DNA from: an uncultured Bacteroidia bacterium
GTDB taxonomy: Bacteria > Bacteroidota > Bacteroidia > NS11-12g > UBA9320
DNA: 62,563 nt
Direction of reading: 5' to 3'
Assembly (NCBI GenBank): GCA_905478335.1
Contig: CAJQIC010000014.1
Coordinates: 1 to 62,563, forward strand
The translations under genes and the position numbers were made by a program. Shown one piece after another: positions 1 to 62,563 of the stretch; within the stretch, counting starts at the first letter, position 1; the number at the start of each line of letters is the position of its first letter. The notes under the pieces are model-generated. The model ran no database searches. It saw only the letters and a program-made list of their open reading frames with translations, and was not told the origin of the DNA.

Positions 1-101
1 GAAAAAGACCAAAATCAGGACACTTAAGGCTCGTAAAAAACAGTATCAGAAATTTAAACTAAATTAGCATGAACTCTCTCTTAGTTTTTCACTCAAAAAG
101 T

Positions 102-500
102 TCAACTTTCGCTGAAGACGTACAGATAATCGATGTCGTGCATAACACAAGCTTGAAATAAATCTTTTAAAAATTGATTATTTGCATAACCTCTTCCTGC
201 TTCAACTTCAATAACAGTTTTGTACTCTTTATTTAGACCATCTGCTTCAAAATATTTATCCAATTGTCCATTAATGCCAAATAATACTGGTACAATAATT
301 TTCCCTTCTTTTTTTTTAGATGTTTCAACTAAAAAACCATTCTCCTCTAAATCATTCCTTACTGTTTCTAAAACAGCGTTACTGTCTAAAGTATGTATTT
401 CTGAGTTTATTTTGCTTCTTTGATTATTGAACACATTGACAACCTTTATTAAGTGATTTGGAGTTTTTGCAGATTTAGGGAAGAAATGCCAATTTATCAT
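102..500 (-). CDS. Hypothetical protein, possible PD-(D/E)XK nuclease-like fold, maybe 3'-truncated
   Basis: This 132-residue protein has no signal peptide or membrane segment. Its centre carries an acidic block, FEADGLNKEYKTVIEVEAGR, followed by NNQFLKDLFQACVMHDIDYL. It resembles a family of Bacteroidota hypotheticals with a restriction-endonuclease-like arrangement (acidic residue, then E-x-E on a strand), but this is recalled, not searched. In such proteins I would expect more sequence after the final DYL strand, whereas here a stop follows within six codons, so the 3' end may be lost. The ATG at 500 is preferred over the upstream ATG at 521 because a -7 box (TAATTTTG) lies between them, 5 nt before the ATG at 500. 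Function is unknown. Confidence 0.6.
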   Translation of the reverse strand: MINWHFFPKSAKTPNHLIKVVNVFNNQRSKINSEIHTLDSNAVLETVRNDLEENGFLVETSKKKEGKIIVPVLFGINGQLDKYFEADGLNKEYKTVIEVEAGRGYANNQFLKDLFQACVMHDIDYLYVFSES

Positions 501-505
501 AGACC

Positions 506-513
506 CAAAATTA
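506..513 (-). promoter_or_regulatory. -7 box TAATTTTG for the 102-500 gene
   Basis: This is an exact match to the Bacteroidota TAnnTTTG element on the minus strand. It is separated by only 5 nt (GGTCT) from the ATG at 500, so the transcript would begin at or beside the start codon. Confidence 0.5.
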
Positions 514-577
514 TAAAACATCCTCCAAACGCCCTGTATCTAAATAGATATTACAGCCTGTTTCAGTGAAATATCAC

Positions 578-714
578 ATCAATTGAAAATTAGAATTTGA
601 GAGTTGAAAACGTTGACTCATTAGTCCTGAATCAACCAGTCCTGCATCCTTCGTCAATCGTCCTGCATCAACAAGTCCTACGTCCTCCGTCAATTAAACA
701 TTAAGCATTAAGAA
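578..714. repeat. Intergenic low-complexity repeats: reversed heptamer stretch plus GTCCTGnnTC units
   Basis: From about 578 to 612 the minus strand reads like the TCAACTCTCAA-type heptamers found elsewhere in the window. From 618 to 695 a loose tandem of units built on GTCCTGCATC, GTCCTACGTC and CGTCAAT follows. The same GTCCTGCGTCAA words recur at 17080-17100 and 17228-17240. No open reading frame of note lies here. It sits between two minus-strand genes. Confidence 0.6.
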
Positions 715-3700
715 TTAAAAATTCCTCCCCAAACTCACCCGACTCACATTCGAGTTCAACACATTGTTATCGTACGTCCAAGCCAGGTCGTACCGCACGA
801 AGTAGCCGAAGATGGAAGTGCGGAGGCCAAAGCCGCCGGAGTATACAATGGGGTTGCGGGCATTGAAAATGGTAATGGATAATCGGCCGTCTTCAACGCT
901 GGTGATGTTCGAGACGTTGGTTTTTTCTTTAGGGGATTTGCCATACCAAGCCGTGCCGACGTCAGCGAATCCGATAACCCATAAGTTTTGTAACAAGGCG
1001 TTTTTTAATGGCCGTTTGCCGAAATACGAATACATCGGGATCCATAATTCTGTATTCACAAAACCAAAGGTATTGCCCGATCGGGTATTCAAATTGAAGT
1101 TGCGGACACCATATACGGGTTTGATAAACGACGCATTTTCAATGTTTATGCGGCTGTCTGTTACCGTTGGGCGATATTGGTTGCGGTTGCCACCGAGCAC
1201 AAAAATGGTGTTGGCGCCGCCAGTGGAATTGCCCAATGATACGCTAGTGTTCCACAGGATGTCACATTTTAGTTTTTTACCGTATTGCGCGTTTAGCGTG
1301 TTTATAAAGCTGGCCTTACCCGTAGATACATTTTGTCTGTAGGCCGTATTGACATTCACCAACAAACCACGTTGCAATACCTTGCGGTGTGCCATTTGTG
1401 TGGAGTATTGAAAGCCTATGCCTTGCGTTAAGTTGAATTGCTTTCTGTCGCGTAATACGAGGAAGCTCTCGTCTTGAATGATTGGTGTAAAGTGATCGTA
1501 TTGGGTGTACTGGTTAAACTGCACCGACATGTTAGAATTAAACTGCTTGGTGATTTCTGTACGCAACGCACGCATGCGTCGTTTGCCCAAATCCAGGTTT
1601 TGGTTATACCGTGTTTGCTCGGCCATGGCCGTAAAGCTCTTGCGCAGTTTGCCTAAACGGTTTACATATTTCAGTTGATACTGGAACACACTGAAATTGA
1701 AAGTCGTTCGCATTTTGCCTTCAATCAAGTGGTTTTTAAACTGATCTTCCAATTGCACACCGCCCACCAAACCCATTCTGTTGGTCATCTGGTTAATCGG
1801 GTCATATTCAGCGCCGAAGGCATCGGTCAAAAAGTTGTCGTTGTTAATTTGACTAATCAGTTTGGTCGCCCGTAAATTATTGGTGTGCTTTGGCACCTTG
1901 ATAAAGGTATAGTCTATCGTTTTTAACTTTTGTTCCGAAATGGCGTCTAAAGAATCCACGTTGTCGGGCACCGGAAACGGCGACTGGAAGTATACTTTTT
2001 GCGTTTTGTTTTGATCGGCACTGTCAAAAAGTACGGGATTATTCTTTGAGGCGTTAATCACCTTTTCGGCAATGTTTTGAAGGATCTTTGTTTTTGACGG
2101 GTACAACACCGCACCAAAGTTTTCGCTGCTGTCTATGGCCGAAATATGGGTAAACAAATAGCCATTGTGCAGTACCATTTCCATGACATGGGTTCTGTCG
2201 GCATTGATTTGTTGTTCGATGATGCTGGTTTGGTAATTACTTAAGGCAAACGTTTGCTGATCGAGTTTATACGCATACGCATTGCGGATACCATTTTCGG
2301 TAGATAGATAACTCAGGTATTTGGCGTTAAGCTTAACCGGGTTCTCTTCGTTTTTATCGGCAGTGTTGGTTACGTTATTCATGCTGAGTACGTCTGCACC
2401 GTTTCTGAATAAATAGAAAATATCTGTTTGCCACTCCTTCATTAAAGGTTGGGTGGTGTTTTGATACAGGATTCGGGTAAAGTAAATGTTTCCATTGGCA
2501 TCAAAATGCGGATGCTTGTCGTCGCTTTTCGATTGGGTTAACGCCTTGGTGCTCGACAAATATTTGTTGAGTAAATACAAAGACGATTTGCCTGATCGGG
2601 TTGCCGATACGATGAATTCGCCTGTTTTGGGATAATAGTCAAAACCCGAAACAAAGTCGAAGGTGTCAAACACATGAACGGTGTTTATAGCCTTGTCTGC
2701 GTCGTACAACATCAACTTGGGCACTTGGCCGTTAGACAGCACATACAGTTCCGTTTCGTTTTTCCATTTCAATAAAAACGCTTGGTCAACATGGAGTTGG
2801 CCATCGTAGGTGCTAAAATGGTCGTAGATTAAGGTGCGTTCTCTGCTGTCTCGGTTGTATAGTTCAATTTTGTTTCGTCCATCTTGCCAGTAGGCTGTAG
2901 CCACCATTTGGGCATTGGGCGACAAAGCAGAGCCAAAATAATAGGCCGTATTGGGGTTGATGGCGTTCAACTCAGGTTCCTGAGGGATGCGTCGTTTTAA
3001 CTCCAAACTGTAAACGGCTTGATTGGCTGTAAACCATTCTGTATAAAGCTGCTTAGACGTCTTGCCAACCACAAAGTATAAGGCCGTTTCCACCTTTCGG
3101 GTAAGCCGCACCAAATACAATATGCGTTGAATAGCGTCCGAGCTTTTTGTATCGTCGATATACAACCACATGTTTTGTCCGATCAAACGCTGGTTGTCGT
3201 AAGACAATTGATTATACGATTTAAACTGCTGGTTGTTAAAGGCATCACGCAAGAGGTTGTCTGTATCGGTGTCCCAACCGACCGCCAAAAACTGAACTAG
3301 GCCGTCGTGAAACCAAACCGGTAAATGCAACATGGCTGCATATTTAATGCGCTCTTGCACCGTTCCGCCATACAGCATTTCCAACAAGAGGTTTTCTGCA
3401 ATACCTACAGAAATTTGGCTCATCAAATCTGGTATTTCTCCGGTAATGTATACGTGTACGTCGTTGTTCTGGATGTTGGTAATGCCGCCGGTGTTGAGCG
3501 GTTCAGGGTCGTTTTGAAGTGCATAGGTTCCGTTTAGTTTGGCACCCGAGGCATGCACATAGATGTTGATTTTACCGCTTAAGCGATAACCAATCTTTTC
3601 TTCAATTTGATTGAGCTTGTAAATGGAGGCGGGTAAAATAGACTTGGCTAATCGGGTAGAACTGTCGACAAAATAGAAATTGAAATGATCTGATTCCAAA

Positions 3701-3810
3701 AGCCACCAATCTTGACTTTCTACCGTAACGCGCTGATTTCCTAAGTTTTGTCCGTATATGTTGGATGCACTCAGTAGGCAAAGTAAACAAATCATTCTTC
3801 CCAGTCGCAT
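715..3810 (-). CDS. Outer-membrane fusion: degenerate peptidase-MA-like domain, TolB-like beta-propeller, Omp85-like barrel
   Basis: The 1031-residue protein begins with a signal peptide (cleavage near residue 20, IYGQ). Residues 35-180 look like a gluzincin-type (peptidase MA-like) domain, with SDHFNFYFVDS at the start and VWFHDGLVQFLA, which corresponds to the conserved WF-x-x-G-L-x-x-Y segment. The expected HExxH is replaced by AENLL at about 138-142, so it is probably catalytically dead. Residues about 280-560 contain repeated blade-like motifs typical of TolB/WD40-like propellers. Residues about 690-1031 are a surface-antigen-type beta-barrel ending in an aromatic residue (LGRNF). Likely location is the outer membrane with the propeller in the periplasm. 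The substrate or partner is unknown. A TATTTTG-like -7 box lies just upstream of the ATG. Confidence 0.75.
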   Translation of the reverse strand: MRLGRMICLLCLLSASNIYGQNLGNQRVTVESQDWWLLESDHFNFYFVDSSTRLAKSILPASIYKLNQIEEKIGYRLSGKINIYVHASGAKLNGTYALQNDPEPLNTGGITNIQNNDVHVYITGEIPDLMSQISVGIAENLLLEMLYGGTVQERIKYAAMLHLPVWFHDGLVQFLAVGWDTDTDNLLRDAFNNQQFKSYNQLSYDNQRLIGQNMWLYIDDTKSSDAIQRILYLVRLTRKVETALYFVVGKTSKQLYTEWFTANQAVYSLELKRRIPQEPELNAINPNTAYYFGSALSPNAQMVATAYWQDGRNKIELYNRDSRERTLIYDHFSTYDGQLHVDQAFLLKWKNETELYVLSNGQVPKLMLYDADKAINTVHVFDTFDFVSGFDYYPKTGEFIVSATRSGKSSLYLLNKYLSSTKALTQSKSDDKHPHFDANGNIYFTRILYQNTTQPLMKEWQTDIFYLFRNGADVLSMNNVTNTADKNEENPVKLNAKYLSYLSTENGIRNAYAYKLDQQTFALSNYQTSIIEQQINADRTHVMEMVLHNGYLFTHISAIDSSENFGAVLYPSKTKILQNIAEKVINASKNNPVLFDSADQNKTQKVYFQSPFPVPDNVDSLDAISEQKLKTIDYTFIKVPKHTNNLRATKLISQINNDNFLTDAFGAEYDPINQMTNRMGLVGGVQLEDQFKNHLIEGKMRTTFNFSVFQYQLKYVNRLGKLRKSFTAMAEQTRYNQNLDLGKRRMRALRTEITKQFNSNMSVQFNQYTQYDHFTPIIQDESFLVLRDRKQFNLTQGIGFQYSTQMAHRKVLQRGLLVNVNTAYRQNVSTGKASFINTLNAQYGKKLKCDILWNTSVSLGNSTGGANTIFVLGGNRNQYRPTVTDSRINIENASFIKPVYGVRNFNLNTRSGNTFGFVNTELWIPMYSYFGKRPLKNALLQNLWVIGFADVGTAWYGKSPKEKTNVSNITSVEDGRLSITIFNARNPIVYSGGFGLRTSIFGYFVRYDLAWTYDNNVLNSNVSRVSLGRNF

Positions 3811-3887
3811 TGTATCAAAATAACGAAAAAATGTTGAAAGTGTTACGCTTAGCCATGTATTAAATTGGTAAAAGGATTTGCGTGCGA

Positions 3888-3895
3888 TACATTTG
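3888..3895 (+). promoter_or_regulatory. -7 box TACATTTG for rocD
   Basis: This is an exact TAnnTTTG match, 4 nt before the ATG at 3900. A TTG at 3865-3867 lies 20 nt upstream and fits the -33 element spacing. The arrangement implies a leaderless or nearly leaderless mRNA and argues against the upstream GTG at 3882. Confidence 0.6.
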
Positions 3896-3899
3896 CGAT

Positions 3900-5120
3900 A
3901 TGATTAATCAAGACACGTATTTTACGGATTTAGAAGATAAATATGGCGCACACAATTACAAACCATTGCCGGTTGTGATTGATAGAGGAGAAGGCGTTCA
4001 TGTTTGGGATGTGAACGGAAAACAGTACTACGATTTTCTTTCAGCATACAGTGCATTGAATCAAGGTCATTGCCATCCAAGAATCATCCAAGCCTTAAAA
4101 GATCAAGCCGATAAATTAACGCTAACGAGTCGTGCTTTTTACAACAGCGTACTCGGCGAATGTGAAAAATACATCACAGGGATATTCGGTTACGATAAAG
4201 TGTTGATGATGAACTCTGGTGTTGAGGCTGTTGAAACGGCTATCAAACTATGCCGTAAATGGGCCTATGAAGTAAAGAAGCTTCCAGAAGGACAAGCAAA
4301 AATCATTGTGGTTACAGAAAACTTTCACGGAAGAACCTTAGGCGTTGTTTCTTTTTCTAATGATCCAGATAGTTACGATGGTTACGGACCCTTTCTTCCT
4401 GGGTTTGAGTTAATTCCGTACAACGACCTTGGCGCTATGGAACAAGCCATAAAGCAACCTAACGTGGCCGGCGTTATGATAGAACCTATTCAAGGTGAAG
4501 CTGGCGTAATTGTGCCAGACCAAGGATACTTAGAAAGCATCAGCAAATGGTGTAAAGAATCAAACGTCTTGTTTATTGCCGACGAGGTACAAACGGGTAT
4601 CGCCAGAACAGGGAAAATGTTGGCTACGGACCATGAAGATTGCAGACCAGACATCATCGTGTTGGGTAAGGCGTTATCTGGTGGTGTTTTGCCAGTATCA
4701 GCTGTTTTAGCGGATGACGAAATTATGCTCACCATCAAACCAGGTCAGCACGGTTCTACGTATGGTGGCAATCCATTGTCGTGTGCCGTTGCTATGGAAG
4801 CCCTTAAGGTTGTTGAAGACGAAGGATTGGTTGACAATGCACAGCGATTGGGCGAAATATTCAGAGAACGCATGCGAGCGATACAATCTCCTTTGGTTAC
4901 AGCAGTAAGAGGTAAAGGACTTTTAAACGCCATAGATATTACGCCGTTCGGAGATGGTAAAACCGCCTACGACGTTTGTCTGCTATTGCGCGATAACGGT
5001 TTGCTTGCCAAACAAACACACGTACATACCATTCGTTTTGCGCCACCTTTGGTCATTACCGAAGAGCAGATTCACGAATGTGCCGATATCATCGAATCAA
5101 CGATTATGGGTCTTCAGTAG
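3900..5120 (+). CDS. rocD: Ornithine aminotransferase
   Basis: The 406-residue PLP-dependent class III aminotransferase converts L-ornithine and 2-oxoglutarate to glutamate-5-semialdehyde and glutamate in the cytosol. Visible family marks are [17 protein letters not shown] near the N terminus, [25 protein letters not shown], and the PLP-lysine motif LGKALSGG with Lys257. The C-terminal [14 protein letters not shown] block is also typical of ornithine rather than acetylornithine enzymes. Length matches the family (about 400-415). The ATG at 3900 is chosen over the GTG at 3882 because the -7 box occupies 3888-3895. It appears monocistronic, with 168 bp before the next gene and no obvious terminator. 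Confidence 0.95.
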
Positions 5121-5288
5121 GCCTTGTTTTCCAACGATAATATTGTTGTCATTGAGATCGCGTTTGTCGTGGTTACTTTGTTATATGCCGGGTGTTTAGT
5201 ATACAAATCCGAGATCGATTACCCAATATGTTGGAATGGCTTTGAGTCATACCGCGAAAGACCCTTTACATACTAAGAAATTGAATAC

Positions 5289-5732
5289 GTGAACATAAGA
5301 AAAGGAACAGAAGGAGACATCAAGGCATTACTTGCTTTGATACAAGAATTAGCCGTTTTTGAGAAAGAACCAGACGCCGTGGTGGTAACCGAAGAAGAAC
5401 TGCTTGCCGATGGTTTTGGACCTAATCCGTTATACGGGTTTTTTGTAGCTGAAGTAGAAGGAGAGATCGTTGCCATATCGCTTTATTATTATCGATATAG
5501 CACCTGGAAAGGCAAGTGTTTGTATTTGGAAGACCTAATCGTCACTGAACCGCATAGAGGAAGGGGGATAGGCAAGGCCTTGTTTCAAACCACCTTAGAC
5601 AAAGCCAAGGCAGATGGTTGCCGCAAAATGAACTGGCAGGTACTGGATTGGAATACACCGGCTATTGAGTTCTACAAAGACTTTAACGCCGGTTTAGACG
5701 GCGAATGGATTAATGGTTACATTGATTTGTAA
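5289..5732 (+). CDS. GNAT family N-acetyltransferase
   Basis: This 147-residue protein is a single GNAT domain. The acetyl-CoA binding motif A is seen as EPHRGRGIGKALFQ, preceded by the strand LYLEDLIVT. The order of elements and the WQVLDWNTPAIEFYKDF C-terminal block match the spermidine/diamine-type acetyltransferase branch (SSAT-like). The substrate is therefore probably a small amine or amino-acid derivative, but this is inferred. It starts with GTG (MNIRKGTEGD is the usual GNAT beginning) and its TAA stop directly abuts the ATG of the next GNAT gene, so the two are likely co-transcribed and translationally coupled. Confidence 0.85.
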   Translation: MNIRKGTEGDIKALLALIQELAVFEKEPDAVVVTEEELLADGFGPNPLYGFFVAEVEGEIVAISLYYYRYSTWKGKCLYLEDLIVTEPHRGRGIGKALFQTTLDKAKADGCRKMNWQVLDWNTPAIEFYKDFNAGLDGEWINGYIDL

Positions 5733-6236
5733 ATGAATGTGCTTAAAACACCTCGACTAGACCTCAGGAAATTCGAAACCGACGATGCGGAGTTTTTCTT
5801 TAACATGAATAGCGATCCAGAAGTTCTTCGCTATACAGGCGATGTCAATTTTGAAAGTGTAGCGGCAGCCAGACAGTTTATCGAAAAATATGACCACTAT
5901 TCGAAACATGGCTATGGCCGATGGACGGTAGTGTTGCGTCAAACAGGAGAAACCATTGGGTTTTGCGGATTAAAAAATCATCCAGACGAAGGATACATTG
6001 ATTTGGGCTATCGATTCTTACAAGAGCATTGGGGGCAAGGTTATGCCTCAGAAGCCGCACAAGCCTGCGTGTATTATGGTTTGCATCATTTAGGACTGAA
6101 CGAAATTGTTGGCCGAACGGCTGAAGAAAACAAGGCCTCTATTCGGGTTTTAGAGAAATCCGGAATGAAGTTTTGGAAGCATGCGCCCTGTGAAGGCATC
6201 GAAAATTCGGTCTATTATAAAATAACCAAGACATAA
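5733..6236 (+). CDS. GNAT family N-acetyltransferase, RimJ/RimL-like
   Basis: The 167-residue protein begins LKTPRLDLRKFETDDAEFFF, the hallmark start of the RimJ/RimL-type acetyltransferases. It continues with NSDPEVLRYTGD and the acetyl-CoA loop EHWGQGYASEA, then ENKASIRVLEKSGM. Members acetylate ribosomal protein N termini or small metabolites; the substrate here cannot be assigned. The ATG follows the stop codon of the preceding GNAT gene with no gap. A strong hairpin terminator follows 3 nt after the stop. Confidence 0.85.
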   Translation: MNVLKTPRLDLRKFETDDAEFFFNMNSDPEVLRYTGDVNFESVAAARQFIEKYDHYSKHGYGRWTVVLRQTGETIGFCGLKNHPDEGYIDLGYRFLQEHWGQGYASEAAQACVYYGLHHLGLNEIVGRTAEENKASIRVLEKSGMKFWKHAPCEGIENSVYYKITKT

Positions 6237-6239
6237 AAA

Positions 6240-6266
6240 AAGCCGCATCCTATAAGGAAGCGGCTT
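6240..6266. terminator. Bidirectional Rho-independent terminator
   Basis: The hairpin pairs AAGCCGC with GCGGCTT (6240-6246 with 6260-6266) and TCC with GGA inside. It has A-rich sequence on the left and a T run on the right. It separates the convergent GNAT gene and the DUF2853 gene and can serve both. Confidence 0.85.
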
Positions 6267-6286
6267 CAATTTTTTTATTGCAATTA

Positions 6287-6634
6287 TTAAGAAGTTGCAG
6301 CGTATACAGACTCTTTCTTGTAATGCTTTACAAGTAAGTAGTAAAATATAGCGCGGTATTTATTTCTGTTTGAAGAACCCATTTGCTCACATACTGCGTC
6401 GCATGCTGCAGCTAATTTATCTCCGTCACCTAAACCAAGTTTCTTCTTTAAGAAGTTGTTTTGAACAGTTTCCATTTCGCTACCTTGAGTACACGAAACA
6501 GTACTTGCATCTTTGTTGTAAATAGACGGGCCTAAACCTTTAGCTACCGCGGTTAGTAACGCGTCGTCATACTTAATTCCCATTTTGTCCATTGATGCCT
6601 TGTAGGTTGACATTGCTTCGTCGAATTTGCTCAT
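6287..6634 (-). CDS. DUF2853 family protein
   Basis: This 115-residue soluble protein matches the DUF2853 pattern as I remember it: an N-terminal MSKFDEAMSTYKASM helix, GLGPSIYNKDASTVS, SEMETVQNNFLKKKLGL, and a C-terminal SNRNKYRAIFYYLLVKHY followed by KESVYA. The family is small, helical and of unknown function. It is found widely in proteobacteria and Bacteroidota. The gene stands alone between a terminator and the purB operon. No catalytic residues are evident. Confidence 0.85.
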   Translation of the reverse strand: MSKFDEAMSTYKASMDKMGIKYDDALLTAVAKGLGPSIYNKDASTVSCTQGSEMETVQNNFLKKKLGLGDGDKLAAACDAVCEQMGSSNRNKYRAIFYYLLVKHYKKESVYAATS

Positions 6635-6688
6635 TTCTTTGTGTTATTTAATGTTAATGATATTTCCAAAAGTTAAACAATTTCCGTA

Positions 6689-6718
6689 CCACTTGCCTAG
6701 CGGCAATCGGCAAAGTGG
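6689..6718. other. Intergenic hairpin downstream of the TPR-like lipoprotein gene
   Basis: CCACTTGCC (6689-6697) pairs with GGCAAAGTGG (6709-6718) with one bulge and an 11-nt loop. It lies just beyond the end of the purB operon, read on the minus strand, but has no clear U run. It is at best a weak terminator or an RNA-stabilising stem. Confidence 0.4.
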
Positions 6719-6746
6719 ACAAACTGTGGGTTGAAAACCAAATTAA

Positions 6747-7538
6747 CTAGTTAGATGATTTGTTCTTCAGAATTTTTTCTAACTGCTCTTCGGCTGTTAA
6801 TCCAACAAGTTGGTTGTCTAACATCGATTTGGCTGTTGCAGCCTGTGAACTTTCAGGGTATTGACTGATGATTACGTTTAACACCGACTTGGCTTCATCA
6901 ATATCACCGTTCTTTTCCAGTTTGTCGGCATACACCATCATTACAGATGGACCTATTTTAGATTCCGGATACTTCGTTTGAAACATAGACAATGCATCAA
7001 TAGATGCTTGCATACCTTGGGTTTGTTCCAAAATGGCCGCATGTTTGAAATAATACACGTCGTTTCCGTCCATATCGTCATCTTCAGCAAGGGCTAACAA
7101 GGCTTCTCCTAAAGAACGCATGTCTGTAACGCTGAGCATGGTGTTTTGCTGAACACTTTCAAATGCTGCTACGGCTACCTTGTAATTTTTCTCCTTTAGC
7201 TCCGCTTTGGCAACAACAAGGGCAATGTCGTTGGCGTTTTGGTCTTCCGGGTATTGGGTTAGGTATTGGTTGGCGTACTTTTTGGCCAACGTTGTTGAAT
7301 CAACCATCAGGTAGTAAAAACTGATGTTTTCGAGATAAGCCTTACTCACGCTATCTGCAGGATAGGTATCCACATATGTGGCTTGTAGGTTGGCTAAATC
7401 AGCGCGGCCTTGCCCAGATTGCTGTTTGTCTAACTCTGCCGTTAAGCTGTCAATCTTATTACGCAAATCTGTTTGCGGGTTGCCACAGCCAGTGACTACG
7501 AATAGGCCAATGACCAATGTATACAAAAATGTTTTCAT
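6747..7538 (-). CDS. TPR-like lipoprotein
   Basis: The 263-residue protein starts MKTFLYTLVIGLFVVTGC, a lipoprotein signal with the acylated cysteine at residue 18. A short coiled segment (LRNKIDSLTAELDKQQSGQG) follows, then pairs of helices typical of tetratricopeptide-like repeats, such as DSTTLAKKYANQYLTQYPED and DIDEAKSVLNVIISQYPESS. It is therefore a periplasmic, membrane-anchored helical repeat protein. Function is unknown. The ATG at 7538 gives the signal peptide directly and is preferred over the upstream ATG at 7559. It lies 7 nt after the CoA-binding gene and is the last gene of the purB operon. Confidence 0.8.
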   Translation of the reverse strand: MKTFLYTLVIGLFVVTGCGNPQTDLRNKIDSLTAELDKQQSGQGRADLANLQATYVDTYPADSVSKAYLENISFYYLMVDSTTLAKKYANQYLTQYPEDQNANDIALVVAKAELKEKNYKVAVAAFESVQQNTMLSVTDMRSLGEALLALAEDDDMDGNDVYYFKHAAILEQTQGMQASIDALSMFQTKYPESKIGPSVMMVYADKLEKNGDIDEAKSVLNVIISQYPESSQAATAKSMLDNQLVGLTAEEQLEKILKNKSSN

Positions 7539-7545
7539 GTGAATT

Positions 7546-7914
7546 TTAATAATTACCAATGCTTAGCATAACCAAAGTACATGCCTCTATACACTCAATA
7601 CCTTTTTTCTCTAAGCGCTGACATAGCTCGTCATTTTCTGCACCTGGATTAAAGACCACACGTTTGGGTTCCAAGGCAAATAAGTATTGATAGTATTCGG
7701 TTTGATGGCGGGCACCGAGATACATCGTCACCGTGTCGATGTCTTCATACATTTTTGGCGACTTGTCAATGTCTTGGCCATTGATTGCACCATCTTTGAT
7801 TCCCAATAATTCAACCGGGTGTTTGTAATGCATTAATTCCGTTGCTGCCCGATGTGAATATCGCTCTGTAACCGGACTTGCACCCAATACCAATGTTTTT
7901 TTTGCTGTGCTCAT
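7546..7914 (-). CDS. CoA-binding domain protein (YccU-like)
   Basis: The 122-residue protein is a single Rossmann-type CoA-binding domain: KTLVLGASPVTERYSHRAA for the nucleotide loop, GIKDGAINGQ, then TVTMYLGARHQ and VVFNPGAENDELC. Stand-alone members bind CoA but have no proven activity. Its ATG overlaps the purB stop by one base (TAATG), suggesting translational coupling. It is the middle gene of a purB, CoA-binding, lipoprotein operon. Confidence 0.85.
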   Translation of the reverse strand: MSTAKKTLVLGASPVTERYSHRAATELMHYKHPVELLGIKDGAINGQDIDKSPKMYEDIDTVTMYLGARHQTEYYQYLFALEPKRVVFNPGAENDELCQRLEKKGIECIEACTLVMLSIGNY

Positions 7915-9257
7915 TATATACCGGTGTAATTAAATGGAGTTATTTCTTTCATCTCAGTTTTGATCGATTCGTCGATTTCTAATGTGTCGATAAACGCGTG
8001 CATACTTGACTGATTAATCACGTCGTTTGTTCGTGTCAGCCCCTTTAACGTTTCGTATGGATTTGGATAACCTTCTCGACGCAAAATTGTTTGAATGGCC
8101 TCGGCCACAACGGCCCAGTTGTTTTCTAAGTCGGCCTTTATTTTGTCTTCATTCAACAATAACTTTCCTACTCCTTTTAAAATCGATTGAAAGGCAATCA
8201 TCATATGACTCAATGGTACGCCAACGTTTCGTAACACGGTAGAGTCCGTTAAATCGCGCTGTAATCTACTGATTGGTAGTTTTTCGCTTAAGTGATTTAA
8301 CGTGGCATTGGCAAAACCTAAATTCCCTTCTGCGTTTTCAAAATCAATCGGATTTACTTTATGCGGCATGGCAGATGAACCCACTTCGTTTTTAGCAATT
8401 TTTTGCTTGAAATAATCCATGCTTATATACGTCCATATATCGCGACAAAAATCAATCAAGATGACATTGATGCGTCGCATGCAATCAAATTTTGCTGCTA
8501 AGTTGTCGTAATGTTCAATCTGTGTGGTTGGCGCAGATCGCTGCAAACCCAATGATTCAACAAACGCATCGCCAAAGTCAGACCAGCTTAACTCTGGATA
8601 CGCCAATGCGTGTGCGTTAAAGTTACCTGTAGCACCACCAAATTTGGCAGGCCATTTAATCAAGTTGAGTTGGTCGAGTTGTTCTTGTATCCTTGCCACA
8701 AAAACATAAAATTCTTTGCCCAGTCTTGTTGGTGATGCGGGCTGACCATGCGTCCGAGCCAATAACGAAATGTCTTTGTATTCGTCAGCTTTAGTGGCTA
8801 TGATGTCCACCACTTGTTGCATCATCGGTAACACCACTTCATCGGTACTCACTTTGAGTGAATACGGAATAGAGGTATTGTTGATGTCTTGAGAGGTTAA
8901 TCCGAAATGGACAAACTCTTTGATGTCTGACAAACCGATCGCATCTAACTTTTCTTTAACAAAATATTCTACCGCCTTTACATCATGGTTGGTCACTTTT
9001 TCGGTGTCCTTAATGTGTTGGGCATCTGATTCAGAAAAATCAGTAACAACTTTCCGTAAGTCAGCAATGGTAGATTTATTTAACAAGGGCTGAAGCTTCG
9101 CAATGCCCGTACGACCCATGGCAATGAGGTACTCCACCTCAACCATTACTCGGTATTTGATTAGACCAAATTCTGAGAGATGAGGGGCTAAATCTTGTGT
9201 TTTAGACCTGTAACGTCCGTCTATTGGACTTATGGCGTTTAAGCTGCTTAATGGCAT
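7914..9257 (-). CDS. purB: Adenylosuccinate lyase
   Basis: This 447-residue enzyme cleaves adenylosuccinate to AMP and SAICAR to AICAR in purine synthesis. It begins with SPIDGRYRSKTQDLAPHLSE, the PurB start. The fumarase/aspartase superfamily signature appears as GSSAMPHKVNPIDFENAEGN at about residues 290-310, and LARTHGQPASPT carries the catalytic histidine region. Length is close to E. coli PurB (456). A TAAATTTG -7 box at 9275-9282 lies 17 nt upstream of the ATG. It heads a three-gene operon. Confidence 0.95.
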   Translation of the reverse strand: MPLSSLNAISPIDGRYRSKTQDLAPHLSEFGLIKYRVMVEVEYLIAMGRTGIAKLQPLLNKSTIADLRKVVTDFSESDAQHIKDTEKVTNHDVKAVEYFVKEKLDAIGLSDIKEFVHFGLTSQDINNTSIPYSLKVSTDEVVLPMMQQVVDIIATKADEYKDISLLARTHGQPASPTRLGKEFYVFVARIQEQLDQLNLIKWPAKFGGATGNFNAHALAYPELSWSDFGDAFVESLGLQRSAPTTQIEHYDNLAAKFDCMRRINVILIDFCRDIWTYISMDYFKQKIAKNEVGSSAMPHKVNPIDFENAEGNLGFANATLNHLSEKLPISRLQRDLTDSTVLRNVGVPLSHMMIAFQSILKGVGKLLLNEDKIKADLENNWAVVAEAIQTILRREGYPNPYETLKGLTRTNDVINQSSMHAFIDTLEIDESIKTEMKEITPFNYTGI

Positions 9258-9315
9258 AGGGTGTTTCTGTGGTGCAAATTTAATGTTTAGCGTATTTATT
9301 TTGTTTTATTTCTTC

Positions 9316-9808
9316 TTAAGGGTTGCCACTCCTATAACCCGGCTTTTAATTTTACTTTGTTCTTTATAAGAGCTTTTTCTTCCATTAGGCTTATCAGCCT
9401 ATAACCGATTTTCATTTTTGAGACCAAAAACGAAACAAACGTGTCTGACCGCCGGCGGAAAGTCTTTCCAAAAATATGCTCCCCAACACAGGCCAGCGCG
9501 TCCCCCGCATTTTTGGTGGGCCAACACGCATTGATTTATGCACGATTTACGATGATCATTGGATTTTTAATTTTTAAATTTCAATTCTCAATTCTCAATT
9601 CTCAATTATCAACTAAAGAGATTCTTCGCGCACTCCTACCGTCGTTTACTCTGAATGACGACCATAGGTAAATCTACAACCTGACAAGTTCCAACGTTTT
9701 CAATTTTCAATTTTCAACTATCAACTATCAACTATCAACTCTCAACTATCAACTCTCAACTATCAACTATCAACTATCAATTCTCAACTATCAACTACCA
9801 ATCGTCAT
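9316..9808 (+). repeat. Composite intergenic repeat, copy A
   Basis: This 500-bp gap between purB and the endonuclease gene holds an ordered set of repeat modules. They are a degenerate hairpin (9318-9333), a second hairpin AGGCTTATCAGCCT (9387-9400), an AT block ending in ACGAAACAAA (about 9412-9439), an inserted 20-nt module with CCGCCGGCGG (9440-9459), a GC-rich middle shared in reverse with copy B (about 9467-9522), a TTTACGATGATCATTG block, and two heptamer arrays (9581-9614 and 9700-9808). The short ORF readable across it is not credible as a gene. Confidence 0.8.
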
Positions 9809-9814
9809 TTCCCC

Positions 9815-9822
9815 TATTTTTG
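9815..9822 (+). promoter_or_regulatory. -7 box TATTTTTG for the endonuclease gene
   Basis: An exact TAnnTTTG match lies 4 nt before the GTG start at 9827 and about 7 nt after the end of a heptamer array. The mRNA would be leaderless and start with GTG. Confidence 0.6.
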
Positions 9823-9826
9823 CTCC

Positions 9827-11374
9827 GTGAACAAAATACGACTAAGCCTACTCACTTTGCTGCTTCCGTTTTTCAGTTTCAGCCAAATAACCATTTCGAA
9901 CGGTACACTCACTTTTCCTAAAACGGAATACAACCAAGTGGCGGATCAGCTACTGAATATTGTAAACGATTATGATGTAGCGGTCAACGTAACCATCCGA
10001 TCACATAATAAGGATTTTTACGTCGATGATTCCATCGTTGAAGTAAAAGCCAATTCACGGTCGGCTGTAACGGTTCATTTTAAGCCTACCCATAACATCA
10101 CCTATAACTCAGAAATTGTTGTCGTATCGGCGACAAAAACAGGTTCGATTGCTGTTGATGTGCGTGGTGTCGGTCAATATTCTGCGTATTACAGCAGCAC
10201 CTTCGATTTATCTGAAGAGGATTTAAAAAAGGAATTAAAAACCATCGTTTCTAGTGGTTATAAAAACTTGGGATACACTGGCGCTCGTGATGCGATGTAC
10301 GGTTCTATCGACAACAAAAGTGGTAAAGTAGAGTGCGTGTATACTGGTCGTCAGGCAACGTTTAATTCGCGATCTGGGGCAAACAGCAACAGCTTTAATT
10401 GCGAGCATACGTGGCCACAAAGCTTGTTTAATAAAAATGAGCCAGAACGCGCAGATATTCATCATTTGTTTCCAACCGATGTGAATTCCAATAGCAGACG
10501 AGGCAGCTACCCATTTGGTGTGGTATCCAGTGCTTCATGGTCCGAAGGCGGTTCAAAACAAGGGGGCGGAAAGTTCGAACCGCGCGATGCACACAAAGGC
10601 GATTGCGCAAGAGCGATGTTCTATTTCGCTATCCGTTATCAGAATTATTCTTCTTTTCTAAACAGTCAAGAAAACATCCTGCGCACCTGGGCAACTGCAC
10701 ATCCACCAACACAATTGTCTATAGATCGCAACAACGCCATCTTTAGTTATCAAAAAAATAGAAACCCATTTACAGATTATCCTGAGTTTATGGAACGCAT
10801 AACGTCCATTAGCTCAAACTCTAGTGCGTCAACCCTACATGCAGTTGTGTCTTCGGTGCCTGCTATTACCATTTCATCTTTAAGTACCGCAGCACAATTT
10901 GACTATAATTTGGTGCTGACCAATACAGGAAACCAACGTGAGCTTTTTACTGGCTTTGGTAATGGAGATGCCAATGTTACTTTTCCTAAAACAGCGTTTG
11001 AAATTGCTCCAGGAGAATCACATACCTTAAAAGTATCCATTACGCCGAGCAAAACGGCTATTAACGATGAAATACAATTGACATCGAGCGATGTAACACT
11101 CAAAATTCCGGTAATGATTACCGGGTTGTCTGCCATCAAAGAAATTAGTCGGTCAAAAATGGTTGTTAGTCTATACCCTGAAGTACTGCGCGTGTCTGGC
11201 GTTGCAGGTTCTGCTTTGACCCTGTACGACTCAAAGGGTAAGATTGTGTACTTCAACGAAATTCAATCCGATTTTACCGAAATAGAGACCTCTAGTTTAG
11301 CCAGTGGACTTTACTTCGTGGAAGCGATTGGAGGTAGTCTTGTGCCGCAGGTACAAAAGGTGCTGATTCCGTAA
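9827..11374 (+). CDS. Secreted endonuclease I family nuclease with T9SS sorting tail
   Basis: The 515-residue protein has a signal peptide (LLLPFFSFSQ). Residues about 20-115 form a beta-sandwich resembling the Ig-like domains of secreted Bacteroidota proteins. Residues about 120-330 are the endonuclease I (Bsn/EndA) domain with the catalytic NCEHTWPQS and DIHHLFPTD motifs, a His-metal active site that cuts DNA non-specifically. A second sandwich follows. The last 75 residues end in LASGLYFVEAIGG and a short strand, typical of the type A T9SS sorting signal. It is probably released or surface-anchored for degrading extracellular DNA. The start codon is GTG, fixed by the adjacent -7 box. Confidence 0.88.
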   Translation: MNKIRLSLLTLLLPFFSFSQITISNGTLTFPKTEYNQVADQLLNIVNDYDVAVNVTIRSHNKDFYVDDSIVEVKANSRSAVTVHFKPTHNITYNSEIVVVSATKTGSIAVDVRGVGQYSAYYSSTFDLSEEDLKKELKTIVSSGYKNLGYTGARDAMYGSIDNKSGKVECVYTGRQATFNSRSGANSNSFNCEHTWPQSLFNKNEPERADIHHLFPTDVNSNSRRGSYPFGVVSSASWSEGGSKQGGGKFEPRDAHKGDCARAMFYFAIRYQNYSSFLNSQENILRTWATAHPPTQLSIDRNNAIFSYQKNRNPFTDYPEFMERITSISSNSSASTLHAVVSSVPAITISSLSTAAQFDYNLVLTNTGNQRELFTGFGNGDANVTFPKTAFEIAPGESHTLKVSITPSKTAINDEIQLTSSDVTLKIPVMITGLSAIKEISRSKMVVSLYPEVLRVSGVAGSALTLYDSKGKIVYFNEIQSDFTEIETSSLASGLYFVEAIGGSLVPQVQKVLIP

Positions 11375-11404
11375 TCGCGGACCCAGAATTTAAAATTTTT
11401 ACAC

Positions 11405-13159
11405 ATGAAGCAATTTTTGAAGTACGTATTGGCTACCATCACGGGTATCTTCCTTTTAATGTTTATCTTTTTTATTGTTTTCGCCAGCATGGTTGCGAGT
11501 TCGTCAAAAAAGCAAACGGTTAAGGTCGAAGACAATTCGGTTTTACACTTAAAACTAAATTATCAAATCTTTGATAAACCACAGAATAACCCAATTGACG
11601 CTTTCGCGGCCTCTTTAACCGGCGACATGAATAAGCCAGTTGGCCTATACGACATCGTGAACAGTATCGAGCATGCTAAAACCGATGACGACATTAAAGG
11701 AATATTTCTAGATGTAAGTGTTTTAGGTGCAGGCTATGGTAAGCTAAGTGAGATACGTGCAGCAATAGAAGATTTTAAGTCGGAAGGGAAGTTTGTATAT
11801 GCCTATAGTGAAATGTTGTACAACCAGTCATATTACTTTGCTTCGGTGGCTGATTCTGTACTGTTAAATCCAAGTGGAACCATGTTGTTCAACGGGATGG
11901 CGGCAGACATTACTTTCATGAAAGAAACCTTGGCTAAAATGGGTGTAGAAATGCAGGTGGTTAAGCGAGGTAAATTTAAAGGTGCCGTTGAGCCATTTGT
12001 TCTTGATAAACTGAGCCCAGAGAATCGCAAACAAATAACAGAATATGTAGAGTCTATTTATGGCGATTTAATTGCCAAAATAAGTGCCTCAAGAGGAATT
12101 GATGGCGATGAGTTACGTGCGATTGCAGATGATGTACGTGTAAAAACATCAACAGACGCGGTAACGCATAAATTGGTAGATCAATTGGCGTATAGAGACC
12201 AAGTGATGGAAATGATAAAGTCAGCAACTGGAGACGACGAGGTTAATCTAATCACCTTACCTAAATACAACAACGTTGTAAACCCAATGGGTAAGAAAAA
12301 GTCTGGCAAAAAGATTGCCGTTGTCTATGCCGATGGTTCAATCGTTTCTGGTAACGGACAAAGCAATGAGATAGGTTCTGACAAGTTTGCAAAAGCGTTG
12401 AAACAAGCAAGAGAAGATGACGACGTTAAAGCCGTTGTTTTGAGAATAAACAGTGGGGGAGGAAGTGCCCTAGCCAGCGACGTTATTTGGAGAGAAACAC
12501 AATTATTAAAAACAAAGAAACCATTAATCGTTTCTATGGGCGACGTAGCTGCCAGTGGTGGATATTACATCGCGTGTTTAGGCGATACAATTATGGCTAT
12601 GCCAAATACCATTACAGGTTCTATTGGGGTATTTGGGTTATATCCAAACGCAGAGAAACTGTTTGACAAGGTTGGTCTTCATTCAGAAATCGTTAAAACG
12701 TCTGAGATGGCTGATTTTGGAAGCATTGACAGACCGTTGAACGCCAAAGAACTTGACTTCTTAGACGCCATGATTGGTCAGATTTACGACCAATTCTTGA
12801 ATCGTGTAGAAACGGGTAGATCTTTAGATAGAGCACACCTTGATACCATTGCAGAAGGTCGTGTTTGGACCGGTACGTATGCCAAAGAATTAGGCTTGGT
12901 AGATGCTTTTGGTGGATTACATGATGCCATTGATGTTGCAGCAAGCAAGGCAGGGTTGGATGACTACAAAGTAGCGTCGTACCCAAAATCAGACAATCCT
13001 TTTGAAGCGATATTTGCAGAATTAGGTACGGCGTCTATCAAGGACAGATTGGTTAAACAAGAGTTAGGTGCATACTACCCAATTTACAACAAGCTACAGC
13101 GCTTGAAAAACCTTTCAGGCATTCAGATGATTATGCCGATTGAGGTGGAGTTGAGATAA
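11405..13159 (+). CDS. sppA: Signal peptide peptidase SppA, long (67K) type
   Basis: This 584-residue protein has one N-terminal membrane helix (about 8-32) and two tandem SppA domains facing the periplasm. It degrades cleaved signal peptides. The catalytic dyad is visible: Lys192 in GKFKGAVEPF in the first half and Ser384 in GDVAASGGYYIA in the second half. The other family blocks, INSGGGSALASD and GSIGVFG, are present. Length agrees with the bacterial long form. It begins 30 bp after the nuclease gene on the same strand and no terminator is seen between them. Confidence 0.95.
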   Translation: MKQFLKYVLATITGIFLLMFIFFIVFASMVASSSKKQTVKVEDNSVLHLKLNYQIFDKPQNNPIDAFAASLTGDMNKPVGLYDIVNSIEHAKTDDDIKGIFLDVSVLGAGYGKLSEIRAAIEDFKSEGKFVYAYSEMLYNQSYYFASVADSVLLNPSGTMLFNGMAADITFMKETLAKMGVEMQVVKRGKFKGAVEPFVLDKLSPENRKQITEYVESIYGDLIAKISASRGIDGDELRAIADDVRVKTSTDAVTHKLVDQLAYRDQVMEMIKSATGDDEVNLITLPKYNNVVNPMGKKKSGKKIAVVYADGSIVSGNGQSNEIGSDKFAKALKQAREDDDVKAVVLRINSGGGSALASDVIWRETQLLKTKKPLIVSMGDVAASGGYYIACLGDTIMAMPNTITGSIGVFGLYPNAEKLFDKVGLHSEIVKTSEMADFGSIDRPLNAKELDFLDAMIGQIYDQFLNRVETGRSLDRAHLDTIAEGRVWTGTYAKELGLVDAFGGLHDAIDVAASKAGLDDYKVASYPKSDNPFEAIFAELGTASIKDRLVKQELGAYYPIYNKLQRLKNLSGIQMIMPIEVELR

Positions 13160-13173
13160 TGGGCATTTTGGTG

Positions 13174-13838
13174 ATTAGGGGTTGCCACCCCTAACCCGGC
13201 TTTCATTTTATATTTGATGAATCTTGGCTTAGGGCTTCCGCCCTATAACTGGATTTCATTTGTTGCTTGCTTAGGGGTTAGCACCCCTATAACCCGCTTT
13301 TCATTTTTTTCTTGATAAAAAAACGAAACAAAAAAATCAAGACTTCTGAATTTTTCCTTGAACTCTACGAAAGGCTTTTCTTTCCCTCAGCCAAAGCCGC
13401 TGCGCTTTCCTGCCTGCTTAGCGCAAGGCCTGCACACAAAAGCCTTCCTCGTTTTCTACAGAAAACTTCAAAGGTCATATTAAACCATGCACGGGTTAAT
13501 GAGGGGTGGCCCACCAAAAATGCGGGGGACGCGCTGGCCGGTGTGTTAGGGAGCATATTTTTGGGAAGCGTTTTTGACTACTTTTTGCGCTCAAAAAGTT
13601 GGATTGGTTATAGGCTGATAAGCCTAATCGAAGAACAGAAGGCTGATAAGCCCAATGGACGAAAGTTCGACAGCGAAAGCCTAATCGAAGAACAGAATGC
13701 TGATAAGCCTAATGGACGAAGGGTCAATGGCTGATAAGCCTAAGCGACGATAATTATCAGCTCTCAACTATCAATTATCAACTCTCAGCTATCAGATATC
13801 AATTATCAATTATCAGCTATCAGCTATCAACTATCCTC
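13174..13838 (+). repeat. Composite intergenic repeat, copy B (head-to-head)
   Basis: This gap of about 720 bp between sppA and the M28 gene starts with three hairpins with different stems (13177-13192, 13231-13244, 13273-13288). It continues with ACGAAACAAA, then a GC-rich middle that is nearly identical to copy D (about 13335-13470). After that comes the reverse complement of the copy A middle (about 13505-13570), then a tandem of GGCTGATAAGCC hairpin units (13612-13748), and a heptamer array (13753-13836). The 140-codon ORF through it (13312-13734) is a by-product of the repeat and is not called as a gene. Confidence 0.8.
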
Positions 13839-13864
13839 TGTCAAACCGTATCAAAGATTCATCG

Positions 13865-13872
13865 TATCTTTG
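13865..13872 (+). promoter_or_regulatory. -7 box TATCTTTG for the M28 peptidase gene
   Basis: An exact TAnnTTTG match lies 6 nt before the ATG at 13879 and follows the heptamer array by about 28 bp. Confidence 0.6.
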
Positions 13873-13878
13873 GTTTCA

Positions 13879-15396
13879 ATGAAAAAACACCTTTTACTAC
13901 TTTTAACCCATTGTTTGTTTTTATCTGCATTTAGCCAAACGACCCAGTCACTGGTAAAAGAAGTAAGCCTAGACTCATTAGTTAAAACAGTTCGTGAATT
14001 TTCAGGAGAAGACTCTGCAACATTTAATGATACAACGGTGCGCATCGTGCATCGCGTTAGCAGGAAAAATAACAACCTAGCGGCGGACTATTTAGTCCAT
14101 AGGTTAGAGGCGTACGGACTTCAAGTCGAAACCATAGATTACCGCAGTGGCGGTAGAAATGTGATTGGGACCATGTTGGGTAAAACAAATCCTGATAGCA
14201 TCGTCATTATCAGCGCGCATTATGATGCCGTAGCCAACTATTGTGCCGACGACAATGCCAGTGGAAGTGCAACCGTTTTAGAAGCTGCACGCATCATGAC
14301 GCCATATTGTTTTCACAATACCATAAAATTTGTTTTTTGGGATGAAGAGGAACGTGGATTGATTGGGAGCAGATATTACGCGGATACTGCAAACGCGCGT
14401 GGCGATCGGATTATGGCTGTTTTAAATATGGATATGATGGCTTATGATGGCAATAGCGACAAGGTGTTCGACATTCATACCAATTCCAACCCAGAGAATC
14501 GGCGCTTAAAAGACACCATTTTGTCTTTACTCGATACGTTACAAATCGATTTGATTCCCAAGGTAATTAACCCAGGAACTACGCGCAGCGACCATGCGTC
14601 ATTTTGGAGGCATCGTTATCCAGCGGTGTTTTGCGGCGAGTCTTTTATCGGCGGAGATCCCAACCCAGCCTACCACACTTCCAAAGATCGAATTGGTTTG
14701 TTTGATATGGAGTATTACCACAAACTGGCAAAACTGGCCATTGGGCTTACCATCGAAATGACAGGTGCGATAAAAACTGTTGTTGAACACGATACCATTT
14801 CAGCATGTTTCGAATATGCCTATCGAGACACCGTTTTTAAAGAATCAACTGTTTATCGTGATCACCTCATCAGCTCGATAGGGTGTGATAGTGTGTATGA
14901 AATGGATTTAACCATAACGACTATCAACGATTCCATCAAGAGAAATGCCATTGGACTTAACGCGCTTGACACGGCATCAACGTATCAGTGGGTGCGTTGT
15001 ATTGGTAATTCTCGAATTCCGATGTACAATCAAAATAAGAAAGCGTTTCGTGTACCGCTTGACGATTTCTATGCCGTCATTCTTAACAACCAAGGTTGTA
15101 CAGATACGTCGGACTGCGTGTTGGTAACCCTTACCGACATAGAAAAACTACACCTAGCAGTGGCTAAATTGTATCCAAATCCAACCTCAGATTTTGTGAC
15201 GATTGAACTGTTCGACGTTGTCGATGAAGCAACCATTTATGTGCGCAACTCAACCAATCAATTGGTTGTTCAAACACACTGCTATAATCAAAAAGTGAAC
15301 CAGGTAGAACTACCAGGTGCTGACGGAATCTATTTTATCCAGGTTGTGACCTCCATGGGTGCATCAACCTATAGAGTAATTAAAAAGGCTGATTAA
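13879..15396 (+). CDS. Secreted M28 family metallopeptidase with T9SS tail
   Basis: The 505-residue protein has a signal peptide (LLLTHCLFLSAFSQ). Residues about 60-300 form a di-zinc M28 aminopeptidase domain. Ligands are visible as His114 in ISAHYDAV, Asp124/Asp125 in DDNASGSA, Glu156/Glu157 in WDEEERGLIGS, an Asp in NMDMMAYDG, and a His in SDHASFW. A C-terminal region with several cysteines follows. The last 75 residues, from LYPNPTSDFVTIELFD to the end, are the type A T9SS sorting domain. It is likely a surface or secreted aminopeptidase. Start at 13879 rather than the TTG nine bases upstream, which lies inside the -7 box. Confidence 0.9.
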   Translation: MKKHLLLLLTHCLFLSAFSQTTQSLVKEVSLDSLVKTVREFSGEDSATFNDTTVRIVHRVSRKNNNLAADYLVHRLEAYGLQVETIDYRSGGRNVIGTMLGKTNPDSIVIISAHYDAVANYCADDNASGSATVLEAARIMTPYCFHNTIKFVFWDEEERGLIGSRYYADTANARGDRIMAVLNMDMMAYDGNSDKVFDIHTNSNPENRRLKDTILSLLDTLQIDLIPKVINPGTTRSDHASFWRHRYPAVFCGESFIGGDPNPAYHTSKDRIGLFDMEYYHKLAKLAIGLTIEMTGAIKTVVEHDTISACFEYAYRDTVFKESTVYRDHLISSIGCDSVYEMDLTITTINDSIKRNAIGLNALDTASTYQWVRCIGNSRIPMYNQNKKAFRVPLDDFYAVILNNQGCTDTSDCVLVTLTDIEKLHLAVAKLYPNPTSDFVTIELFDVVDEATIYVRNSTNQLVVQTHCYNQKVNQVELPGADGIYFIQVVTSMGASTYRVIKKAD

Positions 15397-15809
15397 CGGT
15401 CAAACGAAATGACGTTGTCGTAATACGGGGTGTCCGTTCTTTCTTCGTAGGTCATAATGAGCTTATTTGTTGATAGTTCATTTATTACGTAAGGTTCACC
15501 GTCCATAGACAAAGCATTATCATTGATGATTTGATAACTTAACGTGTCGAGGTCGCCATTTATGTTGGCGTACATTTTGTCGTCTGTTCTGAAATCAGCA
15601 TATCCACCAACTCCTATATCGATCGTGTCGGTACCGTCTGGTGTTGTTGTAGCACCCACATAGTTGTAGTCTATGATACTAACGATGTTCCATTTGTGCT
15701 GTAGTTTTTGTTTTGTGGTTAAAGGAGTGGGGTCTGGTGTTGTTTCCTCGTCTTTACAAGAAGTAAATGCAACAACAAATAATAGGGCGAAAGGGATAAT
15801 CTTTTTCAT
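15393..15809 (-). CDS. Small lipoprotein, lipocalin-like
   Basis: The 138-residue protein has a lipoprotein signal with the acylated cysteine at 18 (FVVAFTSC), a short acidic/proline linker, and a beta-rich domain beginning KQKLQHKWNIVSIID. This resembles the lipocalin-like (DUF4923/lipocalin_5-type) domains common in Bacteroidota, where W is followed by alternating strands. Function is unknown. Its stop codon overlaps that of the convergent M28 gene by 4 bp (TTAA shared), so there is no room for a terminator between them. Confidence 0.7.
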   Translation of the reverse strand: MKKIIPFALLFVVAFTSCKDEETTPDPTPLTTKQKLQHKWNIVSIIDYNYVGATTTPDGTDTIDIGVGGYADFRTDDKMYANINGDLDTLSYQIINDNALSMDGEPYVINELSTNKLIMTYEERTDTPYYDNVISFDR

Positions 15810-15887
15810 TCAAATTTTTCTAGGACGCAAGATATAGAAACCCATTCTATCCATAAAACATTTGTGAAATGTGACGACAATAAGTGA

Positions 15888-16259
15888 TTAATTGCCCTTG
15901 TTATATTTTATCTGCATGCTTCCAAGAAAGGCAATCCAAATGGCGACAACACCTATTATGATGTAGCCGGCTGACGAAAGATTGAATAGTTGGAACAGAA
16001 TAATCGCGGCACTTCCTATGACCCATAAAAGGTCTAAAGCACTGATCAATGTAACCAAAGAGTTGCGTTTGAGTTGCTTGACAGCAACGTAGTAAACGAT
16101 TAATGAAAATACCAACAAGTTAATGCCGATGGCAGGCAAGACGATTGTATTGTCGATGTTAAAAAGTGTGTTGATGTGGTCTGAAATAAAGACTAACGCC
16201 AATCCACTAAGCCCAGAGAAGGCACTGTTTATTAGTAGGTATTTCTTGAGTTCACGCAT
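15888..16259 (-). CDS. Small integral membrane protein, four helices
   Basis: This 123-residue protein is almost entirely hydrophobic and fits four membrane helices (about 7-26, 41-60, 67-88 and 94-114) joined by very short loops. Positive charges (KQLKRN, KKY) suggest the usual inside-positive topology. I do not recognise a family and see no catalytic motif. It lies downstream of the terminator closing the sigma-factor cluster, so it is probably transcribed separately. Confidence 0.65.
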   Translation of the reverse strand: MRELKKYLLINSAFSGLSGLALVFISDHINTLFNIDNTIVLPAIGINLLVFSLIVYYVAVKQLKRNSLVTLISALDLLWVIGSAAIILFQLFNLSSAGYIIIGVVAIWIAFLGSMQIKYNKGN

Positions 16260-16293
16260 AAACCAATTTCTAAGCTAATATACAATCAAAAAA

Positions 16294-16314
16294 AACGCAC
16301 CCGAAAGGTGCGTT
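16294..16314 (-). terminator. Rho-independent terminator
   Basis: AACGCACC pairs with GGTGCGTT around a CGAAA loop. Read on the minus strand it is followed directly by a run of six T. It sits 6 bp after the stop of the 47-residue gene and closes that cluster. Confidence 0.85.
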
Positions 16315-16320
16315 ATGTTT

Positions 16321-16464
16321 TTATTTGTCTTTAACCCATTCACAATGAGATTTGTGAACGTGCTTTCCATATTTATGGTGTTTCGCTTTAAATAAAGACA
16401 GTGCACTAAAGGTTGCAAAGGCCACTATGAATCCTAAGGCAATTAATGGTTTTTTTCGTTTCAT
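16321..16464 (-). CDS. 47-residue membrane peptide with His/Cys-rich tail
   Basis: This small gene encodes one membrane helix (IALGFIVAFATFSALSLF) preceded by MKRKK. The tail, KAKHHKYGKHVHKSHCEW, carries five histidines and one cysteine. The ATG lies 2 nt after the stop of the 89-residue membrane protein gene and a strong terminator follows, so it is the last gene of a transcription unit. The tail could bind a metal or heme, but that is inference from composition only. No family is recognised. Confidence 0.7.
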   Translation of the reverse strand: MKRKKPLIALGFIVAFATFSALSLFKAKHHKYGKHVHKSHCEWVKDK

Positions 16465-16466
16465 CA

Positions 16467-16736
16467 CTAGGCTTCTTTTGGTTCTGTGTAGTAATAACAA
16501 TGGTTGCGTCCAAAGTTGGTTTTGAAGTTTTCATACTCATCTGACTCCATGTTTCGCACGCGTTCAACGAAGGCTAATTTTCTGTTGTGCCAATGTTGAC
16601 GTTTCCATCTACCTCTGCCAGACAGTTTGAAAATAAGTGCTAAAATGGCTAGCACAATAAAGAATCGGAAAGCGACAAAGAAGAGTAGTCCAACTAATAA
16701 TCCGATTGCAATGGTTCTAAAAATGTTCTTAATCAT
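16467..16736 (-). CDS. Small membrane protein with FKT...C tail, sigma-factor associated
   Basis: The 89-residue protein has a hydrophobic N-terminal region (about 6-40, one long or two short helices), then a basic/His segment RGRWKRQHWHNRK and an acidic amphipathic helix RNMESDEYENFKTNFGRNHC. The last segment aligns with NMTDEEKENFKTEWKSRWDKC in the 111-residue protein next to the sigma factor, so the two look like paralogues. A composite repeat of about 500 bp separates them. It may act in the same sensing or regulatory unit as the sigma factor. No database family is asserted. Confidence 0.7.
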   Translation of the reverse strand: MIKNIFRTIAIGLLVGLLFFVAFRFFIVLAILALIFKLSGRGRWKRQHWHNRKLAFVERVRNMESDEYENFKTNFGRNHCYYYTEPKEA

Positions 16737-16808
16737 GTCTTTTTTTGTTTTCTATTAGTGTAGACGGATGAGTTGAAATATTACTTTAATTTTTTTTGTT
16801 TTTTTTTA

Positions 16809-17060
16809 AATTAGGGCTTACCAGCCCTAAATCCCGGTTTTCATTTTTGAGACCAAAAACGAAACAAAAAGTCTTGACAGAAATATGCTTTCCACGCGCT
16901 CTTCAGGATGCCAAGAAAATCTATCAAAAGGGGGTCTGCCTTCAGCAGACAAATGCAAGCACTTTTATTGATTTTCTAAGGCATCCTCAATTCACACAGC
17001 CACCGGCCCGCATTTCTGTTGGGCCCAGGCTCATTTATTTATGCTTGATTTAAGATAACA
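16809..17060 (+). repeat. Composite intergenic repeat, copy C
   Basis: This copy begins with hairpin AGGGCTTACCAGCCCT (16813-16828) and continues with the AT block ending ACGAAACAAA (about 16858-16867). It lacks the 20-nt hairpin module found in copies A and D. The middle is a diverged relative of the copy A middle, with AAATATGC near 16883, CGGCCCGCATTTCTGTTGGGC near 17005, and TTTATGCTTGATTTA near 17036. It interrupts the gene cluster around the sigma factor. The ORF readable through it is not credible. Confidence 0.75.
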
Positions 17061-17300
17061 AATTGGTAAAGTCAAGTGTCCTGCGTCAATTTTTAATTTT
17101 CAATTCTCAATTCTCAATTCTCAACGATCAATTATCAACTCTCAATTAACACTTGTCGCAAGGCGATTTCCTGCGTCAGCTGCTCTGAATAACGAATTGG
17201 TAAAGTCAAGTGTCTTGAGTCAACCAGTCCTGCGTCAATTTTCAATTCTCAACTCTCAACTATCAACTCTCAATTAACACTTGTCCCAACGCGACTTCCA
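17061..17300 (+). repeat. Tandem duplication with heptamer arrays overlapping a gene 3' end
   Basis: The sequence AATTGGTAAAGTCAAGTGTC occurs at 17061 and, unchanged over 20 bases, at 17195. Both are followed by GTCCTGCGTC words, heptamer arrays (about 17087-17147 and 17235-17278), and TTAACACTTGTC. In the right-hand copy the last part is the end of the 111-residue gene (its stop and final codons). In the left-hand copy it is a diverged non-coding duplicate of that gene end. Confidence 0.75.
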
Positions 17301-17609
17301 TTCCGTCTTGAAGTTCTCTTTTTCTTCGTCCGTCATATTCATAAACTTGTCTTTAAAGTGCTTGCGACGACCGCGTTTATGTTTGTTGTTTCCGAATTTT
17401 GATCCGCCAAATAGCAAACGACTCAGGAATATGATACCAAGCATTTGCCAATAGTTCACTTCGGTGACGCCAATTACGTCTGGCAAAACGGCATTCCATA
17501 TCAGCATAACAACACCCACTAGGGCTGCCATTAATCCTGCAAAAAATAGAATTATAAATGCTTTTTTGATCGGTGCAGCATCTCTCATTGTTTGATCTAA
17601 GTCTCTCAT
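17274..17609 (-). CDS. Small membrane protein adjacent to sigma factor
   Basis: The 111-residue protein has two membrane helices (about 15-38 and 50-66) and a cytosolic or periplasmic tail that is first strongly basic (KFGNNKHKRGRRKHFKDKF) and then acidic/amphipathic (MNMTDEEKENFKTEW), ending in a cysteine (WDKC). The ATG lies one base after the sigma-factor stop, so the two are co-translated. Position and membrane topology would suit a co-regulator or anti-sigma role, but it has no zinc-finger or FecR-like domain, so this is only an inference. The tail motif recurs in the 89-residue protein downstream. Confidence 0.75.
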   Translation of the reverse strand: MRDLDQTMRDAAPIKKAFIILFFAGLMAALVGVVMLIWNAVLPDVIGVTEVNYWQMLGIIFLSRLLFGGSKFGNNKHKRGRRKHFKDKFMNMTDEEKENFKTEWKSRWDKC

Positions 17610-17610
17610 A

Positions 17611-18186
17611 TCAATTGTTTAATTCTTTGTATAAATAGTCTAATCTGTTTCGTAAATGTTTTACCGCATAACCCTTGCGACTAATGATTGTCTTGAGGTT
17701 TTCGTTGGTTTGTACCGCTATTTCTTTAAGTGTTTTATCTTCCATCTCGTTCAAGACAAACACCTCACGTTGTTTTTCTGGGAGCTCATCAAGGGCAGAC
17801 ATTAATTCTTCCCAGAATAAGTTTTTAAACAAGGCAAGCTCCGGGTTGCCAGAGTCGTCAATTAATAGAATGTCTTTAAACGAAAACGAATTTTCGTCGT
17901 CATCTACCTTGAAATCCTCTAATGAGGCAGGTTTCTTTTTGCGGTAATTATCGGTAATCCTGTTTCTACTGACATTGTACAGCCATCCACTAATGTTCTC
18001 GATGTCGTCTAAGTTCGTTATCCGACTGAACTGATACCAGACGTCTTGAAGAATGTCTTTGGCGTCTTCGTTATTTCCCACTTTAGACCGAATAAATCCT
18101 GCCAACTGCGCTCCATATTGTTTTACGGAACTCGCTAAAGTTTGCTTGTTTTTCTCAGCCATTTGTGCAGACACTATCGTCTTCAT
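17611..18186 (-). CDS. RNA polymerase sigma factor, ECF type
   Basis: The 191-residue protein contains sigma-70 region 2 (NNEDAKDILQDVWYQFSRI, then NISGWLYNVSRNRITDNYR) and region 4 (ALDELPEKQREVFVLNEMED, then LKEIAVQTNENLKTIISRKG). This is the domain order of extracytoplasmic-function sigma factors. An acidic linker of about 35 residues joins the two. The ATG at 18186 is chosen because a CGTCTTTG box, close to the -7 consensus, ends 5 nt upstream and overlaps the longer ORF start at 18207. The following small membrane protein gene begins one base after its stop. The regulon and signal are unknown. Confidence 0.88.
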   Translation of the reverse strand: MKTIVSAQMAEKNKQTLASSVKQYGAQLAGFIRSKVGNNEDAKDILQDVWYQFSRITNLDDIENISGWLYNVSRNRITDNYRKKKPASLEDFKVDDDENSFSFKDILLIDDSGNPELALFKNLFWEELMSALDELPEKQREVFVLNEMEDKTLKEIAVQTNENLKTIISRKGYAVKHLRNRLDYLYKELNN

Positions 18187-18256
18187 AGTTACAAAGACGA
18201 ACGTCAATCAAAAATACTTTAAATTATTTCAGTTTTTTTTGAAAAGTGCCATCTAT

Positions 18257-18856
18257 CTAGTCTTGTATGGTGTCAAGAACAGTGTTTTCCTGTGTAGCCA
18301 CAAGTGAGTCTAGTAATTGACTTTGCACATATCGGGTGTCGCTTTGGTACTTGGTTAGGATGGTGATAACCGCAGCAAGTGGTGCATGCTCAAAATAGTA
18401 TTCCTCCCAAGGTGTTGTCTTGCCATCTAAAGTCCCACCATTTAGTGAGAGGTACAACTCCAAGTCAATGGGATGGTTCTTGAAGTTTGATTCAATGTAC
18501 CAATGAAAATCAACAATGGATTGCTTTAAATCCTTTATTTCTTGTGATACTGCTGCGGTGGTAATATATCCTTCTCCGTTTTGGCCATAGCCTTCAATTA
18601 GAAACTGCTTGGTAGATTCAAGTTTTTCAACCAATGCTGTGCTGCTGCTATCCAACTGTTTTGCTTTTATTAATCGTTGTTTAGACAGACTAGTATAGTC
18701 GTGTGTGCGTTTTTCTTTTGGCCCTGCCTTATCAAAAGCTTCTTCCATAGCCGTTATAGAATCAACGACTTGTCCTCTGATATACCTCAATGCGAAGACT
18801 GAACCAAAAACAAGAATAATCAATACAATAACGACAACAACGACTCTATTATTCAT
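18257..18856 (-). CDS. Stand-alone GldM N-terminal-domain-like protein
   Basis: The 199-residue protein has one N-terminal membrane helix (about 4-24) and a helical periplasmic domain. Its last part, WEEYYFEHAPLAAVITILTK then YQSDTRYVQSQLLDSL (residues 150-185), closely resembles the end of the D1 helical domain of GldM, the T9SS/gliding motor subunit, where Y.F...P..A....L...QND......... is conserved. GldM is normally about 510 residues with three further beta domains; all are missing here and the ORF ends cleanly. It may be a truncated paralogue, a motor accessory, or a free domain. The GldM link is from remembered sequence, not a search. A TAACTTTG box lies at 18878-18885. Confidence 0.65.
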   Translation of the reverse strand: MNNRVVVVVIVLIILVFGSVFALRYIRGQVVDSITAMEEAFDKAGPKEKRTHDYTSLSKQRLIKAKQLDSSSTALVEKLESTKQFLIEGYGQNGEGYITTAAVSQEIKDLKQSIVDFHWYIESNFKNHPIDLELYLSLNGGTLDGKTTPWEEYYFEHAPLAAVITILTKYQSDTRYVQSQLLDSLVATQENTVLDTIQD

Positions 18857-18898
18857 GACTTACGACCTGTTTAGATTCAAAGTTAGTGTAATTGATAA

Positions 18899-20935
18899 CT
18901 ACTTTGTAGCCACTAATCCAGCACGTTTTAATAGGGCATCAGGGTTGGCGTCTCTACCTCTAAACCGTTTGTACAGAATTGAGGGATGCTCAGCGCCTCC
19001 AGCAGACAGTATGTTTTCCTTAAAGCTTGTGGCAACGGTTTTATCAAATATGCCTGCGTCTTTGAACGCCTCAAAAGCGTCAGCATCCAATACTTCAGCC
19101 CATTTATAGCTGTAATACCCGCTGGAATAACCACCCTGAAATATGTGAGAAAACGACGTACTTGTACATGCTTCTTTGACCTCTGGGTAGAAGTCCAATC
19201 CTGCTATCAATGACGTTTCGTATTGCTTTACATCCAGGTTGGTGTCAATTTTGCCTGAATGCCAACCCATGTCAATTTTGCCTAAGCTAATTTGCCGGAT
19301 AGTGGCCATACCACTCATGAAATTTGCAGAATCTTTAATCCGTTCAATGTATTCCTGCGGAATGGGTTCGTTGGTTTGATAATGCTTGGCAAACTGATCT
19401 AAACATTCTTTTTCGTAACACCAGTTTTCCATTAATTGCGAAGGAAGTTCTACAAAATCCCAATAGACATTGGTACCACTTAATGAGGCAAAACTGCCAT
19501 CGGCCAGCATACCGTGTAAGGCATGGCCGAATTCGTGGAACAGCGTCGTTACTTCATTAAATGTCAGTAGCGAAGGTGTCGTTTCGGTAGGTTTTGTAAA
19601 GTTGCATACAATCGAGATGTGTGGTCGTTGGTCTTCGTCGTTTACTTTCTTTTGAGACCTGAAGGAAGTCATCCATGCACCTTGACGCTTGCCAGGTCTT
19701 GGAAAGAAATCGGCATAGAATACAGCCAGATGGTTCCCGTTGTTATCTTTAACTTCATAGGTCTGCACATCTTCGTGGTACACTTCTATGTCGTCAACTT
19801 TTGTGAAGGACAAACCAAATAACTTTTTGGCGGTAGAGAAGACACCTGAAATTACCTTACTTAGCTCGAAGTAGGGGCGAAGCAGCTCATCGTCGATGTT
19901 AAATTTTTCTTTCTTCAGTTTTTCTGCATAGAACCCGCCGTCCCATTTTTTTAGTTCAGTGATGCCATCCAACTGTTTGGCATATTGGGTCAATGTTTCA
20001 AATTCTTTCTTGGCAAAAGGCAGTGCTTTGTGTTCAATGTCCTGCAAGAAATCCTGCACGTTAGATGGTCGCTTGGCCATGCGTTCTGCCAATACGAATT
20101 CGGCATGACTCTCGAAACCAAGTAAAATGGCTCGGTTGTGTCTATGTGTTGCCAGTTCTTTTACGATGGCCTGATTGTCGTTCTCGTTGTTGCTAAAAGC
20201 CTTTGAGCTAAACGCTTTGTACAGTCTTTCACGAAGCTCCCGTACAGTGCTATAGGTCATAAAAGGGATGTAGCTTGGGTAATCCAGGGTAAACAACCAT
20301 TTGCCTTTTTCTCCATGTTGTTCTGCTCCTAAAGCGGCGGCTTCAATAACACCATCAGGCAAACCATCAAGGTCCTTTTTATCTTCGATGTACAATTGAT
20401 AGGCGTTACTTTCTAGTAACACATGTTCGCCAAATTTGAGGGATAATTTAGCGAGGGTGGTGTCAATCTCGCGAAGTGCGCTTTGTTGGTCTTCGTCCAA
20501 GTTTGCACCATTTCTAACAAAACTTTTATAGGTTTTGTCTAACAGCATTTGTTCTTCTGCTGTTAGGTTGTCTTGAGGCTGTGCATGAACCGTTTTTACC
20601 CGTTCGAACAAGCCTTTGTGCATCATCACGTCATTCTTATAATCGGTCAACAAGGGAGAAATGTGTTGGGCAATTTCTTGCATTTCAGGACTCGTTTCTG
20701 CAGAATTTAAATTGAAGAATGCATTGGTGACTTTGTCTAAGATCTCACCACTTTCTTCCAGCGCTACGATGGTATTTTCAAAGCTGGGTAACGCTTTGTT
20801 TTGAACGATTTCGTCAATTTCTTTTTTGGCTTGATTAATTCCTTCGTCGATTCCGGCTGTGTAATGCGGTAATTCTATTTTGGGAAAAGGGATGGTCCCA
20901 AATTTGGTTTTATAGGCGGTTAAAAATGGATTCAT
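18899..20935 (-). CDS. M3 family metallopeptidase (Dcp/oligopeptidase A-like)
   Basis: This 678-residue soluble zinc peptidase contains the catalytic HEFGHALHGML with His467, Glu468 and His471. The C-terminal block YSSGYYSYKWAEVLDADAFE and GGAEHP are the M3 signatures that shape the substrate channel. Length and the N-terminal PLLTDYKNDVMMHKGLFERV block fit dipeptidyl carboxypeptidase/oligopeptidase A enzymes that cut short peptides in the cytosol. No signal peptide is evident. A TATTTTTG box at 20956-20963 lies 20 nt before the ATG. Confidence 0.92.
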   Translation of the reverse strand: MNPFLTAYKTKFGTIPFPKIELPHYTAGIDEGINQAKKEIDEIVQNKALPSFENTIVALEESGEILDKVTNAFFNLNSAETSPEMQEIAQHISPLLTDYKNDVMMHKGLFERVKTVHAQPQDNLTAEEQMLLDKTYKSFVRNGANLDEDQQSALREIDTTLAKLSLKFGEHVLLESNAYQLYIEDKKDLDGLPDGVIEAAALGAEQHGEKGKWLFTLDYPSYIPFMTYSTVRELRERLYKAFSSKAFSNNENDNQAIVKELATHRHNRAILLGFESHAEFVLAERMAKRPSNVQDFLQDIEHKALPFAKKEFETLTQYAKQLDGITELKKWDGGFYAEKLKKEKFNIDDELLRPYFELSKVISGVFSTAKKLFGLSFTKVDDIEVYHEDVQTYEVKDNNGNHLAVFYADFFPRPGKRQGAWMTSFRSQKKVNDEDQRPHISIVCNFTKPTETTPSLLTFNEVTTLFHEFGHALHGMLADGSFASLSGTNVYWDFVELPSQLMENWCYEKECLDQFAKHYQTNEPIPQEYIERIKDSANFMSGMATIRQISLGKIDMGWHSGKIDTNLDVKQYETSLIAGLDFYPEVKEACTSTSFSHIFQGGYSSGYYSYKWAEVLDADAFEAFKDAGIFDKTVATSFKENILSAGGAEHPSILYKRFRGRDANPDALLKRAGLVATK

Positions 20936-20979
20936 TGTGTACTAAAACTTGACGTCAAAAATAGCCATTTGCTTTAGGT

Positions 20980-21471
20980 TTACATCTTGATATTTGAGGC
21001 GTGTAAACCCGTTTTAAGATTATGCATGAGTAACTTGACGCCTTGCTCAAATCCCATCTCTAAGGTGGCATTTAAATGATAGGCATTGGCGAAAGTGATG
21101 ACTTCTGTAACCACGGTGTCGTGTTTTCTACCTTCGAAACTTACTTCCCATATCGACCTAGGTGTTGATTCGTCTGAGGTAAAGTCAGCCTCACAAAATG
21201 AATCGACCGCTTTGAATCGTTTCATAGGGTGTATCTGGAAGTAGTCTAGTCTGGCAGCGAATTGTTCACCACTGTTACTGATTAATGTGTAAATCCATGC
21301 ACCGCCTTCATGGAAGTTCATGGAGTTGGTTTTGGTTTGCCAAGGTTCTGGTGCCCAGTACTTGTCTAAGTGCTCAGGTTGTGTGTAGAGGTCCCAAATT
21401 ACTTTGAGTTTGACGTTAAATTTTTGCGTAATGATAACGGAATTTTTATCCGTGTCGATAGAAATTTTCAT
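20980..21471 (-). CDS. SRPBCC (AHSA1-like) domain protein
   Basis: The 163-residue protein is a single START-like fold of the activator-of-Hsp90-ATPase homology group. Marks are VWDLYTQPEHLDKYWAPEPW at the first helix, FHEGGAWIYTL, and WEVSFEGRKHDTVVTEVITF, ending in a long C-terminal helix GFEQGVKLLMHNLKT. These proteins bind hydrophobic ligands in a cavity; the ligand here is unknown. It is monocistronic, with a TAAGTTCG promoter-like box 15 nt upstream. Confidence 0.85.
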   Translation of the reverse strand: MKISIDTDKNSVIITQKFNVKLKVIWDLYTQPEHLDKYWAPEPWQTKTNSMNFHEGGAWIYTLISNSGEQFAARLDYFQIHPMKRFKAVDSFCEADFTSDESTPRSIWEVSFEGRKHDTVVTEVITFANAYHLNATLEMGFEQGVKLLMHNLKTGLHASNIKM

Positions 21472-21575
21472 AAATAAGTAGTGGTACGAACTTACATATA
21501 TTTTTCGACATGTAACGATGTCTTGCAGAAGTGCTCAGCGCTTAATGAAATGCCAGAAATGGCGGGCGTTGCTAA

Positions 21576-21596
21576 GCATTCTACAATCCAGAATGC
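21576..21596. other. Intergenic hairpin between rnhA and the SRPBCC gene
   Basis: GCATTCT pairs with AGAATGC around a 7-nt loop. It has no T run on either strand, so it is a possible weak terminator or mRNA stem behind rnhA. The rest of 21472-21663 shows nothing recognisable. Confidence 0.35.
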
Positions 21597-21663
21597 AGTG
21601 CTGATTCATATATGTGTAACTGGATTTGTTTGGTATATTCAGGGTAAGAACGTACCGGATTCC

Positions 21664-22134
21664 CTACAACAATTTCTTGTTGTTTACGCTGTTTTCATAC
21701 CCTAAATCGAGCTTCAGATTTTTGCCATCTGCTGCTTCAGTAGCCAGTTGATCACACCTTTCATTTTCAACGTTACCGGCATGGCCTTTTACCCAAACCA
21801 TTTTAACCTTGTGTTTCGGATATATTTGAAGAAACCGTTTCCAGAGGTCTGGATTCTTTTTATCCTTAAAGCCTTTTTTTACCCATCCAAAGACCCATTT
21901 TTTCTCAATGGCATCCACAACGTATTTGGAATCTGAGTAAATGGTGACTTCTAGGTTGGGTTTTAATAGGGCTTCTAACCCAATAATGACGGCAAGAAGC
22001 TCCATTCGATTGTTGGTGGTAAGTCGAAACCCTCCTGAAAACTCTTTGCGTCGTGTGCCTTTTTTAATCACAGTGCCAAAACCCCCAGGACCTGGATTAC
22101 CTCGCGAAGCACCGTCTGTATAGATTGATATCAC
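21664..22134 (-). CDS. rnhA: Ribonuclease HI
   Basis: The 156-residue enzyme cleaves the RNA strand of RNA-DNA hybrids. The active-site residues are present: Asp7 in YTDGASRGNPGPGG, Glu45 in TNNRMELLAVI, Asp68 in YSDSKYVVDAI, His118 in VKGHAGN and Asp128. Length matches E. coli RNase HI (155), including the basic handle KKWVFGWVKKGFKDKKN. It follows ribBA by 2 nt and is the second gene of that operon. Confidence 0.95.
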   Translation of the reverse strand: MISIYTDGASRGNPGPGGFGTVIKKGTRRKEFSGGFRLTTNNRMELLAVIIGLEALLKPNLEVTIYSDSKYVVDAIEKKWVFGWVKKGFKDKKNPDLWKRFLQIYPKHKVKMVWVKGHAGNVENERCDQLATEAADGKNLKLDLGYENSVNNKKLL

Positions 22135-22136
22135 GT

Positions 22137-23348
22137 TTAAATTTCGTGACCCATTTTTTCGCGTTTGGTATCCAAATACACCGCATTGTGCGGATTTGGC
22201 TTTACCATCAAACTCACATTTTCAATAATCTCTAAGCCATAGCCAATCAGCCCTTTGCGCTTCTTTGGATTGTTGCTCATCAATTTTATTTTTCGAACGC
22301 CAAGATCTCTTAAAATCTGAGCGCCAACGCCGTAATCTCGTTCATCCATTTGAAAGCCAAGCTCTAGGTTAGCCTCAACGGTATCCATACCTTGCTCTTG
22401 CAATTTGTAAGCCTTTAGCTTGTTGAGTAAGCCAATTCCGCGACCTTCTTGGTTCATGTATACAATGACTCCTTTTCCTTCTTGTTCTATCAGCTCCATG
22501 GCTTTTTTCAATTGCTCGCCACAATCGCATCTACAACTGCCAAAAATGTCGCCAGTAACACAGCTAGAGTGCACGCGTACCAAAATGGGTTCCTCTTCAT
22601 TCCACTCGCCTTTGACTAAGGCTAAATGGTCTTGACCGTTTGCCGTTTGCTTAAAGGCAACCAGTTTGAAATCGCCAACATCTGTTGGCAAGGCTACATC
22701 AATTTGTCGTTCTATGAGACTTTCGTTTTTAAGTCGATATTCAATTAAGTCTGCAATAGACACAATCTTCATATCAAACTTCTCCGCTACCAAGTATAGA
22801 TCTGGAAGGCGAGCCATGCTGCCATCCTCGTTCATAATTTCGACGATACAGCCCGCTGGTTGAAAGCCTGCTAATCTGGCCAAGTCGATGGCTGCTTCTG
22901 TATGACCAGCGCGTCTTAAAACACCGTTCGTTTTTGCTTTTAAAGGGAATATGTGACCAGGCTTACCCAATACGGCTGGGTCGGTTTTTGGGTCGACCAA
23001 TGCTTTAATGGTCATTGCGCGATCGTATGCAGATATTCCTGTTGAGGTGCCATGTCCAATTAAATCAACCGATACGGTAAAAGGCGTCTCGTATTGTGCG
23101 GTGTTTTTACCCACCATTAACTCCAAGTCCAACGCTTCACAACGTTCTTCTATAAGTGGTACACAAATCAAACCACGGCCCTCTTTTGACATGAAATTCA
23201 CCATTTCGGTGGTCATGTTTTCAGCGGCGGTAAGAAAGTCACCTTCGTTCTCGCGATCTTCGTCATCAACTACAATTATCATCTTACCATTACGAATGTC
23301 TTCGATGGCTTCTTCAATTGTATTTAGCGTTGTCTTTTTCATACTCAT
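22137..23348 (-). CDS. ribBA: Bifunctional DHBP synthase / GTP cyclohydrolase II
   Basis: The 403-residue protein fuses the two entry enzymes of riboflavin synthesis. Residues about 1-205 are 3,4-dihydroxy-2-butanone-4-phosphate synthase ([27 protein letters not shown]). Residues about 206-400 are GTP cyclohydrolase II, with zinc cysteines in [20 protein letters not shown] and the catalytic [12 protein letters not shown]. It begins ATG-AGT-ATG; the second ATG (23342) is a possible alternative start. The -7 box is only 2 nt before the first ATG and 8 nt before the second. rnhA follows by 2 nt. Confidence 0.95.
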
Positions 23349-23350
23349 AG

Positions 23351-23358
23351 CAAAGGTA
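23351..23358 (-). promoter_or_regulatory. -7 box TACCTTTG for ribBA
   Basis: An exact TAnnTTTG match on the minus strand lies 2 nt before the first ATG of ribBA (8 nt before the second). No FMN riboswitch-like leader can therefore precede this gene. Confidence 0.6.
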
Positions 23359-23504
23359 ATTCATTCATTGAAACAGAAGAATGTCATTAAAGTTCTAATC
23401 GATAATAATCTTTCTTACATAGAGTTAAAAAGACATTACAAGACTATCTTATTTTCGTGCCTTGTGCGCTATAAAACAAACCATACTTATAATCTAAGGT
23501 CCAA

Positions 23505-25874
23505 ATGAATTGGAGAATAATTACCACCTGCCTTTTCGTTTTTTCTTCGTTTTTTGGTCAGGCCAAAAACGTTACACTGTCGGGCTTTATTTACGAACAA
23601 GGAAGTAAAGAAGCTTTAATCGCGGTAACCGTGTTTACCGTTGGGGGCGAATATGGCACCACCAGCAATGATTATGGGTTTTACTCCTTGACTCTGCCTG
23701 AAGGAATCTACGATGTCGTCTTTGATTATGTAGGGTATAACCAACAAATCGTGACTATGGCGTTGGATAGTAATTTTAGTTTCACAGCTTATTTGGTACC
23801 TCAAGGTAACAGGCTGACAACCACGGAAATTGAACTAAAAAAGAGAGAGAAAGAGAGTGATAAAGTCCAAATGAGTACGGTAGATATCCCGATTAAACAG
23901 ATAAAAGAGATTCCAGCATTATTTGGTGAAAAAGATGTTTTAAAGGTGATTCAACTGCTACCTGGCGTTCAAAGTGGGAGTGAAGGGCAAAGTGGATTGT
24001 ATGTTCGAGGAGGTGGTCCGGATCAAAACCTGATTATACTTGATGGCGCAACGGTGTATAACGCACAGCATCTATTTGGGTTCTTTTCTTTGTTTAATGG
24101 AGACGCGTTACGCAGCGTCGAACTCATCAAAGGTGGTTTTCCTGCACGCTATGGCGGCCGACTCTCTTCTGTTATTGACATGAATATGAAAGACGGTAAC
24201 AAGGAAAAGACCACAGGAGAAGTTGGTGTTGGCATTATTTCGTCAAAAGGTATACTAGAAGGCCCACTGGCCAAGGGGAAAGGGTCGTATATATTGTCAG
24301 GCAGGCGTACGTACATAGACGCGTTGTTGCAACCGTTCATTTTGGCGGCTTCTGATGGCAAAAGCTCTGGCGGCTACTATTTCTACGACTTCAATGCGAA
24401 GGCGAACTATCAGATAGACAAGAATAACAAGGTGTATTTAAGCGGCTACTTCGGTCGAGATAAATTCTATTTCAATGAGAAGTATGGAGAAAATTTTAAG
24501 GAGCAAACCAAGACCAATTTTGGTTGGGGTAATGCCACGGGTACATTCCGGTGGAACCATGTTATTGGTCCCAAGGTTTTTGTGAATACGTCGTTAATTT
24601 ATAGCACGTATAACTTAGGCATAGCAGCCAAAGAAGAACAGGCTGATACCACCTTGTTCGAATTGAGATACGGCTCTGGTATTCGTGACTATAGCTTTAA
24701 ACAAGATTTTGACTACTACCTGAACAACCGCCATAAAATAAAATTTGGCTATGTGGCAACGCACCACAAATTCACGCCAAGCGCTGTAGTACTAACCGAT
24801 AGTTACGATTCTTCACGGATAGACGATGAGGTGAACTTCAATGCCATTGAAACGGGTTTGTATGTGGAAGATGAGGTGAAATTTACGAGTAAGCTAAAAG
24901 GTTTATTGGGAGTCAGATTAAGTAGTTTTCATGTGGATGGTGCAAATTATATCAATCCCGAACCCAGAGTAGCCTTGGCCTACAAACTGGCAAAAAATCT
25001 TTCTGCAAAACTCTCATATGCGACAATGAACCAATACATCCACTTGTTAAGTTCCAGTGGTGTCGGTTTGCCGACTGACTTGTGGGTTCCGGCCACAAAA
25101 AGAGTTAAACCCCAGTCTTCGTCGCAAATAGCTGGTGGCATTGCGAAAGATTTCAAGAAACCGCAGATAAGTTTGACGGTAGAAGGTTACTACAAAACGA
25201 TGAGCAACATCATTGCCTATAAAGAAGGCGCATCTTTTTTACAAATCGAAGCTGCCGTTGACGGTGAAGCCAAGCAAGTATCTTGGGAAGATAATGTAAC
25301 AACGGGCAATGGGGTGAGTTATGGAACTGAATTATTGGTACAAAAAAAATATGGCAAGTTTACAGGATGGATGGGTTATACATTGTCCTGGACCAAACAC
25401 ACCTTTGATAGCATAAATAATGGGAAATCGTTTTACGCACGGTACGATAGACGACACGATATTTCTGTGGTTGGACAGTATAAAATCAATGATCGGATGA
25501 CATTGTCAGCCAACTGGGTGTATGGCACCGGAAATGCGATCACCTTGCCGATTAGTACGTTTAGATTAGATAACCATAACTTGCTTACCAGTGCCAATGG
25601 ATTTTGGACAAATGGACAGCAATACACCGAACGAAATGATTTTCGTATGAAGGCGTATCACCGGGCAGACATTGGTTTGCAAATCAAAAAAGTTAAACCA
25701 AAAGGTGTTAGAACAATTGAATTTAGTGCCTACAATCTATACAGTCGAAAAAATCCTTTTTATTACTACATCGGGACAGAGAGCCGGTTCGATCCAAACA
25801 GTAAACAGGTGTTGCGGCAAGTCAGTTTGTTTCCTATTCTACCTTCAATTTCCTGGAACTATAAATTCAAATAA
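23505..25874 (+). CDS. TonB-dependent receptor with carboxypeptidase-regulatory-like domain
   Basis: This 789-residue outer-membrane receptor has a signal peptide (residues 1-20) and a CarboxypepD-reg-like domain (about 23-100: LSGFIYEQGSKEALIAVTVF, then DYGFYSLTLPEGIYDVVFDY). The plug domain includes GQSGLYVRGGGPDQNLIILD and the ERI-like FPARYGGRLSSVIDM block. A barrel fills the rest and ends with an aromatic/basic residue (ISWNYKFK). It is immediately followed, with a 2-nt gap, by a DUF4249 lipoprotein, the usual pairing for this receptor subclass. The substrate is unknown; this is not a SusC-type receptor. Confidence 0.9.
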   Translation: MNWRIITTCLFVFSSFFGQAKNVTLSGFIYEQGSKEALIAVTVFTVGGEYGTTSNDYGFYSLTLPEGIYDVVFDYVGYNQQIVTMALDSNFSFTAYLVPQGNRLTTTEIELKKREKESDKVQMSTVDIPIKQIKEIPALFGEKDVLKVIQLLPGVQSGSEGQSGLYVRGGGPDQNLIILDGATVYNAQHLFGFFSLFNGDALRSVELIKGGFPARYGGRLSSVIDMNMKDGNKEKTTGEVGVGIISSKGILEGPLAKGKGSYILSGRRTYIDALLQPFILAASDGKSSGGYYFYDFNAKANYQIDKNNKVYLSGYFGRDKFYFNEKYGENFKEQTKTNFGWGNATGTFRWNHVIGPKVFVNTSLIYSTYNLGIAAKEEQADTTLFELRYGSGIRDYSFKQDFDYYLNNRHKIKFGYVATHHKFTPSAVVLTDSYDSSRIDDEVNFNAIETGLYVEDEVKFTSKLKGLLGVRLSSFHVDGANYINPEPRVALAYKLAKNLSAKLSYATMNQYIHLLSSSGVGLPTDLWVPATKRVKPQSSSQIAGGIAKDFKKPQISLTVEGYYKTMSNIIAYKEGASFLQIEAAVDGEAKQVSWEDNVTTGNGVSYGTELLVQKKYGKFTGWMGYTLSWTKHTFDSINNGKSFYARYDRRHDISVVGQYKINDRMTLSANWVYGTGNAITLPISTFRLDNHNLLTSANGFWTNGQQYTERNDFRMKAYHRADIGLQIKKVKPKGVRTIEFSAYNLYSRKNPFYYYIGTESRFDPNSKQVLRQVSLFPILPSISWNYKFK

Positions 25875-25876
25875 CG

Positions 25877-26698
25877 ATGCATAAAAAACAGATACCTTTC
25901 GCCTTTATTGTTTGCTTTTTGCTGCTTAACGGTTGCCAAACAATCGTGGATAATGTTGAATTACCAGAGATTGAAACTGAGGCTGTGGTGCATTTTCGAT
26001 ATGATGGCGCCATCAATACATATGATTGTTCTTTAACCAAGTCTAATCCAATTTTCGGAGAACGTAGATCGGATTTCGACGTCATCGACGATGCCGTTGT
26101 ATCCATAACGGGTATTGGCCGAACAGATACCGTAATGTTTATTGACGGCATTGATAAATACAACGACGAGAGTACGCTTAACTTTATCGACGGCGAACAG
26201 TATGAGCTCCATATTACTTTGCCAGACGGTGGGCAAATCTATGCGCAGTCTGCATACCCAGTAAGGCCACAAAACATTGAAGTGGTGGTAGATTCTTTTA
26301 AGCGCGACTTTGAAACCATTTATCGCATTCGAACGAGTTGGGACGATATTCCGGGTATTCACGAATACTACATGCTCGAGTACTATCAGATTTATAATTT
26401 TAATGGGCAAAAAGACACGGTCAGTAGTTATGTCGCTCAGGTAGCATCAGGTGACGATGCTGGCACCAGATTTTCTGAGCAATATGAAGCCTACGCGTTT
26501 AACGAGCCTGGAAGTAACCTTTCTGTAGATATGTTTGTCGTGCTCAGTGGAATTACGAAAGAGGAGTACGATTATTTGCAGTTTTTAGAGCGTTATGAAC
26601 CAGAGAATCCCTTCACCGAGCCAACATCAGTACCATCCAACATTCAAGGAGGATTGGGCATGTTCACCTTAAAGAACAGCATGATTTATAAGTTTTAA
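25877..26698 (+). CDS. DUF4249 family lipoprotein, partner of the TonB receptor
   Basis: The 273-residue protein has a lipoprotein signal with acylated Cys20 (FLLLNGC). The body fits DUF4249: an N-terminal beta domain with VISITG-like strands, GEQYELHITLPDGGQIYAQS, and the ending EPTSVPSNIQGGLGMFTLKN. In Bacteroidota these proteins are encoded directly after TonB receptors and are thought to assist their ligand uptake at the cell surface. Gap to the receptor is 2 nt. Confidence 0.85.
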   Translation: MHKKQIPFAFIVCFLLLNGCQTIVDNVELPEIETEAVVHFRYDGAINTYDCSLTKSNPIFGERRSDFDVIDDAVVSITGIGRTDTVMFIDGIDKYNDESTLNFIDGEQYELHITLPDGGQIYAQSAYPVRPQNIEVVVDSFKRDFETIYRIRTSWDDIPGIHEYYMLEYYQIYNFNGQKDTVSSYVAQVASGDDAGTRFSEQYEAYAFNEPGSNLSVDMFVVLSGITKEEYDYLQFLERYEPENPFTEPTSVPSNIQGGLGMFTLKNSMIYKF

Positions 26699-26737
26699 AC
26701 AGTTGTAGTTTTTTGATAAGAAATGGGCGACAGTTTT

Positions 26738-26745
26738 TATCTTAG
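26738..26745 (+). promoter_or_regulatory. -7-like box TATCTTAG for the glycosyltransferase gene
   Basis: This near match to TAnnTTTG lies 5 nt before the TTG start at 26751. It supports the unusual start codon and a leaderless transcript. Confidence 0.4.
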
Positions 26746-26750
26746 CAGCC

Positions 26751-27935
26751 TTGAAAGTCCTATTCTTAGCTAACAGAATTCCTTACCCACCATTTAGAGG
26801 TGATAAGCTAAAAATATACAATCTGAGCCGAAGACTTTGCAAAGATCATGAGTTATACCTCATTGCATTTGTTGAATCTAAGGCTGAGCTGAAATACAAA
26901 AAACATTTAGATCCGATATTTAAGGAAGTACACTTGGTGTATCAACCTAAATGGAAGTCGTATTTGTATAGTGCGTTAAACTTTTTTCACTCCATGCCTT
27001 TCCAGTTGGCTTATTTTAAGAGTAGAAATATGTCGAATGTGCTCCATCATTTCTTAGATAAACATTCTGTTGACGTCATCCATACACAGCATCTTAGAAT
27101 GTCTCAATATACCAGTGATTTGAGTAATCAGCGTCGGATATTGGATCTCCCTGACGCCTATTCACTGTATTGGCAAAGAAGGAATGAAGTGGATAGACCT
27201 TGGTGGAACCAATTGTTCGACTCATTGGAGTCCAAACGTGTAATTGAAGCAGAAAAGGTGGTATTCGATTATGACCTAAACTTGGTGTGTTCGGTTGAAG
27301 ACAGAGATCACTTATTACAGATACATCCGGGTTCGCGCGTAGAATTGTTAAGAAACGGCGTGGATTTGGAAACGTTTACCTTCGACGACCACGACTATTC
27401 ACGATGCGAAACGTTACTTTTTACTGGCAACATGGATTACGCCCCCAATGTAGACGCTGTTACCTATTTTGTAGAAAATATGTTCCCTGAACTTGTGTCG
27501 AAACACCCCAATATTAAACTGGTTATTGCAGGACAACGGCCTGTAAAACAGGTGTTAGACCTGGCTTCTGACCATGTTGTAATAACAGGCTTTGTTGAAG
27601 ACATTTCTGAAATGTACAGCCGAGCCGATATTGTTATAGCGCCTTTACGATTTGGTGCTGGTACTCAAAACAAAGTGCTGGAGGCATTGGCAATGGGCGT
27701 TCCGGTTGTTTGCACCGATATTGGGTTTAAAGGGCTGGAAATCACTTCGGGCGAAGGGGTCTTTCATGCCAATAACGATGCCGAGTTTATTGAACATGTG
27801 TCAAACTTGATTGGCTCAGAAGAACTCAGAGCGGCGACAGGTCAAAAAGGACTTGAGCTGGCTAAAACCAAGTTTAGTTGGGATGGCATCTCAAACGACC
27901 TTGCCCGTCATTTCAAATCCGTTAGTCGGGATTAA
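26751..27935 (+). CDS. Group 1 (GT4-type) glycosyltransferase
   Basis: The 394-residue enzyme has two Rossmann halves. The N-terminal half begins MKVLFLANRIPYPPFRGDKL, the acceptor-side motif of GT4-family sugar transferases. The C-terminal half carries VELLRNGVDLETF, LFTGNMDYAPNVDAV and the donor-binding EALAMGVPVVCTDIGF. The overall sequence resembles the sugar transferases of exopolysaccharide systems (EpsH1-associated, TIGR03087-like). It is probably cytosolic, acting on a lipid-linked or surface glycan, but no other polysaccharide genes are adjacent. Start codon is TTG, fixed by homology at MKVLFLAN. Confidence 0.88.
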   Translation: MKVLFLANRIPYPPFRGDKLKIYNLSRRLCKDHELYLIAFVESKAELKYKKHLDPIFKEVHLVYQPKWKSYLYSALNFFHSMPFQLAYFKSRNMSNVLHHFLDKHSVDVIHTQHLRMSQYTSDLSNQRRILDLPDAYSLYWQRRNEVDRPWWNQLFDSLESKRVIEAEKVVFDYDLNLVCSVEDRDHLLQIHPGSRVELLRNGVDLETFTFDDHDYSRCETLLFTGNMDYAPNVDAVTYFVENMFPELVSKHPNIKLVIAGQRPVKQVLDLASDHVVITGFVEDISEMYSRADIVIAPLRFGAGTQNKVLEALAMGVPVVCTDIGFKGLEITSGEGVFHANNDAEFIEHVSNLIGSEELRAATGQKGLELAKTKFSWDGISNDLARHFKSVSRD

Positions 27936-27940
27936 TTTTG

Positions 27941-27948
27941 TATGTTTG
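27941..27948 (+). promoter_or_regulatory. -7 box TATGTTTG for the small lipoprotein gene
   Basis: An exact TAnnTTTG match lies 4 nt (ACAT) before the ATG at 27953. Confidence 0.6.
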
Positions 27949-27952
27949 ACAT

Positions 27953-28174
27953 ATGCAGCACGATTATTTACACCTAAAAGGCAAACATTTCGCCTTTGTT
28001 ATAGCAGTTTTTTGTTTAACTGCTTGTTCATCTACATCTAAACCTGAATTAACCGAAGAGGAAAAGCAAGAAGTCATTGAGCTAGAAGAGTCGGCTAGGA
28101 AGATTGACTTGGCAGTGGATGAGTTGGATAGTGCAATGAGGGATTTAGACGAGGTGGACGAATTGTTAAAATAG
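27953..28174 (+). CDS. Small lipoprotein, acidic coiled coil
   Basis: The 73-residue protein has an N-terminal signal with a lipobox ending at Cys25 (VFCLTAC). The mature part of about 48 residues is strongly acidic and predicted helical (TEEEKQEVIELEESARKIDL, then a repeating DELD pattern). It reads as a small periplasmic lipoprotein with a coiled-coil stalk. Function is unknown. It is followed after 5 nt by the charged 233-residue protein, so the two likely form an operon. Confidence 0.65.
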   Translation: MQHDYLHLKGKHFAFVIAVFCLTACSSTSKPELTEEEKQEVIELEESARKIDLAVDELDSAMRDLDEVDELLK

Positions 28175-28179
28175 GCAAA

Positions 28180-28881
28180 ATGAAAAACAGTTTAAAAATT
28201 TTAGTAGGATCTTGTTTGATCTTCATGCTCACTATTGGCAGTGTATTCGCACAAGCCAATAAAGAAAAAGGAAAGCAAGGCAAAGAGGGGAAAGTTAAAG
28301 AATTGCGGGAAAAAGTTCGCGGAAAGCAGGATAAAAAAGAACATCAATCGAAAGAAGATAAAGATAGTTTAAAAAAGAACCGAAAGGATTCAAAACCTGA
28401 AAACAGGGAAGATGAAAGTAATGACGATCAGGACGAAAGTGAGGGTCAGAAAGTAGATAAAGTTAAAAAGGAAAAGAAAATAAAGCGGGATTCCGCAACT
28501 CGAAATGGGAAAGGCCATGGCCATGGTCGCGAAAGAGATAAAGACAATCAAACAGGCAAGGAATTTGGCAAAGAAAGAAGTACAGAAGCCAAATTGCACA
28601 AAGAACAGGCACTAGAAAAAGCAGCGGTTAAAAAAACGGAAGCACAAATAAAAATCGAGGAGGCCAAGAACAAAGTGTCTGAGGCAAAAACAAAACTTGA
28701 TGATGACAAAGCAAATGGCAACCTAAGCGATGAAGAGGTTGCTGCTAAAGAAGCAAAAATTAAAAAGGCAGAAGTAATTATTCAAAATGCAGAGGATAAA
28801 CTCAAAAAAGTAGAAGAAACAGAAAGCACTGACGTACGAGAATCAGAAGTTGAAGACGATTCGGAAGAAATTGAGGAGTAA
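28180..28881 (+). CDS. Exported, extremely charged Lys/Glu-rich coiled-coil protein
   Basis: This 233-residue protein has a clean signal peptide (cleavage after SVFAQA near 26) and a mature part composed mostly of K, E, D, R and N. An early basic half (residues 27-140) contains GKGHGHGRERDK. Residues about 140-210 form a likely long helix with Lys-Glu pairs (KTEAQIKIEEAKNKVSEAKT), and the tail is acidic (DDSEEIEE). No enzyme motif is present. It may be a periplasmic spacer or nucleic-acid/metal/envelope-binding protein; this is unassigned. It is encoded with the small acidic lipoprotein upstream and ends 2 bp from the convergent marC-like gene. Confidence 0.65.
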   Translation: MKNSLKILVGSCLIFMLTIGSVFAQANKEKGKQGKEGKVKELREKVRGKQDKKEHQSKEDKDSLKKNRKDSKPENREDESNDDQDESEGQKVDKVKKEKKIKRDSATRNGKGHGHGRERDKDNQTGKEFGKERSTEAKLHKEQALEKAAVKKTEAQIKIEEAKNKVSEAKTKLDDDKANGNLSDEEVAAKEAKIKKAEVIIQNAEDKLKKVEETESTDVRESEVEDDSEEIEE

Positions 28882-28883
28882 GA

Positions 28884-29456
28884 TTAAAACAACTCTTTAA
28901 TGTTTGTTGCAAATAGCTTAACGGCAATCGCCAACAATACAATTCCGAAAACCTTACGCAAGATTCCTATACCACCAGGGCCCAAAAGCTTGCCTAAACG
29001 AGCGGTGTTTTTTAATACGAAGTAAACCAGTGCAATATTGATAAGTATGGCCACCAAAATATTTTCAATAGCATACTCTGCACGTAACGACAATAAGGAG
29101 GTTAAGGTACCTGCTCCTGCAACAATAGGAAATGCAATAGGAACGATACTCGCTGTATTAGGAGAGTCGGATTTAAACAAATGCAGGCCTAAAATCATTT
29201 CTAAGGCTAGAAAGAAAATAACTATCGAGCCGGCAACAGCAAAGCTATTCAGATCTACGCCTAGCAATTTTAATATACTGTTTCCTGCAAACAGAAACAC
29301 AACCATAATCAAGAATGCTACAACGCTTGCCTTTTCGGATTGTATATGACCAACCTTCTCTCGTAACGATAAAATAATGGGTATGCTACCCAAGATGTCG
29401 ATTACGGCAAACAGTACCATTGTCACAGACAAGATTTCAGTAAAATTGAAAAACAT
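28884..29456 (-). CDS. MarC family (UPF0056) integral membrane protein
   Basis: The 190-residue protein has six likely membrane helices. The family marks are visible: ILSVTMVLFAVIDILGSIPI at the start, GNSILKLLGVDLNSFAVAGS in the middle and FPIVAGAGTLTSLLSL. MarC-type proteins are inner-membrane proteins of unresolved function. It is a single gene with a TACCTTTG box about 28 nt upstream of the ATG. Confidence 0.88.
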   Translation of the reverse strand: MFFNFTEILSVTMVLFAVIDILGSIPIILSLREKVGHIQSEKASVVAFLIMVVFLFAGNSILKLLGVDLNSFAVAGSIVIFFLALEMILGLHLFKSDSPNTASIVPIAFPIVAGAGTLTSLLSLRAEYAIENILVAILINIALVYFVLKNTARLGKLLGPGGIGILRKVFGIVLLAIAVKLFATNIKELF

Positions 29457-29526
29457 ACTATTGGTAGGATTTTATGAGGTGCAAAGGTATACTACAACCA
29501 AATCATTTTGTATGCATAACTACGTA

Positions 29527-29991
29527 TTAATTCACTGAACTGATTTGAATTTCGGCGGCATAGTCCGACAGTTTAATTGGATTGTCGGCCACCGGATGCG
29601 GGCTAAGTTGATTCAATGTTACTCGGTAACCTCCAACAATTGTGTCGTTGTGATAAATGTTGGACGTAGGTTGTGTGTCGAGATATAAGACATGACTTTT
29701 TTTTGCCGTAGTTACCTTGAATCTCATTTTTGCGTTTCCTTCCCAAATACAATTTACCCCTTCAGGACACCTTGAATCGTCATAAACAGAATCCATAGTC
29801 ACGCAGATGTTTTGATCGAGATTACAGGCCTTGTCGTTTATGCCTAGTGCAAAAGGCCTATTCAACGCAAACTTAAACGAATAATCTTCTGCAATAACTT
29901 CGGTCGTTTTGCGATTACACTGAGCAAACACCAACCCAAAAATAAGGAAGGTCATAAGAAGCATTGTTCGACGTGATTGGATGTTAACCAT
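29527..29991 (-). CDS. Putative lipoprotein with DSRCPEGVNCIWEGNA motif
   Basis: The 154-residue protein starts with a signal whose lipobox-like end is FGLVFAQC (Cys25). The mature domain contains DSRCPEGVNCIWEGNA with Cys75 and Cys81, which is a recurrent signature in small secreted Bacteroidota proteins, and a second cysteine pair at 56 and 63. The rest is beta-strand-like. Function is unknown. The start at 29991 is supported by an exact -7 box 4 nt upstream. Confidence 0.7.
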   Translation of the reverse strand: MVNIQSRRTMLLMTFLIFGLVFAQCNRKTTEVIAEDYSFKFALNRPFALGINDKACNLDQNICVTMDSVYDDSRCPEGVNCIWEGNAKMRFKVTTAKKSHVLYLDTQPTSNIYHNDTIVGGYRVTLNQLSPHPVADNPIKLSDYAAEIQISSVN

Positions 29992-29995
29992 ACAC

Positions 29996-30003
29996 CAAAT
30001 CTA
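29996..30003 (-). promoter_or_regulatory. -7 box TAGATTTG for the 29527-29991 gene
   Basis: An exact TAnnTTTG match lies 4 nt (GTGT) from the ATG, implying a leaderless transcript. Confidence 0.55.
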
Positions 30004-30099
30004 CTCATTTAAGGTGTTGTGGTGGGTCATACATACAGTTTTTTTACTTTGACCGTTTATGTTTTAGGCCTTGGCGGTATAAACGACCAAAAAGGGATT

Positions 30100-31083
30100 A
30101 TGAAGAAGTCGATAATATGTTTGGTTGTTTTGTTAACGGCAGGCACAGTTACTGCCGACGAAAAGTTGTTTAAAAAGATTGAAAGAAAGCTCGATCGCGA
30201 TTCACTTAAAGGCCTGGCTTATATTAAAAAATTAAAATCTAAGCGATCCACGGAGCCAGATGCCTATCACTTTTTGTCTGCCTTGTACCTTGATAAGTTT
30301 GAGTCTGAAACTCGCCTAACAAAACAGTATAGTGCGCTGAATAGAGCGGCTTCAGATGCCTATCGTTCGGCAAAGTACACCACTAAACATGATTATATCA
30401 AAACCCATCAAAAGGTACTGATTAACCAAATTGCCGTTCAGGTAGAATCCCTTCGAGATACTTTTTTGCGGTATAAGGATTATGATCGGTCCGAAAGACT
30501 GGCAAAGCACTATTCAAGACTAACGGGCAAGCATCTACCAACCTTGGATCAAATTGATTCCGTCAGAAGGGAAAAAGAAAAGGAGGCACGGCTGTTGCTT
30601 CAGGTTGCGTGCACAGTGAATGGGAAGTATTATGGCATGCCGGTTGGTGATGAGGATATCGGCCCTATTGACTTCAAAGCAGAAAAGGAGATACTAAGAC
30701 TCATTAATAAAGCCCGCGTTCAAAAAGGTATGGAACCATTAGAATGGAGTTTCGATTTAAGCAGGGCTGCACGATACCATGCGCATGATATGGCTACACA
30801 GCGATACTTTGACCACAATACGTATGATCGAATTGACGGCAAACTGGTTAAGATTGGTGGAACTTTTGCCCGTATTCGCAAGTTTTACAACCTCAGATTT
30901 GTGAATTCTGAGAACATTGCAGCAGGCAGCAAGTTAGCCAAAGATACCTATCATCAATGGTATACGAGTAAAGGCCACTATGCCAACATGTTCAATAAGA
31001 AAAGTAAATACGTTGGATTAGGTGTGGCATACAACCCACAAAGTCCTTACAAGTATTACTGGGTTTTCTGTACGTCTAAATAA
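30100..31083 (+). CDS. Exported CAP/SCP-domain protein
   Basis: The 327-residue protein has a signal peptide (IICLVVLLTAGTVTADE). Residues about 25-185 are a helical domain without recognised motif. Residues about 205-325 form a CAP (SCP/PR-1) domain: EILRLINKARVQKGMEPLEW, then LSRAARYHAHDMATQRYFDH, SENIAAGS and HYANMFNKKSKYVGLGVAY. The His of YHAHDM and the later SENI/HYANM segments are the usual CAP cavity residues. It is likely periplasmic or surface. The ATG at 30100 is preferred over the upstream GTG at 30019 because it begins exactly at the signal peptide. Confidence 0.85.
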   Translation: MKKSIICLVVLLTAGTVTADEKLFKKIERKLDRDSLKGLAYIKKLKSKRSTEPDAYHFLSALYLDKFESETRLTKQYSALNRAASDAYRSAKYTTKHDYIKTHQKVLINQIAVQVESLRDTFLRYKDYDRSERLAKHYSRLTGKHLPTLDQIDSVRREKEKEARLLLQVACTVNGKYYGMPVGDEDIGPIDFKAEKEILRLINKARVQKGMEPLEWSFDLSRAARYHAHDMATQRYFDHNTYDRIDGKLVKIGGTFARIRKFYNLRFVNSENIAAGSKLAKDTYHQWYTSKGHYANMFNKKSKYVGLGVAYNPQSPYKYYWVFCTSK

Positions 31084-31087
31084 GCTT

Positions 31088-33031
31088 TCATTCTCCCCAT
31101 CTCCAGATAAATCCTCCGTATATGGTTCTTGAAGGCATCTGAGCACCCAATATTTCTTGATACTGTGTGTCTAGAATGTTTCTTCCTTCAATAAATAGAC
31201 GCGCTGGAACAAACTTTGGTTTGTACGATATACGCATATTCATCAGCGTATATTGGTTCTTTACTTCGCCATTAATTCCCTCAATCTTTTCCGGGTTACG
31301 TGTTATCAGATTACTGGATAAACTGGCACGTATGCGGTTGTACCTGAACAAAATACGAGGTGAGGCAATATGAATTGGGTGGTTGGCAATGTATTTGGAT
31401 TCAACCGGCCCTTCGTGTGTAGTTTTTAAGTAGGTATAATCAACAAAAAACTTAAGGTAGGTTGTGTCTGTTTGGTTTACCGAATACCGAGCGCTTAATT
31501 CATAACCAATGTTGTTGCTGTTGGCAATGTTTCGCGTATAGAAATAAGTGGTGTCTGGCACTAAATTGGTCAGGTTGTTAATCTGGCTAGAATTGGTCAC
31601 GATGTAATCGATTAGATTGTCTGACGTACGGTAAAAAACCGACTGACTAATACGTAATTTTTTTGAAGGAGACCAATTGGCATTTAAGTCGGCAGAAAAA
31701 GATTTTTCAGGCTGAACGTCTGGATTCCCCGCATTTCGGTTTGGAGACAACTGCTCAATGTTGTAGGATACAAATCTTTCAGTATAATCTGGGTTTCTAA
31801 CAGATTGACCAATCGAACTACGTAACACCAATTTGGGTAATATGTAGGTACCGGTTATTTGAGGAACAAAATGGAAACCATAATAATCATCTTGCTCTGC
31901 ACGCACCCCAAGCATTAATTTGAATTTTTCTCCAACGCTAAGTCGACTTTGTGCAAATCCTGCAATGCTAAAGTTGTCGTGATTTCCTCTATCACTGCTT
32001 TCGATGGTGGTACGATCATACTGCACGCCATAGGCAATTTTGTGTTTGTTCAACGCCCTGTTTTGCGTTAATGTCGCGTTTAAACGCGTAGTTGTATGGC
32101 CGTTTACCGAAGTTGGTAAAAATGCAAAAGTGTCCTGATTATGCTTATAGCCAATGTTAAACTCAGTACGTTGCTTGGCATCTTCATTGGTCAAAGCAGA
32201 TTGTATCCAATATGCTTTTATTTGTTCAACAGATTCGTCGAATGAGCTCGCGGTATAGAAGTATTTTGCATCAAAGTCACGTACATCCATAGCGCCACGC
32301 AGATACACTTTCCATGCGTTCTTAAAATAGATGCCGGATAAGGTATAATTCTTAATGTCGTAGTAAGACCTATACGTACTATCTGCTACGCTGTTTTTAC
32401 CAAAGTTAGGATTAGATCTTTGCTCTCCATCAGAACGCAATGCTTTAACACCACCCGAAAAACCCCATTTTTTAGCATTCAGAAAAATACCCATGTCACT
32501 ATTAAAGAACTTGTCTTGACCAAAAGCCAATTTGCCAGCAAAGTTGAATTGATATTTGGGTACGGCCATATACGTTTTGGTTTTGATGTGTATCACACCA
32601 CCAACGGCGTCGCTTCCAAACGAAACACCTGAAGGACCTTTGATAATTTCGATTCGTGCAATTTCTGCAAGAGCGATAGGTATATTGTTGTTAAAATGAC
32701 CAGTTAGTCCGTCGTTCAGTCTTTGGTTGTCAACCAGAACAAGCACTTGAGAGAATGTACTTCCACGTAAACCTATGTCAGATTGAACGCCAAACCCACC
32801 TCTGCTGTTCAAGTTAACTCCAGCAATATCTTGAAGTAAATCTTCAACTGTATTGACGGCATACTGTTCGATGTCTTTAGCGGTTAACACAGTAACGGTT
32901 TTTCCTGTTTCCTTGTACCTGTCTTGTAACCTGTTTGAACTTACGACTGTCGTGTCAAGAGATTCTTGTGCATTAACATAAAAACTTGATAAAGTTAAAA
33001 GCGCAAGCAATGTAAATGTGGTAGACTTCAT
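31088..33031 (-). CDS. TonB-dependent receptor (BtuB/FepA-like)
   Basis: The 647-residue outer-membrane receptor has a signal peptide (LLALLTLSSFYVNAQ). A TonB-box-like stretch (DTTVVSSNRLQ) follows. The plug domain shows VEDLLQDIAGVNLNSRGGFG, IGLRGSTFSQVLVLVDNQRL and IEIIKGPSGVSFGSDAVGGV. The barrel ends YGGFIWRWGE. No N-terminal carboxypeptidase-like domain is present, unlike the receptor at 23.5 kb. The short length and plug sequence resemble vitamin B12 or siderophore receptors, but no cobalamin riboswitch is visible upstream, so the ligand is unassigned. It converges with the CAP gene with a 4-bp gap. Confidence 0.88.
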   Translation of the reverse strand: MKSTTFTLLALLTLSSFYVNAQESLDTTVVSSNRLQDRYKETGKTVTVLTAKDIEQYAVNTVEDLLQDIAGVNLNSRGGFGVQSDIGLRGSTFSQVLVLVDNQRLNDGLTGHFNNNIPIALAEIARIEIIKGPSGVSFGSDAVGGVIHIKTKTYMAVPKYQFNFAGKLAFGQDKFFNSDMGIFLNAKKWGFSGGVKALRSDGEQRSNPNFGKNSVADSTYRSYYDIKNYTLSGIYFKNAWKVYLRGAMDVRDFDAKYFYTASSFDESVEQIKAYWIQSALTNEDAKQRTEFNIGYKHNQDTFAFLPTSVNGHTTTRLNATLTQNRALNKHKIAYGVQYDRTTIESSDRGNHDNFSIAGFAQSRLSVGEKFKLMLGVRAEQDDYYGFHFVPQITGTYILPKLVLRSSIGQSVRNPDYTERFVSYNIEQLSPNRNAGNPDVQPEKSFSADLNANWSPSKKLRISQSVFYRTSDNLIDYIVTNSSQINNLTNLVPDTTYFYTRNIANSNNIGYELSARYSVNQTDTTYLKFFVDYTYLKTTHEGPVESKYIANHPIHIASPRILFRYNRIRASLSSNLITRNPEKIEGINGEVKNQYTLMNMRISYKPKFVPARLFIEGRNILDTQYQEILGAQMPSRTIYGGFIWRWGE

Positions 33032-33064
33032 TGTTTTTGTTTTTGTTGGTGCAATACTATGACG

Positions 33065-33093
33065 ACTTCATTAAAAAAGTTGTCAAATGAAGT
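33065..33093. promoter_or_regulatory. 8-bp inverted repeat upstream of the TonB receptor gene
   Basis: ACTTCATT and AATGAAGT are perfect inverted arms separated by 13 bp, starting 34 bp upstream of the receptor ATG. It could be an operator or a leader hairpin. Confidence 0.35.
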
Positions 33094-33170
33094 GGGAAAA
33101 GTGTTGGATAAAGGAATTTAGTTTTACGATTAATGATTAACAATTAATGATTTAGGATGACCTTTTAATT

Positions 33171-33632
33171 TTCAGCTATCAGCTATCAGCTATCAGCTAT
33201 CAGCTATCAACTATCAGCCTATAACCTTGACTTTTTTTACTCAGGGGTTGCCACCCCTAACCCGGCTTTCATTTTTTTCTTGATAAAAAAACGAAACAAA
33301 CGTGTCCGCCTGCTGGCGGAAAAATCAAGACTTCAGAAGTTTTCTTTGAACTCTACGAAAGGCTTTTCTTTCCCTCAGCCAAAGCCGCTGCGCTTTCCTG
33401 CCTGCTTAGCACAAGGCCTGCACACAAAAGCCTTCCTCGTTTTATACAGAAAACTTCAAAGGTCATTTTCAATCGTACATGGTTTACGATGACCATTGAA
33501 TTTTGAATTTTTAAATTTCAATTTTCAATTTTCAATTCTCAATTATCAGCTATCAATTATCAGCTATCAGCTATCAGCTATCAGCTATCAATTCTCAGCT
33601 CTCAATTATCAATTATCAACTATCAATTGCTA
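33171..33632 (+). repeat. Composite intergenic repeat, copy D with two heptamer arrays
   Basis: The 611-bp gap between the receptor and nhaC-like gene opens with a near-perfect heptamer array of TCAGCTA units (33171-33219), fused to half of a hairpin (ATCAGCCTATAACC). Next come hairpin AGGGGTTGCCACCCCT (33243-33258), the AT block and ACGAAACAAA (33290-33299), the 20-nt module with CCGCCTGCTGGCGG (33300-33319), a middle nearly identical to copy B (33320-33465), the TTTACGATGACCATTG block and a second heptamer array (33518-33628). Reading this last array as protein gives false N-terminal codons for the antiporter. Confidence 0.8.
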
Positions 33633-33642
33633 TTTTGCGCCC

Positions 33643-35277
33643 GTGTCTGAACTATCAAGCATTCCGGATTGGATGAGCATCATTCCTCCAATCGTCGCCA
33701 TTGCTTTGGCGTTGATTTTAAGAGAAGTGCTCTTAAGTCTAACTATTGGTATTTTCTCAGGGCTGGTACTGATGGGGTTAAAGTCCTCAAAATCCATTGG
33801 ACAAGCCTTTCTTGAAGTGCCAACGGCTATACAACATTCACTGGTGAATAAAGACCATATCAGCGTGATACTTTTTACCCTTATGATTGGGGCAATGGTG
33901 TCGATTATTTCTAAGAATGGCGGCATGATGGCATTGGTCAAACGCATTTCAAAAAAAGCAACGACGGCTAGGTCAGGCCAATTGGCTACTTGGTTGTTGG
34001 GTATTGCCATATTCTTTGATGATTACGCCAATACCCTTGTGGTGGGTAACACCATGCGGCCTTTAACCGATAAGTTGAAGATAAGTAGAGAAAAGCTGGC
34101 GTACATCGTAGACTCAACTGCTGCACCAGTTGCGGCCATTGCGTTTATAACCACTTGGATAGGCGCAGAGTTAGGCTACATCTCCGACGGAATTGCTAAG
34201 ATCCCGAATGGAGCCACGGAGATTGGGTCCGCATATGGGGTTTTCTTCCAATCGTTGCAATACATGTTTTATCCTATTTTAACGCTGTTCTTCATCTTTA
34301 TGTTGGTTTGGCGCAAACGCGATTTTGGCCCAATGTTGAAAGCTGAGCGCAAAGCACGTGCAGCAGATGCGATGGTTAAAGAGCGGAGTGTTGTAGGCGA
34401 AATTGACGAAGTCGAAGATAAAAAGGAGTCGCTGTGGAGCGCCATATTGCCAATCGCAGTGATGATAGTAGGTGCAACCATTGGTTTGTTTTATACGGGC
34501 TTGGCTGGAGGAGGAGAAGGACAAGAATATGTTTGGAATAACAGCGTGTCGTTCGCCACAAATTTGTCTGAAATCATAGGACGTGCCGATAGCTACTTGT
34601 CGCTTATCTGGGGCTCGTTTTGTGGCTTGTTTATGGCGATATTAATTACAATTTCTGCCGGCATTTTGTCTGTTCGTAAGACTATGTCTGTTGCAGAAGC
34701 TGGCGTTAAGTCGATGATGCCCGCTATTTTAATCTTAACCTTGGCGTGGACGTTAGGCGCCGTTACCGAGTCTCTTGGAACCGCTGAGTATTTAGCCGCA
34801 CTTAGTCAGGGTAACATTATGCCGGAGTTTATTCCAACTATTGTTTTCCTTTTGGCTGCTGGAATTGCTTTTTCTACAGGAACCAGTTGGGGGACCATGT
34901 CTATTTTATACCCAATTGTTTTGGTCACCTCATGGAATATTTGCGCTGCAGACGCTTTTTCGATTGACGCCTCCATGAATATTTTTGCGAATGTGGTTAG
35001 CGCGGTTTTGGCTGGGTCTGTTTTGGGTGATCATTGTTCACCAATTTCGGATACGACCATACTGAGCTCATTGTCAGCTGATTGCGATCATGTGCAGCAC
35101 GTAAAAACGCAAATGCCATATGCCTTGACGGTTGGTTTAGTCTCTATTATTCTAGGAACTATTCCAGCAGGATTTGGTATTCCGTTTTATATTACCTTCC
35201 CCATTGCAGCATTAACGCTCTATTTTATTGTTTCATATTTTGGTAAAATGACTGAAACTGAGGCGGTAAGCCAATAA
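33643..35277 (+). CDS. NhaC family Na+/H+ antiporter
   Basis: This 544-residue inner-membrane protein has about 11-12 hydrophobic helices. The NhaC family motif region is clear: LGIAIFFDDYANTLVVGNTM then VDSTAAPVAAIAFITTWIGA. The C-terminal half has FSTGTSWGTMSILYPI and GDHCSPISDTTILSS, which mirror the first half. It would exchange Na+ for protons, though some members exchange malate/lactate. The start is GTG at 33643: the 49 upstream in-frame codons are translated heptamer repeat, and a TATTTTG -7-like box ends 5 nt before this GTG. Confidence 0.9.
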   Translation: MSELSSIPDWMSIIPPIVAIALALILREVLLSLTIGIFSGLVLMGLKSSKSIGQAFLEVPTAIQHSLVNKDHISVILFTLMIGAMVSIISKNGGMMALVKRISKKATTARSGQLATWLLGIAIFFDDYANTLVVGNTMRPLTDKLKISREKLAYIVDSTAAPVAAIAFITTWIGAELGYISDGIAKIPNGATEIGSAYGVFFQSLQYMFYPILTLFFIFMLVWRKRDFGPMLKAERKARAADAMVKERSVVGEIDEVEDKKESLWSAILPIAVMIVGATIGLFYTGLAGGGEGQEYVWNNSVSFATNLSEIIGRADSYLSLIWGSFCGLFMAILITISAGILSVRKTMSVAEAGVKSMMPAILILTLAWTLGAVTESLGTAEYLAALSQGNIMPEFIPTIVFLLAAGIAFSTGTSWGTMSILYPIVLVTSWNICAADAFSIDASMNIFANVVSAVLAGSVLGDHCSPISDTTILSSLSADCDHVQHVKTQMPYALTVGLVSIILGTIPAGFGIPFYITFPIAALTLYFIVSYFGKMTETEAVSQ

Positions 35278-35313
35278 TATCGAGGTAGATTTGCGTGTTA
35301 TCTCAATAGATAG

Positions 35314-36558
35314 GTGGGTTCAAATCAAAAAATAGTTCAAAACAACATTAGAAAGCGCATAAAAATTGGCGCCTATATTTTGATACCCTTTATTTTAGTT
35401 GGTGGTCTTTCCATTGCCTATCAATTGACCACTGGCGGTTTCGAATCCATGGATTTTTCTATCGGTAAATTATGGTCATGGGCTTCCAATGATCGCGAAA
35501 TCAAACAAAGTGAAGACAACGCGTTCGAACGAATCATTGAGCCGGTGCGTAATCGATCTGACGTGGCAGAGGCAAAAGTTGTCCGTGAAAGGGAAACAGT
35601 TCAAGTGAAACCAGTTAATAATCCAGTTCGTATTCACAAACCTAAAACAGGCTTGGCTCAATTTATGGCAAACCGCGAACCGTTTAAAACCGTTCATGTG
35701 GACATGATTCAGCCGGATAAAACGTTTAACTATTTGCGTTCGGGGAAATACATTGATTTAAAACAAAAGGAGTTTCTTATTCCTACAGATATAAAAACCA
35801 GAAGGTCAAGAATTGCCGTTGGAGCGTCTTTTACTCCTGGGCTTTCTTACCGTCGGTTAACCTACAACGACATCAGTTCGGTTGCAAGAATTTACAATCA
35901 AACAGCATATACGTTTGGGCAAAGTAAAGAGTACCGCAATAACAACGACCAGGCCATAATGAACTTCTATTCAGGCTTTGATGTGTATGCAAATGTCTCC
36001 AAAAAATGGACGGTTCAGATGGGATTTTATTATTCTTCTCATGGAGAAAAATTGACTGTGGTGAATAAGAATGATCCAAACGAAATTACCTCGAACCCTT
36101 CGCATGGAAGTGCTTTTCTAAGTAAACAGAGTGTTTTTGAGTCTCCTGAAATGGTTGACTACACCGCAAACGAGGAAATACCTTTCACCAATTATTACGG
36201 CTTGATGGAGATCCCGGTTTTAGCCAGTTACCAATGCGTTGATATTTCTGATATGCTTCACGTTAGCGTGCAAATGGGTGGATCTTATGGTTACCTAGAT
36301 CATGCCGATGTGTTGATGTATAATTATGAGACCAACAAGTACTTCTGGATTCCAAGTTCAGATTTTGAGTTATTGAATAAGCATTTTATCAGTGGTATTG
36401 TGGGTGCTGAAATATCTCAATATATCAGCCACGAAATTGAAATATTTGCCAATCCGCAGTTTAAATATTCATTTACGCCAACTTTTAAGAAGGCCTACGA
36501 GATTAAACAAAACCAGTGGGCAACTGGATTGAGGTTAGGAATGAAGGTGCACCTATAA
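35314..36558 (+). CDS. Membrane-anchored protein with outer-membrane-barrel-like C-terminal domain
   Basis: The 414-residue protein has a cytosolic basic start (RKRIKIGAY), one membrane helix (about 18-38), a charged stretch (40-135), and a C-terminal part from about residue 165 that reads like porin-family outer-membrane-barrel strands (RIAVGASFTPGLSYRRLTYN, FEIFANPQFKYSFTPTF), ending in HL. Proteins that combine an uncleaved-looking helix with this barrel domain are frequent next to sigma/anti-sigma-type genes in Bacteroidota, but no such partner is adjacent here. Start is GTG. A TAGATTTG box lies at 35286-35293. Function is unknown. Confidence 0.65.
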   Translation: MGSNQKIVQNNIRKRIKIGAYILIPFILVGGLSIAYQLTTGGFESMDFSIGKLWSWASNDREIKQSEDNAFERIIEPVRNRSDVAEAKVVRERETVQVKPVNNPVRIHKPKTGLAQFMANREPFKTVHVDMIQPDKTFNYLRSGKYIDLKQKEFLIPTDIKTRRSRIAVGASFTPGLSYRRLTYNDISSVARIYNQTAYTFGQSKEYRNNNDQAIMNFYSGFDVYANVSKKWTVQMGFYYSSHGEKLTVVNKNDPNEITSNPSHGSAFLSKQSVFESPEMVDYTANEEIPFTNYYGLMEIPVLASYQCVDISDMLHVSVQMGGSYGYLDHADVLMYNYETNKYFWIPSSDFELLNKHFISGIVGAEISQYISHEIEIFANPQFKYSFTPTFKKAYEIKQNQWATGLRLGMKVHL

Positions 36559-36564
36559 TCGAGG

Positions 36565-37008
36565 CTAATGATTGTGCCCGGCGTGCGGGTCAACTTTTGG
36601 CATTGGGTTTGTCTTCTTTGGTGTTGCAATCGGATCACCTGTTACATTCACAATAATAATTAGGTTTATTTCTCCGGCATTTGAAAAGATGTTTACGCCT
36701 TTGGCATACTCTCCATTTTTATTTTTGGTGTCAAATGTCACTTTGATCTTACCAGACTTGCCTGGTGCAACGGCACCTCTTGGCCAATCTGTAGCGGTAC
36801 AGCTACAAGTCGATTTCACTTCCTTGATGTAAAAATTACCCGTTCCAACGTTTGTAAATTCAAAGGTATGTTCAGCAGTTTCTCCTGGGCGAAATGTACC
36901 CATGTGATATTGCATGGTGTCTTTAAATTGAACTACCGGTACTTCTTGAGCGTCCGCAACAGCACAACCCAGAATTATCGTCGAAAACAGTAAAATCATT
37001 CTTTTCAT
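36565..37008 (-). CDS. DUF1573 domain protein, exported
   Basis: The 147-residue protein has a signal peptide (LLFSTIILGCAVADAQ). The mature part is a single DUF1573 Ig-like beta domain: FKDTMQYHMGTFRPGETAEH, FEFTNVGTGNFYIKEVKSTC with the adjoining CSC, then APGKSGKIKVTFDTKNKNGE. The tail is short and His-rich (DPHAGHNH). The family is common in Bacteroidota envelopes with unknown function. It converges with the preceding gene and is transcribed away from fhs. Confidence 0.88.
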   Translation of the reverse strand: MKRMILLFSTIILGCAVADAQEVPVVQFKDTMQYHMGTFRPGETAEHTFEFTNVGTGNFYIKEVKSTCSCTATDWPRGAVAPGKSGKIKVTFDTKNKNGEYAKGVNIFSNAGEINLIIIVNVTGDPIATPKKTNPMPKVDPHAGHNH

Positions 37009-37012
37009 AATA

Positions 37013-37020
37013 CAAACTTA
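37013..37020 (-). promoter_or_regulatory. -7 box TAAGTTTG for the DUF1573 gene
   Basis: An exact TAnnTTTG match lies 4 nt (TATT) before the ATG on the minus strand. Confidence 0.6.
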
Positions 37021-37106
37021 GTATCAATTATTATACCACATTATACAGATGCTTTTGTTTCATAATTCGTTGCATGTAAATATGAAGCTTAATAGGAGCA
37101 TTTTTC

Positions 37107-37114
37107 TATATTCG
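37107..37114 (+). promoter_or_regulatory. -7-like box TATATTCG for fhs
   Basis: This one-mismatch match to TAnnTTTG lies 18 nt before the fhs ATG at 37133. Confidence 0.4.
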
Positions 37115-37132
37115 TGCCCGAATTAAAGCACT

Positions 37133-38800
37133 ATGACAGATATAGAAATTGCACAGGCCGTTGAGATGCAGCATATCAATGATATCGCAGCAAAATTAAA
37201 TGTTGACTCTAATAACATTGAACAATACGGAAAGTACAAGGCAAAGTTGCCTTTGGATTTGATTGATAAAGATAAGGTTGCTAAAAGCAAATTGATTCTT
37301 GTAACAGCCATTACGCCAACACCTGCTGGAGAAGGAAAAACTACAGTATCGATCGGATTACACGAAGGGTTAAATAAAATCGGAAAAAAGAGTGTTGTGG
37401 TTTTAAGAGAACCGTCTCTAGGTCCGGTTTTTGGTATAAAAGGTGGAGCTGCCGGCGGTGGTTACTCTCAAGTTGTGCCAATGGAGGATATCAACCTGCA
37501 TTTTACTGGTGATTTTTCAGCTATTGAAAAAGCAAATAATTTCTTAGCTGCTGTTATCGATAATAACATTCAAAGCAAAACGAGAAGTTTAGGCATCGAT
37601 CCACGTACCGTTATTTGGAAACGCGTTATCGATATGAACGATCGCGCGCTTAGAGACATCGTTATCGGATTGGGTGGAACAGGGAACGGAATACCTCGTG
37701 AAGATGGATTTAACATTACGGCTGCTTCAGAAGTAATGGCCATTCTTTGTATGTCGAATGATCTTGACGATTTGAAGCAAAAACTAGGTAGTATTTTCTG
37801 TGGATACACATTCGATAAGAAACCGGTTTATGCAAGAGATTTAAATGCGGAAAATGCAATGGCAATTTTATTAAAGGATGCTGTAAAACCGAACTTGGTT
37901 CAAACCCTAGAAGGTAACCCGGCCATTATTCATGGTGGTCCTTTTGCGAACATAGCACAGGGTACAAATACCATTATTGCAACACAGATGGGGATGTCTC
38001 TCGGCGATTATGTTGTGACTGAAGCAGGATTTGGCGCTGATCTTGGTGCTGAGAAGTTTTTAAATATCAAATGTGGTTACGGTAATTTAAAGCCAGAGGC
38101 TCTTGTATTGGTTGCGACGATTAGAGCACTTCGTCACCACGGTGGGGCTAAGCCTGATCAATACAACGACGCAAACTTGGATCGCGTAAAAGCTGGATTT
38201 GCCAACTTAGAAAAACACATCGAAAACAGTAAAAAGTTTGGACTTAACCCAGTGGTTGCTGTAAACAACTTCTATACGGACTCTCAAGAAGAAATTGATT
38301 GGTTAATCGAAAAATGTGCGAGCATCGGGGTTCAAGCGGTATTAAGCAAAGGATGGGCCGAAGGTGGAAACGGAACACAAGATCTTGCCCATGCTGTTGT
38401 AAAGGAAATTGAATCTGGCAAGAATGATTTTAAGCCATTATATGATTGGAATTTATCTGTAAAAGAAAAAATTGAAACCATTGCGAAAGAAATATATGGT
38501 GCAGATGGCGTTGATTACGCAGCTAAAGCAGAACGAGGAATCCGCACCATTGACAAATTAGGTTTATCGCACCTGCCCATATGTATGGCAAAAACCCAAA
38601 AATCGTTCTCAGACAACGATAAAAAAGTGGGTCGACCAACTGGTTTTAGAGTTACTGTAAGAGAATTCGAAATTGCTGCAGGCGCAGGATTCTTAATTCC
38701 TATATTAGGCAACATGATGCGTATGCCAGGACTGCCAGCAGTGCCGGCATCTGAAGGTATGAGCATTGATAGCGACGGAAAGATTAGCGGATTGTCTTAG
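37133..38800 (+). CDS. fhs: Formate--tetrahydrofolate ligase
   Basis: The 555-residue enzyme makes 10-formyltetrahydrofolate from formate, ATP and tetrahydrofolate. The ATP loop is seen as TPTPAGEGKTT (residues 61-71), followed by SLGPVFGIKGGAAGGGYSQV and NLHFTGDFSAI, all strongly conserved. PICMAKTQKSFSDN near the C terminus is also typical. Length matches the family. A formate dehydrogenase accessory gene and subunits follow, suggesting that the locus balances formate between C1 synthesis and oxidation. A perfect-stem terminator follows the gene. Confidence 0.97.
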   Translation: MTDIEIAQAVEMQHINDIAAKLNVDSNNIEQYGKYKAKLPLDLIDKDKVAKSKLILVTAITPTPAGEGKTTVSIGLHEGLNKIGKKSVVVLREPSLGPVFGIKGGAAGGGYSQVVPMEDINLHFTGDFSAIEKANNFLAAVIDNNIQSKTRSLGIDPRTVIWKRVIDMNDRALRDIVIGLGGTGNGIPREDGFNITAASEVMAILCMSNDLDDLKQKLGSIFCGYTFDKKPVYARDLNAENAMAILLKDAVKPNLVQTLEGNPAIIHGGPFANIAQGTNTIIATQMGMSLGDYVVTEAGFGADLGAEKFLNIKCGYGNLKPEALVLVATIRALRHHGGAKPDQYNDANLDRVKAGFANLEKHIENSKKFGLNPVVAVNNFYTDSQEEIDWLIEKCASIGVQAVLSKGWAEGGNGTQDLAHAVVKEIESGKNDFKPLYDWNLSVKEKIETIAKEIYGADGVDYAAKAERGIRTIDKLGLSHLPICMAKTQKSFSDNDKKVGRPTGFRVTVREFEIAAGAGFLIPILGNMMRMPGLPAVPASEGMSIDSDGKISGLS

Positions 38801-38824
38801 GAAAGATATTTCGAAACAAACTAT

Positions 38825-38859
38825 AAACTGCCATTGTTAAATCAATGGCAGTTTTTTTT
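38825..38859 (+). terminator. Rho-independent terminator of fhs
   Basis: AAACTGCCATTG pairs with CAATGGCAGTTT around a 6-nt loop and runs into a T tract (38852-38859). An apparent upstream start codon for the next ORF (ATG at 38845) lies inside this hairpin and cannot be the true start. Confidence 0.92.
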
Positions 38860-38889
38860 AGACCTTTAATTCGTGAAGCAAATTACAAG

Positions 38890-38897
38890 TATCTTTA
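38890..38897 (+). promoter_or_regulatory. -7-like box TATCTTTA for fdhD
   Basis: This one-mismatch TAnnTTTG match lies 4 nt before the ATG at 38902, after the fhs terminator. Confidence 0.45.
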
Positions 38898-38901
38898 CCG
38901 T

Positions 38902-39702
38902 ATGAATTCAACATCCATACACAACGCAAATAAATATACCAAGTTGGGTGTTGAGCATGTAGAGGACGTGCTTACCAATGAAGCTCCATTGCAGATTCAT
39001 GTTAACAATAAGCCGTTTTCTGTAACCATGCGTACACCAGGGTTTGAACATGATCTAGCCAGAGGTATACTGCACTCAGAGAATGTTTTTACATTACGCG
39101 ATAAAGTGCTTAGAACACAGAGCATTGATATCGACCATGACGGAACTGTAACTACAGTAAATGCTGTTATACCAGAGAATGAATTGGATTTTGGATTTGA
39201 CTCTAATAGATCTTTAACGTCTGTTTCTTCTTGCGGAATTTGCGGCAAAGAGGACATCTCTTCTATTACGCTTTGCGGGCAACCACTGAAAGACGCGTCA
39301 GCATTTAAAGCTGGGCAGGTTAACGCCATGTTCGACGTAATGGCCGAAGCACAATATGCTTTTAACTCATCGGGTGGGTGTCATGCAGCAGCAGCGTTTG
39401 ATTCGGAAGGTAACATGCTTGTTTTACGAGAGGACATTGGCCGGCACAACGCGGTTGATAAAGTAATAGGGCATTTGCTCAATGCTCAGATTGTGGCCAA
39501 TGCCAAAGTGCTGCTGGTAAGTGGACGCGTATCGTACGAGATTGTCTCCAAAGCGTATTATGCCGGAATCCCGGTTTTAGCGGCCATTTCAGCACCATCA
39601 AATTTGGCGGTTCAGATGTCGGAAGAGTTTGGCGTAAGTCTGCTTGGTTTTTGTCGTACAGACAAACTCACAGCGTATAGCCATCCATACAGAATAGTCT
39701 GA
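38902..39702 (+). CDS. fdhD: Formate dehydrogenase sulfurtransferase accessory protein FdhD
   Basis: The 266-residue protein transfers sulfur to the molybdenum cofactor of formate dehydrogenase. The CxxC motif is seen as Cys111 and Cys114 (SSCGICG). Typical blocks include RTPGFEHDLARGIL, SGGCHAAAAFD, EDIGRHNAVDKVIG and SGRVSYEIV with the later APSNLAV. Length matches the family. The start is taken at 38902; the frame is open further upstream but runs through the fhs terminator. It has its own promoter and precedes the two subunit genes on the same strand. Confidence 0.93.
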   Translation: MNSTSIHNANKYTKLGVEHVEDVLTNEAPLQIHVNNKPFSVTMRTPGFEHDLARGILHSENVFTLRDKVLRTQSIDIDHDGTVTTVNAVIPENELDFGFDSNRSLTSVSSCGICGKEDISSITLCGQPLKDASAFKAGQVNAMFDVMAEAQYAFNSSGGCHAAAAFDSEGNMLVLREDIGRHNAVDKVIGHLLNAQIVANAKVLLVSGRVSYEIVSKAYYAGIPVLAAISAPSNLAVQMSEEFGVSLLGFCRTDKLTAYSHPYRIV

Positions 39703-39752
39703 AATTCACATAGAATTTCGCCCCGCTGAATTTACCATTCCAATAAAAAAAT

Positions 39753-39760
39753 TATCTTTG
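39753..39760 (+). promoter_or_regulatory. -7 box TATCTTTG for the formate dehydrogenase subunit operon
   Basis: An exact TAnnTTTG match lies 36 nt before the ATG at 39797, so this transcript has a normal short leader, unlike many neighbours. Confidence 0.5.
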
Positions 39761-39796
39761 GTCATAGGAATATAAAGTGTTCAAAAAAAGGAATAT

Positions 39797-41452
39797 ATGT
39801 CAAAGAATTTAAGCGAATTATCAGGAAGGGGAGGTATCGTTGACAACCTATTTGAAAAGATGGGTAATGCTGCTGAAAAAAGCGGCACTGTGTCACAAGA
39901 AGAGTTGGATAGACTAGCAAAAGAATTCTTGGTCGGGAAGGCCAATACCTATGGGACGGTTACCGCCTATGACTTCATGAAACCTGAGAATAAGGGGAAA
40001 AAGGCATATATCTGTAATGGTTCTGCCTGTCTATGTGCTGGAACGCAAGACAAAGTGATGGACAGTTTGTCTGAACATTATAAACGAGAAGAAATTGGCC
40101 ACATGACTTGCTTAGGTCGTTGTCATGAAAATTCTGCATTTCACATTGGCGGCGTTAATTATTCTGGTGACGCCTCTCAAAAAATGTCTGAAATTGTAAG
40201 CACCCAAGGCGCGCTTCAACCAAAAGACGCCTACAACGTAGGATCAAACAAAGAATTATTAACAGAGGCGTTTACAGATGTGGATGCCTACTACAGTATA
40301 ATCCATGATGTGCTAAAAAGGTCTCCTGAGGAAGTACTTGGCGAGATAAAAGACTCTAATATTAGAGGTAGAGGTGGTGCTGGATTTCCAATGGGCGTTA
40401 AATGGGACTTTTGCCGCAAGGCAGAGTCGGATACCAAGTTTATCATCTGTAATGCAGATGAAGGTGACCCAGGCGCGTATTCGGATCGATATTTATTAGA
40501 AGAGCGGCCACATTCCGTATTGTTCGGAATGATGGTAGGTGGTTTTTGTATGGGCGCACAGTGGGGTATTTTATATATCCGTGCGGAGTATCCTGAATCA
40601 GTGGATATTGTTAATGCCGCAATACAAGAATTACGCGATAGAAATTTGCTAGGGGATAACATTTTAGGTACTGGGTTTAACTTTGATTTTAAAGTAATTA
40701 AAGCACAGGGCGCCTATATATGTGGTGAAGAAACTGCGTTGATTAATTCGATTGAAGGCCAACGTCCAGAAGTTAGAACCCGGCCACCTTTTCCTGCTAT
40801 TCAGGGGTTGTTTAACAAACCAACCATTGTGAACAATGTAGAAACGCTTGCTGCGGTGCATTGGATTTTAGACAATGGAGGTTCAGCCTATGCTGCGTTG
40901 GGTACTGATAAATCAACCGGAACGAAACTGGTTTGTCTGGATTCTTTTTTTAACAAACCGGGTATGTACGAAGTTGAAATGGGGACGTCACTACGTACCG
41001 TAATTGATGACTTTGGTGGTGGATTTAAGGAGCCTGTAAAAGCGATGCACATTGGTGGACCGCTTGGTGGCATGGTTCCAGTATCTAAGATAGACGATTT
41101 GGCTATTGATTTTGAATCTTTTTCAACCAATGGCTTTTTACTTGGTCATGCGTCGGTAGTTTGTATTCCTGAAAAGATTGAAATCATTAAATACCTAGAA
41201 CATTTGATGGAATTTGCGGCCTATGAAAGTTGCGGCAAATGCTTCCCGTGTCGTTTAGGTACCACACGAGGTCAAGAGATGTTTGCCAAAGCAATTAATG
41301 ACGAGAATTACAAGATTGATAGAGATTTGTTAAACGATCTATTAGACACCTTGCAAGAAGGATCGTTATGTGCGCATGGTGGAGGCATACCACTTCCAGT
41401 AAAAAATGCCTTACATTATTTTGAAGATGAATTAAGTCAATACCTAGCTTAA
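39797..41452 (+). CDS. NAD-dependent formate dehydrogenase beta subunit (FdsB/NuoF-like), with fused thioredoxin-like [2Fe-2S] domain
   Basis: The 551-residue protein has an N-terminal thioredoxin-like [2Fe-2S] domain (about 65-145), with ligands in the ICNGSACLC and TCLGRC segments (Cys73, Cys78, Cys105, Cys109). The NuoF-type module follows: RGRGGAGFPMGVKW for FMN binding, NADEGDPGAYSDRYLLEERP for NADH, GAYICGEETALINSIEGQRP, and the [4Fe-4S] site ESCGKCFPCRLGTTRG. It passes electrons from the alpha subunit to NAD+. A separate NuoE/FdsG-like gene is absent; the fused domain probably replaces it. The alpha subunit gene follows after 29 bp. Confidence 0.88.
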   Translation: MSKNLSELSGRGGIVDNLFEKMGNAAEKSGTVSQEELDRLAKEFLVGKANTYGTVTAYDFMKPENKGKKAYICNGSACLCAGTQDKVMDSLSEHYKREEIGHMTCLGRCHENSAFHIGGVNYSGDASQKMSEIVSTQGALQPKDAYNVGSNKELLTEAFTDVDAYYSIIHDVLKRSPEEVLGEIKDSNIRGRGGAGFPMGVKWDFCRKAESDTKFIICNADEGDPGAYSDRYLLEERPHSVLFGMMVGGFCMGAQWGILYIRAEYPESVDIVNAAIQELRDRNLLGDNILGTGFNFDFKVIKAQGAYICGEETALINSIEGQRPEVRTRPPFPAIQGLFNKPTIVNNVETLAAVHWILDNGGSAYAALGTDKSTGTKLVCLDSFFNKPGMYEVEMGTSLRTVIDDFGGGFKEPVKAMHIGGPLGGMVPVSKIDDLAIDFESFSTNGFLLGHASVVCIPEKIEIIKYLEHLMEFAAYESCGKCFPCRLGTTRGQEMFAKAINDENYKIDRDLLNDLLDTLQEGSLCAHGGGIPLPVKNALHYFEDELSQYLA

Positions 41453-41481
41453 ATATACCTACCACAGATAAAGCGAAAAGA

Positions 41482-44232
41482 ATGAATAGAATAGCCTATA
41501 TCAATAATCAGCCACACGCGTTTCACGAAGGGGAAACGATATTGAAATTTGTCAAGCGTGTAACTGGTCAAGAAAAAATTATACCCACGCTTTGCGACGC
41601 ACCCAATTTAGATCCCTTTGGGTCGTGCCGTGTGTGCAGTGTTGACGTTGCGTTGGAAGAAGGTGGAAAAACGAAAACGATGGCCTCATGCCATTCTCCT
41701 GTTGCTGCCGGACAGTACATATATCCAGATTCTAAACAGGTAAAAAAACTCAGAAAAAACATCATGGAATTGGTGTTGACAGATCATCCTTTGGATTGTC
41801 TGACGTGTGAGGTTAATGGAAACTGTGAGCTGCAAGATGTTGCAGCACAAGTTGGCATCAGAGAGGTACGCTACCCAGAAGGTAAAAACCATTTGGACCG
41901 TACGAAAGATTTAAGTCATCCGTACATGACATCAGACATGTCTAAGTGTATCAATTGCTACAGATGTGTTAGGGCCTGTGATGAGGTGCAGGGAGAGTTT
42001 GTTTTAAGTATGGCAGGACGTGGATTTGATAGCCACATTGTTAAGGGAAATGATTTGACGTTTATGGAGTCAGATTGTGTAAGCTGTGGAGCTTGTGCAC
42101 AAGCTTGTCCTACCTCCGCAATTTCTGATGTATTTCAATCCAAAGCAGTGCATACCGAAGAAACGACACGAACCATTTGTACGTATTGTGGTGTTGGGTG
42201 TAACCTTGAGGTGAATACGGCCAACGGCGAGATATTATCTATTCAGGCGCCATACGATGCACAAACAAATGGAGGGCATACCTGCCTTAAAGGACGTTAT
42301 GCATTTAAGTTTTACAATCATCCAGATCGATTACGCAGTCCATTAATAAAAAGGAACGGCAAGTTTGAAGAGGCCACTTGGGACGAGGCGTATACCCATA
42401 TAGAAAATGAATTGAACCGCATAAAAGCAGAAAGCGGCCCAGATGCTATCGCTGGTATCTCGTCTGCACGAACGCCCAACGAGGAGAACTACTTGATGCA
42501 AAAATTCATCAGAGCAGTTGTTGGTACAAATAACATCGACTGTTGTGCGCGTGTGTGTCACTCGCCAACGGCTTTAGGCATGCAACGTGCTTTTGGTACA
42601 GGAGCGGCAACCAACTCTATTAGTGATTTGGAGCATACGGACTGTATTTTGGTGATAGGTGCAAACCCAACAGATGCGCATCCAGTTACTGGGGTGAAAA
42701 TAAAGCAGAAGTTTATGAAGGGAGTCACAAGTATTGTGATAGACCCAAGACGTATAGAACTTGCCAAATATGCAACATACCACTTGCAACTAAGACCTGG
42801 TACCAACGTGGCGATGTTGAATATGATGTTGTACTACATCATTTCTGAAGGTTGGGTAGACGATGAGTTTGTTGCCAACAGAACTGAAGGATTTGAGGCC
42901 TTAAAGAAAGAAATTCTTGCCTTGGATATGGACGAAATGGAGCGCTTGACAGGTGTTGATCGCAACTTAGTGAAAGAGGCAACAAAAGCATATGCGGCTT
43001 CTAAAGCAGCTATGGAATTCCATGGATTAGGTGTGACGGAACATTCGCAAGGAACATTTGCCATTCAACTCATTGCTGATTTGGTTATGATTACCGGTAA
43101 TATCGGTAAGCCAGGTGCCGGAATGAATCCTTTAAGAGGTCAAAATAACGTACAAGGTGCAGCAGATATGGGTGCACAACCACATCAAGGTGCGGGTTAC
43201 TTAGATGTGACGGACCCAGAAATGAATCACCGGTACAATACATTTTATAAAAGAGAAGTACCAAGTCATATTGGATACAAAATTCCTGAAATGTTCGATG
43301 CAGCCATAAATGGCGACTTAAAAGCGCTTTGGATTATTGGGGAAGATGTGGTTCAAACTGATCCGAATACAAACAAGGTGATCAAAGCCATGGAAAGTGT
43401 TGACTTATTGGTCGTGCAAGAGTTGTTTATGACTGAAACGGCCATGCGTGCAACAGTAGTTTTACCTGGTGCAAGTTTCCTTGAAAAAGAGGGCACATTT
43501 ACGAATGGCGAAAGACGTATTCAACGGGTAAATAAGGTGGTCGAACCGTTAGAAGGGACTAAGCCTGATGGTCAAATAATCATTGACATGATGAACCGTA
43601 TGGGTTACGAACAACCAGATTATACGGCTAAAGGGATGTTAGAAGAGATTTCTCAAATCGTTCCATTCTTTGCTGGTGTAAAATGGGATGAGTTAGGTCA
43701 AAATGGAAAACAATGGCCTGTTAAACCAAATGGCGAAGACACGCAAATGTTACATATAGAAGAGTTCAAAAACGGCAAAGGACAGTTTGCGTTTTATTCG
43801 TTTAGCGAGTCAAAAGAACTGGAGAAATACAGTAAAGATTTCCCATACATCATTACCACCAATCGGGAGTTAGAGCATTACAACTGTGGGGCTATGACAC
43901 GACGAACGGGTAACGTGGATATTTTAACGGAAGACGTCTTGCTGATTCATCCAGATGATGCAACTAAAGAAGGCATTGCAGATGGCGAGTTTGTATGTGT
44001 TGAATCGCCAAGAGGAAAGGTCGATATCAAAGCCTTGGTGACCGACGAAATGAAACCCGGTATCTTGAGTTCAACATTCCACTTCCCTGAAGTGATGCTA
44101 AACATCATCACATCAGACGAACATTGTTCTGAAGCGATGTGTCCTGAGTATAAGGTGGTGAGTTGTCGCTTAAGAAAAAGTAAAGGCAAGTTCAAGCAAA
44201 TGGCAGAGGCTAGCACAGTTGTAACAAACTAG
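41482..44232 (+). CDS. Formate dehydrogenase alpha subunit (Cys-type, NAD-linked, FdsA-like)
   Basis: The 916-residue enzyme oxidises formate to CO2. The order is: [2Fe-2S] ferredoxin (Cys38, 49, 52, 70), His-Cys3 [4Fe-4S] site (His102, Cys106, 109, 115), two 4Fe-4S clusters (Cys156-166 and Cys199-209), a molybdopterin [4Fe-4S] site (Cys233, 236, 240, 268) and the bis-MGD domains. The catalytic position is Cys359 followed by His360 in DCCARVCHSP. This is TGT in the DNA, so the selenocysteine of E. coli FdhF is absent. It is soluble and lacks a Tat signal. It is the last gene of the operon, closed by a perfect palindromic terminator. Confidence 0.92.
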   Translation: MNRIAYINNQPHAFHEGETILKFVKRVTGQEKIIPTLCDAPNLDPFGSCRVCSVDVALEEGGKTKTMASCHSPVAAGQYIYPDSKQVKKLRKNIMELVLTDHPLDCLTCEVNGNCELQDVAAQVGIREVRYPEGKNHLDRTKDLSHPYMTSDMSKCINCYRCVRACDEVQGEFVLSMAGRGFDSHIVKGNDLTFMESDCVSCGACAQACPTSAISDVFQSKAVHTEETTRTICTYCGVGCNLEVNTANGEILSIQAPYDAQTNGGHTCLKGRYAFKFYNHPDRLRSPLIKRNGKFEEATWDEAYTHIENELNRIKAESGPDAIAGISSARTPNEENYLMQKFIRAVVGTNNIDCCARVCHSPTALGMQRAFGTGAATNSISDLEHTDCILVIGANPTDAHPVTGVKIKQKFMKGVTSIVIDPRRIELAKYATYHLQLRPGTNVAMLNMMLYYIISEGWVDDEFVANRTEGFEALKKEILALDMDEMERLTGVDRNLVKEATKAYAASKAAMEFHGLGVTEHSQGTFAIQLIADLVMITGNIGKPGAGMNPLRGQNNVQGAADMGAQPHQGAGYLDVTDPEMNHRYNTFYKREVPSHIGYKIPEMFDAAINGDLKALWIIGEDVVQTDPNTNKVIKAMESVDLLVVQELFMTETAMRATVVLPGASFLEKEGTFTNGERRIQRVNKVVEPLEGTKPDGQIIIDMMNRMGYEQPDYTAKGMLEEISQIVPFFAGVKWDELGQNGKQWPVKPNGEDTQMLHIEEFKNGKGQFAFYSFSESKELEKYSKDFPYIITTNRELEHYNCGAMTRRTGNVDILTEDVLLIHPDDATKEGIADGEFVCVESPRGKVDIKALVTDEMKPGILSSTFHFPEVMLNIITSDEHCSEAMCPEYKVVSCRLRKSKGKFKQMAEASTVVTN

Positions 44233-44268
44233 TGAAAAGTTTTACCTGACGGTTGAAAGGCATAAACA

Positions 44269-44302
44269 AAAAAAGCCCTAATCATATGATTAGGGCTTTT
44301 TT
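44269..44302. terminator. Palindromic bidirectional terminator
   Basis: AAAAAGCCCTAATCAT and ATGATTAGGGCTTTTT are fully complementary and abut without a spacer. A T run follows on both strands. It ends the formate dehydrogenase operon and the convergent HhH gene. Confidence 0.93.
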
Positions 44303-44319
44303 AATATCGTAAAACGGGA

Positions 44320-44865
44320 TTATTTACCGCCGTCTAATTCGTCTTGCCAAGCTTTTAGCTCGTCCCAGTTTCCAGCAGCAGCCATTTCAGCTTGCTTTGG
44401 CCATGTTCCTGGATCGTGTGCCTTGAAGTTGCCTTCAGCAGCATCTAAGATTGCTCTAATGTCTTCTGCAGATTTAGTTGCCAACGTTGCAAACGAGTCA
44501 ACACCTGCTTCATTTAAAACAGTTGCGATTTTAGGACCAATGCCTTCAATCTTGTTTAATTTATCAGCAGCCTTTTTTGCTGCAGTTGGTGCCTTTTCTT
44601 TTGTTTCAGCCTTCGTAGCTTTTTTCGCAGCTGCAGGAGCTTCTTCTTTAGCTTCCGCTTTTGTCGCTTTCTTTGCAGCAGGTTTAGAAGCCTTGCTCAA
44701 GTTTTTTGCAACTGTTAAAACGTCGTCCTCTAATATAACTCCAGACTCTTCCTTATAAGGAGAAGCCACAAAATTGCGTCGGATGTTTCGCTTAATCGCT
44801 AAGGTTCTTTCTTTAGCTTTTGTTTTATTTCTTCTTGCTTTACGCTCTAATCTTGTTACTGCCAT
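44320..44865 (-). CDS. Basic N-terminal segment fused through an Ala/Lys linker to a helix-hairpin-helix domain
   Basis: The 181-residue protein has three parts. Residues 1-35 are very basic (AVTRLERKARRNKTKAKERT), like a short, separately encoded Bacteroidota protein I remember. Residues 60-100 are a linker with two 15-residue repeats (KKATKAEAKEEAPAA and KKATKAETKEKAPTA). Residues 102-181 contain a helix-hairpin-helix motif, LNKIEGIGPKIATVLNEAGV, and a conserved tail. The same HhH module often sits at the C terminus of ribosomal protein L21 in this phylum, so an RNA or ribosome role is possible but inferred. The ATG at 44865 is favoured because the upstream alternative is a TTG inside the -7 box. 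Confidence 0.75.
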   Translation of the reverse strand: MAVTRLERKARRNKTKAKERTLAIKRNIRRNFVASPYKEESGVILEDDVLTVAKNLSKASKPAAKKATKAEAKEEAPAAAKKATKAETKEKAPTAAKKAADKLNKIEGIGPKIATVLNEAGVDSFATLATKSAEDIRAILDAAEGNFKAHDPGTWPKQAEMAAAGNWDELKAWQDELDGGK

Positions 44866-44880
44866 CTCAAAAAATTTTCG

Positions 44881-44888
44881 CAAAAGTA
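44881..44888 (-). promoter_or_regulatory. -7 box TACTTTTG for the HhH protein gene
   Basis: An exact TAnnTTTG match lies 15 nt before the ATG at 44865. The TTG of this box could be mistaken for a start codon. Confidence 0.55.
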
Positions 44889-45012
44889 GGGGTTTTCCTG
44901 TTCAAAAACCGCAAGTAATTTTCTTTTTTTCGTCTTTTGTTTTATTGAATTCAAATTAATTAAAAATAGCACAGAATACGACCGAAAATGACCAACAAGT
45001 ACATAGGTTATT

Positions 45013-45020
45013 TACTTTTG
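45013..45020 (+). promoter_or_regulatory. -7 box TACTTTTG for trkA
   Basis: An exact TAnnTTTG match lies 13 nt before the ATG at 45034. Confidence 0.55.
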
Positions 45021-45033
45021 CACACGTTATAAA

Positions 45034-46371
45034 ATGAGAATTGTAATTGCTGGTGCTGGGGAAGTTGGTTTCTATTTAGCGAAACTGCTTTCAAACGAGT
45101 CACACGACATCGTATTAATCGACGACAATCCCAAAATTCTATCCCGTGTACAGGATGGTTTGGATGTCATTGCTATAAAAGGGGATGCCTGCTCAATTAA
45201 AATACTTAAAGAAGCCGAAGTCCAAAGTGCAGACCTGTTAATTGCGGTTACGTCTTCCGAGAAAATTAATTTCATGGTGTCGACAATTGGTAAGCAATTG
45301 GGAGTTGCCAAAACCATCGCCCGCGTAAACAACACGGAATTCTTAGATCCAAAGTGTACCATTGACTTCAAGCAATTGGGTATCGATGTAATGATATCGC
45401 CTGAAGAACTAGCCTCCAAAGAAATATGGCGACTGATTAAACGGTCGGCGTTTACAGATGCCTTTGAGTTTGAAATGGGCAAGTTGGTACTCGTTGGGAT
45501 AAACTTGGACAATCATGCACCTGTTGTCAATAGAACAATTGATGAGACAGCTGCATTGAATCCGAATTTTAATTTTATTCCTATCGGCATTCAACGAGAT
45601 GGCGAGACCATGGTTCCAAGAGGAGATACAACATTTCTATTCGGCGACCATATTTACTTTTTGTCGCTTCCTGCAGGTCTGGAAGAAATTATAAATCTAA
45701 CCGGTAAAGAAGAACATCGAATCAAGAACGTGATGATGTTAGGCGGAGGCAAGGTTGGCCTGAACGCCATTAACAAAATCAGGAAGAAAAGAAAGATCAA
45801 AGTGATCGAACAAAATGCTGAACGATGCATGTCTATCGCCGACGAATACTCAGACGTTTTGGTCATCAATTCTGACGGACACGACGTGCGCGTGCTGGAA
45901 CAAGAGAATATTTCAGATATGGACGCTTATATCGCTGTTACAGGTAATTCTGAAACCAATATCATGTCTTGTTTGATGGCAAAGGCACATGGCGTGAAAA
46001 AGACCATTGCTTTGGTGGAAAACATGGATTATATCAATTTGTCTCAAACCATTGGTATCGATACACTCATCAACAAAAAACTAATAGCGGCAAACAATAT
46101 CTTTAGGTATGTCAGACAGGGTGACGTGATTAGTATTGCTGCGGTGCACGGATTGGATGCTGAGGTTTTAGAGTTTAATGCCAAAGAAAAATCTAAAATT
46201 ACCAAGGGCTTAGTTAAGGACTTAGATTTTCCTAAAAAAGCAATCATTGGTGGTATTTTAAGAAACGGCGTTGCACAAATGATTGGTGGTAACGACCAAA
46301 TACAGCCAAACGACAAAGTTGTGGTCTTGTCTGAACATTCAGTTATCAAAGAAGTTGAAAAATTCTTTTAA
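45034..46371 (+). CDS. trkA: Trk potassium transporter regulatory subunit
   Basis: The 445-residue protein has two RCK units, each with an NAD-binding Rossmann motif: GAGEVGFYLAKLLSN at the N terminus and LGGGKVGLNAINKIRKKRKI at about 232-251. Each is followed by a TrkA-C-type domain. It sits on the cytosolic face and gates TrkH in response to nucleotides. Length matches TrkA (about 450). trkH begins within its last 17 nt, so expression is coupled. Confidence 0.95.
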   Translation: MRIVIAGAGEVGFYLAKLLSNESHDIVLIDDNPKILSRVQDGLDVIAIKGDACSIKILKEAEVQSADLLIAVTSSEKINFMVSTIGKQLGVAKTIARVNNTEFLDPKCTIDFKQLGIDVMISPEELASKEIWRLIKRSAFTDAFEFEMGKLVLVGINLDNHAPVVNRTIDETAALNPNFNFIPIGIQRDGETMVPRGDTTFLFGDHIYFLSLPAGLEEIINLTGKEEHRIKNVMMLGGGKVGLNAINKIRKKRKIKVIEQNAERCMSIADEYSDVLVINSDGHDVRVLEQENISDMDAYIAVTGNSETNIMSCLMAKAHGVKKTIALVENMDYINLSQTIGIDTLINKKLIAANNIFRYVRQGDVISIAAVHGLDAEVLEFNAKEKSKITKGLVKDLDFPKKAIIGGILRNGVAQMIGGNDQIQPNDKVVVLSEHSVIKEVEKFF

Positions 46372-47827
46372 GTCACATATTAATTGGAAACTGATTTCCA
46401 ATGTCATTGGGCTGCTGTTCATGCTCAACGGTTTGTTTATTCTTTTTTGCCTGCCCACAAGTATCTATTATTTAGAAGGCGACACCTACCCAATATTGAT
46501 CTCTTCGGCCATAAACCTAAATCTCGGGTTTATGCTTTGGTATTTTTCAAGAGAACACGAGAAGAAATTAAGACAAAAAGACGGCTACCTTATCGTTACC
46601 TTAGGTTGGTTGGCACTTTCATTAGGAGGAAGCTTGCCATATATGTTGAGTGGTATAATTCCCAATTTTACCTCAGCATTTTTTGAAACAGTGTCCGGCT
46701 ATACCACAACCGGAAGCTCTGTACTGAACAACATTGAAGGTGTTCACAAAGGTATATTGCTTTGGAGAAGCCTTACCCAATGGATGGGGGGGATGGGGAT
46801 TATCGTATTGACGGTTGCTATTTTGCCTATTCTTGGCGTTGGAGGTATGCAGTTGTTTATGGCAGAATCTCCGGGGCCGTCAACGAGTAAATTACACCCC
46901 AGAATTACGGAAACAGCAAAGCGTTTGTGGATTATCTATGCGGTGATCACATTGGTAGAGATTTTTGCGCTAAAAATTGCTGGTATGACGTGGTACGATG
47001 CAGTCAATCATTCGTTTACAACGGTTTCTACGGGCGGTTTTTCAACAAAAAATGCCAGTATAGCGGCCTATAATTCACCCGCTATTGAATATGTAGTCAG
47101 TCTGTTTATGTTCTTTGGGGGCCTAAATTTTACGTTGTTCTACTTTATTATTAAGTTGAAGTTTTCTGAAATAATTAAAAACGAAGAGTTCAGGTTTTAT
47201 GGTGGGTTGGTCATTTTTGCCATCATTGCAACTACCGCGTCACTGCTGTTTCTTGATGTAAGTGACTTTGAACAGGCGTTCAGAGAGTCGGTATTTATGG
47301 TAATCAGTATTGTGACCACCACGGGTTTTGCTACAGCGGATTATACCACCTGGGGCTATTTCTTGACCCTGACTTTTTTCTTGTTAATGTTTTTTGGAGC
47401 GTCAGCTGGTTCTACTTCCGGTGGAATTAAGATTGTTAGACACATGTTGATAGCCAAAAACGGGATGGCTGAGTTAAAACGAATATTACACCCAAGTGCG
47501 ATTATTCCGGTGCGCTACAACGGAAGAGCTGTTGAGCAGAAGATTATCTATAATATCCTCGCGTTCTTCTTTATTTACCTCACGGTTTTTGCACTGGGAA
47601 CCATTGTCATGACGTTTTATGGTTACGACTTGGTTACAGCGGCTGGAGCTACAATCTCCTCGTTAGGGAACATCGGTCCAGGAATAGGAGGGGTAGGGCC
47701 TTCGCACAACTTTTCAGCATTCCCTGAGTCTGCTAAAATTTTCCTTAGCTTTTTAATGCTCCTAGGGAGACTCGAATTGTTTACGATGTTGCTGCTTTTA
47801 ATGCCAGCCTTTTGGACTAAGACATAA
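46355..47827 (+). CDS. trkH: Trk potassium transporter membrane subunit
   Basis: This 490-residue membrane protein has the four M1-P-M2 repeats of the K+ channel-like TrkH family. Selectivity-filter-like P loops are seen as SGYTTTGSSVLNNIEG, TTVSTGGFSTKNAS, VTTTGFATADYTTWG and SSLGNIGPGIGGVGP. SAGSTSGGIKIVRHM is also family-typical. The start is taken as TTG at 46355 (MKNSFKSHINWKL), which overlaps trkA by 17 nt; the longer in-frame extension to 46283 would lie deep inside trkA and is unlikely. Confidence 0.9.
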   Translation: MKNSFKSHINWKLISNVIGLLFMLNGLFILFCLPTSIYYLEGDTYPILISSAINLNLGFMLWYFSREHEKKLRQKDGYLIVTLGWLALSLGGSLPYMLSGIIPNFTSAFFETVSGYTTTGSSVLNNIEGVHKGILLWRSLTQWMGGMGIIVLTVAILPILGVGGMQLFMAESPGPSTSKLHPRITETAKRLWIIYAVITLVEIFALKIAGMTWYDAVNHSFTTVSTGGFSTKNASIAAYNSPAIEYVVSLFMFFGGLNFTLFYFIIKLKFSEIIKNEEFRFYGGLVIFAIIATTASLLFLDVSDFEQAFRESVFMVISIVTTTGFATADYTTWGYFLTLTFFLLMFFGASAGSTSGGIKIVRHMLIAKNGMAELKRILHPSAIIPVRYNGRAVEQKIIYNILAFFFIYLTVFALGTIVMTFYGYDLVTAAGATISSLGNIGPGIGGVGPSHNFSAFPESAKIFLSFLMLLGRLELFTMLLLLMPAFWTKT

Positions 47828-47852
47828 GCAAAATGAAAATGGTTTCTGTTGT

Positions 47853-48902
47853 CTAGATGATTAGTAACGCATCACCGTAACACAAGAAATTGTACTTTTC
47901 CTTAATCGCAGTACTATAGATTTCGTGTGTTAAATCCACATCATCCAAGAACGCACTGGTCAACATCATTAATGTTGATTCTGGTTGATGAAATCCAGTT
48001 AAGTATGAATTGGCAATTTTGAAATTGTGTGGTGGGAATAAGAATTTGTCTGTCCATCCATCAGCACCGTTTAATTTGCCAAAAGCAGATACAGAAGATT
48101 CTAATCCTCTCATTACACTTGAGCCTACAGCACAAACACGTTTCTTATTTTCTTTTGCGTTGTTCACTTGATTCGCCACTTCATCAGTAATGCTAAATTT
48201 TTCTGAATCCATTTTGTGTTTGGTCAAATCTTCAACCTCGACATTTCGAGACGAACCAAGACCAATGTTTAGGTTCATTTTGGCAAAATTTACGCCTTTG
48301 ATTTCAAGGCGCATCATGAGCTCTCTAGTAAAGTGCAATCCTGCTGCTGGTGGAGCTATAGCGCCTTCAGTTTCAGCAAAAATGGTTTGATATCTTTCTT
48401 TGTCTTCTGCTTCAACAGATCTGTCAATGTATTTAGGAAGTGGTGTTTCTCCAATTCTGTCAACAACCGCTTTAAAATCATCAGCCGAACCGTCAAACAA
48501 GAAACGGATGGTACGACCACGAGATGTTGTGTTGTCAATAACTTCTGCAACTAAATCGTCTTCTCCAAAAAACAATTTATTTCCCACGCGAATTTTTCGA
48601 GCAGGATCTACCAATACGTCCCATAATCGCAATTCAGGATTAAGTTCACGTAATAAAAAAACCTCAATTCTAGCACCTGTTTTCTCTTTGTTTCCAAACA
48701 AACGCGCTGGGAAAACTTTTGCATCGTTCAATACCAAAACGTCGCCTTCATCAAATATGCCTAAGAGTTCTTTAAATTCTTTGTGCTCAATAGAACCGTC
48801 TTTTCTATTAACGACCATTAAACGAGAGTCGCCTCTATAGCCAGCTGGTTTTTGAGCAATTAGATTTTCAGGAAGTTCAAATTTGAATTTAGAAAGTTTC
48901 AT
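47853..48902 (-). CDS. queA: S-adenosylmethionine:tRNA ribosyltransferase-isomerase
   Basis: The 349-residue enzyme carries out the penultimate step of queuosine synthesis in tRNA, forming epoxyqueuosine from preQ1-tRNA and SAM. Clear marks are [20 protein letters not shown] at the start, [17 protein letters not shown]-like sequence, [15 protein letters not shown] and the C-terminal LMMLTSAF and CYGDALLI. Length fits (about 350). It is transcribed on its own; a TACCTTCG box lies 30 nt upstream. Confidence 0.95.
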
Positions 48903-49083
48903 GCAGAATTTTTATGTCCGAATTAAAGCCTGCGAAGGTAAATATTTATCGGGAAATAAGATTCAAGAATTGTCGATATTTCAGTATGCTGATGAAGTGT
49001 AAAGCCTTTACTGCACTTTTAGGATAAGATCGCTGTGGTCGTCGTGCTATCCGAACCATATTAATTCAGTTCTGATCTAGGTG

Positions 49084-49938
49084 TTAGGCTTCAATGTTGT
49101 CCGTATTGTGGTAGGCAGCTAATCCATCAATTGGTTTTTTTACAATTCTCCCTATTGAGAATCCCAAATCGTGAGCAACTCTAGTCAACTCATCTTTAAA
49201 ATAATGTGCGATGGAGCCAACAAAACTTACCGGGACAGAAGTGTATTCAGGATGGCTGATGATATGTATTTCTGCAAATTTGCGCAGTCCATCGTAAATC
49301 ATGGTTTTGATCCAGTCATCTTGTTGATGCGCCGAAGCAAATTTCATGAAAGAGGCAAGGTAAACGTTTGCATTGGGCCTGTTGTAAACGGCAAACAAAA
49401 TGGACTCTTTGTCAACTCGATATTCTTTATAAAACGCTTCGGTTAGATGAGTTGGCATCAAACCATATAAAAACGTGGACAGTAAAATTTTTCCAAAATA
49501 AGAACCGCTGGCTTCGTCTCCAAGTACATATCCCAATGCTGGTATCCTGCTATGCACCTGCACGCCGTCGAAATAACATGAGTTAGACCCGGTTCCAATT
49601 ATGCAAACGATTCCAGGTTGATTACCTGTCGTTGCATATGCTGCCCCGTCCAAATCTTCTTTAACACTTACAACGGAGGCGTTAGAAAACGTTGTTGTAA
49701 GCGCATTTATCAATATTTGATTGCGATTTGCGCTACTACAGCCAGCACCATAGTAATATATTTCTTCAATATCGTTCTTGACCGACATTAATTGGTTGTT
49801 CGTTTTTAACCGTGATATGATGAAATCTTGAGAATGGAAAAAGGGATTAAATCCTATTGTTTTTGCAATGCTCTGTTCGTTATTACCGACAATCATCCAA
49901 TCGCACTTGGTTGATCCGCTATCTGCTATTAGTTTCAT
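49084..49938 (-). CDS. BadF/BadG-type ATPase, probable N-acetylglucosamine kinase
   Basis: The 284-residue protein belongs to the ASKHA sugar kinase-like fold. Phosphate-1 loop is ADSGSTKCDWMI, the connecting loop GAGCSSANRNQ follows, then CIIGTGSNSCYFDG and the GYVLGDEASGSYFGK segment typical of GlcNAc kinases. It would phosphorylate an amino sugar or related hexose in the cytosol. It lies next to the glucan locus but on its own transcription unit, so involvement there is only possible. The 180 bp before queA show nothing recognisable. Confidence 0.85.
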   Translation of the reverse strand: MKLIADSGSTKCDWMIVGNNEQSIAKTIGFNPFFHSQDFIISRLKTNNQLMSVKNDIEEIYYYGAGCSSANRNQILINALTTTFSNASVVSVKEDLDGAAYATTGNQPGIVCIIGTGSNSCYFDGVQVHSRIPALGYVLGDEASGSYFGKILLSTFLYGLMPTHLTEAFYKEYRVDKESILFAVYNRPNANVYLASFMKFASAHQQDDWIKTMIYDGLRKFAEIHIISHPEYTSVPVSFVGSIAHYFKDELTRVAHDLGFSIGRIVKKPIDGLAAYHNTDNIEA

Positions 49939-50069
49939 ATTTGTGTCTATATGCTCATTAACAATAATATTGGCTTACAGGATGGTTTAAATTTTAAGTG
50001 CCAGAGGGCGTCAAAATTGTATATTCCAATCATTTATGTAAATAGTTAAGCCGCTTTCTATACTTCAAT

Positions 50070-50103
50070 TATAACTTTATTGTAATAAAAACCATAAGTT
50101 ATA
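50070..50103. promoter_or_regulatory. 8-bp inverted repeat upstream of the T9SS tandem-domain gene
   Basis: TATAACTT and AAGTTATA are perfect arms with an 18-bp spacer, about 105 bp before the ATG at 50207. It is a candidate operator. The remainder of 49939-50206 is AT-rich with no other clear element. Confidence 0.35.
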
Positions 50104-50206
50104 GTAATATTTACCTTAAGTTTTATTTACTTCGTGCTAACAAATAATCGATTGCATGTGTTGCAATCATTTTTTAAAGACAAAAAAGAGAATAAAAAAA
50201 AGAATT

Positions 50207-51556
50207 ATGATTAAGAATTTTACATTTTCGTTCTTGATGCTAGCAGCTACTTTAAGCTTCGCACAAGGATATGACTTGCCGTTAACTTGGGATGATGGTG
50301 CTGTGACTTATGGAGTTGTAGACTTCGGAGGGAACGCTTCAACAATTATGGTAGACCCTGCCGATGCTAACAATATGATTGTTAAGTCGGAAAAAACTGC
50401 TGGTGCACAAGGTTGGGCTGGAACTACGATTGGAGTAGACGTTTCTGGTACCGTAACTAGTTTTTCTAAAAAAATACCATTTACAAACACCGATACTAAG
50501 ATGAGTATCAAAGTAATGTCTCCAGACGCTGGAATCACAGTACGCTTTAAGGTAGAGGATGCCTCTGATCCTACAAAATCCGTAGAAACAGAAGCTAAAA
50601 CTACAAAAGCAAATGAGTGGGAAGTTTTGGTTTTCGACTTTTCGAAACAAGCTGATGGTACTGCATTATTGGATTTAAACAAAACGTATAACAAAGGTTC
50701 TGTTTTCTTCAACTTTAATGTTGACGGTGCTACTGCTGGTGCTAAAACTTACTACTGGGATAATGTTGAGTTTATGACAGCAGGTCCTACTAAAGATCAA
50801 ATCAACTTACCGGTAACTTTTGAAGATACTGCTGTTGATTACACATTAACTGATTTTGGTGATATGGTTTCTACCATTGTAGCAGATCCTGCAGGTGGAA
50901 CGAATATGGTTGCGATGTCTAAGAAAGTAGCAAGCAGCCCTACTTGGGCTGGTGTGACTGCTGGAACTCCATTTGGATTTAAAGATGCAATACCATTTAC
51001 TGCTACAGAAACTAAGATGACGGTTAAGGTGTATAGCCCAGATGCAGACATTACAGTTCGTTTGAAAGTAGAAGATGCTGGAGATCCAACGAAATCTTGT
51101 GAGACTGATACAAAAACAACTAAGTCGGATGCATGGGAAGACATGGTATTTGACTTTTCAAAACAAGCTGACGGTACTGCAGCACTGGATTTAATGATTA
51201 CATACAGCAAAGCTTCTTTGTTTTTCAATTTCGGAGTTGATGGTGCTACCGCTGGAGAAAAGACTTACTACTGGGATGACATGATGTTTGGCGAGCCAGA
51301 CAATTCATCTGTAAAAGAATTAACTTCAACTACGCTTTCTTATTTCCCTAACCCTGTAACAGATGTGATTAACATCAATGCAAATGCAACCATTAACAAG
51401 GTTATCGTTTCTAATAGCTTAGGTCAAGTAGTAGCTCAAATTGATGCAACTGCATCTCAAGTTGCTGTTGATATGAGTGCTTACGAAAATGGATTATACG
51501 TGTTTGTTGTAGAAACAAACAATGATACAATTAGCTTCAAAGCAGCTAAGAATTAA
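50207..51556 (+). CDS. Secreted protein with two tandem beta-sandwich (CBM-like) domains and T9SS tail
   Basis: The 449-residue protein has a signal peptide (FLMLAATLSFAQG), two homologous domains (about 22-192 and 196-365), and a type A T9SS sorting domain (about 370-449: YFPNPVTDVINI at the start). The repeats share blocks such as DITVRLKVEDAGDPTKSCET, WEDMVFDFSKQADGTA and GEKTYYWDD. The fold looks like a carbohydrate-binding jelly roll; no catalytic residues are seen. It sits at the border of the glucan locus and is a likely surface glycan-binding protein. Start at 50207 places the signal peptide at the N terminus; an earlier in-frame start at 50156 would add 17 non-homologous residues. 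Confidence 0.8.
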   Translation: MIKNFTFSFLMLAATLSFAQGYDLPLTWDDGAVTYGVVDFGGNASTIMVDPADANNMIVKSEKTAGAQGWAGTTIGVDVSGTVTSFSKKIPFTNTDTKMSIKVMSPDAGITVRFKVEDASDPTKSVETEAKTTKANEWEVLVFDFSKQADGTALLDLNKTYNKGSVFFNFNVDGATAGAKTYYWDNVEFMTAGPTKDQINLPVTFEDTAVDYTLTDFGDMVSTIVADPAGGTNMVAMSKKVASSPTWAGVTAGTPFGFKDAIPFTATETKMTVKVYSPDADITVRLKVEDAGDPTKSCETDTKTTKSDAWEDMVFDFSKQADGTAALDLMITYSKASLFFNFGVDGATAGEKTYYWDDMMFGEPDNSSVKELTSTTLSYFPNPVTDVININANATINKVIVSNSLGQVVAQIDATASQVAVDMSAYENGLYVFVVETNNDTISFKAAKN

Positions 51557-51569
51557 GAATCTTAACAAA

Positions 51570-51585
51570 AAACCGAGAACGGTTT
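51570..51585 (+). other. Short hairpin downstream of the T9SS gene
   Basis: AAACCG pairs with CGGTTT around AGAA, just before the strong terminator at 51600. It may be a secondary stem. Confidence 0.4.
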
Positions 51586-51599
51586 AACTTTTCAGACGA

Positions 51600-51627
51600 G
51601 CCACTAAGGAAACTTAGTGGCTTTTTT
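51600..51627 (+). terminator. Rho-independent terminator
   Basis: GCCACTAAG pairs with CTTAGTGGC around a GAAA loop and is followed by six T. It ends the T9SS tandem-domain gene and lies before the convergent phosphorylase gene. Confidence 0.92.
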
Positions 51628-51657
51628 GTTGCTTAATTTTTATAGATAAGTTGGTCT

Positions 51658-54600
51658 TTATTTGACCAAGAGATTAATGCAATTGAACTGAATAGAACTG
51701 ATTTCTCCTGTACGTGAGAAGACTTTATTGGATAATACTGAAGACAACTCATGACCCTGAATCACTTCAGTTTGGTCGTGACTAAATCGAACTGTTATTT
51801 GCTCAGCGTCACTGTTTTGATATACCACAGGTATTTGGCAATAGGTGAATGCTAAGGCATCATCTGGAAGTGATATGCTTGTTAGCTCGTTGTCAAGGTT
51901 GTAGTAATCAAATTTGCTTGATTCAGCGAAGAATTCCGCACTTCTTAGCAATAATGGCTCAAAGCATATTTTACCATCGCGTATCACGACGCCAAATTCT
52001 GCCCAGCGATTTATTAAATCCTCTTTTACCTGACCAGTCATACCTGGTTGTTGCGCTCCTGCGTTTCCAGGTGTGTGTGAATAGGCGTCTGTTGGGAAGG
52101 CACCATATACTTGCGGGGACTTATTCACCCCAATTCCTGCTCGAATCTCATAATAATGCTGTACTAAGTTACCTAATATTTGACTTGATGCGCCTTTATG
52201 ATAGGCCGAAATGATGTTTTCTTGAACCGCCAACAGTAATTTAGAAACCATATGCCAATAGATAGATCCAAGCCCTTCGTATCCATAGAAAGTACCTGAC
52301 CGACCAGTGAAAGATTTGTGGTCAAAAATTTCTTCGAATATATCTAGTACTTCTTGTCTATTTGCATCTACAAGTGCCGCATACCCTGCGCTGGAAAGGT
52401 TGTCTAATACCTCACTTACGTCATTTGCATTGTTTATGTCTCCATTAAAATGATAGTCACCAGCCTCATCCACAAGAATCAACGAAGTATTCGCATCTGA
52501 CTCGAGTTGTTGAAACAAGTCAACCTTGGAAGTTGCGGTTTTGGGTATTGTATTTTTATCAATAAAAAACGGTAATTGGCGATCTGGATACAATAGATAA
52601 CTATACTGGTCTGCACGGAACATCTGACTCGATTTAAGTGCATCAAGTATGTTGCTCGCTTCTTGAGGCTCGATAATACCTGAGCTAAGAACGGCCACCT
52701 GACCTTCCAACATTTCGTATAAATGGTCGATGCCTACCGTTTTATCTTTAAAGTCAACCACATTGTATGCGTGATACAAGGCATCTTGTCTTTTATTCTG
52801 CGCAATCGTAGCATCTATATATCGTAAGGATACCGCCAATAATTCTGAAATCTCTGCTGTGTTTATTGTTTCTTTTTCTGCTTTAAAACCGGCATACGCT
52901 TGTCGACGGAAATATTCACCTATCTCACCGATAGCTGCAGTAAATTCAAATCGTTCAGCATCTGAAAACCCTTTTTCTAAAGTTGGTACATGTTCTTCAT
53001 ACGTCTCCTTTAAGGATTGAATCATGCGCGCAACGGGTCTATTGATTACCGTAGTTGGCTGTTTGTCTGCGTCAATGATTTGTTGCGTAAAACAAATAAA
53101 CCTTCGTAAATAGTACAACGTGACCATAGACACACCGTTACCTACTAACGCATTATTTGCGTCATTCCATTCGGGTCGTTGTGTGTTTAGCCAAATACCT
53201 GCATCAGGTATGAAGTTGTAGAGCTTTGTGCATAGTGCGACCATCAATTTCTCTGTCATACTTGCACGCACAGGCGAATTGTCACGGTGTAAGGCTAGTT
53301 TCCCATCAGCACCAATCTCTTTAACCTTTTCTGCTATTTTTTGTTCTGCAGCATAGTCGTACACAATGGTATCACGCGGATTTTCCACTATCGCATCAAA
53401 TTCTTTAATTCGGTACGGAACGTTGGCATAAACAAACAACTCGGTGGTTAGCATGTCAGACAACAGATTGGGGAAGTGAGCTTCACATATTTCTAAGAGT
53501 TTAGTCAGGTAGATAATCTGATGGTCACCCCAATATCCAATGTAAGACCATGGGTCATGTTCGTCTGCGACTTCCCAATCCAATCCTTCTTTAAATATGC
53601 GATAAGGATTGTAGCCATCTATGGTCGAGGCATTTAAAAACTTGCTAATAAAGCCAAACGTATAGTCAGGAAAAGTTAATGCAAGACCCTCCCAGTTTTG
53701 AAAGATGTCGCGCCAATTGCCTTCATAGTTTCTAATTTTTTCCCCTTCCTTGTTTTGTGTTTCGATAGAGAAGTAATTCCAAGGTCTACTAGGGTCGCCA
53801 TGACGTCGACTAAAGAACAATGGTAAATATTCATTTGTCAATCTCAATAAATCAACATCACCCTGGTCTTTTACAAGTTGTATGAATGATTTGAGCTCAA
53901 GTTCGGCATCAAGATCTTTAAAGAACTGTGCATTGTTATCATATACCTTCTTATTCATCGAAGCAATGTGCGACTCATAATCAGAACGATATATGCAGTA
54001 TTGGTCGTCAAATATTCCACCACGCATGATGTTAAACAGCACGTTAGAGAAATGCCTTCCAGTACTTAAATCGTCATTAGTCTTTTGAAGTCCATCTGCT
54101 TTTGCCACCAATTTTTTGAGGTCCATAGTGGTGTCCCAAATATCCTGTGTCAGTTCTGATACAAGTGAATCATTATTTTCAATTTGCGATTTAAGGTTGA
54201 TTACCTCAGCATGATCCTGATTCACTTCGCAGACGGTGTGCCATGTTGTTTCTTCGCTGGCGTTCAACGTTACTTTGGCCGACAAGAAATACGCACCTTT
54301 TTCAGCACGTACATCACTTTCTTGTTCTATGGTTTGTCCTAGTCTAAAGGCTTTTAATTGGGTTGAAGACAACAGCGTTTTGTCTCTTGACAAGCCCGAT
54401 GACCAAATCGTTGTGCAAGACAACGATTCACTTGGTTCGGCCCGGTCTACAATCATTGCGCTCAACGAATAAATACCCATACCGCTTGCAGGGTCTAACT
54501 CACATTTCTTGTACGCATCTACAAGCGTGCTTCGTGAAGCTTGTAAATCTGTATCCACACCATAAGGAAGTACGTTTTGAACGCCATCTAAAATTTCGCA

Positions 54601-55074
54601 AGCAATGTGTGCATCACTTGTGTTTTTCAAACACGCGCGTTTGACAAAACCGAATTTTTCAGAAAAAGTCCACATGTACTGAAATGACAAGCCATGCGTG
54701 TTATGAATTTCTTCAAAAATTATTTTGCTACCAATCCTGTTTTTGTAGAGATTTCTCGTAATGTTTTCGCCCACATTGCGATCAGAGAATGGTTCCCAAA
54801 ATCTTTTAGATACATCGTCAAACCGAATAATTGTCTTGCTTCCAGTAATGTCGGCAAGGTCAATTATTTTGTCATCTGTGTAATACGGGAATAATGATGA
54901 CCCAGCATTTTTTCTGCCGGCAGTCATGCCTCCGTTGCTTGCAATAAATAGCCAATGGTCACTTGGACTGACTATGGTCATGAAAAACGGGCGTATCGAA
55001 TCGCTATTCGAAATTTTATAAAACTGTTCACCGTCGATATTGACGTATGCACCTGTCGACTCTATATTAGACAT
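51658..55074 (-). CDS. Large GH94-clan phosphorylase, GH149-like (beta-1,3-oligoglucan phosphorylase candidate)
   Basis: The 1138-residue protein has no signal peptide, so it is cytosolic. An N-terminal beta-sandwich (about 1-300) precedes a linker and an alpha/alpha barrel (about 340-1000). Signature blocks are NYEGNWRDIFQNWEGLALTF, DGYNPYRIFKEGLDWEV, YIGYWGDHQIIYLTKLLE, RPEWNDANNALVGNGVSMVT and FYGYEGLGSIYWHMVSKL, which I associate with GH149. Members phosphorolyse beta-1,3-oligoglucans to alpha-glucose-1-phosphate. Length (about 1100) fits. The candidate acid/base is in the EWND block, by analogy with GH94. It ends the operon MFS-GH16-GH30-this gene; the gap to GH30 is 37 bp. Confidence 0.75.
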   Translation of the reverse strand: MSNIESTGAYVNIDGEQFYKISNSDSIRPFFMTIVSPSDHWLFIASNGGMTAGRKNAGSSLFPYYTDDKIIDLADITGSKTIIRFDDVSKRFWEPFSDRNVGENITRNLYKNRIGSKIIFEEIHNTHGLSFQYMWTFSEKFGFVKRACLKNTSDAHIACEILDGVQNVLPYGVDTDLQASRSTLVDAYKKCELDPASGMGIYSLSAMIVDRAEPSESLSCTTIWSSGLSRDKTLLSSTQLKAFRLGQTIEQESDVRAEKGAYFLSAKVTLNASEETTWHTVCEVNQDHAEVINLKSQIENNDSLVSELTQDIWDTTMDLKKLVAKADGLQKTNDDLSTGRHFSNVLFNIMRGGIFDDQYCIYRSDYESHIASMNKKVYDNNAQFFKDLDAELELKSFIQLVKDQGDVDLLRLTNEYLPLFFSRRHGDPSRPWNYFSIETQNKEGEKIRNYEGNWRDIFQNWEGLALTFPDYTFGFISKFLNASTIDGYNPYRIFKEGLDWEVADEHDPWSYIGYWGDHQIIYLTKLLEICEAHFPNLLSDMLTTELFVYANVPYRIKEFDAIVENPRDTIVYDYAAEQKIAEKVKEIGADGKLALHRDNSPVRASMTEKLMVALCTKLYNFIPDAGIWLNTQRPEWNDANNALVGNGVSMVTLYYLRRFICFTQQIIDADKQPTTVINRPVARMIQSLKETYEEHVPTLEKGFSDAERFEFTAAIGEIGEYFRRQAYAGFKAEKETINTAEISELLAVSLRYIDATIAQNKRQDALYHAYNVVDFKDKTVGIDHLYEMLEGQVAVLSSGIIEPQEASNILDALKSSQMFRADQYSYLLYPDRQLPFFIDKNTIPKTATSKVDLFQQLESDANTSLILVDEAGDYHFNGDINNANDVSEVLDNLSSAGYAALVDANRQEVLDIFEEIFDHKSFTGRSGTFYGYEGLGSIYWHMVSKLLLAVQENIISAYHKGASSQILGNLVQHYYEIRAGIGVNKSPQVYGAFPTDAYSHTPGNAGAQQPGMTGQVKEDLINRWAEFGVVIRDGKICFEPLLLRSAEFFAESSKFDYYNLDNELTSISLPDDALAFTYCQIPVVYQNSDAEQITVRFSHDQTEVIQGHELSSVLSNKVFSRTGEISSIQFNCINLLVK

Positions 55075-55111
55075 TAAATTCTTTTACTTTACTTTTTTTG
55101 AGGTATTACAA

Positions 55112-56611
55112 TTATTGATTTACAACGATAGTCTGTATCGCATTTTTGTCAATCAAAATTGATTGTTGTTTTTTGTCTATGATAAGGTTATAGCGTATAG
55201 GGCTATCAGATTCGTTAAATACGATGACTACGTCAGAGCCGTCTTTGTTTTTTGCTGCAGTAGCCATTAGCAATCCTTGTTTTGTTTCTATCTGTGTTCT
55301 TAACGCTTCAGGACGAATAAACTTACTGAAGTGACTAAGTACATAATACAACGGTGTGAAATACACTTCATCAGACGTCGTGTTTACAATTACCGGTGCA
55401 ATACACCAGTTACTAGCTAAGTTAGGGCCTCCATTCTGGTCGAGAACCATGTTCCAATCAATCCAACCTTCAACCCAGTTATTCATACAACCGATTATGT
55501 CTCGCGCATATCTGTAGCACGGAACATATTTCGGATGGTCTTTTTTGTCTTCTTCCTTGGCCCAATCCCAGCCCCAGTCTGTTGCTTCTTTGCTCCAATA
55601 CCAGGCATCGTCTTTCCAATGTGGTACTTCAGCATCTATACAACCTTCGGTATGTATAATATGTTTGTTAGGGGCGTAATTATGTGTTGAGGTTAGTGAT
55701 TCTGGATACCAGTCTATCGTGCTGGTATACCAGTGTACTGCCGTACCGTATATGTATGGAGCCAAGCTCGAATCAGTTAAAAGGACGGACGCCCATTCAT
55801 CTAATTCTTTACCGCGGTTCTGGTCGTATACCAATATCTTAGCATCGATGCTGTCTTCCTTCAATTGTGGGCCTAAATGGTGTTTTACAAAGTCGGCGGT
55901 TTCTTGAGGTGTAAAGTGCATACTCTCCCAATTTGCGTCGTTACCCAAAGGTTCATTCTCTACAGTAAACCCCCAAATGTCTATGCCTTCTTCACTATAG
56001 GCTTGTGCATATTTCGAAAAGAATTTTGCCCATGTACCATAGTATTTTTTTTCGAGTTTTCCGCCATTCCAGGTTTTATTGTCCTTCATCCAGATCGGCG
56101 CCGTCCAAGGGGAAGCAACAATCTTAAATCCTTCTGAGGAGATGGCCTGTGCTTGCTTAATCATAGGGATCAAGTCCGCCGTATCTTCTGCGATACTAAA
56201 CGACTCCAGGGCCGTGTCACCAGCAATAGGGGCATAACTGTAGTGATCTATAGAAAAATCGCAGCTGTTCATGTGCGTGCGTGTTAAACTGTATTGAGCA
56301 CCTTCCGAAGAAAAATAGGCTTCCATTATTTGGTTGCGTTTTTCGGCACTTAACTGGTTTAACAAAGTTGCGCTCGATTCTGTAAACGCCCCACCAAAAC
56401 CGGTTATCGTTTGGAATGTTTCACCTGTGTTCACTACTATTTCTTCAGCCCAAGCCTCATTGGACGCTGATGTTGTAATTTGCTTTAAATTATCTCCAGC
56501 CGCGCTGGTTTGATAAACGGTGATAGCCATTTCTTCAGTCTTTTTTTTGTTGCATCCAAACAGCAACAAAAAAACCATGATACACATGGTGTACGGCGTT
56601 AACTTTTTCAT
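55112..56611 (-). CDS. GH30 family glycoside hydrolase, lipoprotein
   Basis: The 499-residue protein has a lipoprotein signal with Cys20 (LLLFGC). The barrel resembles GH30 subfamily 1 (glucosylceramidase-like): TITGFGGAFTESSATLLNQL, LTRTHMNSCDFSIDHYSYAP, ASPWTAPIWMKDN. The acid/base is Glu220 in TVENEP and the nucleophile is Glu322 in HTEG. A short C-terminal beta domain follows. Members act on beta-glucosides or beta-1,6-glucan, so it could remove side branches of laminarin. It is outer-membrane or periplasmic and third in the MFS operon. Confidence 0.9.
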   Translation of the reverse strand: MKKLTPYTMCIMVFLLLFGCNKKKTEEMAITVYQTSAAGDNLKQITTSASNEAWAEEIVVNTGETFQTITGFGGAFTESSATLLNQLSAEKRNQIMEAYFSSEGAQYSLTRTHMNSCDFSIDHYSYAPIAGDTALESFSIAEDTADLIPMIKQAQAISSEGFKIVASPWTAPIWMKDNKTWNGGKLEKKYYGTWAKFFSKYAQAYSEEGIDIWGFTVENEPLGNDANWESMHFTPQETADFVKHHLGPQLKEDSIDAKILVYDQNRGKELDEWASVLLTDSSLAPYIYGTAVHWYTSTIDWYPESLTSTHNYAPNKHIIHTEGCIDAEVPHWKDDAWYWSKEATDWGWDWAKEEDKKDHPKYVPCYRYARDIIGCMNNWVEGWIDWNMVLDQNGGPNLASNWCIAPVIVNTTSDEVYFTPLYYVLSHFSKFIRPEALRTQIETKQGLLMATAAKNKDGSDVVIVFNESDSPIRYNLIIDKKQQSILIDKNAIQTIVVNQ

Positions 56612-56619
56612 ATTAGCAA

Positions 56620-57882
56620 TTATTTGAGGTCGTATACCCGAACATAATCTAGGATGTACTCTGGTGATTTCATGTTAGGGTCAAGGCCTCTTGCGCCTCC
56701 CCATCCACCACCAATGGCTAGGTTCAGAATAATATCTTGTGGTTTGCTGAAAGGCCATTCTAAGTCATCAGCATTTTTATCATACGTGTAATAGCGTTTT
56801 CCATCCACTAACCCATAAATCACATCAGGATGCCACTCAACCGCATAGGTGTGAAAAGAATCGGTCATGTTATTTAGGGTTGTGTCGCTGCCAATTTGAT
56901 TTCCTTGTTTGAAGTAATACTTTCTTGTATGGCAGGTGGCATGGTTTAAACCAGCATAAGTGGTATCATTAATTTCGTATCCAACGCATTCAAGTACATC
57001 AATTTCTCCACAATATGGCCACGAAAGTTCGTCCTTGTAATTAGAACCTAGTAACCAACCAGCTGCCCAAGTTCCACGGTCGTGGGGTACCTTAGCTCGA
57101 AATTCAATCTTACCATATTTAAAACCATATTTGCCTTGTGTGGTCAATCTCGCAGACGTCCAGGTAGAGTCAGACTCATTCTGGTGTGCTTGGATAATGA
57201 GGTTGCCATTCTCTAGACGCGCTGTTTTTTTGTCAAACGCCGTATAGTATTGAAGTTCATTGTTACCCCAACCCCAGTTGCCAATGTTGTAAGACCATTT
57301 TGAGGTGTCAGGCAGTCCACTGCCGTCAAACTCGTCTGACCAAACCAACTCCCATTGGTCACCTTCCATTTTTTGTTCGACTACTTCGTATGTCGAATCA
57401 TGCACGATGATCGGTTTGAGTTTTATCCAGTCTATTTTAACCGTATCGTTTTTTGCATGGATTTTAAACGGATGAGATCCTTGTGATAAGGGCGACCCAA
57501 ACCTGTAGGAAGAATGAAACGAATTGTCGTGATCAAAGCCAATGTCTCCTGTAATGTTGTAGGTTCGGTCATCGGTATTGTTTATATAATCTTCAATCCA
57601 AATCCTACCATTTTTTGAAGACCCCATCACCTCAACTTCGTAGCGTCCAGTAGTCGGAACATCTACATCAATGGTAATGAAGTTATCTGGAGCTATACTT
57701 ACATATGTCTCTGTTTTTTGCACGTGTTCGCTGCTGGACAGATAGTTTTCTACCTGTATCAAATTGTCCTTAACATCTTTCGCAGCTTGTTTGCAACCGA
57801 TGAATGACGTCATAATGCCAAGGTAAGCGAACGCCTTGTTCCTCTTGATTTTTTGGCGTTGAGATAATAATCTGTTATACAT
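56620..57882 (-). CDS. GH16 endo-beta-1,3-glucanase-like lipoprotein with N-terminal CBM
   Basis: The 420-residue protein has a lipoprotein-like signal with Cys30 (TSFIGC). Residues about 42-160 form a carbohydrate-binding beta-sandwich (CBM6-like). Residues about 178-420 are the GH16 domain with LVWSDEFDGSG, FKYGKIEFRAKVP and the catalytic WPYCGEIDVLECVG, in which Glu293, Asp295 and Glu298 form the ExDxxE triad. That spacing (with the beta-bulge Cys-Gly-Glu-Ile-Asp) is the laminarinase type. It probably cleaves beta-1,3-glucan at the surface. The gap from the MFS gene is 4 nt. Confidence 0.92.
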   Translation of the reverse strand: MYNRLLSQRQKIKRNKAFAYLGIMTSFIGCKQAAKDVKDNLIQVENYLSSSEHVQKTETYVSIAPDNFITIDVDVPTTGRYEVEVMGSSKNGRIWIEDYINNTDDRTYNITGDIGFDHDNSFHSSYRFGSPLSQGSHPFKIHAKNDTVKIDWIKLKPIIVHDSTYEVVEQKMEGDQWELVWSDEFDGSGLPDTSKWSYNIGNWGWGNNELQYYTAFDKKTARLENGNLIIQAHQNESDSTWTSARLTTQGKYGFKYGKIEFRAKVPHDRGTWAAGWLLGSNYKDELSWPYCGEIDVLECVGYEINDTTYAGLNHATCHTRKYYFKQGNQIGSDTTLNNMTDSFHTYAVEWHPDVIYGLVDGKRYYTYDKNADDLEWPFSKPQDIILNLAIGGGWGGARGLDPNMKSPEYILDYVRVYDLK

Positions 57883-57886
57883 CTGC

Positions 57887-59452
57887 TTAAGTAGTTTTAA
57901 CCAATTGTTCTTCTAATTCTTCTAACGACTTTCCTTTAGTTTCCGGAATCACTCGGACGATAAAGATGAGGCCTAAGAACGCAAATACGCCGTATATGAA
58001 AAATGTACCCGCATTACCAAGTGTTTCTAGCTGCCAAGGGAAGACCCACTGAACCACGAAGCTTACGGCAGAATTGATAACACCAACAAAAGAAATCGCA
58101 ATTCCTCGAATACGGTTTGGGAATAATTCTGAGAATAGCACCCACATAACTGGCCCAATAGAAATGGCAAATGAAGCTACAAATCCCAAAATGCCAACCA
58201 ATATCAGTTTAGGATTCATTTGAATCGCAGCCTTTATTATTTCGGATTTATGTGCAGATAAAACCTCGGCATCTATACTTGATGCCAAGGCCTCGTTAAA
58301 GGCAATGTCAGATTCGTACATTTTACCGGCTATACCTTCTAAACCAGAGAGGTCAACGTTCTCTACCAAACCAGTAATAGAATCAACAGGTAATGTGTAT
58401 GAAGCCGAATTAAAGCCGTATGATAATAAAAACAGGCATATAGTCATGCCAGCAACACCTATACTCAGTAATGGCTTACGACCAAGCCTATCGATCAACA
58501 TCAAGGCTAAAACAGTAAAAACTAAGTTCGTTAACCCCACCAGTATGGCTTGAATAAACGATGCATCGGTTCCTATTCCCGATTGTTCGAAAATCATAGG
58601 GGCATAGAAAAAAACGGAGTTTATGCCTGTGATTTGCTGCAATACAGCAACGACAATGCCAATAACAAGAACCAATCGCATAGCAGGTTTGAATAGCTCT
58701 CCAACGCCTACCTTGGCTTTGTTTTTGTCTTGTTCGATATGGTCCTGAATTTCTTGAACCGTTTTTTCTGCTTCCTCTGGGTTTGAAAACTTGCTTAGCA
58801 CTTTTTTGGCTTCATCGTACCTTCCTCTTAAAATTAGCCACCTTGGACTAGTAGGTACGAAAAACAAACCGAAGAAGTATAAAATGGCTGGTACGGTCTC
58901 CAATCCGAGCATCCATCTCCAGTTGTTTTCATCTATTTTTAGATTTGCCACCCACGAGGCATCACTTTTACCCAATTGAAGAATGAGGTAATTTGTGAAG
59001 AATGCCAACGAAATACCGATAACAATGTTAAGTTGGTTAAATGACACCAACCTGCCTCTTATCTCTGGTGGAGCCATTTCAGCAATGTACATTGGAGCGA
59101 GAATCAAAGATGCACCAACACCAAAGCCACCAATCATTCTTGCAACAACCAAAAAGGTGTATGTAGGGGCGAAAGCCGATGCGAATGCTGATATGGCATA
59201 TAAAATGGCCGCATAGCGCAGTACCGTTCTTCTGCCAATCTTGTCACTTAGCGGTCCAGCCACCAGCATAGCAAGGGTTGCAGTGACGGTTAAAGAGGCA
59301 ACAGACCAACCTAATTGAAGCTTAGTTAGTCCAAACTCTGGCTCAATAAATTTTATTACCCCGGAAATGACGGACGCATCGAACCCCATGAGTAAGCCTC
59401 CAAGGGCTACAATCATGGCGATCATCATGATAACTGGATTTTTTGTTTTCAT
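57887..59452 (-). CDS. MFS sugar porter, 12-helix
   Basis: The 521-residue inner-membrane transporter has the sugar-porter family marks: DKIGRRTVLRYAAILYA after helix 2, RMIGGFGVGASLILAPMYIA, PSPRWL-like SPRWLILRGR, DRLGRKPLLSIG in the second half, and PETKGKSLEELE at the end. A loop of about 60 residues between helices 9 and 10 is longer than in E. coli XylE. It likely imports glucose or short oligosaccharides from the glucan breakdown. It is the first gene of the operon that continues with GH16, GH30 and the phosphorylase, and it is divergent from the regulator. Confidence 0.9.
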   Translation of the reverse strand: MKTKNPVIMMIAMIVALGGLLMGFDASVISGVIKFIEPEFGLTKLQLGWSVASLTVTATLAMLVAGPLSDKIGRRTVLRYAAILYAISAFASAFAPTYTFLVVARMIGGFGVGASLILAPMYIAEMAPPEIRGRLVSFNQLNIVIGISLAFFTNYLILQLGKSDASWVANLKIDENNWRWMLGLETVPAILYFFGLFFVPTSPRWLILRGRYDEAKKVLSKFSNPEEAEKTVQEIQDHIEQDKNKAKVGVGELFKPAMRLVLVIGIVVAVLQQITGINSVFFYAPMIFEQSGIGTDASFIQAILVGLTNLVFTVLALMLIDRLGRKPLLSIGVAGMTICLFLLSYGFNSASYTLPVDSITGLVENVDLSGLEGIAGKMYESDIAFNEALASSIDAEVLSAHKSEIIKAAIQMNPKLILVGILGFVASFAISIGPVMWVLFSELFPNRIRGIAISFVGVINSAVSFVVQWVFPWQLETLGNAGTFFIYGVFAFLGLIFIVRVIPETKGKSLEELEEQLVKTT

Positions 59453-59487
59453 ATCTGTATTATTGAATTCTCAACACATGAAAATGA

Positions 59488-59514
59488 CCTTATTTTCATT
59501 GAAAGTCGAAATAA
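59488..59514. promoter_or_regulatory. Candidate operator over the MFS-operon promoter
   Basis: CTTATTT and AAATAAG are perfect inverted arms separated by 13 bp. The minus-strand TTATTTCG of one arm also resembles a -7 element for the MFS operon. It lies in the 132-bp space between the divergent MFS and regulator genes. Confidence 0.5.
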
Positions 59515-59557
59515 GTGTAATTTTCTTAAAGTAAAAAGTACTATAAGTTTTTTTTTA

Positions 59558-59590
59558 TATGTTTGTGCATATCATTATTACAAAATGCAC
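59558..59590 (+). promoter_or_regulatory. -7 box TATGTTTG with overlapping GTGCAT/ATGCAC inverted repeat at the regulator start
   Basis: TATGTTTG (59558-59565) is an exact TAnnTTTG match 19 nt before the ATG. GTGCAT (59565-59570) and ATGCAC (59585-59590) are inverted arms spanning the likely transcription start and the start codon. This fits an autoregulatory site. Confidence 0.5.
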
Positions 59591-60316
59591 AAGAAAAATC
59601 CAGATACATACTTCCTTTCAGAAAACAACTTACCATTTTCAGATTTCCTACATTTTGGGATGTCAACGGACTGTGTCATCTTTGGTTACAAGAATAAATC
59701 ACTTCGTGTTTTACTGATACAGAGGGGCGCAGAACCTTTTATAGATAATTGGGCCATCCCTGGGGATTTGGTATATCCCAATGAAGACCTAGATTCTTCA
59801 GCCACTAGAATATTACAGCACCTTACCGGATTAGAAAACATCTATTTCGAACAATTCCACACATTTGGTACCGTGAACAGACACCCTGTTGGTCGGGTCA
59901 TAACAATTGGCTATTACTCGCTAGTTCGAACTGACAATCACAAACCTGTGGCATCTACCTGGGCCAAAGATGTAAAATGGTTTGATATCAATGAACTACC
60001 TCCCTTGGGTTTCGACCACGAGGAAATTGTACATAAGGCGCTAGAACACTTGAGAAAGAAAGTAAGAACGGAACCAATAGGTTTCGAACTTTTGCCGGCA
60101 AAATTCACGCTGCTTGAATTGCAAGGTGTTTACGAGGCACTGTTGAATATGAGATTTGACAAACCAAATTTCAGAAAGAAAATTTTAAGTATGGATTTAA
60201 TAACCCCATTAAATGAAGTTGAATCGAATGTGGCGCACAGACCTGCCAAATTATTCAATTTTGACAAAGAACGATATGATGCAAGAAAGAAAAATGAAAT
60301 CAGTTTTGAACTATAA
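59585..60316 (+). CDS. NrtR-type regulator with degenerate Nudix domain and C-terminal winged helix
   Basis: The 243-residue protein has a Nudix fold at residues about 25-150 (DCVIFGYKNKSLRVLLIQRG, then GDLVYPNEDLDSSATRILQH). The canonical Nudix box REUxEE is replaced by ATRILQHL, so hydrolysis is unlikely. Residues about 160-243 form a winged-helix DNA-binding domain (LLPAKFTLLELQGVYEALL, FRKKILSM). This is the architecture of NrtR/AraR-type regulators of NAD or sugar catabolism in Bacteroidota. Its place between the two halves of the glucan locus, with inverted repeats nearby, suggests local control by a glycan-derived sugar or phosphorylated product. Confidence 0.88.
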   Translation: MHKKNPDTYFLSENNLPFSDFLHFGMSTDCVIFGYKNKSLRVLLIQRGAEPFIDNWAIPGDLVYPNEDLDSSATRILQHLTGLENIYFEQFHTFGTVNRHPVGRVITIGYYSLVRTDNHKPVASTWAKDVKWFDINELPPLGFDHEEIVHKALEHLRKKVRTEPIGFELLPAKFTLLELQGVYEALLNMRFDKPNFRKKILSMDLITPLNEVESNVAHRPAKLFNFDKERYDARKKNEISFEL

Positions 60317-61637
60317 AAATATACTCTTGAGTCTGCTTGCAATGGTGTTTTACACCAGTGCAAGTGCACAGGCCGTAAAGGTCGAAGTAAAAAAGGTTGA
60401 CGGAGACTGGGAATTGTTCCGAGATGGAAAACCCTATTACATTAAAGGTGTGGGGGGGCAAGTATACCTGGATAAGGCGGTAGAGATTGGAGCGAATTCC
60501 ATTAGAACGTGGAGTATAGAGAATGCACAGAAATATTTGGATGCAGCGCATGAACATGGTTTAACCGTAACCATGGGATTATGGGTTCAGCATGAGCGTC
60601 ATGGATTCGACTATAACGATGAAGCTGCAGTCAGCAAACAACTAGAGTATTTCACAAGAAAGGTCAAGGAGTTTAAAGATCACCCAGCTTTGCTTATGTG
60701 GGGTGTTGGTAATGAGGTAGATTTATTTTATAGCAATACCAAAGTATGGAATGCAATTCAGGACATCTGTGAGATGATACATCGAGTCGACCCAAATCAT
60801 CCAACAACTACGGTAACTGCTGGATATGATTCTACAGAAACGTCTCTCATTCTTCAAAATGTGCCAGATCTTGACATCTATGGAGTAAACACCTATGGTG
60901 ATTTAAAAAAAGCGGTAGACGATATGCATAGATTTGGCTGGCCTGGGGCATACCTAATTGCGGAATGGGGACCAAACGGACATTGGGAGACAGCTAAAAC
61001 CAAATGGGGTGCTCCTATAGAGCAAACCTCTAGCGAGAAGGCAGACAGTTATGAAGAGCGAAATAATTATATCAATGCAGATAGTTTAAAATGTGTTGGT
61101 TCCTACGTATTCCTTTGGGGACAAAAGCAAGAAACTACGGCTACGTGGTACGGCATGTTTAGTGCAGACGGAGAAAGTACAGAATCTGTAGATAGACTGC
61201 ATATCGATTGGCGGGGTGAAAATCCAAAAAATGGATCTCCCAAAGTAATCAACTTTGCATTGCAATCGAATGGAAATGCAATTCCTAGTAACATTGTTGA
61301 ATCTGGCAAGCGCTACACAGTTATTGCCAATTTTGAAGATCCTGATGGTGACAAACTTAAAATCGATTGGCAAGTAATTTCTGAAAGTACGGATACCAAA
61401 GCGGGTGGAGATGCTGAAAGTGCACCACCAAGTATTCCGGGATTAATTAAGTCTAAGAATAAGAATTCAATGGAATTTGTCGCTCCTAAGAAAGAAGGCG
61501 CATACCGTGTTTTTGTGTTTGCTTACGATCGAAAAGGACAAATGGGGTATTTCAACATTCCATTTTATGTAAAACCTGATCCCAACGCAACAACAACGAT
61601 TAAGTTAAAAAAACGGACCTTAAATTACGAATACTAG
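60294..61637 (+). CDS. Clan GH-A glycoside hydrolase (GH2-TIM/GH158-like) with C-terminal Ig-like domain
   Basis: The 447-residue protein has a signal peptide (LAMVFYTSASAQ), a TIM barrel (about 35-330) and a C-terminal Ig-like domain (about 350-440). The acid/base is Glu141 in LMWGVGNEVD and the nucleophile Glu224 in LIAEWGPNGH, the clan GH-A spacing. The barrel start FRDGKPYYIKGV is typical of GH2-like TIM domains. The combination of barrel plus Ig-like domain also recalls GH158 endo-beta-1,3-glucanases, so that family is a possibility. The start at 60294 overlaps the regulator's last 23 nt and places the signal peptide correctly. The SSS gene follows after 4 bp. Confidence 0.8.
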   Translation: MKSVLNYKNILLSLLAMVFYTSASAQAVKVEVKKVDGDWELFRDGKPYYIKGVGGQVYLDKAVEIGANSIRTWSIENAQKYLDAAHEHGLTVTMGLWVQHERHGFDYNDEAAVSKQLEYFTRKVKEFKDHPALLMWGVGNEVDLFYSNTKVWNAIQDICEMIHRVDPNHPTTTVTAGYDSTETSLILQNVPDLDIYGVNTYGDLKKAVDDMHRFGWPGAYLIAEWGPNGHWETAKTKWGAPIEQTSSEKADSYEERNNYINADSLKCVGSYVFLWGQKQETTATWYGMFSADGESTESVDRLHIDWRGENPKNGSPKVINFALQSNGNAIPSNIVESGKRYTVIANFEDPDGDKLKIDWQVISESTDTKAGGDAESAPPSIPGLIKSKNKNSMEFVAPKKEGAYRVFVFAYDRKGQMGYFNIPFYVKPDPNATTTIKLKKRTLNYEY

Positions 61638-61641
61638 ATAG

Positions 61642-62563
61642 ATGTTTCAACATTTGGCATCGCTAGATTTGGTCGTAATAGGAATATATTTCCTGTGCGT
61701 CTTTGGTATTGCCTTGTTTTTCTATTTAAAAAAGAAATTTAATAAGCGTAAAAGAAGCCCTGAATCTTATTTTTTGGGCGGAAGAAATTTAGGATGGTGG
61801 GTTATTGGCGCATCATTATTTGCCTCCAACATTGGCTCTGAACATTTAATCGGATTGGCTGGAGCTGGAGCTAAAGGAGAGCTCGCTGCTGGTCAGTTCG
61901 AAATCCTTGCTGCGTTGATGCTTCTGATTTTGGGCTGGTTCTTTGTCCCATTCTACATGAAAAGCGGTGTTTTTACCATGCCCGAATTTCTTGAAAGAAG
62001 ATACAGCTCTTGGGCTCGGAACTACTTAAGCTGGATATCTATAGTGGCTTATGTGTTAACCAAAATATCCATTACCATAGCGGCAGGAGGCATCGTTTTT
62101 ACTACGCTGCTTGGTATTAATTTCTGGACTGGTGCGTTACTGATTGTCATTTTTACGGGTGTGTATACCCTTATTGGTGGACTCAAAGTAGTCGTCTATA
62201 CAGACTTCCTGCAAATGATTGTGTTAATAGGTGGTTCTATCGCGCTTACTTATTTTGGCTTAAAATCTTTAAATGGATGGGAGGGAGTTGTTCAAAATGT
62301 TCCAGAGGGTTCATTAAGTCTTTGGAAGAACATGCAGCATCCAGATTACCCTTGGACAGGCATACTGTTTGGGGCACCCATTTTAGGGGTTTGGTACTGG
62401 TGTACAGACCAATTTATCGTTCAACGCGTATTGGCAGCCAAAAAATATTGATCACGCTAGAAAAGGGACCATATTCGGTGGTTTCTTAAAACTATTACCC
62501 TTGTTTTTATTTGTCGTTCCAGGTCTGATTGCCTTGGCACTTTCTGTTGGAGACGATGCTTTA
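61642..62563 (+). CDS. Sodium/sugar symporter (SSS/SGLT family), frameshifted and cut by the window end
   Basis: The protein has the SSS start: SLDLVVIGIYFLCVFGIALF, then SPESYFLGGRNLGWWVIGAS, FASNIGSEHLIGLAGAGAKG, and YTLIGGLKVVVYTDFLQMIV. The frame ends early at TGA (62449-62451), after ...LAAKKY. In the next frame from the A6 run (62440-62445) it continues as LAAKNIDHARKGTIFGGFLK, exactly as expected, up to the window end. One extra A relative to expectation explains this. It would import a hexose with Na+ as part of the glucan locus. The frameshift may be a sequencing or assembly error. Confidence 0.88.

Follow-up and report, generated by a model that had tools for sequence, protein, structure and literature searches.

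How an ECF sigma factor may be restrained by a membrane protein that belongs to no known anti-sigma family is the question raised by a locus of an uncultured Bacteroidia bacterium (contig CAJQIC010000014.1). The window, the whole stretch of 62,563 nucleotides that was analysed, carries a gene for an ECF sigma factor followed by genes for three small proteins, P2, P3 and P4 (Table 1). A sequence-only reading had listed these four frames, all of which are present on the minus strand, and had proposed that the small proteins form a membrane sensor unit that controls the sigma factor, possibly in response to metals or redox state. The best explanation of the results given here, to which we assign a probability of roughly 0.6, is an ECF stress module that would activate its own expression and be held in check by P2, probably an anti-sigma factor of the membrane with none of the known anti-sigma domains.

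Table 1. Features of the sigma factor locus and their positions in the window
Feature	Positions	Strand	Basis
Promoter-like element TTAAAGTA-N15-CGTCT before the sigma gene	18195..18222	-	Exact pattern; kept in relatives
ECF sigma-70 factor gene	17611..18186	-	191 aa as listed; Pfam and TIGR02937 matches
P2, 111-aa predicted membrane hairpin protein, basic tail with MTDEEKExFK motif	17274..17609	-	Family adjacency; charge pattern
Inserted interspersed repeat between P2 and P3	16815..17275		461 bases; genome-wide matches; missing in L008
Second copy of the element, before P3	16762..16789	-	Exact pattern; conserved block in the spacer of relatives
P3, 89-aa membrane protein with P2-like tail, predicted sigma target	16467..16736	-	Element upstream; tail motif
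P4, 47-aa single-helix or signal-peptide peptide, His/Cys tail	16321..16464	-	2 bases past P3

The Sigma Factor and Its Membrane Partner

The sigma factor is an ordinary ECF factor. The protein is short and contains regions 2 and 4 only, matching Pfam Sigma70_r2 (2.9e-9) and Sigma70_r4_2 (5.8e-11), both over the cut-off, and the sigma70-ECF family TIGR02937, also above cut-off, in the NCBIfam scan. Four solved sequences match it, led by SigW and CnrH (2.7e-6 for CnrH). Judged from relatives, translation probably starts at the ATG at 18162, reading MAEKNK; the sigma alignment (A3) starts one residue past this proposed start.

P2 starts one base past the stop codon of the sigma gene and ends in WDKC, as the sequence-only reading had noted. 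That reading had made its proposal depend on the conservation of the small proteins beside sigma genes, and for P2 this conservation is found. A P2 model built from 15 relatives was searched in 395 genomes of the phylum. As few candidates were scored per genome (at most 11 for P2 and 8 for the sigma factor), the counts of matches are lower bounds. The model gave at least 65 matches in at least 63 of the 395 genomes, with at least 57 below 1e-10. All 57 of these directly adjoin an ECF sigma gene: 49 lie directly downstream of a sigma gene of the same clade, five lie downstream of a more distant, Pfam-confirmed sigma gene and three lie directly upstream (G314, G350 and G506). Three of the eight weaker matches (G213, G272 and G344) also adjoin a sigma gene; another, in G308 (1.6e-5), is a P2-like gene separate from the sigma match of that genome. 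Across 29 loci, between 2 and 91 nt separate the sigma gene from P2 (median 12), and 28 of these gaps do not exceed 30 nt.

Several loci need individual mention. In L220, L226 and L234 the sigma gene is visible once GTG and TTG starts are allowed, and the downstream regions of L211, L230 and L239 end at contig ends. Outside the phylum sample, L015 has no sigma gene beside P2 within its 5.1-kb contig, and the flank of P2 in L089 ends at the contig end. Of the four other genomes of the genus, G032 (84% complete) gave no P2 match.

Seen from the sigma side, 33 of the 85 clade sigma matches (again a minimum) have no P2 match directly downstream. Three of the 33 have P2 directly upstream. Twenty more were fetched, and eight of these (L163, L165, L166, L167, L168, L169, L171 and L173) show, by eye, a diverged two-helix P2-like protein with a similar tail downstream; the other 12 have no P2-like protein there. 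On the sigma strand, no P2-like frame of more than 70 aa was found upstream of 11 of these 12 or in the flanks of four further sigma matches, and the upstream stretch examined in the twelfth, G366, shows none either. This survey covers 27 of the 33 matches. P2 is therefore not obligatory in the wider sigma clade.

The sigma-P2 unit is real and reaches far beyond the window. Pantoea megaplasmids carry relatives of P2 (13 records), and weaker ones occur in Caballeronia (2) and Burkholderia (1). Two of the Pantoea records were examined: each has the P2 relative, under the label “hypothetical protein”, immediately upstream of a gene labelled RNA polymerase sigma factor. In both, the two proteins match the P2 and sigma models, and CGTCTACC is found upstream.

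The distribution of charge in P2 is consistent across 45 members of the family. A net positive N-terminal part is seen in 41 and a loop that is not positive in 42, and the 25 residues that follow the second helix are positive, with His counted, in all 45. This fits a membrane hairpin with both ends inside the cell, which is the topology predicted here for P2. The most constant residues lie in and around the hairpin (M35, L37, W38, N39, P43, Q55, G58, L62, L66 and F67); in the tail, E95 is constant and a Cys is present in 40 of the 45 members. The AlphaFold model of P2 is of low confidence (mean pLDDT 66.5), and comparison of the P2 profile with solved structures gave nothing relevant.

The Pfam and NCBIfam scan of the window left P2, P3 and P4 without a match over the curated cut-off, and Rfam gave no matches over the window. 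The earlier remark that the small proteins resemble neither FecR nor a zinc-binding anti-sigma factor agrees with the wider search, in which no such family appears among the Pfam matches of the 45 P2 members. No anti-sigma domain of any kind was found among these matches or the NCBIfam matches of 15 members, at E values up to 0.1, and neither the scanned window proteins nor the 45 members gave a FecR match (Pfam). Metal_resist (PF13801), the periplasmic family of CnrX, CpxP and ZraP type, matches nine of the 45 weakly, at best with 2.7e-5, and the charge pattern puts the tail inside; the P2 of the window itself (P0002) has no match to this family up to an E value of 1. NF052278 (AFWIR) matches P2 weakly (0.0047, 17.2 bits against a cut-off of 60).

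The Promoter-like Element

The feature at -10 that is expected of an ECF promoter is present and conserved before the sigma gene, where CGTCT follows 15 nt past TTAAAGTA, an arrangement that is promoter-like by sequence. A study on Flavobacterium (PMC9723704) takes a CGT box at -10 as an ECF mark. A repeat search found the stretches upstream of the sigma gene and of P3 to be alike; the duplicated element had been absent from the sequence-only reading. The exact element occurs at two sites in the 2.78-Mb genome of the organism, both of them in the window. Three genomes of the same genus carry it twice each, before the sigma gene and before P3 (6/6 sites), and in a spacer alignment of four relatives it forms a conserved block within diverged surroundings. 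The element is very probably the promoter used by the sigma factor itself.

Looser and wider searches define how far this pattern can be trusted. When up to two mismatches are allowed, the organism's own genome shows 80 sites against 117 for the pattern read backwards, and thus no enrichment. A relaxed form, TAAA[AG]TA-N14..16-[CT]GTC, was sought from -100 to +30 around the start of the sigma match. It is found at 25 of the 49 phylum sigma genes with P2 directly downstream (shuffle mean 0.02 over 200 shuffles), at none on the opposite strand, and is missing at the remaining 24. The relaxed form was chosen with 30 of the 49 sigma genes already in view; among the 19 unseen at that time, it is present in five and missing in 14.

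The strict form has 10 sites in eight of the 395 genomes. Nine of these precede a module gene: the sigma gene in G129, G250 and G366, P3 in G129, G443, G000, G250 and G192, and the small heat shock protein gene Hsp20 in G125. The other site is in G336. P2 is present in seven of the eight genomes as opposed to 63 of the 395 overall, with a Fisher p of 1.4e-5 that is inflated because the strict form was chosen with the sites in G000, G129, G250, G192 and G125 known. The genomes with new sites are G443, G366 and G336, and in two of these three the site lies at a module gene. Read backwards, the strict pattern gave nine sites in the 395 genomes, none of them in a genome bearing P2; the bare number of strict sites is therefore not above chance. 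As most sites were in view when the strict pattern was chosen, our confidence in the promoter was lowered by a small step, and the weight given to chance was raised by a smaller one.

A larger regulon in the organism's own genome was considered and rejected after four one-mismatch sites had been read. Two lie inside genes, C19 (L023) falls just past the end of a reading frame, and C15 (L022) overlaps the start of a long reading frame, for which membership of the regulon is possible. The sites in G040 (exact) and G039 (one mismatch) were also discarded, as they are coding DNA of the same enzyme.

P3, P4 and Other Neighbours

P3 ends in NHCYYYTEPKEA, and P4 carries HHKYGKHVHKSHC, with five His and one Cys. 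The sequence-only reading had recognized a motif common to P2 (MTDEEKENFKT) and P3 (MESDEYENFKT). A profile-profile comparison of 18 hand-picked P3-like sequences with 45 P2 sequences recovers this motif in the tails, at 97% probability over 30 columns. DUF4834 (PF16118) matches seven of the 18 P3-like members weakly (best 0.0032), and the P3 of the window (P0003) reaches 15.2 bits against a cut-off of 27.8. Equivalents of P4 after P3 were judged by eye in L008, L009, L005, L086, L087, L089, L118, L104 and L155. The tails of all 10 hand-picked P4-like peptides hold 3 to 11 His and 1 or 2 Cys; some of these peptides are only loosely alike.

Of the proposed three-protein sensor unit, the association of P2 with the sigma factor stands. 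P3 and P4 look like outputs rather than sensors, since they have their own copy of the element, which recurs in relatives, and since some P3-like genes that follow the element are not linked to the sigma gene; both are best read as targets of the sigma factor. The second copy is found downstream of P2 in 10 of 29 loci (L092-L120). In another family of the order (L086, L087 and L089) the element is followed by a P3-like gene and a P4-like peptide, and P3-like genes preceded by it also occur in several families of the phylum. Three genomes have such genes away from the sigma gene: G483 and G389 combine the element with a P3-like gene and Hsp20, and G443 has it before a P3-like gene without Hsp20, at about 1 Mb from the sigma gene. 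With their own rows left out of the P3 model, the proteins of G483 and G443 match it at 2e-14 and 7e-17; that of G389, which was never in the model, matches at 2.6e-10. These unlinked genes argue that the element, and not mere neighbourhood, ties P3 to the sigma factor.

The spacer of about 540 bases between P2 and P3 holds an interspersed repeat, which was ruled out as a component of the unit by at least 60 listed matches in the organism's own genome and by its absence from the closest relative (L008), where P2 and P3 are 92 bases apart. The spacer also holds a second copy of the final part of the P2 gene (17107-17171 against 17235-17299, 89%).

Stress genes are found among the other neighbours in relatives. 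Hsp20 lies within 4.2 kb downstream of P2 in seven of the 57 regions; with 102 Hsp20 genes in 56 genomes, about 0.1 such regions would be expected. Four examples were checked with Pfam (PF00011). In G366 the element, the sigma gene and Hsp20 occur together without a P2 match. HMA-fold proteins and MscL are recurrent neighbours. The former are proteins of 70 aa encoded at most about 180 nt past P2 in 10 of the 57 regions, with a predicted structure (pLDDT 90.5) of the copper-chaperone (HMA) fold at a TM score of about 0.8. They have no CxxC at what we take to be its usual place in HMA metallochaperones, where alignment A6 shows FxT. MscL follows the sigma gene and a diverged P2 in six loci of one family (Pfam on one). 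TetR-type and TolC-type genes, named by sequence reading, follow P2 in three genomes (L182-L184). In G389 the element also precedes an outer membrane efflux (TolC-type) gene, and a variant of it precedes frames that read like RsfS and FtsH.

A Proposed Mechanism and Its Alternatives

Taken together, the promoter-like element, the sigma gene, the membrane protein closely linked to it with its predicted inward tail and the small set of stress genes have the anatomy of an ECF sigma factor held by a membrane anti-sigma factor. In the proposed module, P2 would span the inner membrane as a hairpin whose two ends face the cytoplasm. There it would bind the sigma factor and most likely keeps it inactive, acting probably through either the basic tail or the conserved hairpin in the membrane. 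A disturbance of the membrane or envelope would free the sigma factor, which would then transcribe from TTAAAGTA-N15-CGTCT. This would yield more of the sigma-P2 operon, as a feedback, along with a small set of outputs: P3 with the tail motif of P2, the His/Cys-tailed P4 and, among relatives, also Hsp20. That P2 restrains the sigma factor directly is the probable reading.

P2 could instead be an output: it would protect the membrane and be produced along with the sigma factor, whose activity would depend on its own transcription or on a further factor. In favour of such a role, G366, which gave no P2 match, retains the element, the sigma gene and Hsp20, and P3, a strong candidate target, has the tail motif of P2. 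This role is nonetheless unlikely, as the 57 matches below 1e-10 adjoin a sigma gene without exception and on either side of it, whereas P3 and Hsp20 are sometimes unlinked; so constant an adjacency is the habit of a regulator and not of a target. Far more improbable is that the second element is a product of chance or a functionless duplicate, with P3 and P4 as bystanders. The element has 13 fixed bases only, and its strict form is about as frequent when read backwards (9 against 10 sites in 395 genomes), but the element forms a conserved block in an otherwise diverged spacer, is retained before P3 in another family of the order and precedes unlinked P3-like genes in three genomes (G483, G389 and G443).

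The third alternative concerns the signal and is compatible with restraint of the sigma factor by P2. The module may respond to metal or thiol stress, with the Cys in the tail of P2 and the His/Cys tail of P4 sensing or buffering a metal such as copper or zinc. This is a tentative reading to which we give rather less than even odds. The prevalence of the tail Cys in the P2 family, the faint Metal_resist likeness of a fifth of its members, the copper-chaperone fold encoded behind P2 and the His content of every P4-like tail point towards it; the lack of any such likeness in the organism's own P2 and the missing CxxC of the HMA-fold neighbour point away, and MscL and Hsp20 indicate other stresses. 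The outputs (Hsp20 and the small membrane proteins), with MscL as a neighbour, favour envelope or protein damage, and the HMA fold, the His-rich tails and the tail Cys make a metal or thiol signal possible. The metal or redox signal originally suggested is thus possible and no better supported than envelope or protein damage. For the module as a whole, the preferred reading remains a stress-responsive ECF factor held at the membrane by P2.

Relation to Known Systems and Significance

Several known systems resemble the sigma-P2 pair in part. In the CnrYXH system of Cupriavidus metallidurans, which includes the class II anti-sigma factor CnrY and the metal sensor CnrX, small membrane proteins act with an ECF sigma factor, and CnrX is periplasmic. 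The sigma factor of this system, CnrH, is among the solved matches given above, and some P2 members show a faint likeness to Metal_resist; the tail of P2, however, is predicted to lie inside the cell, and the searches made gave no link between P2 and CnrY. FecI-FecR iron signalling is common in Bacteroidota and likewise pairs an ECF sigma factor with a membrane regulator, but the scanned window proteins and the 45 P2 members have no FecR match. YhdL and YhdK are membrane proteins of Bacillus subtilis. According to one report (PMC6827917), they form an anti-sigma complex that restrains the ECF sigma factor SigM, and this anti-sigma restraint is their likeness, at the level of description, to the proposed role of P2.

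A parallel in layout is offered by the class I anti-sigma factors (ASDI, zinc or non-zinc), where a sigma gene and then a membrane partner also form one cluster with predicted self-activation. P2 differs in having no anti-sigma domain and in its short tail, which follows a two-helix hairpin. A survey (PMC7406223) gives ASDI neighbours for 6% of Bacteroidetes ECFs against 32% overall, and suggests that broken synteny or other modes of control account for the low share. In the literature searched, no paper was recognized as describing the sigma-P2 pair; the 2021 ECF reclassification, which lay outside this search, may list such a group.

A broader proposal, which we hold at slightly under even odds, is that P2 represents a new class of membrane anti-sigma factor, with a two-helix hairpin that would read the state of the membrane and a short basic tail that would hold the sigma factor, and that P3 would be a second brake or decoy induced by the sigma factor. 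Such a class would be wide in Bacteroidota, and present beside sigma genes on Pantoea megaplasmids. The P2 family is a concrete and widespread candidate regulator for Bacteroidota ECFs, one for which a promoter is predicted and the set of outputs is small. If the proposal is true, the new class would explain part of the Bacteroidota ECFs that have no known anti-sigma factor.

The module in the window

The ECF sigma gene lies downstream of a gene for a 199-aa protein that carries a GldM N-terminal domain and is much shorter than the GldM model (524 positions). On the other side of P2, the two-helix membrane protein and probable anti-sigma factor, the intergenic repeat separating it from the membrane protein P3 is interspersed, with at least 60 matches in its own genome, and contains runs of the TCAATTCTCAATTCTCAA type. 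This repeat also contains a partial second copy of the P2 gene's 3′ end, the two segments sharing 89% identity. Elsewhere in the window, a reading frame ends in repeated SLIEEQ[KN]ADKPNGR units.

Features of the window around the sigma gene module
Feature	Position	Strand	Evidence
GldM N-terminal-domain protein, 199 aa	18257-18856	-	Pfam 1.8e-15
Interspersed repeat	16815-17275		
Duplicated segment, first copy	17107-17171		
Duplicated segment, second copy	17235-17299		
Repeat-tailed reading frame	13312-13734	+	

Loci in other genomes

At six loci (L163, L165, L166, L169, L190 and L192), MscL, identified by Pfam for L165 only, follows a sigma gene and a diverged two-helix partner. One locus (L088, genome G064) has a single sigma gene followed by a tandem array of three P2-like genes. 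The promoter-like element occurs as a strict copy ahead of genes for which no link to the module was found (L156, genome G336, C17:6839-6868), and as a variant ahead of an RsfS-like frame and a frame resembling the start of FtsH, both named from reading of the frames (L268, genome G389, C2:288300-289300).

An unnamed 70-aa protein is encoded closely behind P2 at ten loci (L208, L210, L214, L219, L223, L232, L236, L237, L240 and L260). No CxxC was found in this protein, which is predicted to have the HMA copper-chaperone fold. In genome G250 (L143), the promoter-like element precedes a similar protein.
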